From the NCBI RefSeq assembly GCF_036323495.1, contig NZ_AP028947.1:2604001-2668000 (forward strand): DNA of 64,000 nt. Direction: 5' to 3'. The notes under the pieces are model-generated. The model did not search any database. It was not told where the DNA came from and saw only the letters and a program-made list of their open reading frames with translations. The DNA comes from Limnobacter thiooxidans. Lineage in GTDB: Bacteria; Pseudomonadota; Gammaproteobacteria; Burkholderiales; Burkholderiaceae_B. The translations under genes were made by a program, and so were the position numbers. Position 1 is the first letter of the stretch, and every line of letters starts with the position of its first letter. Positions 1 to 64,000 of this stretch are shown in pieces.

Positions 1-867
1 GCTCGAATTGACCAGTACAGTGTGGACACCAACAACATTACCGCAACAACAGATCCTGTTACCAATGTAACAACCTTCACCACCACCCCCCTAGAAGACT
101 CTGACAGGCTGTTCAGCTGGAGTGTGGGCGCAGTGTACAAACCGGCAGAAAATGGCAGCATTTACACTGCCTATTCCACCGCCGAAACACCTCCGGCCAG
201 CAGCAACTTCCAGCTCAGTGGCACAGCCACAAACACCAACAACCCGGCATTTTCACCCCAGGAAACAGAAAACATTGAACTGGGCACCAAGTGGGAATTG
301 CTGAACAAGCAGCTGAATGTGTCAGCGGCCTTGTTCCGCAACGAGAATGACAAACAGGTGTCACTGGACCCTGTCACGCTGTTGCCCCTGCAATTTGGAA
401 AAACCCGGGTTCAAGGGCTGGAAGTGTCTGCCGTGGGTCAGCTGAACCGGTTCTGGCAAGTAATCGGTGGATTTGCGAAAACAAGTACCAAACAGATTGA
501 CCAGTTTGCAACCAACAACGGCAACCCCACCGACGGTGTCCGCTTTTCACCCGACCTGACCGCCACGCTGTGGACTTCCTACCAGTTGGACAAACTGACC
601 TTGGGCGGTGGTGCACGGTATGTCGATGAACAGAAGCGTGTCATCACCACGGGCACGAACCTGGCCACCCAGAACATGCCGGTAATTCCATCGTATTGGG
701 TTGCCGACGCCATGGCCTCCTATCAATTGACCAAGGATGTCAGCGTTCGATTGAACATCTACAACCTGTTTGACGAGGACTACATCGCCACATTGAACAA
801 CAACGGCAACCGTGCATCACTGGGTGAACCCCGTTCGGCCAGTGTCACTGTGAGCATGGCCTTTTAA
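1..867 (+). CDS. TonB-dependent siderophore receptor, C-terminal part (5' end outside window)
   Basis: The reading frame is open from the first base, so the gene starts upstream of the window; 288 residues are visible. They show outer-membrane beta-barrel strands with alternating aromatic and polar residues, the late receptor pattern YNLFDEDY, and the ending SASVTVSMAF with a terminal Phe recognised by the BAM machinery. Receptors of this family bring ferric siderophores across the outer membrane using TonB energy. The plug domain and TonB box are not visible, so the ligand cannot be inferred. The PKHD-type dioxygenase gene follows after about 46 bases, a pairing common for Fiu/PiuA-type catecholate receptors. 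Confidence 0.9.
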   Translation, partial: ARIDQYSVDTNNITATTDPVTNVTTFTTTPLEDSDRLFSWSVGAVYKPAENGSIYTAYSTAETPPASSNFQLSGTATNTNNPAFSPQETENIELGTKWELLNKQLNVSAALFRNENDKQVSLDPVTLLPLQFGKTRVQGLEVSAVGQLNRFWQVIGGFAKTSTKQIDQFATNNGNPTDGVRFSPDLTATLWTSYQLDKLTLGGGARYVDEQKRVITTGTNLATQNMPVIPSYWVADAMASYQLTKDVSVRLNIYNLFDEDYIATLNNNGNRASLGEPRSASVTVSMAF

Positions 868-913
868 TCAGGCTTGAATGCGTGCAGGCCTTTCCCGTTT
901 GAAGGAAACATCG

Positions 914-1594
914 ATGCTGTTACACATTCCGCAAGTATTGAATGCGGCGCAACTGCAAGACATTCGCAAGGCCTTGAACCAGGGCGATTGGGTGGATGGC
1001 AAACAAAGCAGCGGGGCGCAGGCTGCGCAAGCGAAACAGAACCGGCAATTGTCCACCGCCTGTACACAGTTTGATGCGCTGTCGGGGCTTGTGGCCAATG
1101 CCTTGAACAAACACCCCCTGTTCATCGCGGGGGTGTTGCCACTTCACACACTGCCACCCATGTTCAACCGCTATGAAAATGGCGGCTGTTATGGCAACCA
1201 CACTGACAATTCATTGCAGGCCAACCAGCAAACAGGGCAGAAAGTGCGTACCGATGTGTCGGTCACTGTATTTTTAAACCCACCTGAAGAATACGAGGGC
1301 GGCGAACTCGTGATTGAAGACCACTTCGGTGCGCAGGAAATCAAGCTGGATGCAGGCGATGCCATTGCCTACCCATCCACCTCGCTTCATCGCGTTGAGC
1401 CGGTGACAAAAGGTTGCCGTTTCGCTTCTTTTCTTTGGATCCAAAGCCTGATTCGACACCATGGGCAACGCGCCATGCTGTTTGATCTGGACATGACCAT
1501 TGTGAAACTTCGCCACCAACTTGGCGACACGCCCGAGGTGCTGGCCCTGACCAACCACTATCACAAGCTGATTCAGCAATGGGCTGAAACCTGA
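914..1594 (+). CDS. PKHD-type Fe(II)/2-oxoglutarate dioxygenase (PiuC/YbiX family)
   Basis: A 226-residue protein, the usual length for YbiX/PiuC proteins. The ATG at 914 is chosen over the in-frame ATG at 878 because AAGGA lies just upstream and the resulting N-terminus fits the family. Iron ligands are visible as HTD (His96, Asp98) and His159, and Arg169 is placed to bind 2-oxoglutarate. Members are cytosolic hydroxylases of unknown substrate, usually iron-regulated and encoded beside a TonB-dependent catecholate receptor, as here. The next gene starts two bases after its stop, so the two are probably co-transcribed. Confidence 0.88.
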   Translation: MLLHIPQVLNAAQLQDIRKALNQGDWVDGKQSSGAQAAQAKQNRQLSTACTQFDALSGLVANALNKHPLFIAGVLPLHTLPPMFNRYENGGCYGNHTDNSLQANQQTGQKVRTDVSVTVFLNPPEEYEGGELVIEDHFGAQEIKLDAGDAIAYPSTSLHRVEPVTKGCRFASFLWIQSLIRHHGQRAMLFDLDMTIVKLRHQLGDTPEVLALTNHYHKLIQQWAET

Positions 1595-1595
1595 C

Positions 1596-2687
1596 ATGCA
1601 CACACTCCACCCCACCACACTGTCAGATCACGAGAACAGCGCCCAACAAACCCTGCCTGCTGCCCATTGGGCCTACCTGTTCGGTGGCGCCGCAGATGAA
1701 TTGACCCTGAGAAAAAACACCACCGCCTGGCAACACATTGAATTACTGCCGCGCGTGTTGCGATCTATACAGGGTGGACACACCCGAATTCAGCTATTCG
1801 GTCGCGAATATGCACACCCAATCCTGGTGGCCCCCATGGCGTATCAACAACTTGCCCACCCCGCGGGTGAACTGGCCACTGCCCTGGCCGCTGCCGCACT
1901 GGAAGCCGGGTTTGTGTGCAGCACACAGGCCAGCACCTCACTTGAAAACATTGCCGAGCTTTACCTGCCTGAACAAGGCCGTGGACCTTTGTGGTTTCAG
2001 CTTTACATGCAACATGAACGGGAATTCACGCTTGAACTGGTTCAACGCGCAGAGCAGGCTGGCTACGAAGCCCTCGTGTTGACTGTGGACGCGCCCGTCA
2101 GCGGTGTGCGTGACAGGGAACGACAACACAGCTTTGCGCTGCCCGCAGGCATTGAGGCGGTAAACCTGAAACACCAGCCACTCCATGCACCCACACCATT
2201 TTCAAAAAGCGGCAGCGTGCTGTTTGATCACCACATGGCACACGCTCCCACCTGGACAGACGTGGACTGGCTGGCCAGCCACACCCGGCTGCCCGTGATC
2301 TTGAAAGGCATTACCCACCCGGCCGATGCCACCTCGGCGATTGAACACGGTGCGCAGGGTTTGATCGTGTCGAACCACGGAGGGCGAGTGCTTGACACCA
2401 TGCCGGCGACTGCAACTGTGTTGCCTTCAATCGTGAAAGCTGTACATGACCGTGTACCGGTGTTGGTCGATGGTGGCCTGCGCCGTGGCAGCGATGTGTT
2501 CAAGGCTGTTGCACTGGGGGCGACTGCCGTGCTGGTGGGTCGGCCCGTGTTGCATGGACTGGTTAATCAAGGCGCACAAGGTGTGGCGCATGTGCTACGC
2601 CTGCTTCGAGATGAGCTTGAAATCACCATGGCCCTGTGCGGTTGCGCAACACTTGCACAGGTTGACGAATCAATGATTGGGGGTTGA
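1596..2687 (+). CDS. FMN-dependent alpha-hydroxy-acid oxidase/dehydrogenase (LldD family)
   Basis: A 363-residue TIM-barrel flavoprotein. The signature SNHGGR (His261 as catalytic base, Arg264 for the substrate carboxylate), Lys237 in VILKGI, the early FMN-contact segment VAPMAYQQ and the C-terminal phosphate-binding segments DGGLRRG and VGRPVL are all present. The family oxidises L-2-hydroxyacids such as lactate, glycolate or mandelate to 2-oxoacids. The exact substrate and whether the electron acceptor is O2 or quinone cannot be read from the sequence. It begins two bases after the dioxygenase stop, suggesting an operon, and faces the reductase gene convergently. Confidence 0.85.
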   Translation: MHTLHPTTLSDHENSAQQTLPAAHWAYLFGGAADELTLRKNTTAWQHIELLPRVLRSIQGGHTRIQLFGREYAHPILVAPMAYQQLAHPAGELATALAAAALEAGFVCSTQASTSLENIAELYLPEQGRGPLWFQLYMQHEREFTLELVQRAEQAGYEALVLTVDAPVSGVRDRERQHSFALPAGIEAVNLKHQPLHAPTPFSKSGSVLFDHHMAHAPTWTDVDWLASHTRLPVILKGITHPADATSAIEHGAQGLIVSNHGGRVLDTMPATATVLPSIVKAVHDRVPVLVDGGLRRGSDVFKAVALGATAVLVGRPVLHGLVNQGAQGVAHVLRLLRDELEITMALCGCATLAQVDESMIGG

Positions 2688-2718
2688 TGCAACTACAAGG
2701 CTTGAAACAAATCGAGGC

Positions 2719-4122
2719 TCAGTACACATCGCGGCGGTATCGACCATTCAGGCTCAATTGCTTCACCGCATCTTCACCCAGGGTTTGCTTCAGTTGCGCA
2801 TCCACCTCAGCGGCCATGCCCTTCAAACTGCCACACACATAAATCGCGGCGCCCTGCTCCACCCATTCACGAACATCCGAAGCACATTCTGCCAGCACAT
2901 GTTGCACATAACGCCGCTGTGGCTGGTCCCTTGAAAAAACAAGGTCCGCACGACTCAACAGATCTTGTTTGATCCAGTCATCGATTTCTTCACGATAGTA
3001 GGAATCGAATTGCGCATGACGTTCACCAAAAATCAGCCACGTGGATGAAAGCGGAATGTCTTGATTCAGAACTCGCTCATTGAACCGTGCGCGCAGGTGG
3101 GCACGCAAACCGGCCAATCCAGTGCCGTTGCCAATCAAGAGCAAGGGCCTTGCTGTGTTTTCTGCCATGCGAAATGCAGGATGGGTGCGGATACGCAATT
3201 GAACCCTGTCATTCAAAATCGCACGCTGGGTAAGCCAACCCGATGCAAGGCCTGCGCTGCCATCTTCACGCACAGCCAAGCGAACCAGCAAATGCACCGC
3301 ACCGTCCTGCGGAATGGAGGCGATGGAATAATCGCGCAGGGCACCCGGTACACCGGGCACCTCAAGTTGAACCAGGTCGCCTGCCTGCCAGTCAGGAAGC
3401 ACTTCGCCGTCTGCGGGTACCAGCTCAATGTGATGTACTTCACGACCGCTGCTGTGGGGGTTCAAATGCTTTCGGGCTCGAATCAACCAAGGTGAAAACA
3501 CCTGCGTGTCGCGCCATTGAATTTTCTCGATTTCCAGCACACGCATCAAGCCCTGACGCCACGTCTCAATGCCTTTACTGGACCGGTCATTGGCCCTGCT
3601 ATCCACTTCAACCAGATCAAACAGGGGTCGGGCACCACACGATTGCAAGCGATGAAAAACAGCACGGCCAAAACCACAGAAATGCTTGTAACTGCTGTCG
3701 CCCAATGCCAATACGGCGAATTCCAACCCTGTCAGATTCAACGGCCTGCTTTGCATCACCTTGCTGACAAAAGGTGCTGCGCTGTCGGGCGCGTCACCTT
3801 CACCATAGGTGCTGGCAATACAAAGCAAACGCCTGCACTGTTGCAACTTCTCACTGGTCAGTTCACCCAACGAAACAAGCCTCACCGATTCACCACCATC
3901 GTGCAAAAAACGCGCAGTTTGAAAAGCCAGTTCCTCGGCCTGCCCGGTTTGGCTTGCATACGCCACCACACAGACGGAAAGGCTTTCGCCTGCATTCACG
4001 AAGCCAGCCACTTGCGCCTTGCGCGAAAACTCACGCTGCAGGTGCCTTTGAATAAAAAAAGCGCACAACAAACCGTAGCTGAGCAATACACCGGTGGCAT
4101 AAATCCATTTAAAGGCAATCAT
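2719..4122 (-). CDS. membrane-anchored flavodoxin/FNR-type NADPH flavoreductase
   Basis: A 467-residue protein built like the flavoprotein of sulfite or cytochrome P450 reductase. It has one N-terminal membrane segment (about 6-24), a flavodoxin domain (ASQTGQAEE phosphate loop near 57, ASTYGEGDAP), then an FAD/NAD(P) reductase half with RDYSIAS (FAD), GNGTGLAG (pyridine nucleotide) and YVCGS near the end. It would carry electrons from cytosolic NADPH through FAD and FMN to a membrane partner. No sulfite reductase genes are nearby. It is the last gene of the Fur-boxed PepSY-DUF2271-DUF4198-apbE operon and overlaps apbE by four bases (ATGA), so ferric reduction is the likely purpose (inference). 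Confidence 0.85.
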   Translation of the reverse strand: MIAFKWIYATGVLLSYGLLCAFFIQRHLQREFSRKAQVAGFVNAGESLSVCVVAYASQTGQAEELAFQTARFLHDGGESVRLVSLGELTSEKLQQCRRLLCIASTYGEGDAPDSAAPFVSKVMQSRPLNLTGLEFAVLALGDSSYKHFCGFGRAVFHRLQSCGARPLFDLVEVDSRANDRSSKGIETWRQGLMRVLEIEKIQWRDTQVFSPWLIRARKHLNPHSSGREVHHIELVPADGEVLPDWQAGDLVQLEVPGVPGALRDYSIASIPQDGAVHLLVRLAVREDGSAGLASGWLTQRAILNDRVQLRIRTHPAFRMAENTARPLLLIGNGTGLAGLRAHLRARFNERVLNQDIPLSSTWLIFGERHAQFDSYYREEIDDWIKQDLLSRADLVFSRDQPQRRYVQHVLAECASDVREWVEQGAAIYVCGSLKGMAAEVDAQLKQTLGEDAVKQLSLNGRYRRDVY

Positions 4123-5144
4123 GTCGTCAATTCCCTAAATGCAGGGGTTATGGTTTCAAGCAAGCTCCCGTCGTGCAATCGCTCGACAAAACGGACGGCA
4201 ATCTCGTGTTGAATCGCCAATTCGCGCGCCGTGTGAACACCCAGAACATTCAGCGCCGTAGCCCACCCATCGGCCCACATGCACGAAGCATGAACAACAC
4301 TGACCGAGGCCAAGCCATGCTCAATCGGCCTGCCATTGCGGGGGTCAATGGTGTGGCTGTAGATCTGGTCCTGGTATTGATAATGGCGTCGGTAGTCGCC
4401 CGACGTGGCCACAGCCAAACCATGCAATGCCAAACGGTTCAGCACCAAATCCTGTGCGTGGTTGAAAGCAGGCGGGTTTTCAAGATCAATCCACCAAGGC
4501 AAACCGCCAGGTCGAAACCCGTGCCCACGAAATTCGCCGCCCACCTCCACCATGACATGCTGTAAACCTGACGCAAGCAAGGCTTCAGCAATGCAGTCAA
4601 CGGCATACCCTTTTGCAATCGCTGAGAAATCAAGTGAAAGGCCACCGGTTTGGGTTATGTGGCAAGTCCCGTTTTCCACGCGCAATGCAGACCAGTCAGT
4701 GAAACGCAAAGCCTGTGAAATTTCATCTGCACCTGGGGGAAGAAAACCAGGGTCGGTGTAACGTGGGCCTGGTCCAAAACCCCACAGGTTCACCAAGCCA
4801 CCAGCAACAGGATTGAAAGCCCCACAGCTGAGGCCGGCCAAGGCCACCGAAGCCTTCAACACGGTGCAAAAGTCGAAAGGAATTTCTTGCACCGTGCCAG
4901 CAGGCGCGCAGTTGAATTGTGACAACAGCGAGTCTTCTTTCCATGTACTCATCTGATTGATAATCCGATCAAGTACCCGCTCAACCATTGCCTGAATTTT
5001 TGCGGTGTCTGCATCAAGATGGCTTTCATGCACCCACCGGATTTGCCAATGGGTTCCCATGGTGTGGCCCTGAACCTGGTGCAATTTGGCAAGCAGTGAA
5101 GGCTCAACCGGCTCCAGCTTGTGAGGAATCAACAACCGAATCAT
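4119..5144 (-). CDS. apbE: FAD:protein FMN transferase (ApbE)
   Basis: A 341-residue ApbE-family protein. Diagnostic segments are GHTMGTHWQIR near the N-terminus, LDFSAIAKGYAVD, the substrate-binding VEVGGEFRGHG, the DPRNGRPI segment and the late ADGWATALNVLG, which corresponds to the Mg-binding DALAT motif. ApbE transfers FMN from FAD to a Ser/Thr in D-x-x-(S/T)-G-A-(S/T) motifs of exported redox proteins. The DUF2271 protein two genes upstream has exactly such a motif and is the obvious target. No clear signal peptide is seen with this start, so whether the protein is anchored or exported is uncertain. The stop overlaps the start of the reductase gene (ATGA). Confidence 0.9.
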   Translation of the reverse strand: MIRLLIPHKLEPVEPSLLAKLHQVQGHTMGTHWQIRWVHESHLDADTAKIQAMVERVLDRIINQMSTWKEDSLLSQFNCAPAGTVQEIPFDFCTVLKASVALAGLSCGAFNPVAGGLVNLWGFGPGPRYTDPGFLPPGADEISQALRFTDWSALRVENGTCHITQTGGLSLDFSAIAKGYAVDCIAEALLASGLQHVMVEVGGEFRGHGFRPGGLPWWIDLENPPAFNHAQDLVLNRLALHGLAVATSGDYRRHYQYQDQIYSHTIDPRNGRPIEHGLASVSVVHASCMWADGWATALNVLGVHTARELAIQHEIAVRFVERLHDGSLLETITPAFRELTT

Positions 5145-5165
5145 GGGCGCTACCGTGCAGGAAAC

Positions 5166-6056
5166 TTAACCCGGCATCACTTCAAGGGTCAGGCTGTAGC
5201 CTGAACGCTTGACTGGGTCATCCAGCGTACCTGCTCGAATGGCGGCTGATGTAGCGGCAGGCTTGTCATCCTCATCGTCGTCCATGTCCACTTCAGGGCG
5301 TGCGGGGCGCTTGGGTGTGACATTGACCCAATACATGCCTGCCTCGGGCCACCTGATCTTGATCTCACCGTTCTGGTCAGTGGTCATGCGCATTTCGCCC
5401 AATTGGTCGCGGTAGCGGGAACCCGCAAGAATGACGACTGCGTCAAAGCCTGCGGCTGGCTTTCCATCGTTGAGAAACCTCAACACCGCTGATTCACCGG
5501 CTACCAGGTCATTCGGGTGGGTCACAGAAACCAGTTCAAGCCCGTCATTGGTCGGCTGTAAACTTTGCGTACTGGGCTTACCGCGTGTGACAAAGGTTTC
5601 AACCCGTGACTTGCTTTCCGTTACGCTGAGTTCTTCCGCATGGGCAGGAATTTCCTTTTGCAACATTTCGATTGTTCCCCGCACGCGTTTGGTTTCTCCG
5701 TTCAATTTGTACGAGGCCACCATGCCCTTGTTCACCAAGGCAATCCGGTAAGTACCCTGCTGCGCAAGCTTCAGATCAAACACGCTGCGGTAGCGGGTTT
5801 TGGTCTGATTTTCAGCATTGATCCGCGTGCCATCGGGTGCCGTGATCAGCAGGTTCTCCAGTGACGACGCATTGTGTTCAAAGTAAAAAATATCGTTGGA
5901 ACTTGCAGCATCCACGGTAACCCAGGGCTGCTCACCCGAGAAAATAGTGCCGGAAGGCAGCAGCCAGGAACGATGCGCTTCGGCGCTCAGTGGAGCAGCC
6001 AGGGCCAGCGCAGCACACAGTGACAACAAGGGGGTTTGCAGATTGAATTTTTTCAT
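5166..6056 (-). CDS. DUF4198 family periplasmic protein
   Basis: A 296-residue exported protein. A clear signal peptide ends at about residue 27 (LSAEA), leaving a mature protein that begins HRSWLLPS, the N-terminal His-aromatic pattern common in DUF4198 proteins. The rest looks like beta-sandwich or carboxypeptidase-regulatory-like domains (GMYWVNVTPKR). An acidic run DMDDDEDD sits near residue 250. Family members accompany TonB-dependent metal uptake; the biochemical role is unknown, with binding of a metal or ligand in the periplasm suspected. It lies between the DUF2271 gene and apbE in a tightly spaced operon. Confidence 0.82.
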   Translation of the reverse strand: MKKFNLQTPLLSLCAALALAAPLSAEAHRSWLLPSGTIFSGEQPWVTVDAASSNDIFYFEHNASSLENLLITAPDGTRINAENQTKTRYRSVFDLKLAQQGTYRIALVNKGMVASYKLNGETKRVRGTIEMLQKEIPAHAEELSVTESKSRVETFVTRGKPSTQSLQPTNDGLELVSVTHPNDLVAGESAVLRFLNDGKPAAGFDAVVILAGSRYRDQLGEMRMTTDQNGEIKIRWPEAGMYWVNVTPKRPARPEVDMDDDEDDKPAATSAAIRAGTLDDPVKRSGYSLTLEVMPG

Positions 6057-6073
6057 GGGTATTTCCTTCGAGG

Positions 6074-6589
6074 TCAGGGTTTGACAATCAGGCTCACTGC
6101 GCCCAGTTCATGGGTACCTGCGGCTTTCGATGTTTTTGCGGCCTTGGGTGGCCATTCAAACGGCACTTTCACCAGTTCACGCCCACCCACTTCGCGGGCC
6201 GCTTCAACCACCAGTTGGTATTGGCCGGGGGCCAGTTTGCTGAACTCGCCTTTGCTTCCAAACTGCACCGTGTGTTCACCCGGTGCACGTGTTGCACCGC
6301 TTATTCCATCCACAGGCATGTCCAGCTCTCGTCCGCTTTTTCGCCACCAGGCTCGCATGTCTTTCAGCCACTTGGTGCCCTCGTTGTTGCGCATTTTCAG
6401 GTCGTACCAGACTGCCAGGTTCGATACAAAAGCCTGGTCGGCTTTTTCAACCCACAGCGCCACATAAGGGCGGTGATACTCAGCCACGTTCAGGCGTGGA
6501 ATTTCCACCTTGATGGTCATGTCTGCCGCAGCCACAGGGAATGCGGCACCCATGGCAGTCAGTGCAGTCGCGAATTTGAATTTCAACAT
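6074..6589 (-). CDS. DUF2271 periplasmic protein with ApbE flavinylation motif
   Basis: 171 residues from the ATG at 6589, chosen because AAGGAG precedes it and a signal peptide starts there (cleavage after VAAA). A longer frame to 6613 would overlap the upstream gene. The mature protein holds D94-G-I-S-G-A-T100, matching the D-x-x-(S/T)-G-A-(S/T) consensus for covalent FMN attachment by ApbE, with Thr100 as the predicted acceptor. It is therefore probably a small periplasmic flavoprotein that passes electrons (inference). It lies between the PepSY and DUF4198 genes, with apbE in the same operon. Confidence 0.85.
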   Translation of the reverse strand: MLKFKFATALTAMGAAFPVAAADMTIKVEIPRLNVAEYHRPYVALWVEKADQAFVSNLAVWYDLKMRNNEGTKWLKDMRAWWRKSGRELDMPVDGISGATRAPGEHTVQFGSKGEFSKLAPGQYQLVVEAAREVGGRELVKVPFEWPPKAAKTSKAAGTHELGAVSLIVKP

Positions 6590-6602
6590 CAGCTCCTTGG
6601 AA

Positions 6603-7238
6603 TCAATGAACAAACAGGATCAACAACAGAACGGGCACAACAAACCCCAAACCCACCATGGGCCACGTGCTTGCGCGGACGTTGGCGTGAAACTTCAGAA
6701 TCAGGAGCCCTGTAATGGAGAAGATCAGACAGCCCAGCGAGAACACATCCAGGAACACGGTCCATGCCATGCCGGTGTGGCGCCCTTTGTGCAGGTCGTT
6801 GAGATAGGAAATCCAGCCCCGGTCGGTTGACTCGTATTCCACAACACCGTTAGACCGATCAATTCGCAACCATCCATCTCCACCGGGCCGTGGCAGTGAG
6901 AGGTAAATTTCTTCCGCACTCCATTCGGCTGGCTGGTTTGGCAAGGTGACATTCAATTGATTGCCCAGCCAGTTGCGCACACCACCGGGCAAAGGCGCGT
7001 GAGCTGGCTCGGACTTGTCCAACACCAGTTCAGGCATCACTTCCACGGGCAATTTGAACTCAAGCTGTACGACAGCGGGTGTGCTCGGTATGTCAGCCGC
7101 ATGGTTCAAGGTGATCCCAGTGAATGCAAACATCACCATGCCAATGAGGCTGATGGCAGAACTGACCCAATGCCACTGGTGCAGTTGCTTTAACCAGCGT
7201 GCACGGCTGGACACAGGATTTTCGGCGACGGATTTCAC
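6603..7238 (-). CDS. PepSY-associated membrane protein, first gene of the flavin/iron operon
   Basis: A 211-residue PepSY-TM type protein. Membrane segments are at about 25-47, 155-180 and 190-210. Histidines flank or lie in the membrane parts (LHQWHW, TLNHA, LHKGRHTG), as in PepSY iron reductases of the FoxB/PiuB kind, where such residues are thought to ligate haem. It would link the cytosolic flavoreductase to the periplasmic DUF2271 flavoprotein (inference). It is the first gene after a Fur-box-like site at 7285-7303 and ends 13 bases before the DUF2271 start. Confidence 0.82.
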   Translation of the reverse strand: MKSVAENPVSSRARWLKQLHQWHWVSSAISLIGMVMFAFTGITLNHAADIPSTPAVVQLEFKLPVEVMPELVLDKSEPAHAPLPGGVRNWLGNQLNVTLPNQPAEWSAEEIYLSLPRPGGDGWLRIDRSNGVVEYESTDRGWISYLNDLHKGRHTGMAWTVFLDVFSLGCLIFSITGLLILKFHANVRASTWPMVGLGFVVPVLLLILFVH

Positions 7239-7284
7239 GATGAAGAAAAAGTTGATTGAGAGGGAATCTGATTTAATTATTAAT

Positions 7285-7303
7285 GATAATACAAATCATT
7301 CTC
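7285..7303 (-). promoter_or_regulatory. Fur-box-like operator of the PepSY-DUF2271-DUF4198-apbE operon
   Basis: Read on the + strand, GATAATACAAATCATTCTC agrees with the 19-bp Fur consensus GATAATGATAATCATTATC at about 15 of 19 positions. It lies about 47-65 bases before the PepSY start, in an AT-rich intergenic region, where Fe-Fur could cover the promoter. This predicts repression of the operon when iron is plentiful. Confidence 0.72.
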
Positions 7304-7347
7304 AATATCTACTTTTAAAAAGCCAGTATCTGGAACACTTGGTTGAT

Positions 7348-8796
7348 CTACCGGGTTGACTGATCCAGTTCGGGCAGTGTTGACCAATCACCCCCCAATG
7401 ACTTGAACAGGTCAATTGAGGCCTGCAAACGAGCCGCCTGGCTGATCAATTGCTGATCTTGTGCAGAAAACAGGGCGCGTTGCGACTCAAGCACAGTGAG
7501 GAAATCGCCCGCCCCTTCGCGATAACGCAATTCCGCAAGCCTCAAGCTACGCTGCGCCAGGTCCACTTGCGTTTCCTGTAACACTGTTTGGCGAGCAGTC
7601 AGCTCTACATTGCCCAAGCCATCTTCCACTTCCTTCAAAGCTGCGCGAATAGCCTTTGCGTAAGTTTCGACCAGGATGGCCCGTTGCGTTTGCTGGGATT
7701 GAATTTGCAGATCTTGCTGCCCCCCGTCGAACAACACTTTCATGAGCGAAAGACCAAGGCCCACACTTTGCACAGGGTCAGCCATGCCCACCAGGATGCT
7801 GCTGGACAAACCATAGGAGCCGGTCAATGACAGGCTGGGCAAAAGCGCTGCACGGGCTGCGTCGATGTTGGCCGAAGCAGCAACAAGTGCAGCTTCAGCC
7901 GCACCCAGATCAGGTCTTCGGGTTAACAGAATGCTGGGCAAACTTGCGGGCACCACGGGCACCGACACTTGCGTGAATTCAAAAAGCGCTGGTGCGTAAC
8001 CTTGGGGAATTCGACCCAACAACAAGGCCAGCGCAGATGCAAGTTGCTGCTGTTGAAAACGCAGGTTCCCGAGTGCAATTTCCTGCGACAACACAACCGC
8101 CTGCTGCTGCATGACGTCAATTTGTGTGGCCACGCCATAACGCTGACGAGCTTGCGCGACGGCCAGTATTCGCTGGGCCACCGCTTGCTGTTCAACGGCA
8201 AGGCGAATTCGCGCATCGGTTTGCAACCACTGAAAGTACGTGCTGGCCACCGAGGTCAGCAGTGCAAGTCGGGCAGTTTGCCAGTCGTACCGGGTTGCGC
8301 TGAAGTCTGCTTCGCGTGCACGCGTTTGTGCGTCGAGCCGGCCAAACAAATCCAGTTCATAGCTCAGCGACACTCCGAGGTTGCTGTTGTCGTTCGAAGT
8401 GGAAGAAAAACCCTCTGCCCTGTTGTTGCGCGACGTGGTGTTTGCAGTGGCATTCACCGTGGGCAGTTCCGCTGCCCTTGACTGTTTCAAGGCAATGGAG
8501 GCCAGGCGAATCCGCTCCATGGCAATTCGCAAATCGGGGGCTGAGCTTTCGGCTTCTTTCAACAATTCCATCAAGGGTGGCGCCTTGAACTGCAACCACC
8601 AGTAACGATCAAACGCCTGGGCTTGAGCCAATGTCGCCGTGGCGGTTGACCAGTTTTGCGGCATGCTCACTGGAACAACTGCCGAGGTGGCGTCTTCGCC
8701 TGTAGGTACCGCAGCACAGGCTGAAACCAGCAGGGAAACGCACAATACAAATCGGCTTGAAGTCATCATTGTTCTTGAACCGGGTCTGGTTTTCAT
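7348..8796 (-). CDS. outer-membrane efflux lipoprotein (NodT/TolC family)
   Basis: A 482-residue outer-membrane factor. The signal peptide ends in the lipobox LVSAC (Cys27), so the mature protein is a lipoprotein of the NodT type. Two OEP repeats are visible, with the typical segments [12 protein letters not shown] and [25 protein letters not shown] ([11 protein letters not shown] follows). It forms the trimeric exit duct for the MacA-MacB pump encoded just upstream. Its ATG overlaps the macB stop (ATGA at 8793-8796), indicating translational coupling and supporting this start. Confidence 0.92.
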
Positions 8797-10748
8797 TCGG
8801 AAGAAAGTGCTACAACAGGTTTCAGCATGGCAGCCTTGCGAGCTGGCAAAAACCCGAATACAAGGCCTGTGGCAAATGCACAGCCAAAGGCAAGAAGAAC
8901 GGGGGCCACGGAATACTTCACGGGCATGGTGCCGCTCCAGTCGATGAGAAAGGCCACCCCAAGCCCGATGGCCGTGCCCGCTAGTCCGCCAATGGAAGAC
9001 ACCACCAGCGACTCAATCAGAAACTGTTGGAGGATGTTGCGCGTTCTGGCTCCGGTGGCCATTCGAATTCCAATCTCGCGTGTACGTTCCGTCACACTGA
9101 CCAGCATGATGTTCATCACACCAATGCCACCCACCAGCAAGGAAATTGCTGCAATTGAACCCAACAGCACAGTCATCGTGTCCTGCGTTTCAGTGGCTGT
9201 GTCGATAATGGACGCCATGTTGCGAATCTGGAAATCCACCACGCCATGCCTTTCAGTCAGCAAGGTTTCAATGTCGGCCTGGGTGTCGTCAATCTGCTTC
9301 ACGTCCTGAACTGCCACCGTGACATTGCGCAAAAAACGCTGACCTGAAAGCCGCAACTGGCTGGTGCCATACGGCACAATCACCACGTCGTCCTGATCCT
9401 GCCCATTGGGCGAGGCGCCTCGCGTGCTCATTACCCCCACCACCTGAAAGATCAGGTTGTTGACCAGAATGTATTCCCCAAGCGGTGATTCATTGCCAGG
9501 AAAAAGAGCATTGGCCACAGTCTTTCCCAGCACGGCCACCGTGGCATATTCCCGTTCATCGTCCTGTGTGAAAAAGGTGCCGCGTTCAACCGGCCAGTTA
9601 CGCGCCAAAGGATACTTCGCAGAAGTCCCCAACACCGATGTGGAATAATCACGGTCTTCCATGCGCAAGGTCACATTGGTCGATTGTTCAGGCACAGCAG
9701 CCAACACATTGGGGACTTCCTGATCAATAGCGGTCACGTCGTCAAGAACAAGGGTCGCCGTGCCTGAAAACCCGCGCTGGTTGGGCGCACCAGGACGAAC
9801 CAGCAACAGGTTGGATCCCATGGCGCTGATTTGATCGAGAACCTGTTGCTTGGCGCCATCGCCAATGGCCAGCATGGCAATGACAGAAGCCACACCGATC
9901 ACAATGCCCAACAAGGTCAACAGCGAACGGAATACATTGGCTTTGAGCGCACGGAGTGCTGTTTTTCCTGCTTCGATCAAATCGGCCATCGCACCGGGTT
10001 TGTGGTTCTGAATGTCATGCAATGAGGATTGGGCGGCACCCGCCACTGGTTTTGAAGGCCCCGGGTCGGACACCACCACACCATCCTTCACCTCGATCAC
10101 CCGCCGCGCGTGGGCAGCCACTTTGGGGTCGTGCGTGATCAAGATAACGGTGTGCCCCTGTGAAGCAAGTTCTTCCAGCAACACCATGACATCGGCCCCG
10201 CTTTTGCTGTCCAGCGCACCAGTGGGTTCATCGGCCAGAATAACCTGCCCGCCGTTCATCAGGGCTCGGGCAATCGACACCCTCTGCTGTTGCCCTCCGG
10301 AAAGCTGATTGGGCAAGTGATCCAGCCGCTCGGCCAAACCAAGCCGTGCCAGCAATGCACTGGCCCTTTGCCGCCGGTCTGGTGCGGACACACCCGCATA
10401 CACGGCCGGCACTTCAACGTTTTCAACAGCTGAGTTGGTACCGATCAGGTTGTAACTTTGAAACACGAAACCAAAAGCCTGTCGGCGCAATTCAGCCAGA
10501 TCATCCATTCCCAAGACACTGACATCCTGCCCGCGAAAACGGTAGATGCCGGCGCTGGGCTGATCCAGGCAACCGAGGATATTCATCAAAGTGGATTTTC
10601 CAGAACCCGATGACCCCATGATGGCCACAAACTCGCCAGCATGAATTTGCAGGTCTACGCCGTGGAGAACCTGCACGGAAAGTTCACCGGTTTGATACAC
10701 CTTGGTTACACCGGCCAACTCAATCAATGGGGAAGCGATGTCGTTCAT
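8793..10748 (-). CDS. macB: MacB-type ABC transporter, fused ATPase and permease
   Basis: 651 residues, normal for MacB. The N-terminal ABC domain has Walker [10 protein letters not shown] (about residue 45), signature LSGGQQQRV, and Walker [14 protein letters not shown]. It is followed by the first membrane helix near 275, a large periplasmic MacB_PCD domain, and three C-terminal helices of the FtsX permease domain. MacB is a mechanotransmission ABC pump that drives export of substrates from the periplasm through an outer-membrane factor. Close relatives (PvdT) act in siderophore secretion or recycling, which fits the iron genes on both sides but is not proven. Start and stop overlap macA and the OMF gene by four bases each. 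Confidence 0.93.
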
Positions 10749-12061
10749 CGACGGCCACCGCCAACGCCACCACCGAGGCCGCCGGGTTGCATGCCCATGC
10801 CCCCAGGCATGCCTCCCGAATTGCGGGCTTGTCCGTCGCGCGAATTGGCGGCTGAGTTAGCCGCTGGCTTGTCCGCTGCGCGCACTCCTGCGACGACCTT
10901 CTCACCCTCGACCAGCCCCGATAAAACTTCGGCTTGAATCCGGGTACTCATACCCACGGTCACTTCACGAACTTCTGTTTCGCCCTTAGCCTTCATGACC
11001 TTGACCGTGGCCTTTCGAGGCTGGTTGGACGTCTCGGCCTTGTTGCTTTTCTTGCGATCGCCCTGCTCAAAAGTAAGCGCAGACACCGGCACAAACAACA
11101 CATCGCTGACTTCATTGACAATGAACATGACCTGCGCGGTCATTTGCGTCATCAACTGGCCATTGGAATTGGGCACATCAAACAAGGCGTTGTACAACAC
11201 CACGTTGTTGGTCACAGTCGGGGTTGGGTCGATTTTGCGCAGCTCGCCGTACCAGCGCCTGTTCTTTCCACCCAGCGTGGTGAAATACACCTTCATGCCA
11301 CTGCGCAATCGGCCCACATCCGCTTCCGACACCTGCGCCTGAACGGTCATGACCGACAAGTCAGCCACCCGCATCAGGTTGGGGGCCGACTGGTTGGCGT
11401 TCAGGGTTTGACCCCGTTTTGCCGTAATGCTGACCACCGTGCCGGCCATCGGTGAAACAATCCGGCTAAACTTCAGATTGGTCTGTTCCACGCGAATGCC
11501 CGCCTGAAGCTGGTCAATCTGGGCCTTTAACGCTTCAATTTGCAAAGCTGCCGCACGCTGCGCGGTGTCTGCATTTTGCATGGCCTCTTCAGTGGTGGCA
11601 TCCTCGGTCATCAGGTTTTTCTGACGCTGAAAATCACGCTGTGCTTTTACAAAATTGACCTCGCGTTCCGCCAGTGTTGCGCGTTGAGCACGCAACTGGG
11701 CCTGGCTGGCTTCCACGCGGGCTGCAGACACTTCTGCATCAATTTCAGCCAGCAAATCACCAACCTTCACCTCGCTGCCCACTTCCACATGAATGCGGCT
11801 CAACTGCCCTGAAACCTGCGCACCCACATCCACAAAATCCCGGGGTTGCAACACCCCGGTGGCGGTAACCTTGTCTTCAATGTCGCCGCGTTGCACCTCG
11901 GCAACAATGTAGTCTTCACCTGGATTCTGTCCTGCCTTCCATTTGGAATAGCCCCACCAGGCGAGAGGTGAAATAGCAATGACAGCCAACAAAATCTTGA
12001 CTACTGCACGCGTGGAGAAGGCACGCGAACCAATGCCTGAACCGCCAAGTTTAAATTTCAT
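10745..12061 (-). CDS. macA: MacA-type periplasmic adaptor subunit
   Basis: A 438-residue HlyD/RND-type membrane fusion protein. There is one membrane anchor at about 20-38, a lipoyl-like domain ([19 protein letters not shown]), an alpha-hairpin of coiled coil (about 105-195), the second lipoyl half and a beta-barrel domain. The C-terminus is an unusual Gly/Met-rich tail ([19 protein letters not shown]) after residue 415. MacA links MacB to the outer-membrane duct and stimulates its ATPase. It is the first gene of macA-macB-OMF, which overlap by ATGA at both junctions. Confidence 0.92.
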
Positions 12062-12167
12062 CGTGATGACTCTTCAGTGGGAATTGACCGATGCTTGGCT
12101 AAGATGGCTACCACTTCGGGTCCCCGCCACAGTCGCGTGTCGGGGTGATTGGATTATGGCGTGAAGA

Positions 12168-12194
12168 AGGGTTTGCCGGTGTGAATCAAACCCT
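12168..12194 (-). terminator. possible weak terminator after the solute-binding protein gene
   Basis: Perfect 8-bp arms AGGGTTTG/CAAACCCT with an 11-nt loop lie 40 bases past the stop of the solute-binding protein gene. In the direction of transcription the stem is followed by TTCTTC rather than a full U-run, so termination would be inefficient. Confidence 0.4.
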
Positions 12195-12233
12195 GTTGAA
12201 CATTTCTTTACTCAAGTTTACTCGGCGACATGT

Positions 12234-13346
12234 TTACTCGACATTGGTGCTGCACTCGGCAGCACTGGGGGTGTGGTGGCAACGCACCTTTTTAAGCAAG
12301 CTCATCATTCCCTTGTCGTACACGCCGTCTTGCGTCAGTTGCACGCGGGCCTGCTGCATCATGACGTTGTACTTTTCCTGGTCTGCAGGGGTCACATTCA
12401 TCCAGTACTTGGCAGGCACCTGCTTTTCGATTGTTTTCACGGCATCCAGTGCCTGGTCGATGAAACCCAAACCGAACTTGCGCATTTTCTTCAAGCGATC
12501 GTCCAGGTCGGGTACTTCCTTTTCCAGACGGGTGCGGTTGATGATGGCCGAGCCGGTCACGTTCAACAAGGGCATTCTGTACACGCCACCCTTGGTACCC
12601 AAGCCGCGGTACAGTTCCAGCGGGGCAAAAGCCACCGCAGGTGCGGCCACAATGTCGACCACACCATTGTTGAATTTCTGCGCAAAGTTGGTGATGTCGC
12701 TGGGCACAGCTTGCGCACCCAGTTGCTGAATCATTTTCGACTGGCTTTTGTCCCAATCCATTACAGCCACTTTTTTACCTGCCGCTTTTTCGATTGAATC
12801 AATGGCGCGGTCGTTGACCATCACGTAAGCCGCACCCAAGGGGGCCATGCCCACCACCTGGTACTTGCCCTGAATGGATTTTTCATACAACGCGTCATTG
12901 CCCATCAAGACCTGCAAGGCAGTTTTCACATGGTCATAGGAAGGCAACGCACCGACGGCATCAAAACTGCCCATGAATGAATTGAACAGCCGCGCACGCA
13001 AGGTGGTGATGCCCACCGCTTCACACTGCCCGGTGCGAAACGACTCCGTGGCCACGGTTTCATTCGTATGTGGAATCAACTCGGCAAACACATTCCACTT
13101 GCGCGCTTCCAAAGCCACGTCTTGCGCAATGCTGAACACGGGGCCTGCTTTGCCCAGAATGTCAAAAATGCAAATCTTGATGTGCAGTGGCTTGTCCAGC
13201 GGCTTCATCTCTTTCATCAACTGGCGCGACACACTGCCCACCAAACCCGGCGGCACTTCAACGCCTTTAACCTGTGCGAAAACTGGGCTTGATGAAAAAA
13301 GACTGATCAGAAAAATTGTGGTGGCAGAGAAAAAACGGGCGGGCAT
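12234..13346 (-). CDS. putative periplasmic solute-binding protein
   Basis: 370 residues from the ATG at 13346, preferred over the frame opening at 13448 because TTGGAG lies upstream and a signal peptide (FLISLFSSSPVFA) starts there. The mature protein resembles the TRAP/TctC-like putative solute-binding proteins: KPLHIKICIFDILGKAGPVF early on, KKVAVMDWDKSQS and a domain with many basic residues. No transporter membrane subunit is encoded nearby, so it may serve a distant transporter or a signalling role. The ligand is unknown. A strong dyad lies about 30 bases upstream. Confidence 0.72.
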   Translation of the reverse strand: MPARFFSATTIFLISLFSSSPVFAQVKGVEVPPGLVGSVSRQLMKEMKPLDKPLHIKICIFDILGKAGPVFSIAQDVALEARKWNVFAELIPHTNETVATESFRTGQCEAVGITTLRARLFNSFMGSFDAVGALPSYDHVKTALQVLMGNDALYEKSIQGKYQVVGMAPLGAAYVMVNDRAIDSIEKAAGKKVAVMDWDKSQSKMIQQLGAQAVPSDITNFAQKFNNGVVDIVAAPAVAFAPLELYRGLGTKGGVYRMPLLNVTGSAIINRTRLEKEVPDLDDRLKKMRKFGLGFIDQALDAVKTIEKQVPAKYWMNVTPADQEKYNVMMQQARVQLTQDGVYDKGMMSLLKKVRCHHTPSAAECSTNVE

Positions 13347-13375
13347 TGTGTTGCTCCAAAGTAAAGGGGAAGTAC

Positions 13376-13432
13376 TGCAACACAGATGTAACTGAGCGGT
13401 TACATGTTGCATCACCCTACCCACCTGGTCAA
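13376..13432 (-). promoter_or_regulatory. candidate promoter with long dyad upstream of the solute-binding protein gene
   Basis: On the minus strand a TTGACC -35-like hexamer (13427-13432) is followed after 17 bp by the weak -10-like CAACAT, which is embedded in a dyad: GTTACAT/ATGTAAC (7 bp, loop 6) extended by GTTGCA/TGCAAC after a 4-nt bulge (13376-13411). The stem is not followed by a T-run, so it is more likely an operator or leader hairpin than a terminator. Confidence 0.42.
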
Positions 13433-13469
13433 CATTGCACTGCAGCACCCTCTTCCTGTAACAGGCTCC

Positions 13470-13634
13470 CTAAATTTTTCTGCTCACGCACAGGCCCAGC
13501 ACCGTCACGCCACCTAGCGAAAGCCATGACAAATAATCCCATGCACCCTCGCCCAACAACGCTGTAACTAGGCCTGCTGTTGTCGCAAACCCAACTGCAA
13601 TGGGCCAGCCCCACAAACGCATACCCCTGTTCAT
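13470..13634 (-). CDS. small two-helix membrane protein coupled to PepSY gene
   Basis: 54 codons including stop, starting with the ATG at 13634 that overlaps the stop of the PepSY gene (ATGA) and is preceded by AGGTGG. The 53-residue product starts MNRGMRLWG and has two hydrophobic segments (IAVGFATTAGLVTALLG and LSWLSLGGVTVLGLCV), so it should be an inner-membrane hairpin. No family is recognised with certainty. Similar small membrane proteins follow PepSY genes in TonB-receptor operons. The translational coupling is the main evidence that it is real. Confidence 0.65.
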   Translation of the reverse strand: MNRGMRLWGWPIAVGFATTAGLVTALLGEGAWDYLSWLSLGGVTVLGLCVSRKI

Positions 13635-14731
13635 GCTGCCACCTTTCTGTACTTGACCCACCACAAATACAAACCGCTGCCCAACACGATCAGGGTCAGG
13701 ATATCCAGTACAGCCCAGATGATTTTCATCGGCATGCCACCGTAATCACCAAAATGCAAAGGCTGGGAAACCTGCAAAGCTGTGAGATACCAAGGCAGGT
13801 TTTCGCTGGCAGTGACCTGCGCGGTGCTGGCATCCACCAACACAGGCTTGGAGGTGTGCGCGGTAACCGGTTCGCTTCCGCGCAAGAACACACCATAATG
13901 GTGTGGGCTTGAAAAGCCCGTACCGGGAAACGCAATGAACTGAATGGTTCGGTTAGGTTCAAGCGCCAAGGCAGAATCAACCGCCGCCTGCAGTGAACCC
14001 AATTGCTGCAACGGGGCCTTGCCCTTGTAAGGGGCTACCATGTCAGCCAGGTGTGTACGTTGCCAGTTCATGAACAACAGTTCTCCCCAGGCGTTGATTA
14101 CGCCAGTGCCGCCTACCACGAAAAACCACACCAAGGTCACAATGCCCAAGGCGTTGTGAATGTCCAGCCACTTGGTGGATTTTTCCTTGTGACGACGCAC
14201 TTCGACAAAACCCAGCTTACGCATGAAAGGCGCATACAACACCACGCCTGAAACCAGTGCAATCAAAAGTAAAAAGCCCATGAGACCCAGAAAAATCATT
14301 CCGGGCAAACCGGCAAATAGGTCCACGTGCAGGCTTTCAATGAAGTGCATCACTCCGCCTTCCAGCGCGGGCTCGGCCACAACAGCACCGGTGCGGGCGT
14401 CCACCGCCACCTGCTTCAAGCCTTCTTCCAGGTGCGCCGCCTTGGACAAGGTGACGTACCACACCCGATCGTCGTCCATGTCTTGGGATACAAACATGCC
14501 CACCTTGTCCGGGTACTGCGCAATGGCAATGTCCATCACGCGGTCCAGGCTGATGCGTGGGTGGTCTGCAGGCAACTCGGCGGGCTCCACATCGGCACCC
14601 GTCAGGTGTGCAATTTCATGTTCAAAAATCAGGGGCAAGCCGGTGAGCCCCAGAATCAACATGAACACCGTGCACACCAGGCTGGTCCATTTGTGCAGCC
14701 ACACCCAGGTGCGGATGGATTGCTTGGTCAT
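13631..14731 (-). CDS. PepSY-associated TM protein (PiuB/FoxB-like)
   Basis: A 366-residue inner-membrane protein with four membrane segments (about 10-32, 142-165, 195-220 and 335-358) and a periplasmic PepSY part between the first two. His residues sit at membrane positions (WLHKW, FEHE, ESLHVD, LDIHNALG), the pattern of siderophore-iron reductases such as FoxB. It probably releases iron from the siderophore brought in by the receptor encoded three bases upstream. It lies in a Fur-boxed unit of receptor, PepSY and small membrane protein. Confidence 0.85.
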   Translation of the reverse strand: MTKQSIRTWVWLHKWTSLVCTVFMLILGLTGLPLIFEHEIAHLTGADVEPAELPADHPRISLDRVMDIAIAQYPDKVGMFVSQDMDDDRVWYVTLSKAAHLEEGLKQVAVDARTGAVVAEPALEGGVMHFIESLHVDLFAGLPGMIFLGLMGFLLLIALVSGVVLYAPFMRKLGFVEVRRHKEKSTKWLDIHNALGIVTLVWFFVVGGTGVINAWGELLFMNWQRTHLADMVAPYKGKAPLQQLGSLQAAVDSALALEPNRTIQFIAFPGTGFSSPHHYGVFLRGSEPVTAHTSKPVLVDASTAQVTASENLPWYLTALQVSQPLHFGDYGGMPMKIIWAVLDILTLIVLGSGLYLWWVKYRKVAA

Positions 14732-14734
14732 GAC

Positions 14735-16894
14735 TTAGAAATCCAGTGAAGCAGACACCGTCAGGGTGCGTGGGTTGCCAATGGTCAAATAGCCTGCGCC
14801 GGGAAAGCCTCCGGCCGAAGCCCAGTAGTTGCGGTCGGTCAGGTTGTCGAGCCGCGCGCGCAGGGTCAGCGCCTGCTCATTGCCAACCGGCATCGTGTAA
14901 CGAACACCCAGATCAAAGCGAGTCCATGAAGGCAGTTCCTGTGTGTTGGCTGCATCTGCATATTGAGTGCTGGTGTACAAAGCGCGGGTTTCAAACGCCA
15001 GGCCCTTCAACTGCTCCGGGCTCCATTCCACGCCCACATTGGCTTGTGTAGACGGTGCACCGATTGCATCGCGGCCATTGGCATCCGTGTTCAGAAAACT
15101 CACGCCACCCAACACGGTGACGGTTTTGCTGGCCTTGCCAAAAGCCATGATCTCAAGGCCTTCATTGCTTTGGTCGCTGATCTGACCGAAAGTGTTGTTG
15201 GCATCCACCCCGTAATTGGGCTTTTCGCTTTGGAAGACCGACACCGAACCACCAATGTTGCCGCCGTCATATTTCAAACCAATCTCGGTTTGCTCGGTTG
15301 TGTAAGGTTTGAAAGCAATGCCTGCATTGGTGACTGGTGCACCGCCCGCACCTGTGGCGGGCGCTTTTTCACCCTGAACCAGGCCTTCGATGTAATTGGC
15401 ATACACCGAATACTGCGGGGTGATTTTGAACACCACGCCAGCCACTGGTGTTGTGGCGCTTTCCGAGTAGTTGTCGGTTTGCGCACCCGTGTTGCCGTTG
15501 AAGGTGGTCGCTTCAATCTGCTGATGACGCGCCCCTACGGTGACCAGCAAGCGATCACTCATGAAGGCCAGGGTGTCGGCCACTGCAACACTGGAAGTTT
15601 CCGTTTTATTCGTGACCAAGGGATTGCCGAACGTACCACTTGGGAACGCACCCAAGGCGGGTTCAGCCACGGCTGTGGGATTGTAAATATTGCCGGCAAA
15701 ACCGGCGAAGCTTGAAAAGTCGAATGCATTTTTCGCTTCATTTTCAAACATGGAAACAGAGGTACTCACCGTGTGTTTCACAGCACCTGTGTTGAACTTG
15801 AAACGCAAGCCCGCTTCCGCGGTTTGAATGGATTCTTCACGCACGTTGGCAAAGCGCAGCGAATTCGTGTCGCCCTGCGTATTGATTACATTCGGGTTGG
15901 CAAAGTTGCCAGACTCCCTGCTTTCACGCAGGCCACCTGCCAACCAGCCCGTCACGGTGTTGTTGAAATCGTATTCAGCGCGTACGGTACCAAAGGTGTC
16001 TTCCGTGTTGGAGAAGGTCCAGGGCTGGGCAACACTGCGGTCTGCGCGTGGCGTGGCCGGAATCGCGACACCCGGGTTGATCGTGATGTTGGGTTGCGAG
16101 CCGCGCAAATTGTGTTCCTGGTAACCCACATCGGCAGATATACGCAGCTTGTCACGGCGGAAATCGGCCCCCACCGCAAACAGGGTGAGTTCACGCGATT
16201 CCCCGTCAATGTTGGTATCGCCATCACGCTTGGCGAATGTGGCACGCAAGCCGGTGGATCCGTCGTTAAAGCGGCGGGCAAAGTCTCCAGCCACATAGGT
16301 TTCCCCGCCCTGCTGAAGCCCGACTGTGGCCTGGTTGATGTCGAAGTTGGGCGCACGTTTGGGTACCACGTTGATGGCACCACCCAAGCCACTGTTGCCA
16401 GGTGCGGCGCCATTCAGAAATGCACTGGTCCCGCGCAACACTTCCACGCGTTCAATAAACTCTGCAGCCAGGTACTGGCGGGGCAACACACCATACAAAC
16501 CGTTGTACGACATGTCGTCGGAATAAATGGGCAGGCCGCGCACCAGATACAACTGCGCAAAGTTGCCAAAGCCACGGGCCACGCGCACAGCCGGGTCGTT
16601 CAACAGCACTTCGCCCACGCTGGCCGCCTGCTGGTCTTGAATCAATTTGGAGGTGTAACTGGTCAGGGAAAACGGCGTGTCCATATTGGATTGCGTACCC
16701 AGCAAACCCACACGTCCACCGGAAGCCACCTGCCCCCCAGCGTATTCCGGCGCCAGGCCTTCTGCCGAGGCATCTGCACTGGCATTGACCTGCACTGCAG
16801 GCAACTCGGCATTCTGCGCCAAGGCATTGGAAGAAATAACAGCCAGCACAGCCAAAGCCAGTGCATTCATTTTTGGGGTTTGGATAGTCATCAT
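14735..16894 (-). CDS. TonB-dependent siderophore receptor
   Basis: About 719 residues from the ATG at 16894 (the frame runs open to a TTG at 16903). A signal peptide (ALALAVLAVISSNALA) is followed by a plug domain with DTPFSLTSYTSKLIQDQQA and RGFGNFAQLYLVRGLPI, VEVLRGTSAFLNG and GAINVVPKRAP, then a 22-strand barrel ending in TVSASLDF. These are marks of the ferric siderophore receptor subfamily. It is followed after three bases by the PepSY gene and preceded by a strong Fur-box match. Confidence 0.93.
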   Translation of the reverse strand: MMTIQTPKMNALALAVLAVISSNALAQNAELPAVQVNASADASAEGLAPEYAGGQVASGGRVGLLGTQSNMDTPFSLTSYTSKLIQDQQAASVGEVLLNDPAVRVARGFGNFAQLYLVRGLPIYSDDMSYNGLYGVLPRQYLAAEFIERVEVLRGTSAFLNGAAPGNSGLGGAINVVPKRAPNFDINQATVGLQQGGETYVAGDFARRFNDGSTGLRATFAKRDGDTNIDGESRELTLFAVGADFRRDKLRISADVGYQEHNLRGSQPNITINPGVAIPATPRADRSVAQPWTFSNTEDTFGTVRAEYDFNNTVTGWLAGGLRESRESGNFANPNVINTQGDTNSLRFANVREESIQTAEAGLRFKFNTGAVKHTVSTSVSMFENEAKNAFDFSSFAGFAGNIYNPTAVAEPALGAFPSGTFGNPLVTNKTETSSVAVADTLAFMSDRLLVTVGARHQQIEATTFNGNTGAQTDNYSESATTPVAGVVFKITPQYSVYANYIEGLVQGEKAPATGAGGAPVTNAGIAFKPYTTEQTEIGLKYDGGNIGGSVSVFQSEKPNYGVDANNTFGQISDQSNEGLEIMAFGKASKTVTVLGGVSFLNTDANGRDAIGAPSTQANVGVEWSPEQLKGLAFETRALYTSTQYADAANTQELPSWTRFDLGVRYTMPVGNEQALTLRARLDNLTDRNYWASAGGFPGAGYLTIGNPRTLTVSASLDF

Positions 16895-16925
16895 GACACT
16901 CAAGTAAAAATAACAATTCCGTAAT

Positions 16926-16944
16926 TATAATGATAATAATTACT
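16926..16944 (-). promoter_or_regulatory. Fur-box-like operator of the TonB receptor-PepSY operon
   Basis: TATAATGATAATAATTACT on the + strand agrees with the Fur consensus at 15 of 19 positions and is surrounded by further NATWAT hexamers (AATTATAATGATAATAATT). It lies 30-50 bases before the receptor start and about 80 bases before the divergent permease gene, so it could in principle affect both. Confidence 0.78.
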
Positions 16945-17025
16945 ATTTATAATAATTAAAGTTAAATTGCGAACTGTTCTGCTTTTCCGCTACAGTGCCC
17001 ATGCCTTGTTCACCGCCATTTTTCA

Positions 17026-18264
17026 ATGACTGACTTTCAACAAACCGTGGTGCTGTGTTGCTTTGTCCTCACCTACTGGGTCATGGCCACCGGCAAACTA
17101 CCGGGCTTGCGCATTGACCGCGCAGGCATTGCACTGGCCGCTGCAGGCCTGCTGCTGGCCCTGAACATCGTGGTGCCCAGCGAATTGATGAACATCATCG
17201 ACTTGCCAGTGTTGATCACGCTCTTTTCCCTGATGGTGGTGGGCGCGCACCTTGAACAGGCCAAAGTATTCGACCTGTTGACCCGAAAACTGGCTGCACC
17301 CGGCATGACACCACACCGATTGCTCGCCGTGGTCATTGCCCTGAGCGCCCTCTTCTCCATGCTGCTGGTCAATGACATCGTGGTGTACGCTTTCGCGCCC
17401 ATTCTGTGCACGGTGTGCCTGCACCGGGGTTTCGACCCCAAGCCCCAATTGCTCGGCATGGCGGCTGCATCCAATGCCGGTTCTGCCGCCAGCCTGATCG
17501 GCAACCCGCAAAACATTCTCATCGCGGAAGTCGGGCAGTTGGTGTTCATTGAACATTTCCTGTTTGCAGCAGTGCCCGCGCTGCTGACACTGGTGGTGAT
17601 TTATGGCGTGCTGTGCGGGGTGTTTCGACACGAGGTGAGTGAACAAGACAATGAGCGAATTGACGGGCAAAACCTGCCAGGCACACGTTTGGACAAAACG
17701 GGCGTGACTTTGCCAACGGTCGGTTTGCTGATCATTGTGCTCGCTTACCTGCTGATGCCAGAACAAGGCTGGCAAGTCGCCTTGGGGGTGGCAGTACTGC
17801 TGACGATTTTCGGAAGGCTGAACACCCGTGAATTGTTGCCAGCCCTTGATATTTCGCTGCTGGTCATGATTGCGGGCTTGATGGTGGTCACCGGCAGTTT
17901 CAGTGAACTGCCGCAGCTTTCACACATCATGAACCAGGTTGAACAGGCTGGTTTGCTGCCCAACACGGTGTGGCCCAGCGTGGTGTTTTCCACTGTGGCC
18001 AGCAACACTATTGGCAATGTGCCCGCCGTGGTGTTGCTTCTCAAAGTCACTGATTCATTAAACACCGAAGCCCTGCACATGCTGGCCCTGTTTTCTACGC
18101 TGGCGGGCAATCTGCTTTTAACCGGCAGCCTGGCCAATATCATCACCGCTGAACGCGCCGGGCAGCAGGGAATTCACCTGGGGTTTGCCGATTTCGCGCG
18201 CATGGGTGTGGCCGTGACATTCATCAGCATGGCCTTAGCAGCCGCTTGGGTGATCGGATTCTGA
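17026..18264 (+). CDS. SLC13/ArsB-superfamily anion or cation permease
   Basis: A 412-residue polytopic membrane protein with about 11 helices. The segment SNAGSAASLIGNPQNILI near residue 148 is the N-terminal hairpin signature of the ion transporter superfamily (ArsB, CitT, NhaD, YbiR). A related pattern (STVASNTIGNVPAVVLLLK) near 325 shows the internal repeat. The substrate cannot be assigned: a dicarboxylate, sulfate, arsenite or sodium ion are all possible. It is a single gene, divergent from the TonB receptor. Confidence 0.82.
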   Translation: MTDFQQTVVLCCFVLTYWVMATGKLPGLRIDRAGIALAAAGLLLALNIVVPSELMNIIDLPVLITLFSLMVVGAHLEQAKVFDLLTRKLAAPGMTPHRLLAVVIALSALFSMLLVNDIVVYAFAPILCTVCLHRGFDPKPQLLGMAAASNAGSAASLIGNPQNILIAEVGQLVFIEHFLFAAVPALLTLVVIYGVLCGVFRHEVSEQDNERIDGQNLPGTRLDKTGVTLPTVGLLIIVLAYLLMPEQGWQVALGVAVLLTIFGRLNTRELLPALDISLLVMIAGLMVVTGSFSELPQLSHIMNQVEQAGLLPNTVWPSVVFSTVASNTIGNVPAVVLLLKVTDSLNTEALHMLALFSTLAGNLLLTGSLANIITAERAGQQGIHLGFADFARMGVAVTFISMALAAAWVIGF

Positions 18265-18347
18265 ATCGCGAGTATCGCTCGAACTCGGGTTAAGCTCGGT
18301 GTACTGCAACTGAATTTCATTGAAACTCAACCCAGTGGAGGAAAAAA

Positions 18348-18770
18348 ATGGATGCAATCAAGGCACTTCTCGAATCCTGGAAACAAGCTGTACTCGAAGA
18401 AAATCTGGACAAGATCATGAGCCACTACAGCGATAATGTAGTGGCCTTCGATGCGATTATGAAGCTCCAGTTTGTTGGCAAAACCAACTACGCCGCACAC
18501 TGGAAAGAATGCTTGAACATGTGCCCGGGCGGTATAGTGTTTGAGCTTCATGACCTGGCCATTCACCATGCCAATGACGTGGCGTTTTGCCATTACCTGA
18601 CACGCTGCGGATCAGTTGAAGACTTCGGAAAAGAAAACGCCAGCTGGATGCGCGCTACCGTCTGCCTGCGCTTGCAGCAAGGTGAATGGAAAATTGTGCA
18701 TGAACATTTCTCGGCACCCTTCGATCCGGAAACCAGTAAGGCAATTTTCGATACACAGCGGGTGAGCTGA
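18348..18770 (+). CDS. SnoaL/NTF2-like family protein
   Basis: 140 residues with the cone-shaped NTF2 fold pattern: an N-terminal helix pair (IKALLESWKQAVLEENLDKIMSHY), the core VVAFDAI and the C-terminal VCLRLQQGEWKIVHEHFSAPFD, typical of the YybH/ketosteroid-isomerase-like group. GGAGG AAAAAA precedes the ATG. It is small, cytosolic and without visible catalytic assignment. It stands alone between the permease and the convergent phosphatase gene. Confidence 0.75.
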   Translation: MDAIKALLESWKQAVLEENLDKIMSHYSDNVVAFDAIMKLQFVGKTNYAAHWKECLNMCPGGIVFELHDLAIHHANDVAFCHYLTRCGSVEDFGKENASWMRATVCLRLQQGEWKIVHEHFSAPFDPETSKAIFDTQRVS

Positions 18771-18788
18771 TTCATCAGGGTCAGCTCA

Positions 18789-19490
18789 TTACATCGACGT
18801 ATTCAAATCCTTGGGCAAGTGATTCACCCCATTGAAACTGAGCAAACTGCACTGCCCTTTTGAATACAGCACCTCAGTCAGTGAGGCGTTTCGAATCACG
18901 CGCAGCAGGCTGTACCAACTGGAATTCGGCAAGCCCATCACTTCACACACCAGTGCCGCGATGGACCCAGCCGAAGTCACCACCAGTGTGTGCTGCCCTG
19001 GGGGCTGTTCAGCTGCACTCTGCTCAGTCAGCCATTGCCGCAACTGACCACGAAATTCATCCAGGCTCAAGCGGCCTTGAATACTCACCTGGCCTTGAGA
19101 CCAGGCGCGGCAGGTTGCATCGTAATCGCGCAGCACATCCAGTCGCGGGCGGGCAGTTTCGGAATGGTCCATGTGCATCGAACGGCCCAGAAAATTTTGG
19201 GCCGTCGCAAAAATTTCCTCGCCTTCTGCAAACTCATCCAGCAGCGGGTCTTGCTGCATTGGCAAGGTTTGTTCGCCTGCCAAATTGAAACCACCTTCAT
19301 TGAACAGCAAGGCTGCTGTGTCAGCCTGGCGCTGGCGCGGACCATGCACAATCGACGTGGGTTTCACGCCCTGGGCTCGCATCCACTGCCCTGTTGCACG
19401 GGCCTGCGCCTGCCCCAATTCCGACAAGGCATCGTATCGCGCAGCACCAAAAGAAGCCTGCCCATGTCGCATCAAGACCAGCAGGCTCAT
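18789..19490 (-). CDS. histidine phosphatase family protein
   Basis: 233 residues. LVLMRHGQASFG at the N-terminus carries the phosphorylated His of the branch-1 histidine phosphatase (phosphoglycerate-mutase-like) fold. VHGPRQRQADTAALL gives the second Arg pair, and VVTSAGSIAALVCEVMG holds the C-terminal region where the second catalytic His is usually found. Here the expected His after VVT(S/H)G is replaced by Ser-Ala-Gly, which may weaken activity. It is the last gene of the acyl-CoA dehydrogenase operon and overlaps the DUF6285 gene by four bases. Confidence 0.8.
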   Translation of the reverse strand: MSLLVLMRHGQASFGAARYDALSELGQAQARATGQWMRAQGVKPTSIVHGPRQRQADTAALLFNEGGFNLAGEQTLPMQQDPLLDEFAEGEEIFATAQNFLGRSMHMDHSETARPRLDVLRDYDATCRAWSQGQVSIQGRLSLDEFRGQLRQWLTEQSAAEQPPGQHTLVVTSAGSIAALVCEVMGLPNSSWYSLLRVIRNASLTEVLYSKGQCSLLSFNGVNHLPKDLNTSM

Positions 19491-19897
19491 GGTTTGCCTG
19501 CCTTCAGCATCTTGGGGTTACTGGCTTGCAAACGGCTTTTTCCCACCGCCCGCAAATATGCCAACACCGCAGTGTGCGCAGGTGTACCGGGGTCTGCAAC
19601 ACCTTGCCGAATGCGTTCGCTCAATTCCCGGTTGGCTTGTGCAATATTCAACGCAGATTCACCCACGGGTGCAATCATCGAACGGGCCGCCAAGGCCTCC
19701 AGTGAAACCCGTTCCTCCTCATCAGGTTCACCACCCATTTGCATTTCACGTTGCGCGATCGACACTGCATTCATCACCATCAGTACCTCGCGCCTTGCAT
19801 CGGCCGCTGCCTCGCCTTGCAACAGCGGCAGCACCTTGTTCTTCAAAACATCGCGTGCAGCCTGCAACAGCATTTCACCGGTGGGTTGTTCACGCAT
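19487..19897 (-). CDS. DUF6285 domain protein
   Basis: 136 residues from the ATG at 19897, whose A is the last base of the phosphotransferase stop codon (TGATG), so translation is coupled. The frame continues open to 19930. The protein is mostly helical (EMLLQAARDVLKNKVLPLL; IAQANRELSERIRQG). It matches the small proteins annotated DUF6285 that sit beside APH-like phosphotransferases in acyl-CoA operons. The function is unknown, possibly an accessory subunit of the kinase (inference from constant linkage). Confidence 0.72.
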   Translation of the reverse strand: MREQPTGEMLLQAARDVLKNKVLPLLQGEAAADARREVLMVMNAVSIAQREMQMGGEPDEEERVSLEALAARSMIAPVGESALNIAQANRELSERIRQGVADPGTPAHTAVLAYLRAVGKSRLQASNPKMLKAGKP

Positions 19898-20922
19898 CAG
19901 CTGCTCTCCGTCATGTTCAATATTTCCCATTCCAGTTCAGGCACCATGTGGCCGGTCAATGCCAGCAACAGGGAATTTTCTTCACCGGAACAATGGCGCT
20001 GGGCCTGTTCAATGGCCACCACTGCCCACTTCACATGGGCCATCACTTCCCAATAGTGAATTTGATCACGGTCAATTGTGTGGCCTGATTCACTTTCATA
20101 ACCGGCGTAAAAATCTTCCCGCAAACCAATTCCGCCGGCCTGCAAATCGTCCCGACCAAAACGCCAGCACTTCGCACAGAACCAGCCGATGTCCTCCATC
20201 GGATCGCTCCAACCTGCAAACTCCCAATCCAGAATGCCGGTCAACCCGTTTTCATTCACCATGTAGTTGCCGGTGCGAAAATCACCGTGGGTCAATGCAA
20301 TGTCACCACGTGCGGGGGCATGGCGTTCAAGCCAGCGTAAGCCCCATTCAAGCGCAGGGTAAGCCGTGTGGTGTTTGTCCAGGAAGGCGCGCTGCGTCTG
20401 TATTCGATATTGAGCAGGCGATTCCTCATAGTTTGCCAAAAAGCCCAAGGCATCAACTGGCGGCTTCACGGAATGAATACGCGCCAACTCACGACCAAGT
20501 TGCCTTGCCAAAGCAGCGCGGTCGGGTGCATAACGCGTGTCTTTCACCAACACATGGCCAGCGGCGGTGCCTGCCACGCGCCGCATTAAAAAAAACGGGC
20601 GACCAAACACCGACAAATCGGTGCACAGGCACAATGGTTGAGGCACCGCAACACCCGCATTGAAGACGGTTTGCAGCAGTGCAAATTCCTGCGCGCGGCC
20701 ATGGCTGATGGCAACGCCCGCAGTGGGTGAATCACAACGCAGCACGGTGTTCAACATGCCATCGAATGGCCCACCCGTGATCTGCAAATCCAGCAGCCAG
20801 TTTTCTTGCACGGCACCGCCAGAAAGCAGTGCTGCACGCACGACCTGCACGCTGTTGGCCTGCAAGGCAGTGCTCAAAAACCGGCCCAATGATTCCTTGA
20901 TATTTTCTTCCATGCCCGCCAC
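19897..20922 (-). CDS. phosphotransferase family protein (APH-like, acyl-CoA associated)
   Basis: A 341-residue aminoglycoside/choline-kinase-like fold. The catalytic loop ALTHGDFRTGNYMV (His-Gly-Asp...Asn) and the metal-binding GILDWEFAGWSDPMEDIGWFC are intact. Family members next to acyl-CoA dehydrogenases resemble the kinase half of mammalian ACAD10/11, which phosphorylates 4-hydroxyacyl-CoAs so that the dehydrogenase partner can eliminate phosphate. That role is plausible here because the operon encodes an acyl-CoA dehydrogenase. It directly abuts the SDR gene. Confidence 0.83.
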   Translation of the reverse strand: MAGMEENIKESLGRFLSTALQANSVQVVRAALLSGGAVQENWLLDLQITGGPFDGMLNTVLRCDSPTAGVAISHGRAQEFALLQTVFNAGVAVPQPLCLCTDLSVFGRPFFLMRRVAGTAAGHVLVKDTRYAPDRAALARQLGRELARIHSVKPPVDALGFLANYEESPAQYRIQTQRAFLDKHHTAYPALEWGLRWLERHAPARGDIALTHGDFRTGNYMVNENGLTGILDWEFAGWSDPMEDIGWFCAKCWRFGRDDLQAGGIGLREDFYAGYESESGHTIDRDQIHYWEVMAHVKWAVVAIEQAQRHCSGEENSLLLALTGHMVPELEWEILNMTESS

Positions 20923-21708
20923 CTACAGTGCGCTGACCAGGTGGCCACGGTCCACCGCCACGCAAGCGCCTGTCATACCGACACCCGCGTTCGATGCCAG
21001 CAACAACAGGGGGCCAGTCAAATCGCTCAACTCGCAAAAGGTGCGGCTTGGAATTCGCATGCGCAGTTTGTCGCCCAGTTCACTGGCCAGAAAATCGCGG
21101 TTCAAATTGGTGGCCACATAACCCGGCAAAATTGCATTCACGCGAATGTTGTAGCGTGCAAATTCAAGCGCCATGGCCTTGGTGGCCTGCACAAGCCCGG
21201 CCTTTGAAATGGCATAAGGGCCCACCGCACCACCCACGCGTTCGCCCAGAATGGACGCAATGTTCACAATGGAACCTGGCTTGCCCGCAGCCACCAGTGC
21301 GCGCGCCAGGCCAGTTGCCACAAGCCAGCAGCCCTTCAGGTTGGTGTCCAGTATCTGGTCCCAGTCTTCCTCGGTTTGATCCAGCATGGGCTTGGCGATC
21401 GACTGGCCTGCGTTGTTGATCAACACATCGGGCACACCAAATTTCTCGACCATTTCAGCCAGTGCCTTGTTCACGGAAGCCGACTGGCTGACATCCATGG
21501 CCACAGCATGCGCCTTGCCACCCGCAGCCTGAATTTCTTCAAGCACAGGCTGCAATTTGTCCGTGCTGCGCGCACTCAACAACACGGTGGCACCCGCCTG
21601 CGCCAGCACAGTAGCAAAGTGCCTGCCCAGCCCGCTGGATGCGCCAGTGACCAAGGCCAGCTTGCCCTGCATGGAGAACATTTCATTCAGGTTCATCGTA
21701 CTCATCAA
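20923..21708 (-). CDS. SDR family oxidoreductase
   Basis: 261 residues of a classical short-chain dehydrogenase: the nucleotide-binding TGASSGLGRHF near residue 20, NNAG at about 97, catalytic Ser in VNIASI and YAISK (Tyr-x-x-x-Lys) near 165, then LPGYVATNL. It reduces or oxidises a hydroxy/keto group with NAD(P). In this operon the substrate may be a hydroxyacyl-CoA (inference). The ATG overlaps the acyl-CoA dehydrogenase stop (ATGA). Confidence 0.87.
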   Translation of the reverse strand: MMSTMNLNEMFSMQGKLALVTGASSGLGRHFATVLAQAGATVLLSARSTDKLQPVLEEIQAAGGKAHAVAMDVSQSASVNKALAEMVEKFGVPDVLINNAGQSIAKPMLDQTEEDWDQILDTNLKGCWLVATGLARALVAAGKPGSIVNIASILGERVGGAVGPYAISKAGLVQATKAMALEFARYNIRVNAILPGYVATNLNRDFLASELGDKLRMRIPSRTFCELSDLTGPLLLLASNAGVGMTGACVAVDRGHLVSAL

Positions 21709-22874
21709 TGCCCCTCACGCCCGGCAATCATTTTCTTGCCCATGCTGAATCGGTGCACTTCGCTGGGGCCGTCGTAAATCCGGAAGGCACGCATGTCGGT
21801 GAAGATCCGGCTGACAATGGTTTCACCAGTCACACCCTGCCCGCCCAGAATTTGAACGCTGCGATCCACAACCCGCCACTCGGCTTCAGAACACGCCACC
21901 TTCGCGCGGCTTGATTCAAAATTGCAGCGCTCGCCTTGATCCAGCATCCAGGCTGTGTGCCAAATGTGCAGGCGTGCCGTGTGCAAATCAATTTCATTGT
22001 CGGCCAGCATGAAGCTCACGCCTTCGTGCGCACCCAGTTGCACACCAAAGGCCTGCCGGTTGCGGGCGTAATTCAGCGCAATGTCGTGGGCGCGTCGGGC
22101 TTGCCCCAACCAGCGCATGCAGTGGGTCAGCCGTGCCGGGGCAAGGCGCACCTGCGCATAGCGAAAGCCCTTGCCCACTTCGCCCAGCACATCGCTGGCA
22201 GGTACGCGCAAATTCGTGAATTTCAACACGCCGTGGCCGCCGGTGAAGCAGGCGTCCATCGCGTCCATGGTGCGCACATGTTCAATGCCCGGCACATTCA
22301 TGTCGCTTAAAAACATGGTGGCCGTACCGTCTTCCATCTTCGCCATGATGATGGCAAAGCTTGCACCGTCGGCACCAGTGATAAACCACTTGTCGCCATT
22401 GATCACGTAGTGGTCACCGTCTTTCACGGCCGTGGTTTGCATCATCGATGGGTCTGCCCCCGCACCGGGTGCAGGCTCGGTCATTGCGAAACAGGAACGG
22501 ATTTTTCCCTGCACCATGGGCTTTAACCAGCGTTCTTTTTGCGCGGGTGTGGCCACCACTTCCAGCAAGTGAATATTGCCTTCATCGGGTGCGTGAATGT
22601 TCATGGCCGTGGGGCCCAGCGTGGAATAACCCGCCTCTTCAAACGCAATCGCCTTTTGCATGTGGGTCCAGCCGCGGCCACCCAGTTCAACCGATGCATG
22701 TGGTGTCAGCAAACCTGCCCTGCGTGCAAGGCCAACCAGTTCTTCACGCAAATCTTCAGACGGGCCGTGCGCAGTTTGGCGTGCATCTTTCTCCAGCGGA
22801 ATGATGTGCTCGGCAACAAACGCACGCACTTCCAGCTGCAGCGATTTCAATTCAGGTGTCAGGGAAAAATCCAT
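21705..22874 (-). CDS. acyl-CoA dehydrogenase (ACAD10/11-like)
   Basis: 389 residues with the full ACAD fold: an N-terminal helical domain, a central beta-domain with CFAMTEPAPGAGADPSMM (FAD/substrate contact), and a C-terminal helical domain with QILGGQGVTGETIVSRIFTDMRAFRIYDGPSEVH. The last segment carries the position where many members hold catalytic Glu; here the sequence is YDGPSEV, as in the ACAD10/11 branch. It oxidises acyl-CoA with electrons going to ETF. It is the first gene of a five-gene operon. Confidence 0.88.
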   Translation of the reverse strand: MDFSLTPELKSLQLEVRAFVAEHIIPLEKDARQTAHGPSEDLREELVGLARRAGLLTPHASVELGGRGWTHMQKAIAFEEAGYSTLGPTAMNIHAPDEGNIHLLEVVATPAQKERWLKPMVQGKIRSCFAMTEPAPGAGADPSMMQTTAVKDGDHYVINGDKWFITGADGASFAIIMAKMEDGTATMFLSDMNVPGIEHVRTMDAMDACFTGGHGVLKFTNLRVPASDVLGEVGKGFRYAQVRLAPARLTHCMRWLGQARRAHDIALNYARNRQAFGVQLGAHEGVSFMLADNEIDLHTARLHIWHTAWMLDQGERCNFESSRAKVACSEAEWRVVDRSVQILGGQGVTGETIVSRIFTDMRAFRIYDGPSEVHRFSMGKKMIAGREGH

Positions 22875-22983
22875 GTAGGCAATCCTGTTGTGGTTCTTGC
22901 CTTACTGTAATCGACTTCTATCGCAATAACCCTTGAGCACCAGTGGAGTCCACGTCATGGATAACCCTGAAAGCGATTACCCC

Positions 22984-23877
22984 CTATTTCCAGGGAAGTA
23001 CAGGTGCCGTTAAACGCAGTGACTCACCAGTCGGCGATGCGGGATCTTTCACAGCGCCAAAACGGGAATTCCCTTGCTCCCAGGCTTGCTGTGCCGCTGC
23101 AATGGCTTCTTTGCTGTGCCCCACAAAATTCCACCACATTTGAACAGGTTTTTCGAATGGAACGCCACCCAGCAGCAACACGCGCGAATCAGTTCCCAAT
23201 TCCAATTCAAGAGTCGAGCCACCCTTTTCCAGATAGGCGAACTCATCAATCGAATACGATTCTCCTTGCACATTCACCTGTCCGGTCAATGTCAAAAAAC
23301 CGTACTCGAACTCCGGGTTCAGCTGTAACTTGGCCACGCCGCCTGACACGCTCAACAAATCCATACCCAGTATTGGAGAATGGACTGCGGTGGGTGACTG
23401 GAATTCACCATAGCTTCCAGCCAGCAAGGTGAACTGCACACCGGCTGAATGCCACAACGGCAATTCGGAGTAATGTGCGAAATCGGGTTCGCAATCGGCC
23501 AGCGTCTCGGGCAAGGCAATCCACAATTGAGCCGCATGCAAGTTCGGACTGTTCACGATTGAATCTTCAGTGTGCACAATGCCACGACCCGCTGTCATCA
23601 AATTCACCTGTCCGGGGCGAATAATCAATTCATTGCCCATGCTGTCCTTGTGCAACACTTCGCCATCAATCAACCAGGTGAAAGTTTGCAGTGCCGTGTG
23701 AGGATGGGCGGCCACGTGCATGCCCTTGCCTGACTCAAAATGTACAGGGCCTGCGTGGTCAAGAAAACACCATGCACCTACCATGCGTTGCTGTCTGCTG
23801 GGCAAGGCACGTTTCACCAACATGCCTTCGCCCAAATCGGCAGTGCGAAGTTCAATTCGTTTGATTTTGTTCATCAC
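22984..23877 (-). CDS. pirin family protein
   Basis: 297 residues of two cupin domains. HPHTALQTFTWLIDG and GRGIVHTED give the conserved metal-binding His/Glu set of the N-terminal pirin domain, and the C-terminal domain has the usual LLGGVPFEKPVQMWWNFVG. Bacterial pirins include quercetin 2,3-dioxygenase (YhhW type) and proteins of redox or regulatory role; the substrate is unclear. The isochorismatase-like gene lies 20 bases upstream on the same strand, so they are probably co-transcribed under the adjacent LysR regulator. Confidence 0.86.
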   Translation of the reverse strand: MMNKIKRIELRTADLGEGMLVKRALPSRQQRMVGAWCFLDHAGPVHFESGKGMHVAAHPHTALQTFTWLIDGEVLHKDSMGNELIIRPGQVNLMTAGRGIVHTEDSIVNSPNLHAAQLWIALPETLADCEPDFAHYSELPLWHSAGVQFTLLAGSYGEFQSPTAVHSPILGMDLLSVSGGVAKLQLNPEFEYGFLTLTGQVNVQGESYSIDEFAYLEKGGSTLELELGTDSRVLLLGGVPFEKPVQMWWNFVGHSKEAIAAAQQAWEQGNSRFGAVKDPASPTGESLRLTAPVLPWK

Positions 23878-23897
23878 GAAAGAATAACGCTTTGCAC

Positions 23898-24518
23898 TTA
23901 CTTCGTCAGTGCTGTGTAGCTGGTAATCAGGTTTCGGTAATCAGGAATGTGATTTGAGAACAGCGCGCCCAAACCTTCAATGTCATTGCGCCAATCACGG
24001 TGCAGTTCACAGGCCACACCAAACCACGTCATCAACTGCGCGCCTGCATTGCTCATGCGCTCCCAAGCTGAGTTGCGAGTCATTTCATTGAAAGTGCCTG
24101 AAGCATCGGTCACCACAAAAACCTCGTAACCCTCTTCAAGTGCTGACAACGTTGGGAATGCAACACACACTTCGGTGACCACACCAGCAATGATCAACTG
24201 CTTTTTGCCAGTGGCTTTCACAGCGTCCAAAAACTCGTTGTTGTCCCATGCGTTGATTTGCCCAGGGCGTGCAATGTAAGGTGCGTCGGGAAAAATTTCT
24301 TTCAGCTCCGGTACCAAGGGGCCGTTGGGTCCGGTCTCAAAACTCGTGGTCAAAATTGTGGGCAAATTGAAGTATTTGGAGAGATCAGCCAAAGCCAGCA
24401 CATTGTTCTTGAAACGGTCAGGATCCATGTCGCGCACCAGCGAAAGCAAGCCTGCCTGATGATCAACCAACAACACAGCAGCATTGTTTTTATCAAGACG
24501 AATGTAAGGTTTGCTCAT
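23898..24518 (-). CDS. isochorismatase-family hydrolase (YcaC-like)
   Basis: 206 residues. VLLVDHQAGLL supplies the catalytic Asp, and GVVTEVCVAFPTLSALEEG carries the nucleophilic Cys with the cis-peptide VVTEV before it. The family has hydrolases for amides or N-carbamoyl compounds; YcaC itself has no settled substrate. It is divergent from the LysR gene, the common arrangement for a regulator and its target, and the pirin gene follows it. Confidence 0.83.
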   Translation of the reverse strand: MSKPYIRLDKNNAAVLLVDHQAGLLSLVRDMDPDRFKNNVLALADLSKYFNLPTILTTSFETGPNGPLVPELKEIFPDAPYIARPGQINAWDNNEFLDAVKATGKKQLIIAGVVTEVCVAFPTLSALEEGYEVFVVTDASGTFNEMTRNSAWERMSNAGAQLMTWFGVACELHRDWRNDIEGLGALFSNHIPDYRNLITSYTALTK

Positions 24519-24536
24519 GACTTTTTCCTTTGTATA

Positions 24537-24565
24537 TTGACAGTGAATAATGGCAATATGCTAAT
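24537..24565 (+). promoter_or_regulatory. sigma-70-like promoter for the LysR gene
   Basis: TTGACA (24537-24542) and GCTAAT (24560-24565) are separated by 17 bp and point toward the LysR gene, about 80 bases before its start. Confidence 0.5.
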
Positions 24566-24605
24566 CAAAGATTCAATTGTCGATAAGCAGTCAAATTATC
24601 AACAG

Positions 24606-24627
24606 ATTGTTCTACCTAAGGAACAAT
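24606..24627. promoter_or_regulatory. dyad in the LysR/isochorismatase intergenic region
   Basis: Perfect 7-bp arms ATTGTTC/GAACAAT with an 8-bp centre, ending 15 bases before the LysR start. It could be an autoregulatory LysR site or a hairpin in the leader. LysR sites often follow T-N11-A, which fits this dyad only loosely. Confidence 0.35.
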
Positions 24628-24642
24628 TCAAGGACTTTTTAC

Positions 24643-25557
24643 ATGGATTTGAATGACCTTTATTACTTCGCCAAAGTGGTGGAACACCAAGGTTTCTCAG
24701 CTGCTGCCAGGGCTCTTGGAATTCCAAAATCAAAAGTGAGCCGCCGAATCTCTGAACTGGAAAAGCGTCTTAATGCCCAATTGCTCTACCGTTCCACCCG
24801 AAAGTTGCACATTACAGAAATAGGCAAGGCCTACTATCAACACTGCAAAGCCATGTTGATCGAGGCAGAAAGTGCAGAGGAACTGATTGAACACAACCAT
24901 GCCGAACCACGTGGCCTGATCCGGCTGACCTGCCCCATCGCGCTGTTGCATGCCCACATAGGCGACATGCTTGCGGAGTTCCTGTTGAAATACCCCCAGG
25001 TGACCGTGCACATGGAAGCCAGCAATCGACGCGTAGATGTGATCGCTGAAGGTGTGGACCTGGCCATTCGCGTTCGACCCTTGCCTCTTGAAAGCAGTGA
25101 TCTGGTACTGAAGATCTTGTCGGATCGGGGACTGTGCCTGGTAGCTTCTCCAGCGCTTATAAAACAACAGGGGATACCCAAACATCCTGCCGAATTGAAA
25201 GCTTGGCCAAGCTTGGGGCTGGGTCAAACCCAAAGCCATTCTCAGAACAACTTCGAATGGTGCCTTCACCATGAAAACGGCGATCAGATTGTTGTTCCTT
25301 ACTCGCCCAGGCTGGTGACCACCGACATGGTTGCCTTGCGCGCAAGCGCGATAGCCGGTGTGGGTGTAGTACAGCTTCCTAACCTTATGGTTCCCAATCA
25401 ACTGGCCAGCGGGGAGTTACAGAGAGTACTACCGGATTGGTCGCCGCGGCGGGAGATAATTCACGTTGTATTCCCCTCTCGCCGAGGTATTTTGCCGGCG
25501 GTTCGAGCACTCATTGATTTCTTGTGCGAAAAATATGATTCATTTGAAGAAGCTTGA
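24643..25557 (+). CDS. LysR family transcriptional regulator
   Basis: 304 residues from the ATG at 24643, where the canonical MDLNDLYYFAKVVEHQGFSAAARALG begins; the open frame extends 66 bases further upstream but lacks similarity. AAGGA lies 10 bases before the start. The N-terminal winged HTH (KSKVSRRISELEKRLNAQLLYRSTRKL) and a periplasmic-binding-like effector domain are complete. It is likely to control the divergent isochorismatase-pirin unit. Confidence 0.88.
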   Translation: MDLNDLYYFAKVVEHQGFSAAARALGIPKSKVSRRISELEKRLNAQLLYRSTRKLHITEIGKAYYQHCKAMLIEAESAEELIEHNHAEPRGLIRLTCPIALLHAHIGDMLAEFLLKYPQVTVHMEASNRRVDVIAEGVDLAIRVRPLPLESSDLVLKILSDRGLCLVASPALIKQQGIPKHPAELKAWPSLGLGQTQSHSQNNFEWCLHHENGDQIVVPYSPRLVTTDMVALRASAIAGVGVVQLPNLMVPNQLASGELQRVLPDWSPRREIIHVVFPSRRGILPAVRALIDFLCEKYDSFEEA

Positions 25558-25682
25558 TCTCTTTTGATAACAAGGCAACAAATTTTCTGCGGAAAGTGTA
25601 AGCAACGCGCCTTTTTTTATTTGCACCCGAATTCGGTGTATCTTCTGCAATCCCTTTAATTTTCGCCTGTCAAATTTTCAGC

Positions 25683-26795
25683 ATGTCTGCATCCGTATCT
25701 TTCCGCACCATCAAAACCGCCAGCAATCATTTGTTTGGTCATGCGATTTTAGACAACCCCGAGGCATTGAATGCACTCACTCTGCAGATGATCGACTTGC
25801 TCGATCCTCAATTAAAAGCCTGGGCTGAAGACGAATCAATTGCTGGGGTGGTATTGGGCGCAAAAGGCGACAAAGCATTTTGTGCAGGCGGCGATGTAGT
25901 GTCACTTCACCACGCCTGCAAACGCGTGGGCGCAGGCCATGTACCCCCTGAAGCTGCCACTTTCTTCGAGCACGAATACCGGCTGGATTACCGCATTCAC
26001 AACTATCCCAAACCCCTGCTTTGCTGGGCGCATGGCATTGTCATGGGCGGCGGCGTTGGCCTGATGGTCGGTGCTTCGCACCGCGTGGTCAGCCCCAATG
26101 CCCGAATCGCCATGCCCGAAGTTCACATTGGCCTGTATCCGGATGTGGGTGGCAGCTGGTTTCTGCAACGCATGCCAAAAAGCACGGGTTTGTTCATGGG
26201 CCTGACTGGCGCCATTGTCAATGCAGGAGATGCACTGCAAGGGCAGCTTGCTGACCATGTTATTGCACATGAACATTACAGCGATGTACTTACTGCCATT
26301 ACAGAAACAGAATGGACTGGTAATGATCTTGCCAACCACGATTTGCTGAGCAAGCTGTTGACGAAGTTCGCCAGCGCAGCACCCACAGGCCTGCTGGAAC
26401 AACACGCTGAAACCATTGAGGCCATTGTTCAAGCCGATTCACTTGAGGAAATCGCCAACGGACTTCACGAACTGGCTGGGCACTCTGACCCCTGGCTCGC
26501 GCGTGCGGGTCAGTCATTCGTTCATGGCTCACCAACTTCTGCGGTGCTGGCCTTCGAGTTGCAAAAAAGGTTGGCTGACGCAAGCCTGGGCGATGTGTTG
26601 CGGCTTGAATACCAGGCTGCGTTAGGTTGCTGTGCACACCCGGACTTTGCAGAAGGGGTGCGGGCCTTGCTGGTGGACAAGGACAAATCACCACGCTGGC
26701 AAACACTGAATTTTGGTGATGACAACACAGCAGTGGTCGATGAAATCCTGAAACCCAGTTTTGAAGGCCCACACCCCTTGGCTGATCTGGTGTGA
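25683..26795 (+). CDS. enoyl-CoA hydratase/isomerase family, 3-hydroxyisobutyryl-CoA hydrolase-like
   Basis: 370 residues, longer than plain enoyl-CoA hydratases (about 260) and matching the 3-hydroxyisobutyryl-CoA hydrolase group. KAFCAGGDVVSLHH forms the first oxyanion-hole segment, GIVMGGGVGLMVGASHR the second, and MPEVHIGLYPDVGGSWFL holds the catalytic Glu/Asp pair. The enzyme acts in valine breakdown, freeing 3-hydroxyisobutyrate from CoA. It is monocistronic, and its C-terminal helical extension agrees with the family. Confidence 0.87.
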   Translation: MSASVSFRTIKTASNHLFGHAILDNPEALNALTLQMIDLLDPQLKAWAEDESIAGVVLGAKGDKAFCAGGDVVSLHHACKRVGAGHVPPEAATFFEHEYRLDYRIHNYPKPLLCWAHGIVMGGGVGLMVGASHRVVSPNARIAMPEVHIGLYPDVGGSWFLQRMPKSTGLFMGLTGAIVNAGDALQGQLADHVIAHEHYSDVLTAITETEWTGNDLANHDLLSKLLTKFASAAPTGLLEQHAETIEAIVQADSLEEIANGLHELAGHSDPWLARAGQSFVHGSPTSAVLAFELQKRLADASLGDVLRLEYQAALGCCAHPDFAEGVRALLVDKDKSPRWQTLNFGDDNTAVVDEILKPSFEGPHPLADLV

Positions 26796-26814
26796 ATAAT
26801 TTCGGGTGGAATGA

Positions 26815-27003
26815 TCAGGCTGCCTTGTCTTCCACCAAACCAGTTGTTACAGCATTTCTTAAAAACTGTTTTTCGTAATGTCGGTTGCGGCGCGCCTTCT
26901 TGGCCTTGGCGCGCTTGCCGTAACGCTTGTCGACCACCAGTTCATCCAGGTTGGACAACTGATCGGAACTGACAATATCCCGCAGTGAACTTCGCTTTGC
27001 CAT
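26815..27003 (-). CDS. small basic protein of unknown function
   Basis: 62 residues starting MAKRSSLRDIV, with a central strongly basic stretch (YGKRAKAKKARRNRHYEKQF) and a short acidic end. This composition suggests binding to RNA, ribosome or DNA, but no domain is recognised. The ATG is preceded by AGGTAGTAC, a weak Shine-Dalgarno. It is convergent with the enoyl-CoA hydratase-family gene, 19 bases away. Proteins of this kind are found as unnamed hypotheticals in Burkholderiales. Confidence 0.65.
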   Translation of the reverse strand: MAKRSSLRDIVSSDQLSNLDELVVDKRYGKRAKAKKARRNRHYEKQFLRNAVTTGLVEDKAA

Positions 27004-27168
27004 GTGTACTACCTTTGCTGCTTGTTTGGCGATGGGTGCGCCTTATTGTAAACCGGCACAGACAAGCTCCACGCGCATTCGCAAATCATTTTCCTTAATT
27101 GGTGCGCATTTGCATCCATTCAACCGGGGGCCGGGGTAAAAGGGCTACACATTCAACGAGGCAGTACC

Positions 27169-28779
27169 GTGCAAGGCAAAACCAGAAAACAACTTTTACC
27201 TTCCTTGCTGCTCACCAGCGTGCTTGCGGGCCTGCTCACACTCACGGCTTGCAGTTCAGACACCAGCCCTGTAGCCACCAACGCCACAAACACCACGCCA
27301 CAGGAAGTGCCCTTCACTGGTGCACCCATCATGCTGGACTTGAGTTGCGACCAGGCCACTTACCCCTCTGCAAAAATGCTGCAGTGTGAACTGGGCAATG
27401 TAGCCCGCACACTGGAAGCCAATCTGGAGCAACTCAACCCACTGTTTGTCGCGCAGCAAATTCAGCAAACCGGCGCAAACATCCAGTTTCTGCTGCAACG
27501 CAGCCTGCAGGACCCCAGCTGGAACCTGCCACCGGCAATCGGCAACAGCCCAGTCACCCCGCTTTGTGCTGCCGGTGCAGGACCTTGCGTGGGCGACCCA
27601 TTTCGCTACCCTGGCGTGAACGGCCCCGATGGCGATGTGTTTTACACGCAGGAAGCAGAAGTCACACCCGTGGTGTATTACGACCAAGGCTGCGCCCGCA
27701 TTTCCGGGCAAGTGTGGAAACCCAGAACAACCGGCAACTCAACACTGCCAGCCGTCATCATCAAAAATGGTTCGGTGCAGGCCAATGAAGCCCTGTACTG
27801 GTGGGCTGCGCAAGCGCTGGTGCGTGCCGGTTACATGGTGTTGACCAACGATCCACGTGGACAAGGCTTGTCCGACTTCGCTACACCCACCGGCGAGCAG
27901 GGCGGCAACGTCAACGGAAAAGTCTTTTACGAAGGCCTGGTCAACGACATTGACTTCCTGATGTCCACACCGGGCAAGCCCTACCCGCATGAACAGCGTT
28001 GCACCGGCACCTACCCCACGGCAACCCAGGCATTCAATCCATTTCATGCCCAACTCGACCCCAATCGCATTGGCGCGGCGGGTCATTCTTACGGTGCAGG
28101 TGGTGTTAGTTGGGTGCAAAGCTACGGCGCGCCCGACAGCCGACCCTGGCCGGGCTTGCTCAGCCCCACCAACCCGCTGAAAGCCATTGTGGCCTGGGAT
28201 GCACTGGGCTCAAGAAACACGCCTGCAGCCGCCACGCTGACCAGTCTGATCGACAGCAGCACTGTGAACCGGCTTCCACTTGTCGGCTTGTTGACCATGC
28301 CACAAGACGCACCACCCATTAGCCCGCGCGTACCCGCTTTGGGCTTCACCTCGGAATACGGATTCACCCCGGTGCCCTTCGTGCGCAACATGCCACGCGA
28401 TGAACATCTGGCCGGCTTCAAGGAATGGTCTGCAGCCAATGTGCCTGCCTTCAACATCACGATTGCGGGCAGCACGCACCTGGACTATTCACCGGGTCCC
28501 GCGCTGCCTGCAAGCTCCTGGTGCAAGGAAATCAAAAACAACGCCTGCGTGGGCGGGTGGGCTCAACCCATGATCACCCACTACACAGTGGCCTGGTTTG
28601 ACCGCTTCTTGAAAGTGCCTGGAGAAAAGGGATTCGCAGATGCAGACGCACGCCTGCTGGATGACGCCACATGGGCTGAACGAATGAGCTTTCATTTTGC
28701 AAGCGCCAGAAAATTCAGCACCCGGGACGGTCGCAGGGTGGCGACGGAAGACATACGCTTGAGCTACGCAGAGAAATAA
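27169..28779 (+). CDS. exported alpha/beta hydrolase, probable lipoprotein
   Basis: 536 residues starting at a GTG with GAGG eight bases upstream. The signal peptide ends at the lipobox LTAC (about residue 28). The nucleophile elbow GHSYGAGG (near residue 307) and a late His in STHLDYS (near 440) outline the Ser-Asp-His triad; TNDPRGQGLSDF is the early oxyanion-region strand. It probably cleaves esters or amides at the cell envelope. The substrate is unknown. It faces the TetR gene convergently. Confidence 0.78.
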   Translation: MQGKTRKQLLPSLLLTSVLAGLLTLTACSSDTSPVATNATNTTPQEVPFTGAPIMLDLSCDQATYPSAKMLQCELGNVARTLEANLEQLNPLFVAQQIQQTGANIQFLLQRSLQDPSWNLPPAIGNSPVTPLCAAGAGPCVGDPFRYPGVNGPDGDVFYTQEAEVTPVVYYDQGCARISGQVWKPRTTGNSTLPAVIIKNGSVQANEALYWWAAQALVRAGYMVLTNDPRGQGLSDFATPTGEQGGNVNGKVFYEGLVNDIDFLMSTPGKPYPHEQRCTGTYPTATQAFNPFHAQLDPNRIGAAGHSYGAGGVSWVQSYGAPDSRPWPGLLSPTNPLKAIVAWDALGSRNTPAAATLTSLIDSSTVNRLPLVGLLTMPQDAPPISPRVPALGFTSEYGFTPVPFVRNMPRDEHLAGFKEWSAANVPAFNITIAGSTHLDYSPGPALPASSWCKEIKNNACVGGWAQPMITHYTVAWFDRFLKVPGEKGFADADARLLDDATWAERMSFHFASARKFSTRDGRRVATEDIRLSYAEK

Positions 28780-28852
28780 ATCACGCTGTGAAATAAACCT
28801 CGCGACCCGCATCAACAGACAAAGTTGTTGTCGGGTCACTGAGTACATGACC

Positions 28853-29461
28853 TCAATTCATGACATTCGCCATCAACAAGGCGATGATCTTGAAATATTC
28901 TTCCAGTTGCGGCTCGGTGTCCCCCAACCGGTCACCATACAAAAAAGTTTCCCCAAGGCGAACAATGGCGACAGCCAGGGTTTTGACCTGCGGATCACCT
29001 TCCTTGAAAGCACGGTACCGGGGCAAATAAACCAGAAGAATATTGATCAGGCGATTTCGTATTGAATATTCGCCAGTGAACAAAACCCTCGCCGCCACCT
29101 CGGGTTCATTTTTTACAAAATGAATTTGCCCCTTGTGCGTGCTGACAATTTTCAGGTAACCCTGAATACTCAACATCAGACCGCTCAAGGATGTGCCCGG
29201 TATGCCTTTGGCCACCGAGTAAATGATGCGCATCGACAAACGCCACAACACTTCGGCCAGCAAAGCATCCCGACTTCCAAACCACCGGTACAGGGTGGCA
29301 CGATTCACCTCGCAGATTTGCGCCAACTCGACAAGGTCCACGCGGTGGCACATTTCAAATTGCAGGCAAGCAGCATCCACAACCTGGCTGGCACGCGGGC
29401 TAAGCTCCGGCACCTGGCTGAGGAATATGGCCTCAATGGATTTTTCAATTGTTGTTCCCAT
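28853..29461 (-). CDS. TetR/AcrR family transcriptional regulator
   Basis: 202 residues. The N-terminal HTH is complete (DLVELAQICEVNRATLYRWFGSRDALLAEV split around residue 45-75), followed by a helical ligand domain of the QsdR/TetR_C type. The gene is divergent from the secreted-protein/LuxR pair and is preceded by a doubled dyad (29507-29590) that is a good candidate for its own operator. Effector unknown. Confidence 0.88.
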   Translation of the reverse strand: MGTTIEKSIEAIFLSQVPELSPRASQVVDAACLQFEMCHRVDLVELAQICEVNRATLYRWFGSRDALLAEVLWRLSMRIIYSVAKGIPGTSLSGLMLSIQGYLKIVSTHKGQIHFVKNEPEVAARVLFTGEYSIRNRLINILLVYLPRYRAFKEGDPQVKTLAVAIVRLGETFLYGDRLGDTEPQLEEYFKIIALLMANVMN

Positions 29462-29506
29462 GCGTTTTTATACCTGAATTCTCGCCAAACCTATTCATCG
29501 AAATAA

Positions 29507-29590
29507 GCAACATTTCTCGCATATGTCGCAATTGTTTACTTTCAAGGTATTTACAAGGCCCGAAATGCAACATATATTTCTTATGTCGCA
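29507..29590. promoter_or_regulatory. two identical-pattern dyad operators 60 bp apart
   Basis: GCAACAT-N9-ATGTCGCA occurs at 29507-29530 and again at 29567-29590, exactly 60 bp later. Spacers differ (ttctcgcat and atatttctt) while both arms are identical, so the arms are under selection. The second copy extends to AAATGCAACAT/ATGTCGCATTT. The sites lie between the divergent TetR gene and the secreted-protein gene, on the same face of the helix. Confidence 0.6.
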
Positions 29591-29607
29591 TTTATTAGAA
29601 ATTGCTC

Positions 29608-30075
29608 ATGAACAATAAAACTGTGTTGTCCCTTCTCCTTGGCGGTGTTGTTTCGCTCTTTGCAGTCAATGCACAAGCCACCGGACCCGTGGGTTTTGCG
29701 TTAGACATTGCACGCGACTCGGTGGATGCAGGCCTTTCAATTGCCAGGGATAGTGTTCGCGCTGGCACCCAGATTGCATCCGATGTAGTTTACGCACTGA
29801 CCGCGGAAGACCGCCGTCAACTGCGCGGCTACTGCCGCAACAACATGGGGCCTTACAGCTCACGTTCGCGCAAGAGGTTACCTGAGGATTGGGAAGAGGA
29901 AATTTACGTGTCTGCTCCTGCGCCTCAATTCGTTTACCGGGCCGGCACCAGAGTCCCCAGGTCTGCGCCTGGCATGCGCAATCAACCTCGCACCACTGTG
30001 GCATTCAGAATCGAGCAAAGCGTGATTTTGATCGACTCGCGTGAAGGTGTCATTGTGGACATCGTAGGGCTGTGA
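29608..30075 (+). CDS. exported protein of unknown function, repeats in mature N-terminus
   Basis: 155 residues from the ATG at 29608. A signal peptide ends at about residue 24 (NAQA). The mature part begins with two tandem 11-residue units IARDSVDAG (34-42) and IARDSVRAG (45-53), which should form an amphipathic helix, followed by a basic linker and a C-terminal FRIEQSVILIDSREGVIVDIVGL that recalls RcnB-like periplasmic proteins. No convincing family match. No strong Shine-Dalgarno is seen. It is followed one base after its stop by the LuxR-type gene. Confidence 0.68.
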   Translation: MNNKTVLSLLLGGVVSLFAVNAQATGPVGFALDIARDSVDAGLSIARDSVRAGTQIASDVVYALTAEDRRQLRGYCRNNMGPYSSRSRKRLPEDWEEEIYVSAPAPQFVYRAGTRVPRSAPGMRNQPRTTVAFRIEQSVILIDSREGVIVDIVGL

Positions 30076-30076
30076 A

Positions 30077-30379
30077 ATGGACACGGTTCAGGTGAGCTTC
30101 CAGATGACCTCCCCCGTTTCAGAACTGTCGAGATTGACCGACAGCGACAGTTCTGAAAGGCTGAATGATGCTTTGAATCATCATCTGTCACCACGGCAAA
30201 CCCAAGTGCTCTTGCTAATGCTGCAAGGGCACAGCCGATCCGAAATTGCCAAACACTTGAATGTTTCTGCAAGAACTGTCGACACAACTCGGGCAAGAAT
30301 GATGGTCAAGCTGAAAGCCAAGTCCAACACCGAGTTGGCGATCAAAGCGTTCGAGCTTTGTAACAGCGTCACTGCATAG
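30077..30379 (+). CDS. stand-alone LuxR-type HTH protein
   Basis: 100 residues. The C-terminal two thirds is a complete GerE/LuxR DNA-binding domain (LSPRQTQVLLLMLQGHSRSE, then NVSARTVDTTRARMMVKL); no receiver or autoinducer domain precedes it. The ATG is one base past the stop of the exported-protein gene, so translation is coupled. It probably regulates transcription without its own sensor domain. Confidence 0.8.
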   Translation: MDTVQVSFQMTSPVSELSRLTDSDSSERLNDALNHHLSPRQTQVLLLMLQGHSRSEIAKHLNVSARTVDTTRARMMVKLKAKSNTELAIKAFELCNSVTA

Positions 30380-30458
30380 ACAACCTGAAATCAGGGCCTT
30401 GAGGAATTCCCGAAATTTGTCGGTACATTAAATCCAGATTAACAAGCCCCTTGAGAAT

Positions 30459-30477
30459 TGTAGTGAGAATCACTATC
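30459..30477 (+). promoter_or_regulatory. Fur-box-like operator of the third TonB receptor
   Basis: TGTAGTGAGAATCACTATC agrees with the Fur consensus at 14 of 19 positions and contains the perfect palindrome TAGTGA-GAA-TCACTA (30461-30475). It lies 60-78 bases before the receptor start. Confidence 0.72.
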
Positions 30478-30536
30478 AATTAGTATTTGGCTCATCGTTT
30501 AAGCCATTTCACTACTGTTCTCTGGAGAGTCCTCCC

Positions 30537-32654
30537 ATGTTCGCCCGCAGTACCTCTGAATGCCACCGATCCCGCTCGCCGTTCAAACCCACAGCACTGG
30601 CTTTTGCAGCCGCAACTTTGGCACTGTGTAGCCAAGCCGTCAACGCCAACTCGACAGAATCAACGCTCGCTACAGTAGAGGTGATCGGCAGTGAAGAAAA
30701 TCTGATCAAACTACCCGGGTCTGCAAACATCATTTCGCAGACAGACCTGGACAATTCACGCGCCTTCACAGTGAACGAGGTTTTACGCAAAGTACCTGGG
30801 GTGACTGTGCGAGATGAAGAGGGTTTTGGTTTGCGACCCAACATCGCAATTCGCGGCTTGAACCCCACACGCTCCACAAAGGTCACTTTGCTCGAAGATG
30901 GTTTGCCTTTGTCCTATGCCCCCTACGGTGACAATGCCAGTTACTACCACCCCATGATCGACCGCTACAGCCGCATTGAAGTGCTCAAAGGGTCGAGCGC
31001 CTTGTTGTTTGGTCCGCAAACTGTTGGTGGTGTCATCAACTACATCACCCCCACGCCACGACAGGAGTTTGGTGGCAGTCTGCAAGGTACGTTGGGAAAC
31101 AGGGACTACTTCAATGGACGAATCGGGTTGGGTGGCGGTGGTTTCAACCTGGACTATGTCCGAAAACAAGGACAAGGCGCACGTGACAACACCAACCATG
31201 AACTGGATGACCTCAACCTGAAGTACGCGTTTTCGATTGATGAGCGCAACGCATTGACCTTGCGCGCCAGTTACTATCAGGAAAGATCTCAAGTCACCTA
31301 CGCCGGACTGACCCAAGCGGAATTCGAACGTTTTGGCGGCCAATACAATCCGTTTGAAAATGACCGATTTGACATCGAGCGGATTGGCACATCTGCCACA
31401 CACGATTTCTCGCTCAACGACAACGCCACGCTGACCACAAGCATTTACTACTTTCAGTTCGACCGCGACTGGTGGCGCCAGGCCAGTAACAGCCAGGATG
31501 CCCAATGCGGCGGCGCATTCAACAACGCACGGTTGGCAGGTCAGGCTGTTGATGTGAACAGCTGCAACTCAAACCAGGGGCGTCTTCGTTACTACGAGAC
31601 ATACGGCATTGAACCACGGTTGACTGTTGCTCACAGTGCGGGCGAATTTCAAGCCGGTGTCAAAGCACACTTTGAAGACCAAGACCGCAGGCAAATCAAT
31701 GGCAGCAGCCCCACTGCCCGGTCTGGGGTTGTGGTCGAAAACAACCTGCGCAACACACAAGCCTATTCAGCTTTCGTATCCAATCGATTTGACATCAATC
31801 AATTCAGCATTACCCCGATTGCCCGCTACGAATCAATTGATGTGGAGCGCCTGAACCAGCTTGATGGCAGCCAGGGTGCAACGCAAATCAGCGCGTTCAC
31901 TCCGGGTATTGGCGTGACCTGGAACCCCTCACCCACCCTCACGGTATTCTCCAGCTTGCATGAAGGTTTTGCACCGCCACGCGTTGAGGATTTGATTGGT
32001 ACCGCAGGTACCGTCACGGAAGTTGACGCAGAGCAATCCACCAACTTTGAGGTGGGGGTACGTACCCAACTTGGCGAGACATGGACCTTGCAAAGCGCTT
32101 ATTTCCGCACCGATTTCAGCAACCTGATTGCAGTGGGGTCCATTGCTGGCGGCGGTACACCCTTGTCACAAGGCAAAGCATTGTTTGAAGGACTTGAAGT
32201 GAACGCCAACGGTGAATTGGGCATGGGCTTTCTCGGAAGACTGGCCTACACCTGGCTACCCACAGCAGACCAGACAGAGGCATTCCGGAATGTTTCGAAT
32301 GGTGCGCTTGTTGGCGTAGAAGGTAACCGCCAACCCTATGCGCCAAGGCACACGCTTACCGCGGCACTTGGCTACCAGCAAGGCAAGCTGCGTAGTGAAT
32401 TGGAAGCACAGTATGTGGGTCAGCAGTTCTCAGATTTTGCCAACACCGTAGCGCCCACGCCAGACGGACAGCGGGGTGAAATTGATGCCGTAGCCGTGTG
32501 GAACATGAGCTTGAATTATCAGTTTGACAAGGCCACGACAGGTTTCTTGAGTGCAAAAAACCTGTTCGACAAAACCTACATCACCGACCGCACACGTGGA
32601 ATTATTGTAGGAATGCCGAGGCTGTTGCAGGTTGGGGTACGCTACGATTTTTAA
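30537..32654 (+). CDS. TonB-dependent receptor (FecA-like, iron)
   Basis: 705 residues: a signal peptide (ALCSQAVNA), a plug domain with VRDEEGFGLRPNIAIRGLNP and IEVLKGSSALLFGPQTVGGVINYI, and a barrel ending LLQVGVRYDF. The plug signature (RPNIAIRGLNPTRS) is the FecA/ferric-dicitrate-like type. No regulatory N-terminal extension of the FecR-interacting kind is present. GGAG precedes the start. The Fur-like operator upstream indicates iron control; no partner gene follows. Confidence 0.92.
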   Translation: MFARSTSECHRSRSPFKPTALAFAAATLALCSQAVNANSTESTLATVEVIGSEENLIKLPGSANIISQTDLDNSRAFTVNEVLRKVPGVTVRDEEGFGLRPNIAIRGLNPTRSTKVTLLEDGLPLSYAPYGDNASYYHPMIDRYSRIEVLKGSSALLFGPQTVGGVINYITPTPRQEFGGSLQGTLGNRDYFNGRIGLGGGGFNLDYVRKQGQGARDNTNHELDDLNLKYAFSIDERNALTLRASYYQERSQVTYAGLTQAEFERFGGQYNPFENDRFDIERIGTSATHDFSLNDNATLTTSIYYFQFDRDWWRQASNSQDAQCGGAFNNARLAGQAVDVNSCNSNQGRLRYYETYGIEPRLTVAHSAGEFQAGVKAHFEDQDRRQINGSSPTARSGVVVENNLRNTQAYSAFVSNRFDINQFSITPIARYESIDVERLNQLDGSQGATQISAFTPGIGVTWNPSPTLTVFSSLHEGFAPPRVEDLIGTAGTVTEVDAEQSTNFEVGVRTQLGETWTLQSAYFRTDFSNLIAVGSIAGGGTPLSQGKALFEGLEVNANGELGMGFLGRLAYTWLPTADQTEAFRNVSNGALVGVEGNRQPYAPRHTLTAALGYQQGKLRSELEAQYVGQQFSDFANTVAPTPDGQRGEIDAVAVWNMSLNYQFDKATTGFLSAKNLFDKTYITDRTRGIIVGMPRLLQVGVRYDF

Positions 32655-32675
32655 TCCGGGTTTTGTGTATTGGGG

Positions 32676-33254
32676 CTATCGATAGCGGTGGATGTCTTTG
32701 GCCCTGTATACGCTTACCGACACTGTAACGTCAGCCAATTTCTGATTAAAAACTTCCTTGCTTCCATGCAATTGATACTGAACATTTGACTTGTCAAGGA
32801 CACCCAGTGTTTCCAGTTTGGATATGTTGCGGTAGTAGAAGTAATTGTCGCTGACAGAATCTGGAAGTGTGTTGTTGGCCACTGTCAATTTCACGAACAC
32901 CCAACAGTCTTGAACTATTGCATCCCAGTTCTTGTCTGCAGCGTCTTTCATTGCGTATTCAAAGGCGCCGTCAGACGTGAAATAAATCACCTCATTGGAT
33001 TTGTCCAAGCAGGAGGTTGTTTGATTCAGAATTTGAGTGCTCGAACTCAAGAGCAAAGTAGCGGAGTGGGACGGAACGACCTTCTTTGGAGTTAACGCCT
33101 CAAGTTCCAGCCTCTTTTTCTCGATCGCCAAACGTTCATGCTCTTTGTGCTGACCAAAATTGTTTTGAGAAATCCTGTTCTGAGCAGAAACAGCTGAATG
33201 CCCGAGCAAACAAATCGTCAACGCGCCTAAAAAACATTTACCAAAAAAATTCAT
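32676..33254 (-). CDS. exported hypothetical protein
   Basis: 192 residues with a signal peptide ending at VSAQ (about residue 24). The first mature segment is a charged helix rich in Glu/Lys (HKEHERLAIEKKRLELEAL), followed by a Cys-containing globular part (SSSTQILNQTTSCLDKSNEV). No family is recognised. It follows a lipoprotein gene after 20 bases on the same strand, so the two form a pair, and codon use is more AT-rich than in neighbours. Confidence 0.62.
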   Translation of the reverse strand: MNFFGKCFLGALTICLLGHSAVSAQNRISQNNFGQHKEHERLAIEKKRLELEALTPKKVVPSHSATLLLSSSTQILNQTTSCLDKSNEVIYFTSDGAFEYAMKDAADKNWDAIVQDCWVFVKLTVANNTLPDSVSDNYFYYRNISKLETLGVLDKSNVQYQLHGSKEVFNQKLADVTVSVSVYRAKDIHRYR

Positions 33255-33274
33255 TCTTCTATCTGCCTATAAAT

Positions 33275-33979
33275 TTACTGAGTTGCCACAAGTCCACTGA
33301 AGTGACTGGTATCCCCATACGCCATGTCTTCTGGCGAATACGCTTCCTTGAGCCTCTTTTTGATGAAATTCGCGACTTCAAAATGTTCAGGCTTGTAGCG
33401 AACATTTTGAGCCTGAGGGAAATTCATGATCAGATCACTCCAGATCATGTCCACTTTTTGGGGCTCTTTCTCCAAGCTTTCAAGCACTGAATAGGCCAAC
33501 TCGGATCGCCCGGCTCCGGCATCCCGAATGTGCTCCAGGAAAGACAATGGAAAATATGCATCGTGCAGAACTTTTCCGTCTTTGATTCTTTGCTCGTTGC
33601 CATCAAGCAGCACAACACGGCCGCTGGAATGCAGTGCAAATCTCAGTTGAATTACCTCCTCGACATCGAACAAGTCGAGGCAGTGGTGTTTGTATTCAAT
33701 AGAATTCAAACAAACTGAAGTCCGTAGTTTTGCATTGAAGGCCGTACGGGTCACACTGTGGCACTTCGCTGTAACCGCAGTAAAGTCCGGGTACTCGTTC
33801 TCCAACGTCCAGTCAACGCTTGCACAATCCCAATACTTGAGCTGATCTTCGATAGGAACTGGACCCCATGCTTCAAGTGATCCGAAACGCACGTTAGAAA
33901 TTGAAGTCTCGGAATCGCATCCAGCAACCAGACAACTGAGTGCAAACAACCCCAAAACTTGTATAAAACGACGCGCCAT
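33275..33979 (-). CDS. hypothetical lipoprotein
   Basis: 234 residues. The N-terminus MARRFIQVLGLFALSCLVAG followed by Cys is a lipoprotein signal with lipobox LVAGC (Cys21). Five more Cys occur in the mature part (two flank WDCASVDW; a later pair in VCLNSIEYKHHCLDLFDV), suggesting periplasmic disulfides. No domain is recognised. It is the first gene of a two-gene unit with the exported protein downstream. Confidence 0.62.
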   Translation of the reverse strand: MARRFIQVLGLFALSCLVAGCDSETSISNVRFGSLEAWGPVPIEDQLKYWDCASVDWTLENEYPDFTAVTAKCHSVTRTAFNAKLRTSVCLNSIEYKHHCLDLFDVEEVIQLRFALHSSGRVVLLDGNEQRIKDGKVLHDAYFPLSFLEHIRDAGAGRSELAYSVLESLEKEPQKVDMIWSDLIMNFPQAQNVRYKPEHFEVANFIKKRLKEAYSPEDMAYGDTSHFSGLVATQ

Positions 33980-34440
33980 CTTCCAACCTGAGTAAATTCA
34001 AACTTGGCTGGAGTATGGGTGTGTGATCATCTACGGTCGATAGAGAGTATTGCTAGAAGATTAAGTAAAATTGACATTTATTTATCATTTGACACAATTT
34101 TTCACGTTGATGATCGCGAAAGTATTGTTTTCAGTCACTGTTAGCGGGATAACTATTAAACTTTATTGTTAATTGTTAAGCGCGATAATTATTAACAATA
34201 CAATTTTGTAGGTATTTTTGGGACAAGATTTACCGGTGCAATTCATCAAATTACCTTCAAATTGAGATGCAGGCAGAATTTTGAGCAATTGGTCGGGAAG
34301 TTGTAAGGGTTGAGACCAAGGAATACACATCTACTTTGTGTGCGGTTGAAAAAATAGATATGTCGACGATCATACATTTCGCACGTCACGATTTCGATCC
34401 GGTTTTTCATTGTCAAAACTTTGGGCCAGAAAACACCATA
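33980..34440. other. AT-rich non-coding gap with short repeats
   Basis: No convincing gene lies here; the only open frame (34246-34467, minus) looks random and runs into the terminator. Two imperfect direct repeats occur, TGTTAGCGGGATAACTATTA from 34139 and TGTTAAGCGCGATAATTATT from 34174, with 9-bp arms ATTGTTAAT/ATTAACAAT (34165-34199) overlapping them. The pattern could be a regulator site for the lipoprotein gene to its left. Confidence 0.4.
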
Positions 34441-34480
34441 AAAAAAAGGACCTAGCGGATCACTCACGCTAAGTCCTTGA
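34441..34480 (-). terminator. rho-independent terminator of the tRNA cluster
   Basis: On the minus strand an 11-12-bp stem (AAGGACTTAGCG/CGCTAGGTCCTT, one G-U pair) with a 9-nt loop is followed by seven T residues. It lies seven bases past the tRNA-His CCA end. Confidence 0.85.
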
Positions 34481-34487
34481 TTTTATT

Positions 34488-34564
34488 TGGGGCGATGTAT
34501 GGGGCTCGAACCCACGACCCATGGAATCACAATCCATTGCTCTACCAACTGAGCTAACACCGCC
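34488..34564 (-). tRNA. tRNA-His (GTG)
   Basis: 77 nt with encoded CCA. The anticodon loop TTGTGAT gives GTG. The acceptor stem has eight base pairs (GGCGGTGT with ACATCGCC), the extra G-1:C73 pair specific to tRNA-His. D-arm GCTCAGTTGGTAGAGC and T-loop TTCGAGC are intact. Confidence 0.95.
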
Positions 34565-34588
34565 ACCGTAAACTGGTACTAAAATTAT

Positions 34589-34665
34589 TGGCCTGCCCGG
34601 AGGGGTTCGAACCCCCGACCCTCGGCTTAGAAGGCCGATGCTCTATCCAACTGAGCTACGGGCAG
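34589..34665 (-). tRNA. tRNA-Arg (TCT)
   Basis: 77 nt with encoded CCA. The anticodon stem-loop TCGGC-CTTCTAA-GCCGA gives TCT, reading AGA. The acceptor stem is a perfect seven pairs beginning C1-G72, with discriminator G73, and the T-loop is TTCGAAC. Confidence 0.94.
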
Positions 34666-34742
34666 AATTTGCATTGTAACTCGAACACAGGAATGGGTAT
34701 AAAGCGCCCATTTGGCAAGGATAGAACATCCTTAAAATTCGG

Positions 34743-34819
<77 letters not shown>

Positions 34820-34876
34820 ACAAAGAAGCGGAATTTTAAGGCTATTACAAGGTTTCGTCAAGCACCTCTGTCACTT

Positions 34877-36223
34877 TTACTCAATCTTTGGCAAAGCCAA
34901 AAGAATACGCTCAACCAACTTATCCGCCACATCCCGATCCGCAGTTTCCACCATCACACGCAACACAGGCTCCGTACCCGATGGGCGAATCAACAAACGG
35001 CCATTCGCACCCAGATCAGCCCTTACTTGTTCACACACACCCTGCACCTTGATGTCACTGGCCCAGTCGTAGCCCACAGGCAAACGCGCATTTTTCAGAA
35101 CCTGCGGCAACATGGCAACCGGCATCAAGATGTCCCCCAAGGGCTTGTCCAAATTGCGAACGGCGCGTAGCACCTGCAAAGCGCTGACAATGCCGTCGCC
35201 AGTGGAATGGCGATCCAATACCAACAAGTGGCCAGAACTCTCACCGCCCAGTTGCCAGCCATTGGCTTGCAACTTCTCAAACACGTAGCGGTCACCGACC
35301 TTGGCGCGTTCAAACGGCACACCCAGCTTGCCCAGTGTTAACTCAAGGCCCAAATTGGTCATCAAGGTGCCCACTACCCCGTCGACCTTGCCCTGCATGT
35401 GCAAACGCTCGGCCACCAGCGCGAAAAGAAGTTCGTCACCGTTGTAGACACGCCCCGTGCCGTCCACGCAGATCAACCTGTCTGCATCGCCGTCCAGCGC
35501 GAAACCGTAATCGGCCCTGTGTTCCAGCACCGCTTTGGCAACGAAGTCGGGATAGGTGGCACCCACGCCCCGGTTGATGTTCAAACCATCCGGCTGGTCC
35601 GCCAGCACCACCACGTCTGCACCCAGTTCACGGAAAACGGCTGGCGCAATTTGATAGGCCGCACCGTTGGCGCAATCCACCACAATTTTCAGACCACGCA
35701 AGTGCTTGTCGCGCGGAAAAGTACCCTTGCAAAACTCGATGTAGCGGCCCGCCGCATCATTCAAACGCTTCGCTTTTCCAAGCTCTTCTGAAGACTTGCA
35801 AGGTGCATCCAAGGCCAACTGCGCTTCAATTTCCATTTCCCAGGCGTCGGGCAGCTTGGTGCCTTCGCCTGAAAAAAACTTGATTCCGTTGTCCTGGTAG
35901 GGGTTGTGCGAAGCACTGATCACCACGCCGGCCGACATGTTCAAGGCACGCGCCAAATACGCCACACCTGCTGTGGGCATGGGTCCCACCATGACCACAT
36001 CCACACCAACGGATGTGAAACCCGCCTCAAGGCAAGACTCCAGCAAGTAGCCGCTGACGCGGGTGTCCTTGCCAATCAAAACTCGGGGCCGACGGCCATC
36101 GGTTTCGTACTTGCCCAGCACCGTGCCGGCAGCCTGCCCCAAGCGCAAAACAAAATCAGGAACCATCGGGGACTGGCCCACTGTGCCGCGAATACCGTCT
36201 GTACCAAAATATTGTCTGCTCAT
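34877..36223 (-). CDS. glmM: phosphoglucosamine mutase
   Basis: 448 residues from the ATG at 36223, where [16 protein letters not shown] begins; this matches the family length. The active-site phosphoserine loop [15 protein letters not shown] (near 100), the metal-binding DGDADR (near 244), the sugar-binding GEQSSGH-type segment (LGGESSGH) and the phosphate-binding [12 protein letters not shown] are all present. It converts glucosamine-6-phosphate to glucosamine-1-phosphate for UDP-GlcNAc and hence peptidoglycan and LPS. Confidence 0.95.
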
Positions 36224-36305
36224 GGCGAATCGTCTTTGTTTAGGGTGAATTGTGTATCGGGGAGATTTTACGGCAAGCACACACAGTGAAGCGGCAAATC
36301 TGTAA

Positions 36306-37262
36306 TCAAGTGCGACCCAAGTAATCAATCTTGCTCAAGCGACAAAAACTCTCCAGATGTTCCGGGCTGTCCAGCCCATAAACCCCTAGGTCAGAACCTG
36401 GCGAATACAAGGCCTGAATTCGCTCATTGGAACGCTGCTGCAACCAACCAAATTCAGATTGTCTTTTTGCTTCTAGGTCAGGGCGCCAGTGCTGCCCTGC
36501 ATGCTGTTGGCCAACAGGCTGGTACAAGTGATACAAGGGAATAAGCCGGTGTTTTGGATGAAACACCTGATAACCTTTTGCATGCGCGCGCAAAGACAAA
36601 CTTTGCTCTTCACCGCGAAAATAAAGATAGGGGTCGTAAGGCACATCCATGACAAACCGCCCCAAGGTAAACATGAAACCTGCCGCAACATGACAGCCCG
36701 GCAAATGATCAAGTTCGCTGTTTTCCTTGAACACACGAAACCGCAATACAGCGCGCTGTGCAGTCAATTCACTGCCCGGATCGCGGTCAATCCGGAAAAT
36801 CTCGTCTGATTTGGCGGGCTCATCTGCAACAGCCCTACCCTGTGAATCAAACTTGAATCCTGGTGGGTAGGTGCTGATCAAAGGCTTGGCGTGCGAATTC
36901 TTTAAATGCTCAAGTTGACCAACCAACGACTCATCCCAAGCTTCGTCAAACAGGGTGTGTGAATCAATTTGTAGCAAGTAATCCTGATCGTTGTACAGCG
37001 AGAAAGCGATTGAGCGTGCCCAACTGACGCCCTTGGAGTCGACTGGAGACAGGCCAACATAATTGATCTGCTTTCTTGTTGAAAGCTTGTCCAACCAGAC
37101 GGGATTCAATTCATCGGACTGATCCACCAAACCTACAAAAATGCGCTCAGGGTACGCTGCCTTGGAAAACAACTGCTCCACGGTCCACTGCAAATGCGGC
37201 TCACAAAATGCAGCCACGCTGACGAAAATAGAGGGACGCTGAATTGCCTTGAGATGAGTCAT
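36306..37262 (-). CDS. glycosyltransferase, GlcNAc-transferase-like (PF11397 type)
   Basis: 318 residues from the ATG at 37262, which overlaps the folP stop (ATGA). A GT-A Rossmann start ([14 protein letters not shown]) is followed by [13 protein letters not shown], where the D-x-H takes the place of the metal-binding DxD, and [20 protein letters not shown]. These fit the GlcNAc family typified by Skp1 N-acetylglucosaminyltransferase. The acceptor is unknown; a surface polysaccharide or protein is possible. It lies between folP and glmM, which are normally adjacent in Burkholderiales. Confidence 0.75.
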
Positions 37263-38098
37263 GACAAGGTTAGCGCCGACCACACTTTCAAAGCGTCAGC
37301 AGTTTCGCGCACATCATGAACGCGCACAACCGCAGCCCCCTGTTGCGCGGCATATATAGCAGCCGCCACAGAGCCGGACACACGCGCTGCCGGGTCAGTT
37401 TGCCCGGTCAAATCGGCGATCATCCGCTTGCGCGACACACCGACCAACACCCCTGCCCCGAGGGCGGAAAACTGTTCAGTGGCCCGCAGTAAATCAATGT
37501 TGTGCTGCAAGGTTTTTCCGAAACCAAAACCGGGATCCACCAAAATACGGTTTGCAGCAACGCCCAGTTGTTCAAGATCAGCTATTCTGAATTTCAGAAA
37601 GTCAGCTACCTCATCCACTACATGGGTGTAGACCGGTGAATCCTGCATGGTGCGTGGCTCGCCTTTCATGTGCATCACCACAGCACCTGCAGCAGATTGG
37701 GTCAACACCTGCTCTGCCCCTTCGTCCCGAAACCCGTTCACATCGTTCAGGATATCTGCACCCAGATCAACGGCCCGAGCCATCACGGTGGCCTTCATCG
37801 TGTCGATCGACACGGGCACATTCCAGCTGATCAGTTCACGCAGCACATCGGAAACGCGGACCCATTCTTCATCAACGTCCACCCCGGCGGCACCTGGCCT
37901 TGTTGATTCTCCACCGACATCCAGAATATTCGCACCTGATTCAAGCAGTTGGCGGGCATGATCAATTGCCTTTAAGGTGTGAAAGAATTTGCCACCATCC
38001 GAAAACGAATCTGGCGTGACATTCACAATACCCATGATCAGCGGCTTGCCCTGCGTCAATTCAAGTTCAAATCGCCCAGCTTTCCAGATTCGGCTCAT
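37259..38098 (-). CDS. folP: dihydropteroate synthase
   Basis: 279 residues. MGIVNVTPDSFSDGG (pterin and diphosphate contact), GGESTRPGA (flexible loop 2), DPGFGFGKTLQHN, GVSRKRMI and the closing VRVHDV are the complete set of DHPS motifs. It joins dihydropterin pyrophosphate and p-aminobenzoate in folate synthesis. AAGG lies seven bases before the ATG. It begins 49 bases after a 25-bp tandem repeat array and about 0.9 kb from ftsH, to which it is usually closely linked. The glycosyltransferase gene is translationally coupled to its stop. Confidence 0.95.
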   Translation of the reverse strand: MSRIWKAGRFELELTQGKPLIMGIVNVTPDSFSDGGKFFHTLKAIDHARQLLESGANILDVGGESTRPGAAGVDVDEEWVRVSDVLRELISWNVPVSIDTMKATVMARAVDLGADILNDVNGFRDEGAEQVLTQSAAGAVVMHMKGEPRTMQDSPVYTHVVDEVADFLKFRIADLEQLGVAANRILVDPGFGFGKTLQHNIDLLRATEQFSALGAGVLVGVSRKRMIADLTGQTDPAARVSGSVAAAIYAAQQGAAVVRVHDVRETADALKVWSALTLS

Positions 38099-38147
38099 GC
38101 AGTGCCTTACGTTGAATGTGAACGGTCATTTTACTTCTTTTACCCAA

Positions 38148-38422
38148 GCGGATGCCCTCTTCGTTTGCTCAGGCGGATGCCCTCTTCGTTTGCTCAGGCC
38201 GATGCCCTCTTCGTTTGCTCAGGCGGATGCCCTCTTCGTTTGCTCAGGCCGATGCCCTCTTCGTTTGCTCAGGCGGATGCCCTCTTCGTTTGCTCAGGCG
38301 GATGCCCTCTTCGTTTGCTCAGGCGGATGCCCTCTTCGTTTGCTCAGGCGGATGCCCTCTTCGTTTGCTCAGGCGGATGCCCTCTTCGTTTGCTCAGGCG
38401 GATGCCCTCTTCGTTTGCTCAG
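38148..38422. repeat. 11-copy 25-bp direct tandem repeat upstream of folP
   Basis: Eleven head-to-tail copies with an exact 25-bp period and no spacers. Each unit begins GCGGATGCCCTC and ends TTCGTTTGCTCAG. All copies are identical except the third (38198) and fifth (38248), which have GCC for GCG at the start. All three + frames stay open because the unit has no + stop, but 25 is not a multiple of three, so this is not an in-frame protein repeat. The array lies 49-324 bases before the folP start. Confidence 0.97.
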
Positions 38423-38436
38423 GCGCAGTCCCACTT

Positions 38437-38576
38437 CCGCCGGAAAGCCTGTATTTCCCTTTTTGAATTCACACTGACTCACCGTGGTTCGGCAAAAGGG
38501 ATGGCCGAACCCGGTGTTGGCTTGCAGCCGAACGTGGCGTGTGAATTCAAAACGGGCAGGCTTTCCTGAATGGCGG
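38437..38576. repeat. 140-bp nested inverted repeat with internal hairpin
   Basis: Outer arms: CCGCC (38437) and GGAAAGCCT (38442-38450) pair with AGGCTTTCC (38558-38566) and GGCGG (38572-38576), and TTTTGAATTCACAC (38461-38474) pairs perfectly with GTGTGAATTCAAAA (38539-38552). Inside, CACCG-T-GGTTCGGC (38480-38493) pairs with GCCGAACCCGGTG (38504-38516) with one bulged base; a second GCCGAAC at 38527-38533 offers an alternative partner. It has the form of a miniature inverted-repeat element or a structured RNA. Confidence 0.75.
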
Positions 38577-38577
38577 T

Positions 38578-38922
38578 GCGAGGGCAATGCTGCCTTCGCA
38601 AACTTGAGGGGGCTGCGCCTGCTAACAGAGCTGGCTGCGACCCCTCGACCGCCTGCCGACGATCTGCGGTCTACGGTCTGCGGTCTGCGGTCTGCGGTCT
38701 GCGGCGTTCATTGAATCGCCAGCCCTTTCTCCGGCGCAAGTTCGCAGCCTGTGAGGTGTTCGTTTGCTGCATTATCTTGCCGATTCAGGGCAAGGCTTCC
38801 CGGCTGATTCGCAGCGAGGGGCGATTGCGCTAGCAATCGATGCGAGGACGCCATTGCGTCTCGCATGCCCCAAGCCAGAATCAACAAGACGGGAAACAAG
38901 CCTTGTCCAAGGCAAGATGAGC
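38578..38922. other. hairpin-rich non-coding stretch between ftsH and folP
   Basis: Successive stem-loops include GCGAGGGCA/TGCCTTCGC (38578-38599, one mismatch), CGATTGC/GCAATCG with a 4-base loop (38822-38839), TGCGAGGACG/CGTCTCGCA with one bulge (38841-38866) and GCCTT/AAGGC (about 38905-38918). No gene is supported; short open frames here lack starts with ribosome-binding sites and any recognisable protein. Confidence 0.55.
38664..38704. repeat. 7-bp tandem repeat (CTGCGGT)
   Basis: Just under six copies of CTGCGGT in a row, the second reading CTACGGT. It lies in the non-coding stretch between ftsH and folP. Confidence 0.88.
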
Positions 38923-38950
38923 AGCAACGAACACCGAAAGAGGCTCGCTA

Positions 38951-38982
38951 AAAAAAACCGCCGGTCGAAACCAGCGGTTTTT
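38951..38982 (-). terminator. rho-independent terminator after ftsH
   Basis: On the minus strand the stem ACCGC-x-GGT/ACC-x-GCGGT with a TTCG tetraloop is followed by eight T residues, about 25 bases past the ftsH stop. It should end the rlmE-ftsH transcript and separate it from folP. Confidence 0.85.
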
Positions 38983-39007
38983 CAAATCAAACAGCAATCA
39001 CAAAGGC

Positions 39008-40930
39008 TTAGTCAGCCTTCACGCTCATCGCAGCAGGTGCGGGCTGTGCAGCAGGCACCACCTTCTCACCACCACCGCTGGAGCTTGGGCTTCCACCTGT
39101 CGGGGGCGTACTGCTGCCACCTGAAGAGGGTGGACGTGGGTTGTTGCCGTCCATGATGTCGTTGATCTGGTCTGCATCAATGGTTTCCCATTCCAGCAAG
39201 GTCTTGGCCATCAGGTGAACCTTGTCACGGTTCTGGTCAAGAATGTCCCAGGCCACTTTGTACTGGGAATCAATAATCTTGCGGATCTCTGCGTCCACCA
39301 TCTGCATGGTGCGTTCAGACATGTGCGTGGTCTTGGTCACTGAACGGCCCAGGAACACCTCACCTTCGTTTTCAGCATATACGACCGGACCCAAAGCTTC
39401 GGTCATGCCGTAACGCGTCACCATGTCACGGGCAATGGCTGTGGCACGTTCGAAGTCATTCGATGCACCAGTGGTCATCTGGTTCATGAAAATTTCTTCG
39501 GCAATGCGGCCACCAAACAGCACGGCAATGGTACACAGCATGCGTTCCTTGTCCATGCTGTAGCGGTCACCTTCCGGCAACTGCATGGTTACACCCAAGG
39601 CACGTCCGCGCGGAATAATCGTAACCTTGTGCACTGGGTCGGTCTTGCTCATCAACTTGGCCACAATCGCATGGCCAGATTCATGGTATGCCGTGTTGCG
39701 GCGTTCCTCTTCAGGCATCACCATGCTGCGGCGTTCTGCGCCCATCATGATCTTGTCTTTGGCTTTTTCGAAGTCGTTCATTTCCACTACACGGCCGTTG
39801 CGGCGTGCAGCAAACAGGGCCGCTTCGTTCACCAAATTGGCCAAGTCAGCACCGGAGAAACCAGGGCAGCCACGGGCCAACACAGATGCATTCACATCAG
39901 GGGACATCGGAATTTTGCGCATGTGCACTTTCAGGATCTGCTCACGGCCGCGGATATCGGGCAGGCTGACCACCACCTGGCGGTCAAAACGACCTGGGCG
40001 CAGCAAGGCTGGATCCAGCACGTCAGGGCGGTTTGTAGCCGCAATCACGATAATGGCCTGGTCAGTCGAAAAACCGTCCATCTCGACCAGCATCTGGTTC
40101 AATGTCTGTTCGCGTTCGTCGTTACCACCGCCCAAACCGGCACCACGCTGGCGACCCACCGCATCAATTTCATCAATGAAAATAATGCAGGGGGCCTGCT
40201 TTTTGGCTTGTTCAAACATGTCACGAACACGGGCAGCGCCCACACCCACGAACATTTCCACGAAATCGGAACCGGAAATTGCGAAGAACGGCACCTTGGC
40301 TTCACCCGCAATAGCCTTGGCCAACAGGGTTTTACCTGTTCCAGGTGAACCCACCATCAGCACGCCACGGGGAATGCGGCCGCCCAGTTTCTGAAATCTT
40401 GATGGATCTTTCAGGAAGTCCACCATCTCCTGTACATCTTCTTTGGCTTCATCGCAACCAGCCACATCAGCGAAAGTCACCGGGTTGGTGCTCTCATCCA
40501 GCAGCTTGGCGCGGCTTTTGCCGAAGCTGAACGCACCGCCTTTGCCGCCACCCTGCATTTGACGCATGAAGAAAATCCACACACCAATCAGCAAGATCAT
40601 GGGGAACCAGCTGACAAACAGGCTCATCAACAACGATGGCTCTTCATCAGGCTTGGCGCGAACCTGCACGCCATATTTCAGCAAGTCACCGACCATCCAG
40701 ATGTCGCCAGGCGAGTAAACCACGCGCTCACGGTCATCGGTTGTCAAGGCACGCACCGTGCGACCCTCAACGATCACGCTCTTGATGCGCCCGTTTTGCG
40801 CATCTTGCATGAACTCGGAATAGGTCATCTCGTTAGAACGTGTTTGCTGGCCTTCAAACTGCTTGAAGACCGTGAACAGCACCAACGCTACAACCAACCA
40901 CACTGCTGCTTTTGAAAACGAATTATTCAA
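39008..40930 (-). CDS. ftsH: ATP-dependent zinc metalloprotease FtsH
   Basis: 640 residues from the TTG at 40930 ([11 protein letters not shown]), chosen because GAGGAG lies eight bases upstream; a GTG two codons earlier (40936) would be only two bases from it. Two N-terminal membrane segments (about 5-22 and 100-120) flank a periplasmic domain. Then come Walker A GSPGTGKT, Walker B IIFIDEID, the second region of homology with arginine fingers, and the zinc site HESGH. The C-terminus is a Pro/Gly/Ser-rich tail. FtsH degrades membrane proteins and regulators such as LpxC. rlmE lies upstream, as in other bacteria. Confidence 0.96.
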
Positions 40931-41079
40931 TGCCACTTCTCCTCGAGGACTCTGACCACACCCTATGGAAATGGGGGCAGGTTGTCCATTTTAAACCCAA
41001 GCCGTTGAATTGCGCCATCACACTAATTCATGATGGGGATTAACAATACCAATTCCCGGGTAAATTTGCTGCTGATAAC

Positions 41080-41715
41080 CTATTTAAGACCCTTGCAAAG
41101 CAAAAAGGTTTCACGCGAACGGTCCCTTGAGGCCTTTGGTTTGCGCGGTGAAACACTTTTAAACACTTGTTTCATCTGGTGCACCACATTGCTGTAGGAA
41201 GACCCGTGAAAAATCTTCACGATCAACGCGCCATTGGGCTTTAGGTGGTTCAAGGCAAACTCGATGGCCAGTTCACAGACATGCTCAATCCGAGCCGAAT
41301 CGGCCGCAGCTACCCCGGAAAGGTTAGGTGCCATGTCGGAAACCACCAAATCCAGCTTTTCGCCACCCAGGCGCTGATTCAGGTCTTCAAGTACCGCATC
41401 GTCGCGAAAATCCCCTTGAATGAATTCAACACCCGCAATAGGTTCCATTGGAAGCAGATCCAGTGCGATAATACGGCCATTGATGACGCCACCCGGCCCT
41501 ACCAAGGCTTCCCGAAGCACCTGCGACCAGCTACCTGGCGCACTGCCCAGGTCGACCACCTTGATGCCCGGCTTCAACAACCCTTCCGGCTCGGCAATTT
41601 CCTTCAGTTTGAAGGCAGCACGGGCGCGGTAACCCGCATTCGTGGCCATTTTCACGTAAGGGTCGTTGATGTGATCATGCAACCAGTTTTTATTGAGTTT
41701 CTTCTTTTTAGCCAC
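41080..41715 (-). CDS. rlmE: 23S rRNA 2'-O-ribose U2552 methyltransferase
   Basis: 211 residues of the RrmJ/FtsJ family. [15 protein letters not shown] is the SAM-binding motif; the K-D-K-E catalytic set is seen as the N-terminal Lys region, SDMAPNLSG (Asp), LIVKIFHG (Lys) and [10 protein letters not shown] (Glu). It methylates U2552 of 23S rRNA at a late step of 50S assembly. Only 28 bases separate it from the divergent yhbY. ftsH follows downstream. Confidence 0.94.
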
Positions 41716-41743
41716 CGATTACCCAACCGAGTGAAAAATTAAT

Positions 41744-42115
41744 ATGACGGACACCATTGCTGTAACCCTGACACCTGCCGAAAAAAAGGCCCTCAAAGCC
41801 CAGGCCCATGCGTTGGATCCGGTGGTTCTGATTGGCGACAAGGGTTTGACACCCAATGTTGTCAAGGAAATTGACATGAACCTGAATGCCCACGGGCTGA
41901 TCAAGGTTCGTGTAGCCGGCGACGACCGCGAGGCGCGCCTTGAGTATGCACAAACCATTTGCACTGAAACTGGTGCGGCACTGGTTCAACACATTGGCAA
42001 ACTGTTGGTGCTGTTCCGCCCTAAGGCTGAAGACACCGAGAAAGCCAAGGCAAAAAGCCGACCAAGACCCAAGGGACCGCGCCAGACCAAGCGCCAGTTC
42101 GCCTCCAAAGATTGA
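41744..42115 (+). CDS. yhbY: YhbY family CRM-domain RNA-binding protein
   Basis: 123 residues. The CRM domain spans about 6-98 with the GxxG-like loop GDKGLT, followed by a basic tail (KAKAKSRPRPKGPRQTKR). YhbY binds pre-50S ribosomal particles. Its stop is immediately followed by the stop of the convergent DUF4149 gene, and its start is 28 bases from divergent rlmE, leaving almost no intergenic DNA on either side. Confidence 0.92.
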   Translation: MTDTIAVTLTPAEKKALKAQAHALDPVVLIGDKGLTPNVVKEIDMNLNAHGLIKVRVAGDDREARLEYAQTICTETGAALVQHIGKLLVLFRPKAEDTEKAKAKSRPRPKGPRQTKRQFASKD

Positions 42116-42598
42116 TTACACCCCGGTTGACACTGCAGCCGGTTTGACACCAAACCGGCTTAAACCCCACACCAGCGCACCAATCATCTTGATGGAATAC
42201 AGTACGCTCGATGCGGCATGCATGTTTCCGAACTGGCTGCGCAAGGTTGCCAGGGCATCACCCTCAAGCCCGGCCATGGCAGCCCGCAAGCTTTCCATGT
42301 GGGGCTGAAGCCAGGCCAGCTCGAACACACTGACAACCAGGATCACGGCCATCAGTATATTCACCTTCAGGCCAGCCCGAAATTCACCTGCGAAATTCGA
42401 CAGCGCCAGCAATACCCCGCTGGTCACCAGGGAATACAAGGTCAGCATGTAAAACAGCCGACCTGCCACCAAACCGGCTTCCGGGCGGGGTAGCCACTTG
42501 AACAAGCCTGGCGCAACCAGAATGGCCATGAACCACAAAGCACCGAGCCATATGGCCCAGAACACCAGTTCCGCACTCCGAAAACCACGCCAAGTCAT
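42116..42598 (-). CDS. DUF4149 membrane protein
   Basis: 160 residues with four membrane segments (about 8-30, 48-68, 75-95 and 130-150), typical of DUF4149 proteins that sit beside greA in Burkholderiales. Function unknown. It lies 29 bases downstream of greA on the same strand and meets yhbY stop to stop with no gap. Confidence 0.85.
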   Translation of the reverse strand: MTWRGFRSAELVFWAIWLGALWFMAILVAPGLFKWLPRPEAGLVAGRLFYMLTLYSLVTSGVLLALSNFAGEFRAGLKVNILMAVILVVSVFELAWLQPHMESLRAAMAGLEGDALATLRSQFGNMHAASSVLYSIKMIGALVWGLSRFGVKPAAVSTGV

Positions 42599-42627
42599 TG
42601 TTCGTGCACTCCTTTATTGATTCAACA

Positions 42628-43104
42628 TCAAATGTACTTCACTTCAAGTACTTCGTATTCACGCAAACCACCAGGTGCCTGCACGTGGGCCACATCGCCC
42701 TCGTATTTGCCAATCAGCGCGCGGGCTGTGGGGCTGGAAATGGAAATCAGACCCGATTTGATGTCTGCTTCGTCGTCGCCAACAATTTGATATTCCACAG
42801 TGGTACCGGCTTCAATGTCTTGCATTTTCACTGTCGCACCAAACACCACACGGCCTTCAGCGTCCACATTCGTGGGGTCGATGATCTGGGCATTGCTCAT
42901 CTTGCCTTCAATTTCCTTGATGCGCCCTTCGATAAAGCCCTGCTTTTCCTTAGCAGCATCGTATTCCGCGTTTTCGGACAGGTCGCCCTGTGCACGGGCT
43001 TCAGAAATTGCGTTGATGACCTGTGGACGATCCACGGTTTTCAAGCGGTGCAATTCCTGCTTCAGCTTTTCAGCACCTTTAACGGTCAATGGGATAGTGG
43101 CCAT
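42628..43104 (-). CDS. greA: transcription elongation factor GreA
   Basis: 158 residues, the usual length. The N-terminal coiled coil ([12 protein letters not shown] to [11 protein letters not shown]) carries the acidic tip residues ([10 protein letters not shown]), and the C-terminal FKBP-like domain ends [14 protein letters not shown] and [12 protein letters not shown]. It rescues backtracked RNA polymerase by stimulating transcript cleavage. It follows carB after 83 bases. Confidence 0.96.
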
Positions 43105-43187
43105 AAATTCAATTGTTCCTGCAAATGGAAAGCCGCCTGATAGCAGACATTGCTACAAGACGGCTTAATAAGGTTCAGACAGGCAGA

Positions 43188-46418
<3,231 letters not shown>

Positions 46419-46477
46419 AACTTCCCTTTAATTTTAAAGATATCAATACGGTTCAAACAGGTGTGCACAAGAAGCAA

Positions 46478-47653
46478 TTAAGCCTTGGCTGCCTTGATGT
46501 CTGAAATAAAACGGTCGAACAGTTCTGCCAGGTCATGCGGGCCGGGGCTTGCTTCAGGGTGCCCCTGGAAGCAGAAAGCCGCGCGGTCTGTACGTTCAAG
46601 GCCCTGAATAGAGCCATCAAACAAGGACACATGCGTCACACGCAAGTTGGCAGGCAATGAATCTGCATCCACCGCAAAACCATGGTTCTGGCTTGTAATG
46701 GCCACACGCTTGGTTTTCAGATCCTGCACAGGGTGGTTGGCACCGTGGTGACCGAATTTCATTTTCAATGTTTTCGCACCGCTGGCCAGTGCCATCAACT
46801 GGTGACCCAAACAAATGCCGAATACCGGCAACTTGGTTTGATCAAGAATGTGCTTGATGGCGGAAATGGCGTAATCGCAAGGCTGGGGATCGCCTGGGCC
46901 GTTGGACAAAAACACGCCATCCGGGTTCAAGGCCAATACCTGTTCAACCGGAGTTTGAGCAGGCACCACGGTGACACGGCAACCGCGCTGGGCCAGCATG
47001 CGCAAAATATTGCGCTTTGCACCGTAATCGAAGGCCACCACGTGGTGGGGGCGCTCACCGGTCTGGAAGTGAGGCACCTCAGAGGCAATACCCAAGGCCC
47101 ACTCGCCTTCAGTCCACTCATGAGGGGCTTTGCAGGACACGACCTTCGCCAGGTCCATGCCAGCCAGGCCGGGGAAGCCCTTGGCCAGTTCCACAGCGCG
47201 CTCGGCGCTGAAGGTTTCGCCGCTGTCTTCAGTCAGCAGGCAACCATTCTGGGCGCCCTTTTCACGAAGAATGCGGGTCAGCTTGCGGGTGTCAATACCA
47301 GCAATGCCGGGCACTCCGTGCTTTTTCAGGTAATCGGCCAAAGGCATGGTTGAACGGAAGTTCGAGACCAGTTCGGGCAGGTCTTTGATGACAAGGCCCG
47401 ACAAATGCAAGCCATCGGACTCTTCATCCTGCGGGTTGGTGCCCACGTTGCCAATGTGAGGGTAGGTCAGGGTGACAATTTGGCGGCAATAGGAAGGGTC
47501 GGTTGCAATTTCCTGGTAGCCCGTGAGCGATGTATTGAACACCACTTCACCCACTTGCGTGGTGGGGGCGCCAAAAGAAATGCCCTCGAATACTGTGCCG
47601 TCTGCGAGCGCGAGCAAGGCGCGCGGATGGGCGCTTGCGACTAATTTCGACAA
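46478..47653 (-). CDS. carA: carbamoyl-phosphate synthase small subunit
   Basis: 391 residues from the TTG at 47653, preferred because GGAG lies six bases upstream and the length then matches the family; the frame extends to 47692. The N-terminal CPSase domain ([13 protein letters not shown]) is followed by a class I glutamine amidotransferase with the nucleophile in GICLGHQLM and the His-Glu pair in [13 protein letters not shown]. It hydrolyses glutamine and channels ammonia to CarB. Confidence 0.95.
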
Positions 47654-47741
47654 GGGAAACTCCAATAGATGCGACAAAGCACCCGGGGACAAATTACACC
47701 CGCGCAGGCTTTTTGCCTAAGAATCATTCAGCTAACCGCGA

Positions 47742-47747
47742 ATTATA
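47742..47747 (-). promoter_or_regulatory. candidate -10 box of carA
   Basis: TATAAT on the minus strand, about 90 bases before the carA start. No good -35 hexamer lies 16-18 bases upstream, so activation or an extended element may be needed. A perfect 8-bp hairpin (GGCCACAC-TTCG-GTGTGGCC on this strand, 47766-47785) sits just upstream. Confidence 0.45.
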
Positions 47748-47795
47748 CCCGGAACAGGGCCTTCCGGCCACACCGAAGTGTGGCCTTGCGCCAAT

Positions 47796-48665
47796 TTAGG
47801 ACTTGGAGTTTGCATCCAGCCGACGACCATACCAGCACAATGCCGCTACGGTGACGTACATCAACAGGCCGTACACTACAACCGGCACGGCAATTTCTGC
47901 GTTTTGCAGCAAGGAAAGGGCAATGGTTAGCCCCAATGTGGAGTTTTTGACACACATTTCAATCGACACGGTGAGGCTGTCACGGGCGTTCAGCCCGCTG
48001 ATCTTGCCACCTAGCAGGCCAAGTGCAACAGATGCAAAGTTCAGGGCCACAACTGGAATCCAGGCCTGCGCAAACCAGCCAGGCATGTTGTCAGACTCGC
48101 TGATTGCGATCAGGGCAATAATGGCAACCAACACCAGCACGGCAAATTTGTTGATGGCAGGCTCAAACTTCTGGGACAGTTCCGGCTTCTTCGCACGGAT
48201 GAACATGCCAATGCACACCGGGATGATCACAATCACCATCATGGTGATCAGGGTTTTCAGAAATGGCAATTCAAGCTGTGCGCCCTCCCCCACGAACATG
48301 GGCAATGCATAGGCCATGTAAAAAGGAATGGTCAACACAGTCAGCAGGCTGGCCAGTACGGTCAAGGTGATTGACAAGGCCAGGTTGGCCTTGGCCAGGT
48401 AGGTAAGCACATTCGACGTGGTGCCACCGGGCATGACCGCAGAAAGAACAAGCCCCGCCGCCATGACACCACCGCCAAACAAGCCACCAATTGCAAAACC
48501 CAGCAAAGGCACGCCCACCAGTTGCAACACCGTACCTACAACAACGCCTTTGGGTTGCTCACGAATTCGGCGGAAGTCATCGACCGTGAGGCTAAGCCCC
48601 ATGCCGATCATGATGATGAAAAGCGAAACCGGCAAACCGATCGTGATGTATGTGTTACCTAGCAT
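47796..48665 (-). CDS. bile acid:sodium symporter family protein
   Basis: 289 residues with about nine hydrophobic helices. The early ENxxLA-like region (MPGGTTSNVLTYLAKANLALS) and later EMCVKNSTLGLTIA form the two crossover helices with sodium ligands of the BASS/ASBT fold. Bacterial members transport organic anions such as pantoate, pyruvate or other carboxylates; bile acids are unlikely natural substrates. The gene lies alone upstream of carA's region, with a divergent-type spacing to the LysR gene on the same strand. Confidence 0.84.
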   Translation of the reverse strand: MLGNTYITIGLPVSLFIIMIGMGLSLTVDDFRRIREQPKGVVVGTVLQLVGVPLLGFAIGGLFGGGVMAAGLVLSAVMPGGTTSNVLTYLAKANLALSITLTVLASLLTVLTIPFYMAYALPMFVGEGAQLELPFLKTLITMMVIVIIPVCIGMFIRAKKPELSQKFEPAINKFAVLVLVAIIALIAISESDNMPGWFAQAWIPVVALNFASVALGLLGGKISGLNARDSLTVSIEMCVKNSTLGLTIALSLLQNAEIAVPVVVYGLLMYVTVAALCWYGRRLDANSKS

Positions 48666-48746
48666 TGTGTCTCCGCAGTAGTTTTTTCTTGTTCAGTTAA
48701 TGTAGCCCAAGCAAGCCAACTGCGCAGTCAGCATATTGACGTTCAT

Positions 48747-49691
48747 TCACGCTTTTTTGAACTCAGCCCGAACAGCTTCTTCAAGAAAATCGGCCACAAC
48801 CCGGGCTTTGAGCGACAACTGGCTGCCAGGCCCCGGTGGAAATACCAGGTACATGGGCAAACCACCGTGGGCCGGGTTGTCGCAATACCAGTCCTGAAGA
48901 ATTTCGACCAACTCTCCTCGGGCCAACGCACCCTGCAGCATCCAGTCGGCACTTCGCCCCAAGCCCAAACCAGCCTGAATGGCACGCACCACCATCATGG
49001 GGCTGGAACAGGTGAGCCACGATGCAACGCGGTGTTTCTGGCTGAGCCCTTGATCATTGCGCGGCCAGAATTCCCATTCCTTGAGATCACCACGCTGCGA
49101 GAATGCGATGCATTGGTGGCGTGCCAGGTCGGCAGGACTTTGCGGCACACCATGCTTTTCGAGATAGGCCGGGGCGGCATAGAGCTTGCGCCAGATGGTT
49201 GCAATTTTTCGCGCACGCAAGGAAGAATCCTGAAGCGGGCCCATGCGGACTGCGATATCAAACCCCTCTTCTACAATCAGGGCATTGCGGTTGGACAAAT
49301 CCAGTTGCAAATGCACATCAGGGTATCTTTCATGAAATTCCGGCAAACGGGGGGCCAGTATTTTTTCACCAACAATGACAGGAAGGCTGACACGTACCAC
49401 GCCTTGAGGCTTGCCGCTTTGCAGTTGGGTCAATGCGTCGCGAGCAGCTTGCTGATTTTCAAGCATTTGGCGCGCATACAGCTTGTAGGTTTCACCTGCT
49501 TCAGTAATTTTGACTTGCCGGGTGGTCCTGTTTAGCAAACGAACATTCAAGTGCGCTTCAAGCTGGGCGATTGAACGGCTTATGCTGGATGGATTTTCAC
49601 CCTTGAGCTTGGCTGCGGCGGCAAAACTGCCCCCGTTCACCACCATCAGGAAAGTTTCTGCGGCTTGAAGTTCATTGAAATTGTTGCTCAT
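48747..49691 (-). CDS. LysR family transcriptional regulator
   Basis: 314 residues. The N-terminal winged HTH reads NELQAAETFLMVVNGGSFAA then LKGENPSSISRSIAQLEAHL, followed by a complete substrate-binding domain. This subgroup (CrgA/DmlR-like) frequently controls a neighbouring gene; candidates are the downstream symporter (47796) and the divergent small exported protein (49781). A GTGCAA/TTGCAC dyad (49693-49731) precedes it. Confidence 0.88.
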   Translation of the reverse strand: MSNNFNELQAAETFLMVVNGGSFAAAAKLKGENPSSISRSIAQLEAHLNVRLLNRTTRQVKITEAGETYKLYARQMLENQQAARDALTQLQSGKPQGVVRVSLPVIVGEKILAPRLPEFHERYPDVHLQLDLSNRNALIVEEGFDIAVRMGPLQDSSLRARKIATIWRKLYAAPAYLEKHGVPQSPADLARHQCIAFSQRGDLKEWEFWPRNDQGLSQKHRVASWLTCSSPMMVVRAIQAGLGLGRSADWMLQGALARGELVEILQDWYCDNPAHGGLPMYLVFPPGPGSQLSLKARVVADFLEEAVRAEFKKA

Positions 49692-49780
49692 CGTGCAAGA
49701 GTGTTATTCACTTACGGTGATTTATTTGCACAATGTACATCAATACCATGACTTCACACCATCGAAAAGGAGTGTGAATC

Positions 49781-50029
49781 ATGAACGAATGGCCTGAAAA
49801 CCTGAACAGCCTGGATTTGAACTGGAGCCTGATTGGCACAGCAAACAGAGTGATCAAAAACTCAATATTTGGGCTTGCCTTACTAACCGTAATTGGTTTT
49901 GCTCAAGCCACCGAGTTACCCACGATCTTGGTGACACAAACGGCGGACTGGGTGGACTTTTCCGGATGGTTTGCCGATGGCGTGATTGGTGGTTTTGACG
50001 CTGCTGGCGCGAATGTTGGTGCTTGGTGA
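49781..50029 (+). CDS. small exported protein of unknown function
   Basis: 82 residues, start supported by AAGGAG eight bases upstream. A long N-terminal region is followed by a hydrophobic segment (SIFGLALLTVIGFAQA) that may be a signal peptide with cleavage after QA. The mature part ends in aromatic/acidic TADWVDFSGWFADGVIGGFD. No family recognised. It is divergent from the LysR gene. Confidence 0.6.
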   Translation: MNEWPENLNSLDLNWSLIGTANRVIKNSIFGLALLTVIGFAQATELPTILVTQTADWVDFSGWFADGVIGGFDAAGANVGAW

Positions 50030-50133
50030 GGTGGCTTGAATCACTAAAGAAGAACAAACAAATGCCGGCAAAGTCAGATTACACAAATGTAATTGGGTGG
50101 TATCCGCTTCGTCATTCGGAGGAATGCAAACTT

Positions 50134-50159
50134 GGTTCAGTGCAAGACCGCACTGAACC
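50134..50159. promoter_or_regulatory. perfect 10-bp hairpin before a small exported protein gene
   Basis: GGTTCAGTGC-AAGACC-GCACTGAACC: ten perfect pairs with a 6-nt loop, 19 bases before the ATG at 50179 and just before its Shine-Dalgarno. No T-run follows in either direction, so it is not a simple terminator. Confidence 0.5.
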
Positions 50160-50178
50160 CTGAAAACCGGAGAACGAT

Positions 50179-50373
50179 ATGAATACGCTCACAAATGTTT
50201 GCATTGCTTTGACTTTGGGTACTGCCTCAACCGTGACATTTGCCGCCAAGAGCGGAATGCCCGACAAAAACTGCACTACCCAGCCCAAAAACGTTACATC
50301 CGAGCCGGCTGTAACGGCAGGGAATCAGGATGCGGTGCTCAGTGCAATCGCAAAGGCCATGCGTGGCGTGTGA
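50179..50373 (+). CDS. small exported protein
   Basis: 64 residues; GGAG lies seven bases before the ATG. A signal peptide (VCIALTLGTASTVTFAA) should be cleaved near residue 23, leaving about 40 residues with a single Cys (KNCTTQ) and a short C-terminal helix. No family recognised. A strong hairpin lies just upstream. Confidence 0.58.
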   Translation: MNTLTNVCIALTLGTASTVTFAAKSGMPDKNCTTQPKNVTSEPAVTAGNQDAVLSAIAKAMRGV

Positions 50374-50381
50374 AGGAAACA

Positions 50382-50774
50382 CTAATCGCGAACCTGTACC
50401 GGTGGCCACCGCCACCAAGCCACCACAACAGCGAAGGCAAACAGGGTGTAAGCGAGGGTGAATACCCAACGGGGTGCCTGGTAAAAGAGTATGCCATGCA
50501 CCCAGTACTGAATGAAGCTGCCAAGGTAGTTGCCCTGCCCCGCCTGAATGCGCAGCCAGTTTTCCAGGGTGGTGAGGGGGCATTCAATGCCCAGCCAGCT
50601 TTCAGCAACCACGATGCCAATTGCTAGCAGGTGCAGTGCTCGAAACCACCAGCCATTGACCCACCGCCAATGCACAGCGTTGCCCACTGCGATCAGCAGC
50701 AAGCCCGCGACAACGAACAGCACGATGGCGAAATGAACCAGCAACACCGCGTCAGCAAGAAATGAATAATTCAT
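50382..50774 (-). CDS. DUF2784 membrane protein
   Basis: 130 residues with four membrane segments and the family start YSFLADAVLLVHFAIVLFVV. The central CPLTTLENWLR is a hallmark of DUF2784. Function unknown. It is convergent with the small exported protein gene and separated from the upstream acyl-CoA dehydrogenase by a terminator. Confidence 0.85.
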   Translation of the reverse strand: MNYSFLADAVLLVHFAIVLFVVAGLLLIAVGNAVHWRWVNGWWFRALHLLAIGIVVAESWLGIECPLTTLENWLRIQAGQGNYLGSFIQYWVHGILFYQAPRWVFTLAYTLFAFAVVVAWWRWPPVQVRD

Positions 50775-50789
50775 TGGCTCAGCATAAAC

Positions 50790-50818
50790 AAAAAGCCCCT
50801 CACAGGGAGGGGCTTTTT
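50790..50818 (-). terminator. rho-independent terminator after acyl-CoA dehydrogenase
   Basis: AAAAGCCCCT-CACAGGG-AGGGGCTTTTT: a GC-rich stem flanked by A and T runs, 25 bases past the dehydrogenase stop on the minus strand. Confidence 0.85.
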
Positions 50819-50842
50819 GAATTCAACAAAGATCAAAGCGAT

Positions 50843-52648
50843 TTAGAAATTGGCAACAGCCATTTCTGTCACGGCTTGATAACCATTGACGATACTGTCG
50901 CGTAGGCCAGGTACTGCATTCAGCACATGGTCAGCGAAGAAGCGTGAAGTCAAAATCTTGTCGCTGTAGAAACTGTCTGTTTCACCAGCCTTGATTTTGG
51001 CTTCAGCGGCCAACAGGGCACGGGCCATTTGCCAACCGGCCACGGTTGTGCCCGCAAGCTTCAAATAAGGCACTGAACCTGCAAACACCGCATTGGGATT
51101 GCCTTTCATGTTGTCCACCACGAACTGTGCTGTGTCCAGGAACGCAGCACGGGCCGCATCCAGGCGGCCTGCTACAGCCTTTGCATGAACAGAACCTGAC
51201 TCATTCAAGTGAGCTACTGTGCGTGCAATTTCAGCGCACAGGCCTTTCACCATGGCACCGCCATCGCGTGAAGTTTTGCGACCCACCAGGTCGTTGGCCT
51301 GAATGGCGGTCGTGCCTTCATAAATGGTCAGAATCTTGGCATCGCGGTAGTACTGCGCTGCACCTGTTTCTTCAATAAAGCCCATGCCGCCGTGAACTTG
51401 CACGCCGGTGGATGCGACTTCAATGCTCATCTCTGTAGACCAGCCCTTGACCAGCGGCACCATGAACTCGTAAACGGCCATGTTCTGCTTGCGGGTTGCT
51501 TCGTCTGAGTGAAAGTGTGCTGCATCGTACGCGGCACCAGCCACGCAGGCCATTGCACGTGCTGCTTCCACTTGCGCACGCATGCTCATCAACATGCGCT
51601 TGACATCGGGGTGGTTGATAATGGCCACGGCTTCGTTGGCGGAACCATCAACGGGACGTGACTGAACGCGGTCGTTGGCGTAACGCACAGCCTGCTGGTA
51701 GGCACGCTCGGCAACACCGATGCCCTGCACACCCACCTGGAAGCGGGCTGCGTTCATCATCACGAACATGTACTGCAGGCCCTTGTTTTCTTCACCAACC
51801 AGGTAGCCGATTGCGCCCTTGCCCACTTCGCCCTTGTCATCGCCATACAACAGCACTGCTGTTGGAGAGGCTTTGATGCCCAGCTTGTGTTCGATGGATG
51901 CGCAGTACACGTCGTTGCGCTTGCCCAAAGAACCGTCGCCATTCACCAGGAACTTGGGAACAACGAACAGGCTGATGCCCTTCACGCCTTCAGGCGCATC
52001 GGGGGTACGGGCCAACACCAAGTGGACGATGTTCTCGGCCATGTCGTGTTCGCCGTAAGTGATGTAAATCTTCTGGCCGGAAATGCGGTAAGTACCATCA
52101 CCCTGCGGCACGGCCTTGGAACGAACCATGGCCAAGTCTGAACCGGCTTGTGGCTCGGTCAGGTTCATGGTGCCGGTCCATTCACCGGAAATCATTTTGG
52201 GCAAATAAGTTTCTTTCTGTTCCTGGCTACCTGCCACCAACAGTGCTTCAATGGCACCGTCGGTCAACAAGGGGCACAGCGCAAAGCTGAGGTTGGCTCC
52301 GTTAACCATTTCCATGCAAGGTGTTGCCACCAGCTTGGGCAAGCCCTGACCTCCAAATTCAGAAGGGTGCTGCAGACCTTGCCAGCCCTGCTCACCAAAT
52401 GCCTTGAAAGCTTGCTTGAAGCCTTTGGCTGTGGTTACAACGCCGTCTTTCCAGTTGGCGGCTTCCACGTCGCCCGACCAGTTCAATGGGGCAACCACTT
52501 CGCTGGTGAACTTCGCGTTCTCGTTCAGAACCGCATCCACGGTTTCCTCGGTTGCGTCTTCACAACCGGGCAACTGGGATACCTGATCCAGACCTGCCAA
52601 TTCCTTCAACACAAACATCATGTCTTTGACTGGGGCGTTGTAACTCAT
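50843..52648 (-). CDS. acyl-CoA dehydrogenase with C-terminal extension (DmdC-like)
   Basis: 601 residues, longer than classical ACADs (about 390). The central MNLTEPQAGSDLAMVRSKA and KIYITYGEHDM segments hold the FAD, and ILTIYEGTTAIQANDLVGRK carries the catalytic Glu. The last 130 residues form the extra helical domain of the DmdC/AidB-related group. Members oxidise long-chain or 3-methylmercaptopropionyl-CoA. Its neighbour etfA, 37 bases upstream on the same strand, supplies its electron acceptor, so this is a beta-oxidation electron-transfer operon. Confidence 0.88.
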   Translation of the reverse strand: MSYNAPVKDMMFVLKELAGLDQVSQLPGCEDATEETVDAVLNENAKFTSEVVAPLNWSGDVEAANWKDGVVTTAKGFKQAFKAFGEQGWQGLQHPSEFGGQGLPKLVATPCMEMVNGANLSFALCPLLTDGAIEALLVAGSQEQKETYLPKMISGEWTGTMNLTEPQAGSDLAMVRSKAVPQGDGTYRISGQKIYITYGEHDMAENIVHLVLARTPDAPEGVKGISLFVVPKFLVNGDGSLGKRNDVYCASIEHKLGIKASPTAVLLYGDDKGEVGKGAIGYLVGEENKGLQYMFVMMNAARFQVGVQGIGVAERAYQQAVRYANDRVQSRPVDGSANEAVAIINHPDVKRMLMSMRAQVEAARAMACVAGAAYDAAHFHSDEATRKQNMAVYEFMVPLVKGWSTEMSIEVASTGVQVHGGMGFIEETGAAQYYRDAKILTIYEGTTAIQANDLVGRKTSRDGGAMVKGLCAEIARTVAHLNESGSVHAKAVAGRLDAARAAFLDTAQFVVDNMKGNPNAVFAGSVPYLKLAGTTVAGWQMARALLAAEAKIKAGETDSFYSDKILTSRFFADHVLNAVPGLRDSIVNGYQAVTEMAVANF

Positions 52649-52685
52649 TGTCGTCTCCTGATACAGCTTTGCGTGTTTTGATTGC

Positions 52686-53615
52686 TTACAGTTTTTCGGT
52701 CAGTTGGGGTACAACCTCAAACAGGTCGCCCACCAGACCGTAATCGGCCACACCAAAAATTGGTGCTTCGGGATCTTTGTTGACAGCAACGATCACCTTG
52801 CTGTCTTTCATGCCGGCCAAGTGCTGAATGGCACCGGAAATACCGAAAGCCATGTACAACTGGGGCGCCACGATTTTGCCGGTTTGGCCAACCTGCCAAT
52901 CGTTGGGTGCATAGCCTGCATCAACTGCAGCGCGTGATGCGCCAATGGCAGCATTCAACTTGTCAGCCAACGGGTTCAGCACGCTGAAGTTTTCAGCAGA
53001 GCCCATGCCACGGCCGCCGGAGATGATGGTGCCTGCGGCTGTCAACTCAGGACGGTCGCTCTTGGCCACTTCTCGGCTTACAAATGTGGACTTGCCGGAA
53101 TCGGGAGCAGCACTCAGGTTTTCAATAGCAGCCGAACCACCTTCTGCTGCAACTGGATCAAATGCGGTTGTACGCACAGTGATCACCTTGGTTGAGTCGG
53201 AAGACTGAACCGTGGCAATTACGTTACCCGCATAAATTGGGCGTGTGAATGTGTCTGCACTTTCAACGCTGATGATGTCGGAAATCTGTGCAACGTCCAG
53301 CTTGGCCGCAACACGTGGCAACACGTTTTTGCCCACGCTGGTTGAAGGAGCCAGAATGTGGCTGTAGCTAGCAGCCACGGCCAGAATCTGTGCGGCCAGG
53401 TTTTCTGCCAACTGGTCGCCCAGTGAATCGGAATCGGCAACCAGGACCTTGGCCACACCCACTGCCTTGGCAGCGTGTTCAGCAGCAGCGCCACAACCCT
53501 TGCCGGAAACCAGCACGTGGATGTCGCCACCAATTTTTTGGGCCGCGGCGATGGTGTTCAGCGTGGCGGGCTTGATGCTTTGATTGTCGTGTTCTGCAAT
53601 AACGAGTACTGACAT
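52686..53615 (-). CDS. etfA: electron transfer flavoprotein alpha subunit
   Basis: 309 residues. The C-terminal FAD domain has SGGRGMGSAENF, the APNDWQVGQTGKIVAPQLYM segment and GISGAIQHLAGMKDSKVIVAVN, the standard ETF-alpha signature. It carries electrons from acyl-CoA dehydrogenases to ETF:quinone oxidoreductase. etfB is 25 bases upstream and the dehydrogenase downstream. Confidence 0.95.
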   Translation of the reverse strand: MSVLVIAEHDNQSIKPATLNTIAAAQKIGGDIHVLVSGKGCGAAAEHAAKAVGVAKVLVADSDSLGDQLAENLAAQILAVAASYSHILAPSTSVGKNVLPRVAAKLDVAQISDIISVESADTFTRPIYAGNVIATVQSSDSTKVITVRTTAFDPVAAEGGSAAIENLSAAPDSGKSTFVSREVAKSDRPELTAAGTIISGGRGMGSAENFSVLNPLADKLNAAIGASRAAVDAGYAPNDWQVGQTGKIVAPQLYMAFGISGAIQHLAGMKDSKVIVAVNKDPEAPIFGVADYGLVGDLFEVVPQLTEKL

Positions 53616-53640
53616 GATTTGTGCTCCTATATTCCCTGTG

Positions 53641-54390
53641 TTAGATCACTTTCGCTTCGTTCTTCAGCTTGTCTACCAGCGTGGCCACATCGGGCACGGT
53701 GATACCGGCTGAACGTGTGGGCGGGTCGCTCACTTTCAGGGTTTTAATGCGTGGATCCACATTCACGCCCAAATCAGCGGGCTTGATGGTGTCGATCTGT
53801 TTTTTCTTGGCTTTCATGATGTTGGGCAGGGTCACATAACGTGGCTCGTTCAAGCGCAGGTCGGTGGTAACAACCGCTGGCAAGCTCAGGCTCACAGTTT
53901 CCAGGCCGCCGTCTACTTCACGTGTTACATTCACTTTGCCGCCTTCTACAACCACTTTGGAAGCAAATGTGCCTTGTGGCATGTCGGCCAGTGCAGCCAG
54001 CATCTGGCCGGTTTGGTTGCAATCGTCGTCAATGGCTTGCTTGCCCATGATGACCAGATCAATGCCTTCTTTTTCAACAATGGCTTTCAGGATTTTGGCC
54101 ACGGCCAAAGGCTGCAATTCCACGTCGGTTTCAACCAGAATGCCACGGTCGGCACCGATGGCGGCAGCTGTACGCAATGTTTCCACGCACTGGGCCACGC
54201 CACAGCTCACCGCGATCACTTCAGTGGCCACGCCAGCTTCTTTCAAGCGTGTGGCTTCTTCAACCGCGATTTCGTCGAAGGGGTTCATGGACATTTTGAC
54301 GTTGGCAATATCTACGCCAGAACCATCGCTTTTGCAGCGAACTTTGACGTTGTAATCGACTACGCGTTTAACGGGTACCAGGATCTTCAT
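53641..54390 (-). CDS. etfB: electron transfer flavoprotein beta subunit
   Basis: 249 residues from the ATG at 54390 ([14 protein letters not shown]), the conserved family N-terminus and length; a second ATG three codons upstream is too close to AAGGG. The AMP-binding segment ([14 protein letters not shown]) and [20 protein letters not shown] are present. It forms the ETF heterodimer with etfA. Confidence 0.95.
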
Positions 54391-54432
54391 GCAAGCCATC
54401 CCTTTTGTTGAAATTGGAGAATAGATGATTGG

Positions 54433-54472
54433 ATTATACGAAGCGTTTTTATAAAAAACGCACGATCGTTCG
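54433..54472 (-). promoter_or_regulatory. etfB promoter region with two palindromes
   Basis: On the minus strand TATAAT (54433-54438) lies 43 bases before etfB. Directly upstream are GCGTTTTT-TAT-AAAAACGC (54443-54461, perfect 8-bp arms) and CGAACGATCGTGCG (54459-54472, palindromic except one pair). The latter resembles TetR-type operators of fatty-acid degradation genes; both overlap where the -35 would be. Confidence 0.5.
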
Positions 54473-54564
54473 ATTTTTCATAGAGTCTACACTCTAAGGG
54501 CCGTTCTGTCGAGGCAAGGAATTGACAGAATCAGCCAATTTCACTCCATTTTACTGATTCAGTT

Positions 54565-55485
54565 TTACCCAGCCAAAGCCTCGACATGGGCGTAAACAGA
54601 ATCGGCCAGTGCCTCCAGCTCGTAGCCGCCCTCCAGCGTACTGACCAGTTTGCCGTCGCAATACTCCTCAGCCACACGCTTTAGAAAACCGGTTATCCAG
54701 CCATAGTCTTCGGTGGTCAATTGAAGGTCTGCCAGCGGATCACTTTCATGTGCATCAAAGCCCGCCGACACCAGCACAAGCTGCGGTTTGAACTGATCGA
54801 TAGCATCCACCCAATGCTTTTGAATGGCCTGCTTGATTGCTTCACGCCCACCACCCGGCTGTATGGGGCAATTTACCATGTTGCTTGCACCATCCAACCC
54901 GCCACTGAATGGGTAAAGCGGCGACTGAAAAATACTGCACATCAACACCTTGGGGTTGTTGGCAAATGCATGTTCGGTGCCGTTTCCATGGTGCACGTCA
55001 AAATCAACAATCAGCACGCGTTCCAACCGGTAGGCGTCCATGGCATGTTGCGCCGCAATGGCGACGTTGTTGAACACACAGAACCCCATGGCCTTGTCGA
55101 CACAAGCATGGTGGCCGGGTGGTCGCACCGCACAAAAGGCATTGTTCACCGCGTGCGCCATGACCAAGTCAACAGCATGCACACAAGCACCCGCCGCGCG
55201 GCGGGCGGCATCCAGAGAAAACTCGGACAAGGTGGTGTCGCCGTCAATGTCGATGTTGCGCTTCAAGGGGAAACGCGCCTTGATACTTTCAACATACGCA
55301 GGCGTGTGCACAGCCGTGACGGCTGGCCAAGACACTTCGGGCGCCTCGCAGTGCACAAGGCGCGACCACAAATCCGAGGCCTCAAGCTTTTGCCGGATCA
55401 CCTTCAAACGGGCCATGCTTTCCGGATGGCCCAAACCCGGATTATGCAAGGCGCAATCGGCATGGGAAATATAGGCTGTGGTCAT
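54565..55485 (-). CDS. histone deacetylase family protein (acetylpolyamine/acyl amidohydrolase-like)
   Basis: 306 residues. Zinc- and catalysis-related motifs are present: RPPGHHAC (His pair), VDFDVHHGNGTEHAF (zinc Asp and His), and LVSAGFDAHESDPLADL (third zinc ligand). Bacterial members remove acetyl groups from polyamines or other small amines, or from proteins; the substrate is open. It is divergent from mltB. Confidence 0.88.
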   Translation of the reverse strand: MTTAYISHADCALHNPGLGHPESMARLKVIRQKLEASDLWSRLVHCEAPEVSWPAVTAVHTPAYVESIKARFPLKRNIDIDGDTTLSEFSLDAARRAAGACVHAVDLVMAHAVNNAFCAVRPPGHHACVDKAMGFCVFNNVAIAAQHAMDAYRLERVLIVDFDVHHGNGTEHAFANNPKVLMCSIFQSPLYPFSGGLDGASNMVNCPIQPGGGREAIKQAIQKHWVDAIDQFKPQLVLVSAGFDAHESDPLADLQLTTEDYGWITGFLKRVAEEYCDGKLVSTLEGGYELEALADSVYAHVEALAG

Positions 55486-55600
55486 GGCTCAGGCCAAATC
55501 CACAGGCAAATGCTGGGTTATAGTGGGGCCAAGACCTGTCAACAACAGCAAAAGCACACAGGGCTTGTACCTGCCACCTCTGACTACCCAAATACCGGAC

Positions 55601-56656
55601 ATGCTGATTCCTTTTGAAACTGCTCGCAGACTTGTTAAATCCATTGCCTCCATTCTAATCAGCACAGCGCTTTACACTCAAGCGGCACATGCCCAAGACA
55701 CCACTCGGGTGAATTTTTCTGAACGGGAAGCTGCTGTTTCCATGGCCCAGCGTCTTCAGGAAAAAGAAGGCATTGCAATTGCGGATACCCTCGCCTTGCT
55801 GAAACAGGCGGAGCTGCTGCCAAGGGTTGTACAAGCCGTCAAGCCTCCAAAAACCAAGGGGGTACGCAATTGGGACACCTACCGCAGCCGCTTTGTGGAA
55901 CCCATTCGAATTCGAAAAGGAATGGCATTCTGGAATGAAAACCTGGAAACCTTGAAGCAAGCCGAGGCCAAGTACAACATTCCGCAAGAAGTGATTGTGG
56001 CCATTATTGGCGTGGAAACCATTTACGGGGAACACATCGGGAATTACCGCGTGCTTGATTCACTGGCCACGCTGGCCTTTGCGTACCCGGAAGGGCAAAA
56101 AGATCGATCCGGTTTTTTCTTGAGTGAACTTGAGTCATTCATTGCCCTGTGCAACAAAACCCACCTGGACGCGCTGGAAGTCAAAGGCTCGTATGCCGGC
56201 GCCATAGGTTTAGGGCAATTCATGCCCAGCTCATGGACTGCCTATGCGGTGGATGGCGATGCCGATGGCATTGTTGACCTGTTTCACAGCCGGAAAGATG
56301 CCATTTTCAGTGTGGCCAACTTCCTGAAAGTGCATGGCTGGGAAAGTGGCAAAGCCACACGCGTGCTGGTGGACATTGAGCACGCAGACAACCTGGCTGA
56401 ACTGCTGGCACCCGATATCGTGCCCACCTTTACTGCGGCTGCCATGCAGCAAAAAGGCCTGAAACTGAACGGTGAAACACTGCCTGATGAAAAGCTGGCT
56501 CTGATTGAACTGGTTCGCGGCGAAGGTGAATCAGCTTACGTGGTAGGTGGCCAGAACTTCTTCGTGGTGACTCGGTACAACCGCAGTTCCTTCTATGCCA
56601 ATGCCGTTCTCGAATTGAGCGAAGCATTGAAGCTGAGAAGGGACATGCTGAACTGA
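55601..56656 (+). CDS. mltB: membrane-bound lytic murein transglycosylase B
   Basis: 351 residues from the ATG at 55601, which starts a signal peptide (SILISTALYTQAAHA); the frame extends upstream to 55478 over the divergent gene start. No lipobox Cys is seen, so the enzyme may be soluble periplasmic. Catalytic Glu lies in GVETIYGEHIGNY, followed by YAGAIGLGQFMPSSW and the YAVDGDADGIVDLF EF-hand-like loop of Slt35. It cleaves peptidoglycan to 1,6-anhydromuropeptides. Confidence 0.9.
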   Translation: MLIPFETARRLVKSIASILISTALYTQAAHAQDTTRVNFSEREAAVSMAQRLQEKEGIAIADTLALLKQAELLPRVVQAVKPPKTKGVRNWDTYRSRFVEPIRIRKGMAFWNENLETLKQAEAKYNIPQEVIVAIIGVETIYGEHIGNYRVLDSLATLAFAYPEGQKDRSGFFLSELESFIALCNKTHLDALEVKGSYAGAIGLGQFMPSSWTAYAVDGDADGIVDLFHSRKDAIFSVANFLKVHGWESGKATRVLVDIEHADNLAELLAPDIVPTFTAAAMQQKGLKLNGETLPDEKLALIELVRGEGESAYVVGGQNFFVVTRYNRSSFYANAVLELSEALKLRRDMLN

Positions 56657-56663
56657 GCTTTAA

Positions 56664-57566
56664 CTAAGCCGGAAAAACCCCAGTGGACAGGTAACGATCG
56701 CCCCTGTCGCACACGATGAACACGATGGTAGCGTTTTCCACTTCTTCGGCAATTTTCAAGGCGATGTGCGCCGCACCGGCCGCTGAAATGCCGCAGAAAA
56801 TACCCTCTTCTGCCGCCATTTTGCGAGCCATTTCCTCAGCCTCAGCTTGGGTAACCTGAACCACGCGGTCTACGCCAGCGGGTTTGTAAATTTTCGGCAG
56901 GTATTCCTGGGGCCACTTGCGAATACCGGGAATTTGAGACCCTTCACTGGGTTCAGCACCGATAATTTGTACATTCGGGTTTTGGCTTTTCAAGTAACGC
57001 GACACGCCCATGATGGAACCTGTGGTGCCCATGGCGCTCACGAAATGAGTGACCTTGCCGGCGGTGTCTCGCCAGATTTCAGGTCCGGTGGTTTCAAAAT
57101 GGGCAAGCGGGTTGTCCTCATTGGCAAACTGGTCAAGAATCACGCCCTTGCCCTGATCCCGCATTTGCTCGGCCAAATCTCGCGCATATTCCATTCCGCC
57201 TTTTTGGGGCGTCAATACAATTTCTGCACCAAAGGCCCGCATGGTTTGACGGCGTTCAATGCTGAGGTGTTCCGGCATGATCAGCACCATGCGATAACCA
57301 CGAATGGCAGCTGCCATGGCCAGCGCAATGCCGGTGTTGCCCGAGGTGGCTTCGATCAAAGTATCGCCGGGCTTGATATTTCCACGTGCCTCGGCATGCT
57401 TGATCATGGAAATCGCCGGGCGGTCTTTGACAGAACCTGCCGGGTTATTGCCTTCAAGCTTGCCCAGAACCACATTGCCACGGCTTGCATTGCCTTGGCC
57501 CGGCAGGCGTTGCAGTTGCACCAGTGGGGTGTTGCCGATGGTGTCTTCGATGGTGAGGTATTTCAA
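56664..57566 (-). CDS. cysM: cysteine synthase B
   Basis: 300 residues of the PLP beta-family. The PLP Lys is in NNPAGSVKDRPA, SGNTG binds the substrate carboxylate, and the C-terminal GGISAAGA-like segment (GISAAGAAH) binds phosphate. The NNPAGSVKDRPA wording is that of CysM rather than CysK. It makes cysteine (or S-sulfocysteine) from O-acetylserine. It ends eight bases from convergent mltB. Confidence 0.93.
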   Translation of the reverse strand: MKYLTIEDTIGNTPLVQLQRLPGQGNASRGNVVLGKLEGNNPAGSVKDRPAISMIKHAEARGNIKPGDTLIEATSGNTGIALAMAAAIRGYRMVLIMPEHLSIERRQTMRAFGAEIVLTPQKGGMEYARDLAEQMRDQGKGVILDQFANEDNPLAHFETTGPEIWRDTAGKVTHFVSAMGTTGSIMGVSRYLKSQNPNVQIIGAEPSEGSQIPGIRKWPQEYLPKIYKPAGVDRVVQVTQAEAEEMARKMAAEEGIFCGISAAGAAHIALKIAEEVENATIVFIVCDRGDRYLSTGVFPA

Positions 57567-57653
57567 AGCCGGATCACTTTTAACAAAGGTAATCCGGCTA
57601 TTTTACTGCGCTTGAAGCGGGTGTGCCCATTGGCAGCACCCAATATGAGACGC

Positions 57654-59099
57654 TCAGTGTGGGTGCACAACGCCATCGCGCAAGGCGGGGCGATGTTCAA
57701 TCCACTGCGGAATCAGGGAAGCAATAATCATCGTGAACAGGCCAAGTACCATGCCCAACAACTGGGGCGGCCAAATTTCACTGGGGAAGAAGTTTTTGGC
57801 AATCAACCAGCTGCTGATCCCCACGATGATTGAACACACCGCGCCTTGCGAGGTGGCCCTTTTCCAGTACAGACCAAACACCAAGGGCACGAATGCGGCG
57901 GCCAGCGTAATTTCATAGGCGCTTTCAACCATTTCAAAAATGGAAGAATCGCTGTTGATGGAAAAGGCCACCACAATGATTGCAAATACAAACACCGACA
58001 CCCGCATGGTGAGCAACAGGGCCTTGTCGTCCATCTTGGGAAACGCCACCTTCACGATATTCTCGGAAAACGAAACCGCTGGAGCCAGCAAAGTGGCACT
58101 GGACGTACTCATGATGGCGGAAATCAGCGCACCGAAAAACACGATTTGTGCAAACACCGGCGTGTGGTTCAACACCAGGTTGGGCAACACCATTTGGGAA
58201 TCTTCCGTGACCATGGCGATGAATGTGGCCGGGTCGATCATGATGGCGCCATACGCCAGAAACACGGGAATGAAGGCAAAGAAGAAGTAAAGCGAACCAC
58301 CCAGTACCGCACCACGCACCGCTGTTTTTTCATTCTTGGCGGAACTGATGCGCTGGAAAATGTCCTGCTGGGGGATGGAGCCAAATGCCATGGTCAGGAA
58401 TGCCCCCACAAAGGGAACCCACATGACGTAACTGAATTCTTCAGGGAAAAACTGCAGTTTGCCCGCCGCTTCTGCATGGGCCACCACTGTGCCCACACCA
58501 CCAGCCAGGTCAGCGACGATCCACATGATGTAAATCAGGCCAGCTGCAATCACAACCATCTGGATGAAGTCGAGAATGGCAACCGATAACATGCCACCAA
58601 ACACGGTGTAGATCAGCACCACACTGGCGCCGATGATCATGCCCCATTCCCGGGAAATTGCACCATCACTGAGCACGAAGAAGATCAAACCCAGTGCAGT
58701 GATTTGAGCGGCAACCCAACCCAGGTACGACACCACGATACAGGCGCTGCAAAACACCTCGACTGCACGGTTGTAACGCACGCGGTAGTAATCGCCCAAG
58801 GTCAACAAATTCAGGCGGTAAATTTTGGGAGCGATGAACAAACCGGCCAGAATCAGGCACATGGACGCGCCAAAGGGGTCGGCCACGATACCACTCAAAC
58901 CCTCTTCCACGAAGGTGGACGAGATGCCCAGCACCGTTTCTGAACCAAACCAGGTGGCAAACACCGTGGCGGTCACGATGGGCAGTGAAAGATGTCGACC
59001 CGCCACGGCGTAGTCGGCCGCACTGTGAACATTTCGGGCCACATACAGGCCAATGATTACGGAAACCAGCAAATAGGCAACTACAGAGGCAAGCAACAT
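57654..59099 (-). CDS. sodium:solute symporter family protein
   Basis: 481 residues with about 13 membrane helices. GRHLSLPIVTATVFATWFGSE (split near residue 33-52) and the later SAIMSTSSATLLAPAVSFSENI match the SSF family, the latter holding the Na2 sodium-site Ser residues. The substrate is unknown; the family moves proline, pantothenate, carboxylates or sugars. Probably monocistronic. Confidence 0.87.
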   Translation of the reverse strand: MLLASVVAYLLVSVIIGLYVARNVHSAADYAVAGRHLSLPIVTATVFATWFGSETVLGISSTFVEEGLSGIVADPFGASMCLILAGLFIAPKIYRLNLLTLGDYYRVRYNRAVEVFCSACIVVSYLGWVAAQITALGLIFFVLSDGAISREWGMIIGASVVLIYTVFGGMLSVAILDFIQMVVIAAGLIYIMWIVADLAGGVGTVVAHAEAAGKLQFFPEEFSYVMWVPFVGAFLTMAFGSIPQQDIFQRISSAKNEKTAVRGAVLGGSLYFFFAFIPVFLAYGAIMIDPATFIAMVTEDSQMVLPNLVLNHTPVFAQIVFFGALISAIMSTSSATLLAPAVSFSENIVKVAFPKMDDKALLLTMRVSVFVFAIIVVAFSINSDSSIFEMVESAYEITLAAAFVPLVFGLYWKRATSQGAVCSIIVGISSWLIAKNFFPSEIWPPQLLGMVLGLFTMIIASLIPQWIEHRPALRDGVVHPH

Positions 59100-59203
59100 C
59101 GTGAAAACCCACCAGTGAAAGGGAACAATTGCGAATTATAGGCAAGAAACGTGCGCACGATACAGCCCGGGAAGCTTAGTGCCCCACTTAGCCCGCGGAA
59201 ATC

Positions 59204-60799
59204 CTAGAACAAACCTTGAGGACCCGCGTGGGCGATCAAAAAAGGCCACAACAAATCCAGCGCAACCAGGCCAAACAGGACAGCCAACATCAACACCATC
59301 CAGAACAGGGCCCGATTCAGGCGCTTCTGCTGTTTCACCAGCTGTTCAATTTGACTGTCGACCCGGTTACTGGATTGGGTCAGGTTTTGGTGAAGCAAAC
59401 GCGGCAAGGCAGGCAGTATTTGTGACCACTGCGCCGCTTCCCACTGCAGGCTGGACTGAAAGCCTTTGAAGCCGATTTGCTGGTGCATCCAGTTTTCAAG
59501 ATAAGGCTTGGCTGTTTTCCAAAGGTCCAGGTCGGGGTCGAGTTGTCGCCCCAGGCCTTCCACATTCAACAGGGTTTTTTGCAGCAGCACCAATTGGGGC
59601 TGAATTTCCACGTTGAAACGCCGTGAGGTTTGAAACAGGCGCATCAGCGCCTGCCCAAGAGAAATTTCCTTGAGTGGCTTGCCAAAGAAGGGTTCGATAC
59701 AAGCACGAATGGCGGATTCAAGCTCATCGATGCGGGTGCCGGGTGGCACCCACCCTGACTGCACATGCAACTCCGCCACCCGTTTGTAGTCCTGCCTGAA
59801 AAAAGCGAGGAAGTTTTGAGCCAGGTATTGCTTGTCCACATCGCTGAGGGTACCGACGATGCCAAAATCAAGCGCAATGTAGCGCCCGAAGTCTTCGGGC
59901 TGGTCACCCACGTAAATGTTGCCGGGGTGCATGTCCGCGTGGAAAAAACCATCGCGAAACACCTGGGTGAAAAAAATCTCCACTCCTTCCCGTGACAGCT
60001 TTTTCAAATCAATATTGTTTTCGCGCAAGCGATCCAGGTGCGAGATTGGAATGCCGTGCATGCGCTCCATGGTGATCACGGTGCTGCAGCAGTAGTCCCA
60101 GTACATCTCGGGAACCCGCAACAGGTGACCGCTGCCCGATGTTGGCGAGAAATTGCGGCGCAACTGTGACGCATTGGCGGCTTCCCGCATCAAATCGAGT
60201 TCGTCGTGCAGGTACTTGTTGAACTCGGCCACCACTTCACGCGGTTTCAGGCGCTTGCCATCAGAGGAAATTTTTTCTATCCAGCGCGCGGCTGTTTTCA
60301 TCAAGGCCAGGTCTTTGTCGATCACATCGATCATGCCGGGGCGCAATACCTTCACCGCCACTTTCTTGCCTTCGTGTTCACCTGCACGAACCACGGCAAA
60401 GTGAACCTGTGCAATGGATGCACTGGCCACGGGCGTGTTTTGAAAGTCTACGAACATGTCGTCGATTCGGCGACCAAGGCTGCTTTCGATCAGCTCACGA
60501 GCTTTTTCAGAAGCGAATGCAGGCACCTGGTCTTGCAGCTTGGCCAACTCGTCGGCCACATCTTCCGGCAACAAATCACGCCGGGTAGACAGCAACTGAC
60601 CAAACTTGACGAACAGGGGTCCAAGGTCTTCGAGCGCCCGGCGCATGCGCTCGCCACGGGGGGCCTGCACATGTGAACGCGAAGATATCAGTGTCAGAAA
60701 CCACTTGGCCAAACCGTTGTTGATCGAGTCTGCTGCGATCAGGAAAAGACCATACTTCCGGGCAACCAATGCAATGCGTGCCAAACGGCGAAGCTTCAT
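59204..60799 (-). CDS. ubiB: ubiquinone biosynthesis regulatory protein kinase-like UbiB
   Basis: 531 residues. The signature [18 protein letters not shown] holds the KxGQ motif of the atypical ADCK/UbiB kinases, followed by the A-rich loop [15 protein letters not shown], and the catalytic [11 protein letters not shown] and ALDFGIVG. Two C-terminal membrane segments follow (about 485-525). It supports coenzyme Q synthesis, probably as an ATPase. It overlaps ubiJ by four bases. Confidence 0.95.
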
Positions 60800-61455
60800 G
60801 ACGGCTCACCTGGCTTTGAACCCGATGTGTTGCCCAGCTTGGCCAGGCGCTTTTCAAGGCGGGCCAGTTCATCACGCAGCTGATTCACTTCACCGCGAAA
60901 CGCGTCGAATTCGGACGCGGTGGGGGTCATTGATTTTTCATGCACCACGTATTCGCGCAAATTGTTCTTGAAGCGCTGAACCACGTCACGGGCATTGGTA
61001 CCCAAGGCAGACAGCGTATTCATCACCCAAACCGCCTGTGCATCGCCGACTACGCGAGCCAAATCTCGCTCTGGGTCCCAACTGAGGTCGTTGATCACCG
61101 TGGACACCGTTTGGGCAAAGTCCATGTCACCTTCAATGGCAGCCTTTCTGGACATCGCATTGGGGTTACTGACGGCACCCACCAAATCAGACCACTGCAT
61201 GGTGATCTGCGTGTCCGCAGGGGCCGATAAGCCATTGCTGGGTGCGCTGGGCTGAAAGTAGCCTTGGTCATTGACACGTAACTTGAGCACCACGGGCGCG
61301 ATGGACAAAGCCAGCACCTTGCCTGATTCTTTCTGCAAACGTGACTTGCTGCTTCGTTGTTGATCCAGAAGATGGTTCAAGACAAGGCACACCATCTGGG
61401 TCACTGTGGCGGACATCAAGCCCAAGGGTGCAGACAGAAAGCCGCCTGCCGCCAT
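60796..61455 (-). CDS. ubiJ: ubiquinone biosynthesis accessory factor UbiJ (SCP2 domain)
   Basis: 219 residues from the ATG at 61455; AAAGG precedes it. The frame extends to 61668 into the upstream TIM44 gene, which argues against the longer form. The start [13 protein letters not shown] leads into [11 protein letters not shown] and an SCP2 lipid-binding domain (about 45-150), then a C-terminal coiled coil ([19 protein letters not shown]). UbiJ holds hydrophobic quinone intermediates in the Ubi metabolon. Start choice moderately sure. Confidence 0.85.
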
Positions 61456-61604
61456 GGAGCCTTTGGCTTGACCGGCAGAAAGCAGTTTGGAGGCGAACTG
61501 AAAAAACAATACGGGGGGACTGGCCAAGGCACACTTCCAACAAACAAAACTTGCTTGAGTGTAACCCAGCCGGGCAAGCCAAGCCCGGCTGGGGAGTTCA
61601 AAAA

Positions 61605-62654
61605 TTACAGATTGTGAATGCCTGAAAGCACCCAGCCACCGCCTGACACGGGACGAGACATGATCCAAAGCTCATTGATCTCAGTGGCGTCAGCGTCCTG
61701 CTCTTCGCGCAACAGGCCTGTGAAAGCAACTGTAGCAATTTGCTCGTCCACATCGGTTTCAAAACCGATCAACTGGGCATTCAGCGTGACCACATCAGTG
61801 CGGTTTACCGCATTGCCACGGGATTCAATTTCCGCACGTAGGTGATCAACCACTTCATCGCTGCAATATTCGCGCAGACCGGCCACATCACCTTGATCAA
61901 ACACGCCTTGCATGGTGACAAAAAACTTCTTGGCACTGTTCACGAAGTTGGCTTCATCAAAGCCGTGTGGCAAGTCTTTCACTGGCGTTGCAGCAGGCAG
62001 CGGGGCATCAAAGGCAGATGAATTACCAAACTGACCGAAACCCTGGTCGCTGCGTGGGGCACCCATGCCAGGTACCGGGTCATTGATCGGGCTTGTATTG
62101 CCGGTGACTGAAGCAGGCGCTGTGTAGCGCGGCGCTTCAGGAGACTGGCGATAGCTGTTGTTACTGCTGTTGTTACCATAAGCAGATCCGCTTGCGCCCT
62201 GTGCGTTGTAGGCGGGCTGGGGCTTGTTACCCTTTTGACCACGCAACATGCGCACCAGGAATACCACGGCGAACACCAGCGCTCCAACCATCAGCAAAGT
62301 GCCCATGAATTCCGCCAAACCCGCACCCATGCCCAGGTGACTAAACAAGGCAGCCAAACCCAAGCCTGCGGCCAAACCAGCCAAGGGGCCCAGGAAGCGA
62401 TTGCGTGGCGCAGCCGCAGCAGTGTTGCCCGCAGCGGTACCATTGGTGGCTTGCTGCTTGCTCGGTGCGGTACTTGCTGCACCCGAAGGCGAGGCAGGCG
62501 GAGATTTCTGGAACTGTGAAGGTGCCGAGCGGCCGAAGCTGCCGCCACTACCCATGCGCTTCGCCTCTGCGTCGCTGGGCAATACACCAAGACTCAAGAA
62601 AGCTGCTACCACAGCCATCACCGACAATCGAACTGACCAAACACGGGTATTCAA
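61605..62654 (-). CDS. TIM44-like domain protein
   Basis: 349 residues. A signal peptide (VVAAFLSLGVLPSDAEA) is followed by a Ser/Ala/Pro-rich linker, two hydrophobic helices (about 85-135) and a C-terminal TIM44-like domain (FVNSAKKFFVTMQGVFDQGD to SRPVSGGGWVLSGIHNL). Found in Burkholderiales between ubiE and ubiJ. Its role is unknown; the domain binds lipids and helps anchor the mitochondrial import motor in eukaryotes. Confidence 0.88.
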   Translation of the reverse strand: MNTRVWSVRLSVMAVVAAFLSLGVLPSDAEAKRMGSGGSFGRSAPSQFQKSPPASPSGAASTAPSKQQATNGTAAGNTAAAAPRNRFLGPLAGLAAGLGLAALFSHLGMGAGLAEFMGTLLMVGALVFAVVFLVRMLRGQKGNKPQPAYNAQGASGSAYGNNSSNNSYRQSPEAPRYTAPASVTGNTSPINDPVPGMGAPRSDQGFGQFGNSSAFDAPLPAATPVKDLPHGFDEANFVNSAKKFFVTMQGVFDQGDVAGLREYCSDEVVDHLRAEIESRGNAVNRTDVVTLNAQLIGFETDVDEQIATVAFTGLLREEQDADATEINELWIMSRPVSGGGWVLSGIHNL

Positions 62655-62704
62655 GGTAAAGCCTCCTGATTTAACAATTATTCACTTGTAGTCTATAGAC
62701 TTAA

Positions 62705-63445
62705 TCAGGCGAATTTGGTTCCCTGATGCAAGGCAACGACCCCGGCAGTGAAGTTGGTGTACTTCACCTGATCAAAGCCACTGCCCAGCATGATGTTTTT
62801 CAGGGTTTCCTGATCCGGGTGCATGCGAATACTTTCCGCGAGGTATTGGTAACTGGCACTGTCCTGTGCAACGATTTGACCAATTTTTGGCAAAACCTGA
62901 AAGGAATATAGGTCGTAAGCCGGTGCCAGCAAGGGGTTCACTTTTGAAAACTCGAGCACTAGCACCTTGCCACCGGGCTTGATCACACGGCGCATTTCAG
63001 CAAGTGCAACGTCTTTGTGAGTCATGTTGCGCAAACCAAAAGCCACCGTGACCACATCAAAATAATTGTCGGGGAATGGCAGTTTTTCAGCGTCACACAA
63101 TGCCATTTTTGGCAGATAACCGTGATCAATCATGCGGTTGCGCCCTACGCGCAACATGCTTTCGTTGATGTCGGTCAGCCAGACTTCGCCACTGGGCCCT
63201 ACCTTGTCGAGAAAGGCCTTGCTCAGGTCGCCCGTGCCACCTGCAATATCCAGCACTTTCATGCCGGGGCGGACACCCGCGGCACGCACGGTACTGGCCT
63301 TCCACAGGCGGTGCATGCCACCCGACATCAAATCGTTCATGACGTCGTACTTGGCGGCAACCGAGTCAAAGACCTCGGCCACTTTTTTGGCTTTCTGGTC
63401 TTCGGGAACCTTCTCAAAGCCGAAATCGGTAATTTTTTCGTTCAT
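62705..63445 (-). CDS. ubiE: demethylmenaquinone/2-methoxy-6-polyprenyl-1,4-benzoquinol methyltransferase
   Basis: 246 residues. [20 protein letters not shown] at the start, the SAM motif [10 protein letters not shown], and the C-terminal [19 protein letters not shown] and [14 protein letters not shown] are the UbiE signatures. It performs the C-methylation of ubiquinone and, where made, menaquinone. It is 21 bases downstream of the DUF971 gene. Confidence 0.96.
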
Positions 63446-63466
63446 GGGATCAATATGGGACCGGGT

Positions 63467-63892
63467 TTAATGGCTTGCGCAAGCGCCGCCCTTTTTTTGC
63501 TCAAATGGAATGTTTTCAGGTGCGTTGGGCTCGCGGCTTGCGCCTGCATTTTTCATGCGCTCAAGGTAGTCTTCCCAAAGTCCTTCCTGGTTTTCACCCA
63601 TCCACAGCAGGTACTGCCATGAAAACAGGCCGGAATCGTGGCCATCTGAAAAGAATGGCTTCACGGCATACATGCCCACAGGCTCCAGGTTGTTGATAGT
63701 CACCTCTTTCTTGCCCACCTGCAGGGTTTCCTGGCCAGGGCCATGGCCACGCACTTCGGCTGAAGGCGAATACACGCGCAAAAGCTCAAAAGGCAGGTTG
63801 AAACAGGCGCCGGTGTCAAACTCCACTTCCAGGACTTTGGACTTTTGATGCACCACGATGCGGGTGGGTACGGGGATGTTGGTGGTTTCCAT
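63467..63892 (-). CDS. DUF971 (gamma-butyrobetaine hydroxylase-like N-terminal domain) protein
   Basis: 141 residues from the ATG at 63892, with the frame open to a TTG at 63925. VVHQKSKVLEVEFDTGACFNLPFELLRVYSPSAEVRG is the domain in free-standing form (about 12-100), followed by GLFSWQYLLWMGENQEGLW. The late His and two Cys-containing ends (GGACASH) are notable. Function unknown; possible iron-sulfur or zinc handling. It precedes ubiE in many betaproteobacteria. Confidence 0.85.
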   Translation of the reverse strand: METTNIPVPTRIVVHQKSKVLEVEFDTGACFNLPFELLRVYSPSAEVRGHGPGQETLQVGKKEVTINNLEPVGMYAVKPFFSDGHDSGLFSWQYLLWMGENQEGLWEDYLERMKNAGASREPNAPENIPFEQKKGGACASH

Positions 63893-64000
63893 GCTGCGTA
63901 GGGTCTTGGGAATGCGAATCCTCAAGTGTATCTCATCGGGACAGGCCGTGGTTTGTGCGCGGCGCCGTGATTAATTTGATGACGATTCATTCAAGTGTCA

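Follow-up and report, generated by a model that had tools for sequence, protein, structure and literature searches.

An operon behind a Fur-like site in Limnobacter thiooxidans suggests a flavin-based route from NADPH to periplasmic iron

Introduction

A compact group of genes in the genome of Limnobacter thiooxidans raises the question of whether electrons from NADPH reach ferric iron in the periplasm through a covalently bound flavin and, if so, on which side of the membrane that flavin is attached. The genes lie in a 64-kb stretch of contig NZ_AP028947.1 (64,000 nucleotides), which is referred to here as the window. Clusters of PepSY, ApbE, DUF2271 and DUF4198 genes were described in 2021, and a similar route was proposed for them (Meheust et al. 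2021, PMC8238504). In Amantichitinum ursilacus, the DUF2271 protein received its flavin with the cognate ApbE, and replacing the predicted threonine by alanine abolished the labelling (PMC8238504). The operon type and the interpretation of its electron route are thus already known in other bacteria, and that interpretation appears largely right.

Results

Five open reading frames on the minus strand at 2719-7238 encode a PepSY membrane protein, a DUF2271 protein, a DUF4198 protein, an ApbE flavin transferase and a flavodoxin/FNR reductase. The gaps are 13 bp between PepSY and DUF2271 (counting DUF2271 from its ATG at 6589), 17 bp between DUF2271 and DUF4198 and 21 bp between DUF4198 and apbE, and apbE overlaps the flavodoxin/FNR gene by 4 bp. 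The first four proteins match PF16357 (255 bits), PF10029 (178), PF10670 (174) and PF02424 (251), and the last matches Flavodoxin_1 (90 bits) and NAD_binding_1 (35 bits). A first-pass annotation of the window had described a tight operon here; its reading frames, domains and short gaps were all found, and this is a real five-gene operon. It has the composition of a PepSY-like flavinylated system, in which PF03929 or PF16357 clusters with ApbE and DUF2271.

Relatives were compared through named loci, the best 80 of at least 461 confirmed ones, a sample that leans to close relatives. The complete five-gene set was found in 59 of these 80 and in 13 of the 16 family loci of the split (five-gene) type. 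A PepSY match accompanies DUF2271 in 79 of the 80 (best 80 of at least 461), the copy in locus L068 being split over two frames. One locus, L089, begins near a contig end. In a survey of 16 genomes of the genus, DUF2271 scored above the cut-off only in the L. thiooxidans genome studied here, suggesting that its relatives can do without the operon.

In front of the operon, a 19-mer at 7285..7303 (no strand assigned) matches a Fur-box consensus at 15 of 19 positions, a score reached once when the 109-bp upstream region was shuffled 500 times. Ahead of PepSY matches from the best 80 of at least 461 loci, 55 of 80 regions show at least 13 matches (these regions come from 79 loci, L068 being counted twice). 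Shuffled sequences reached this level in 13 of 400 cases and control segments in 1 of 76, far below the frequency in relatives, and a chance site was therefore rejected. The Fur-like site claimed at first pass thus recurs before PepSY in relatives. At 7305-7276 on the minus strand, a -35/-10-like pair shares positions with the site; two promoter-like pairs were seen where shuffles gave 0.5 on average. Based on these sequences, the operon is probably controlled by iron via Fur. Across the 64-kb window, 15 of 19 was reached at two places, the second of which (16926-16944) precedes a TonB receptor gene.

The DUF2271 protein (6074..6589, minus strand, 171 aa from the ATG at 6589) contains DGISGAT at residues 94-100, with Thr100 as the predicted FMN site. 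Its Sec-type leader, assigned by eye as MLKFKFATALTAMGAAFPVAAAD, is weakly hydrophobic, with no 19-residue segment averaging 1.5 or above in hydropathy; this assignment and a run/hydropathy comparison in relatives both point to a signal peptide. The motif thus lies behind a leader, as had been claimed. The first-pass annotation had named loss of the motif from most homologous operons as evidence against its reading, and no such loss was seen: [ST]GA[ST] is present in 65 of the 80 named loci (best 80 of at least 461), in 14 of 16 family loci and in 101 of 120 listed DUF2271 protein matches (the best 120 of 7172). The 15 named loci (of the best 80 of at least 461) that lack the strict pattern all retain the threonine. 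Ser or Thr at position 100 is kept in every DUF2271 protein of all three sets, including 80 of 80 named loci (best 80 of at least 461), on which ground a chance motif was rejected. We infer covalent FMN on Thr100. PDB sequence searches with DUF2271 gave no useful match.

The broader pattern [DN]xx[ST]GA[ST] is absent from the other four operon proteins of the window. It also occurs in none of the 80 PepSY, 79 DUF4198 and 66 flavodoxin/FNR matches of the named loci, and a second ApbE target in the operon was rejected. Export of folded, flavinylated DUF2271 through the Tat system was rejected as well (a twin-arginine-like motif in 0 of 93).

The location of flavinylation depends on the ApbE protein (4119..5144, minus strand, 341 aa, starting MIRLLIP). 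It scores 250.7 bits against PF02424 (cut-off 25.6) and 183.6 bits against an NCBIfam equivalog cut-off of 498, and the genome has no second ApbE match. In the longest reading frame, MIRLLIPHKLEPVEPSLLAKLHQVQGHT stands before MGT, and neither a signal peptide nor a lipobox was recognised. A wrongly assigned apbE start was rejected: the frame is already read from the earliest start codon that follows a stop, and no hydrophobic leader lies before the domain.

Secretion seems to be the usual fate of ApbEs in bacteria and archaea (PMC12052999), and the operon ApbE might likewise be exported by a route hidden from its sequence, with flavinylation in the periplasm as for other ApbEs. In six genomes the operon lacks ApbE; five of them have a single ApbE elsewhere, with a lipoprotein-like leader by eye (L267-L270, L272). 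In the sixth, one of two ApbEs (L271) bears such a leader by eye. ApbE-DUF2271 fusions with starts that look like signal peptides by eye also exist (L196-L199). Several comparisons argue against export of the operon ApbE. By our own run/hydropathy measure (not SignalP), an apolar run of nine before the domain is missing in 85 of 94 operon ApbEs, taken as longest reading frames, whereas the same measure was positive in 92 of 92 DUF4198 and 85 of 91 DUF2271 proteins examined (3 of 95 DUF4198 and 6 of 97 DUF2271 rows were dropped by pattern). Among the nine ApbEs that reach the run (L130, L089, L111, L136, L037, L038, L032, L042 and L056), only L130 and L038 look signal-peptide-like by eye, and these two favour export. 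A lipobox-like segment occurs in 0 of 19 linked but 16 of 39 unlinked ApbEs; this comparison covers the 58 of 67 loci with an ApbE match, 'unlinked' means no operon partner within 1.5-kb flanks, and some rows of both groups that were mis-parsed for want of a domain start (among them L155, L164, L262 and L263) stayed in the counts. Four of the 19 linked ApbEs (L146, L147, L155 and L157) reach the apolar run. The genome of the window, moreover, contains no other ApbE match. We consider an exported operon ApbE unlikely.

In a tree of 30 of the 86 split-type operon ApbEs (window included), all nine of the fused type and 46 others, the sampled operon ApbEs form one supported group. Together with the missing signal peptide, this suggests that flavinylation precedes Sec export. 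The window ApbE seems to be cytosolic although its target is exported, and FMN is most likely attached in the cytosol before DUF2271 leaves it. Loading a covalent cofactor before the unfolded protein is exported would mean that FAD need not reach the periplasm.

The DUF4198 protein (5166..6056, minus strand, 296 aa) is exported and a candidate metal carrier. Its predicted mature N-terminus is His28, a residue present in 94 of 94 loci and preceded by a cleavage-like triplet in 93 of them; His61 and His180 are each kept in 90 of 94. Among 120 listed protein matches, His28, His61 and His180 occur in 118, 120 and 120. Its sequence thus has a mature N-terminal histidine together with further potential ligands, as in N-terminal-histidine metal proteins, and the operon DUF4198 may therefore carry metal. 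The histidine directly after the leader, like the missing ApbE signal peptide, goes beyond the first-pass annotation.

The only characterised DUF4198 protein that we found, from Ideonella sakaiensis (IsDUF4198, 9GCB), binds Ni2+ with a Kd of 18 nM through its N-terminal histidine and His18; Ni, Zn, Co and Cu are the thermal-shift metals named in the available text, and Fe(II) is not among them (PMC12537917). The operon protein could accordingly be a nickel or cobalt carrier, with the redox chain secondary. Both proteins have a histidine right after the signal peptide, but the next kept histidines of the operon type are at mature positions 34 and 153 (counted from His28) rather than 18. Searches of the PDB with DUF4198 profiles did not return 9GCB and gave weak matches to 9mhi and 9mhk over the C-terminal part. 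With Fur-like sites before the operon and Fiu/PiuC-like neighbours also against it, nickel or cobalt carriage is very improbable. The DUF4198 protein of Hydrogenophaga IBVHS1 named in the same report (PMC12537917) differs in its signal peptide from that strain's operon copy (L059).

The last gene (2719..4122, minus strand, 467 aa) encodes a CysJ/P450-reductase-like protein with one N-terminal hydrophobic segment as a membrane anchor. It has the flavodoxin and NADP-binding domains of the CysJ type (Flavodoxin_1, NAD_binding_1) and aligns with CysJ (6efv), including the SRDQ and C-terminal RDVY segments, while scoring below the CysJ equivalog level (237.4 of 668.15 bits). No Pfam match was found for an FAD-binding domain in the window reductase; its RDYSIAS segment aligns with RLYSIAS of CysJ. 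A flavodoxin/FNR match is missing beside ApbE in 9 of the 80 named loci (best 80 of at least 461), suggesting that this donor is either not universal or not recognised there. A second operon type, in nine loci, combines ApbE and a DUF2271 gene with a single fused chain 715-840 aa long. In the two of nine fused chains run against Pfam, PepSY_TM, Flavodoxin_1 and NAD_binding_1 lie in one protein, which supports direct transfer from the reductase to PepSY.

The PepSY protein (6603..7238, minus strand, 211 aa, GTG start) is a three-helix membrane protein of PepSY_TM_like_2 (PF16357), assigned by its Pfam score, hydropathy and conserved histidines. In an alignment of 37 chosen sequences, His23, His150 and His211 are invariant and His46 and His184 are at least 90% conserved. 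His23 and His184 are predicted at the inner face and His46, His150 and His211 at the outer face. Five kept histidines so placed on both faces fit two haems, and PepSY is a probable two-haem wire. A PDB sequence and profile search (profile A4) returned no relative. The window has a second PepSY_TM gene (13631-14731), which follows a TonB receptor that has a Fur-like site of its own.

Convergent to the operon, a Fiu-like TonB receptor of 748 aa (L057) ends in the window (C-terminal part at 22..867, plus strand; NCBIfam Fiu 745.1 bits, cut-off 686). It is followed on the plus strand by a PiuC/YbiX-like Fe(II)/2OG dioxygenase (878..1594; NF003975 310.7 bits, cut-off 180) and, by domain match, a protein of the FMN_dh (FMN-dependent alpha-hydroxy-acid dehydrogenase) family (1596..2687). 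PiuC matches occur in 15 of the 80 named loci (best 80 of at least 461), whereas one or two copies per 4 Mb would predict about 0.3 or 0.7; the 15 loci are related and hence not independent. In these 15, the operon has genes nearby for PiuC and for Fiu/PiuA-type TonB receptors, which have been linked with cefiderocol uptake in pathogens (PMC12004947). It is possible that the receptor supplies ferric catecholate.

Discussion

Combining these results, we propose that the operon encodes an iron-repressed periplasmic ferric reductase, and we assign the full NADPH-to-iron route a probability of about 0.7. When iron is scarce, Fur would leave the promoter. NADPH would reduce FAD and then FMN in the anchored flavodoxin/FNR protein on the cytosolic face, and a pair of stacked haems, bound by the PepSY histidines, would carry the electrons across the membrane. 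The covalent FMN of DUF2271, attached to Thr100 by ApbE most likely in the cytosol ahead of export, would take the electrons on the periplasmic side and reduce ferric iron, which probably arrives as a catecholate complex via the adjacent Fiu-like receptor. The N-terminal histidine site of DUF4198 could then take or shield the released metal. This route, from NADPH through FAD/FMN, PepSY and DUF2271-FMN to iron, is in essence that of the first-pass annotation; it fits most of the tests and is close to the proposal in PMC8238504. FMN on the window DUF2271, haem in the window PepSY and a ferric siderophore as substrate are predictions. The absence of a FeoB-strength match in a genome search (best 51.9 bits, in frames resembling other GTPases by length) and of any Nramp match counts against a simple Fe(II) story; among these importer families, only ZIP gave matches in this genome. 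The operon would tie iron uptake to NADPH by way of a covalent flavin in the periplasm.

PepSY might instead reduce the ferric siderophore itself, as proposed for FoxB and HiuB, with the DUF2271 FMN serving another periplasmic acceptor or acting as a buffer or shuttle. FoxB and HiuB are PepSY membrane reductases with histidine-ligated haems, as the window PepSY may be; the latter differs in having three helices and belonging to PF16357, and no DUF2271 or ApbE partner is mentioned in the available text of the FoxB/HiuB reports (PMC11334425, PMC13001220). The missing mention of a flavinylated partner (PMC13001220) would suit reduction by PepSY alone, as would the placement of the second PepSY_TM gene in the window. 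The near-constant pairing of PepSY with DUF2271 (79 of 80) and the motif-end Ser/Thr retained in 80 of 80, both among the best 80 of at least 461 loci, make it improbable. In the preferred route through DUF2271, the operon would share a covalent FMN on an extracytosolic carrier with NQR/RNF and other ApbE-dependent systems (PMC8238504, PMC11334425); it has no NqrB/C-like gene, and its membrane part differs.

We tentatively extend the cytosolic loading of DUF2271 to a joint reading, to which we give somewhat less than even odds: DUF2271 would thread through Sec with its flavin, the ApbE leader would have disappeared a single time, in the ancestor of those ApbEs that are linked to DUF2271/PepSY, and seemingly been regained in L130 and L038, and DUF4198 would use its N-terminal amine and conserved histidines to carry ferrous iron. 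If flavinylation does precede export, a flavin-bearing chain passes the Sec channel, and there is an exception to the view that exported ApbE targets receive their flavin outside the cytosol. The literature listings searched, and passages of PMC12052999 and PMC8238504, describe no cytosolic ApbE acting on an exported target. In our searches of the literature, we likewise did not find described the leaderless operon ApbE, the post-leader histidine of DUF4198 with its two further histidines or the five PepSY histidines.

The clusters of Meheust et al. resemble the window in their PF16357/PF03929 PepSY, ApbE, DUF2271 and DUF4198 genes, their link to Fur and the proposed iron reduction (PMC8238504). 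They include 1077 PepSY-like genes with an NAD-binding domain rather than a separate anchored flavodoxin/FNR protein; the cognate ApbE construct was signal-peptide-truncated, and the available text does not comment on leaderless operon ApbEs (PMC8238504).

The Caulobacter operon CC_3059-3063 (CCNA_03155-03159) is annotated as transporter, DUF2271, DUF4198, ApbE and sulfite reductase flavoprotein, the order of the window (PMC3751524, PMC12004947). It is regulated by Fur and iron (PMC3751524), and transposon insertions in it lower fitness in EDTA (PMC12004947). Its DUF4198 domain is strongly iron-regulated (PMC3751524), and the conserved histidines would point to a function for that domain. The DUF2271 protein of Caulobacter segnis (L111) has DGVTSPT where the window has DGISGAT.

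Operon organization and Fur-like site

All five open reading frames of the tight minus-strand operon proposed in the first-pass annotation were confirmed with their domains and are closely spaced: PepSY (7238-6603), DUF2271 (6589-6074, read from the ATG at 6589), DUF4198 (6056-5166), ApbE (5144-4119) and a flavodoxin/FNR reductase (4122-2719). The operon truly belongs to the published PepSY/DUF2271/ApbE class, which is proposed to reduce iron, and a five-gene operon of like order is already known in Caulobacter. It is best explained as an iron-repressed periplasmic ferric reductase (probability about 0.70), in which electrons would pass from NADPH through FAD/FMN, putative PepSY haems and DUF2271-bound FMN to Fe(III). 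To the published class our analysis adds a puzzle in the location of ApbE and a histidine pattern in DUF4198.

The Fur-like site reported ahead of the operon was also recovered. At 7285-7303, 15 of 19 positions match the Fur consensus, a score equalled in 1 of 500 shuffles. The site recurs before relatives' PepSY genes: at least 13 matches were found in 55 of 80 upstream regions (79 loci, L068 twice), compared with 13 of 400 shuffled sequences and 1 of 76 control segments. In the window the site coincides in part with a promoter-like pair.

Electron route

PepSY contains hydrophobic segments at 25-43, 163-181 and 192-210. Among 37 sequences His23, His150 and His211 never vary; conservation is at least 90% for both His46 and His184. 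With the positive N-terminus inside, the inner face would hold His23 and His184, and the outer face His46, His150 and His211. This placement fits two predicted haems, like those reported in FoxB and modelled in HiuB in the sections consulted (PMC11334425, PMC13001220). The last operon protein has a single N-terminal hydrophobic segment, and no Pfam match to a FAD-binding domain was found in it. It can be aligned to CysJ, including the SRDQ and C-terminal RDVY segments, which we take to function in NADPH binding and stacking on FAD.

The DGISGAT motif of DUF2271 is located at residues 94-100 counted from the ATG at 6589, as first described. In Amantichitinum ursilacus, DUF2271 is flavinylated with its own ApbE and alanine at the threonine abolishes this, according to the part consulted of Meheust et al. 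(PMC8238504). [ST]GA[ST] is kept in 65 of the best 80 named loci (from at least 461 confirmed), 14 of 16 family loci and 101 of the best 120 of 7172 protein matches; the final position is Ser/Thr in all of these three sets. Caulobacter segnis, related to the genetically studied Caulobacter, has DGVTSPT instead (L111, 9001-9513). Proteins of 488-518 aa with a C-terminal DUF2271 occur at five loci in four genomes (L196-L200). An ApbE domain match is present in L196-L199 (three genomes) and absent in L200. By eye, the motifs of these four fusions are degraded with Thr retained; strict [ST]GA[ST] occurs in none of the five proteins, and all five retain the final Thr, with GAT still intact in L200.

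Distribution and gene content

DUF2271 exceeds the cut-off in 24 of 120 genomes (own genome included), in 65 of 398 genomes of a phylum-wide sample and, within Limnobacter, in the own genome alone (1 of 16). The 25 relatives' loci comprise 16 with separate genes (split type, 13 with all five) and nine of a second, fused type. In the latter the reductase match is a chain of 715-840 aa, two of which, run through Pfam, combine PepSY_TM, flavodoxin and NAD-binding domains in one protein; DUF4198 had no match in any of the nine. Among the best 80 named loci, all five genes occur together in 59. Nine have ApbE without a reductase match (L088, L091, L096, L102, L104, L106, L113, L123, L124), six a reductase without ApbE (L126, L128, L131, L132, L137, L138) and five neither (L068, L112, L114, L116, L122; short or cut near genes). 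PepSY is missing only in L089, which begins near a contig end. Because of the nine loci lacking a reductase match and the missing FAD-domain match, our confidence in the ferric-reductase explanation was lowered slightly, from 0.72 to 0.70.

Since DUF2271, a close full-length FMN_dh and a downstream efflux outer-membrane protein lack close counterparts in the 15 other genus genomes, the region 1596-8796 may have been laterally acquired. GC content is 0.541 in the operon and 0.540 in the window. Elsewhere in the own genome, a frame of 224 aa gives a low-scoring, incomplete DUF2271 match of 21 bits (L058, G000:C1:1169468-1169605). Similar matches occur in four genus members; as a guess, this is perhaps a FlgD-like Ig domain.

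Site of flavin attachment

The ApbE N-terminus, MIRLLIPHKLEPVEPSLLAKLHQVQGHTMGT, has no hydrophobic leader in the longest open reading frame. By one measure for all three proteins, an apolar run of at least 9 before the domain was found in 92 of 92 DUF4198, 85 of 91 DUF2271 and 9 of 94 operon ApbE proteins; in two of these nine ApbEs it looks like a signal peptide. In a separate set, ApbEs with an operon partner nearby (linked) had such a run in 4 of 19 cases versus 31 of 39 for those with none within 1.5-kb flanks, and a lipobox-like segment in 0 of 19 versus 16 of 39. A short RVLIP-type element precedes the domain in 65 of 85 split-type operon ApbEs; among the named loci, 29 of 63 have an ATG two residues before this element begins. 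When 85 ApbEs were placed in a tree, the 39 linked ones (30 of split type, 9 of fused type) shared one side of a branch supported at 99/90, the bootstrap not having settled.

Secretion seems true of most ApbEs in the portion consulted of a 2025 review, which names cytosolic ones for Klebsiella soluble fumarate reductase and in eukaryotes (PMC12052999). The own genome has one ApbE match, and a twin-arginine motif was found in 0 of 93 DUF2271 proteins. The simplest reading for this genome would be that DUF2271 is flavinylated in the cytosol, before Sec export. ApbE is also single in 11 of 14 other split-type genomes; in one of the 11 (G028, locus L038) it carries a signal-peptide-like leader. 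Of six genomes with an ApbE-less operon, one has two ApbEs elsewhere and five have a single one (L267-L270, L272), which in every case starts, by eye, with a leader of lipoprotein type. Given these leaders and the leaderless operon ApbEs, one kind of target, DUF2271, may be served from either membrane side.

DUF4198 histidines

His28 of DUF4198 is present in 94 of 94 loci, directly preceded by a signal-peptidase-like triplet in 93; His61 and His180 are each present in 90 of 94. In the Ideonella DUF4198 crystal, Ni2+ is held by the N-terminal histidine and His18 (PMC12537917); the main text of that paper yielded no match for iron, ApbE, PepSY, flavin or siderophore. After its N-terminal histidine the operon type keeps conserved histidines at mature positions 34 and 153, and the site is therefore unlike that of Ideonella. 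Iron regulation within the Caulobacter cluster is strongest for the DUF4198 gene, according to the part consulted (PMC3751524). DUF4198 is a candidate ferrous carrier. The DUF4198 profile also hits PDB chains 9mhi and 9mhk at E about 1e-5; their label, phosphoribosylglycinamide formyltransferase, may be wrong.

Iron-related neighbours

Three consecutive genes at 22-2687, convergent to the operon, encode a Fiu-like TonB receptor (745.1 bits against a cut-off of 686), a PiuC-like dioxygenase and an FMN_dh. Of the best 80 loci, 15 contain a PiuC-like gene in the stretch covered, and each of these also has a TonB receptor match. Two loci (L126 and L137) have FMN_dh along with these matches, and in a genome of the same genus (G015) a split FMN_dh match adjoins a PiuC match. 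The own genome has ZIP-family matches at two places, no Nramp match and none of FeoB strength (best 51.9 bits); the absence of the latter two weakens a simple story of reduction followed by FeoB uptake.

Elsewhere in the window, a 536-aa open reading frame (27169-28779) has no Pfam match at 1e-8. A second iron unit (13631-16944) consists of a TonB siderophore receptor (14735-16903, minus strand), then a PepSY_TM gene (13631-14731), with a Fur-like site at 16926-16944 (15 of 19), and resembles hiuAB/foxAB-type pairs.
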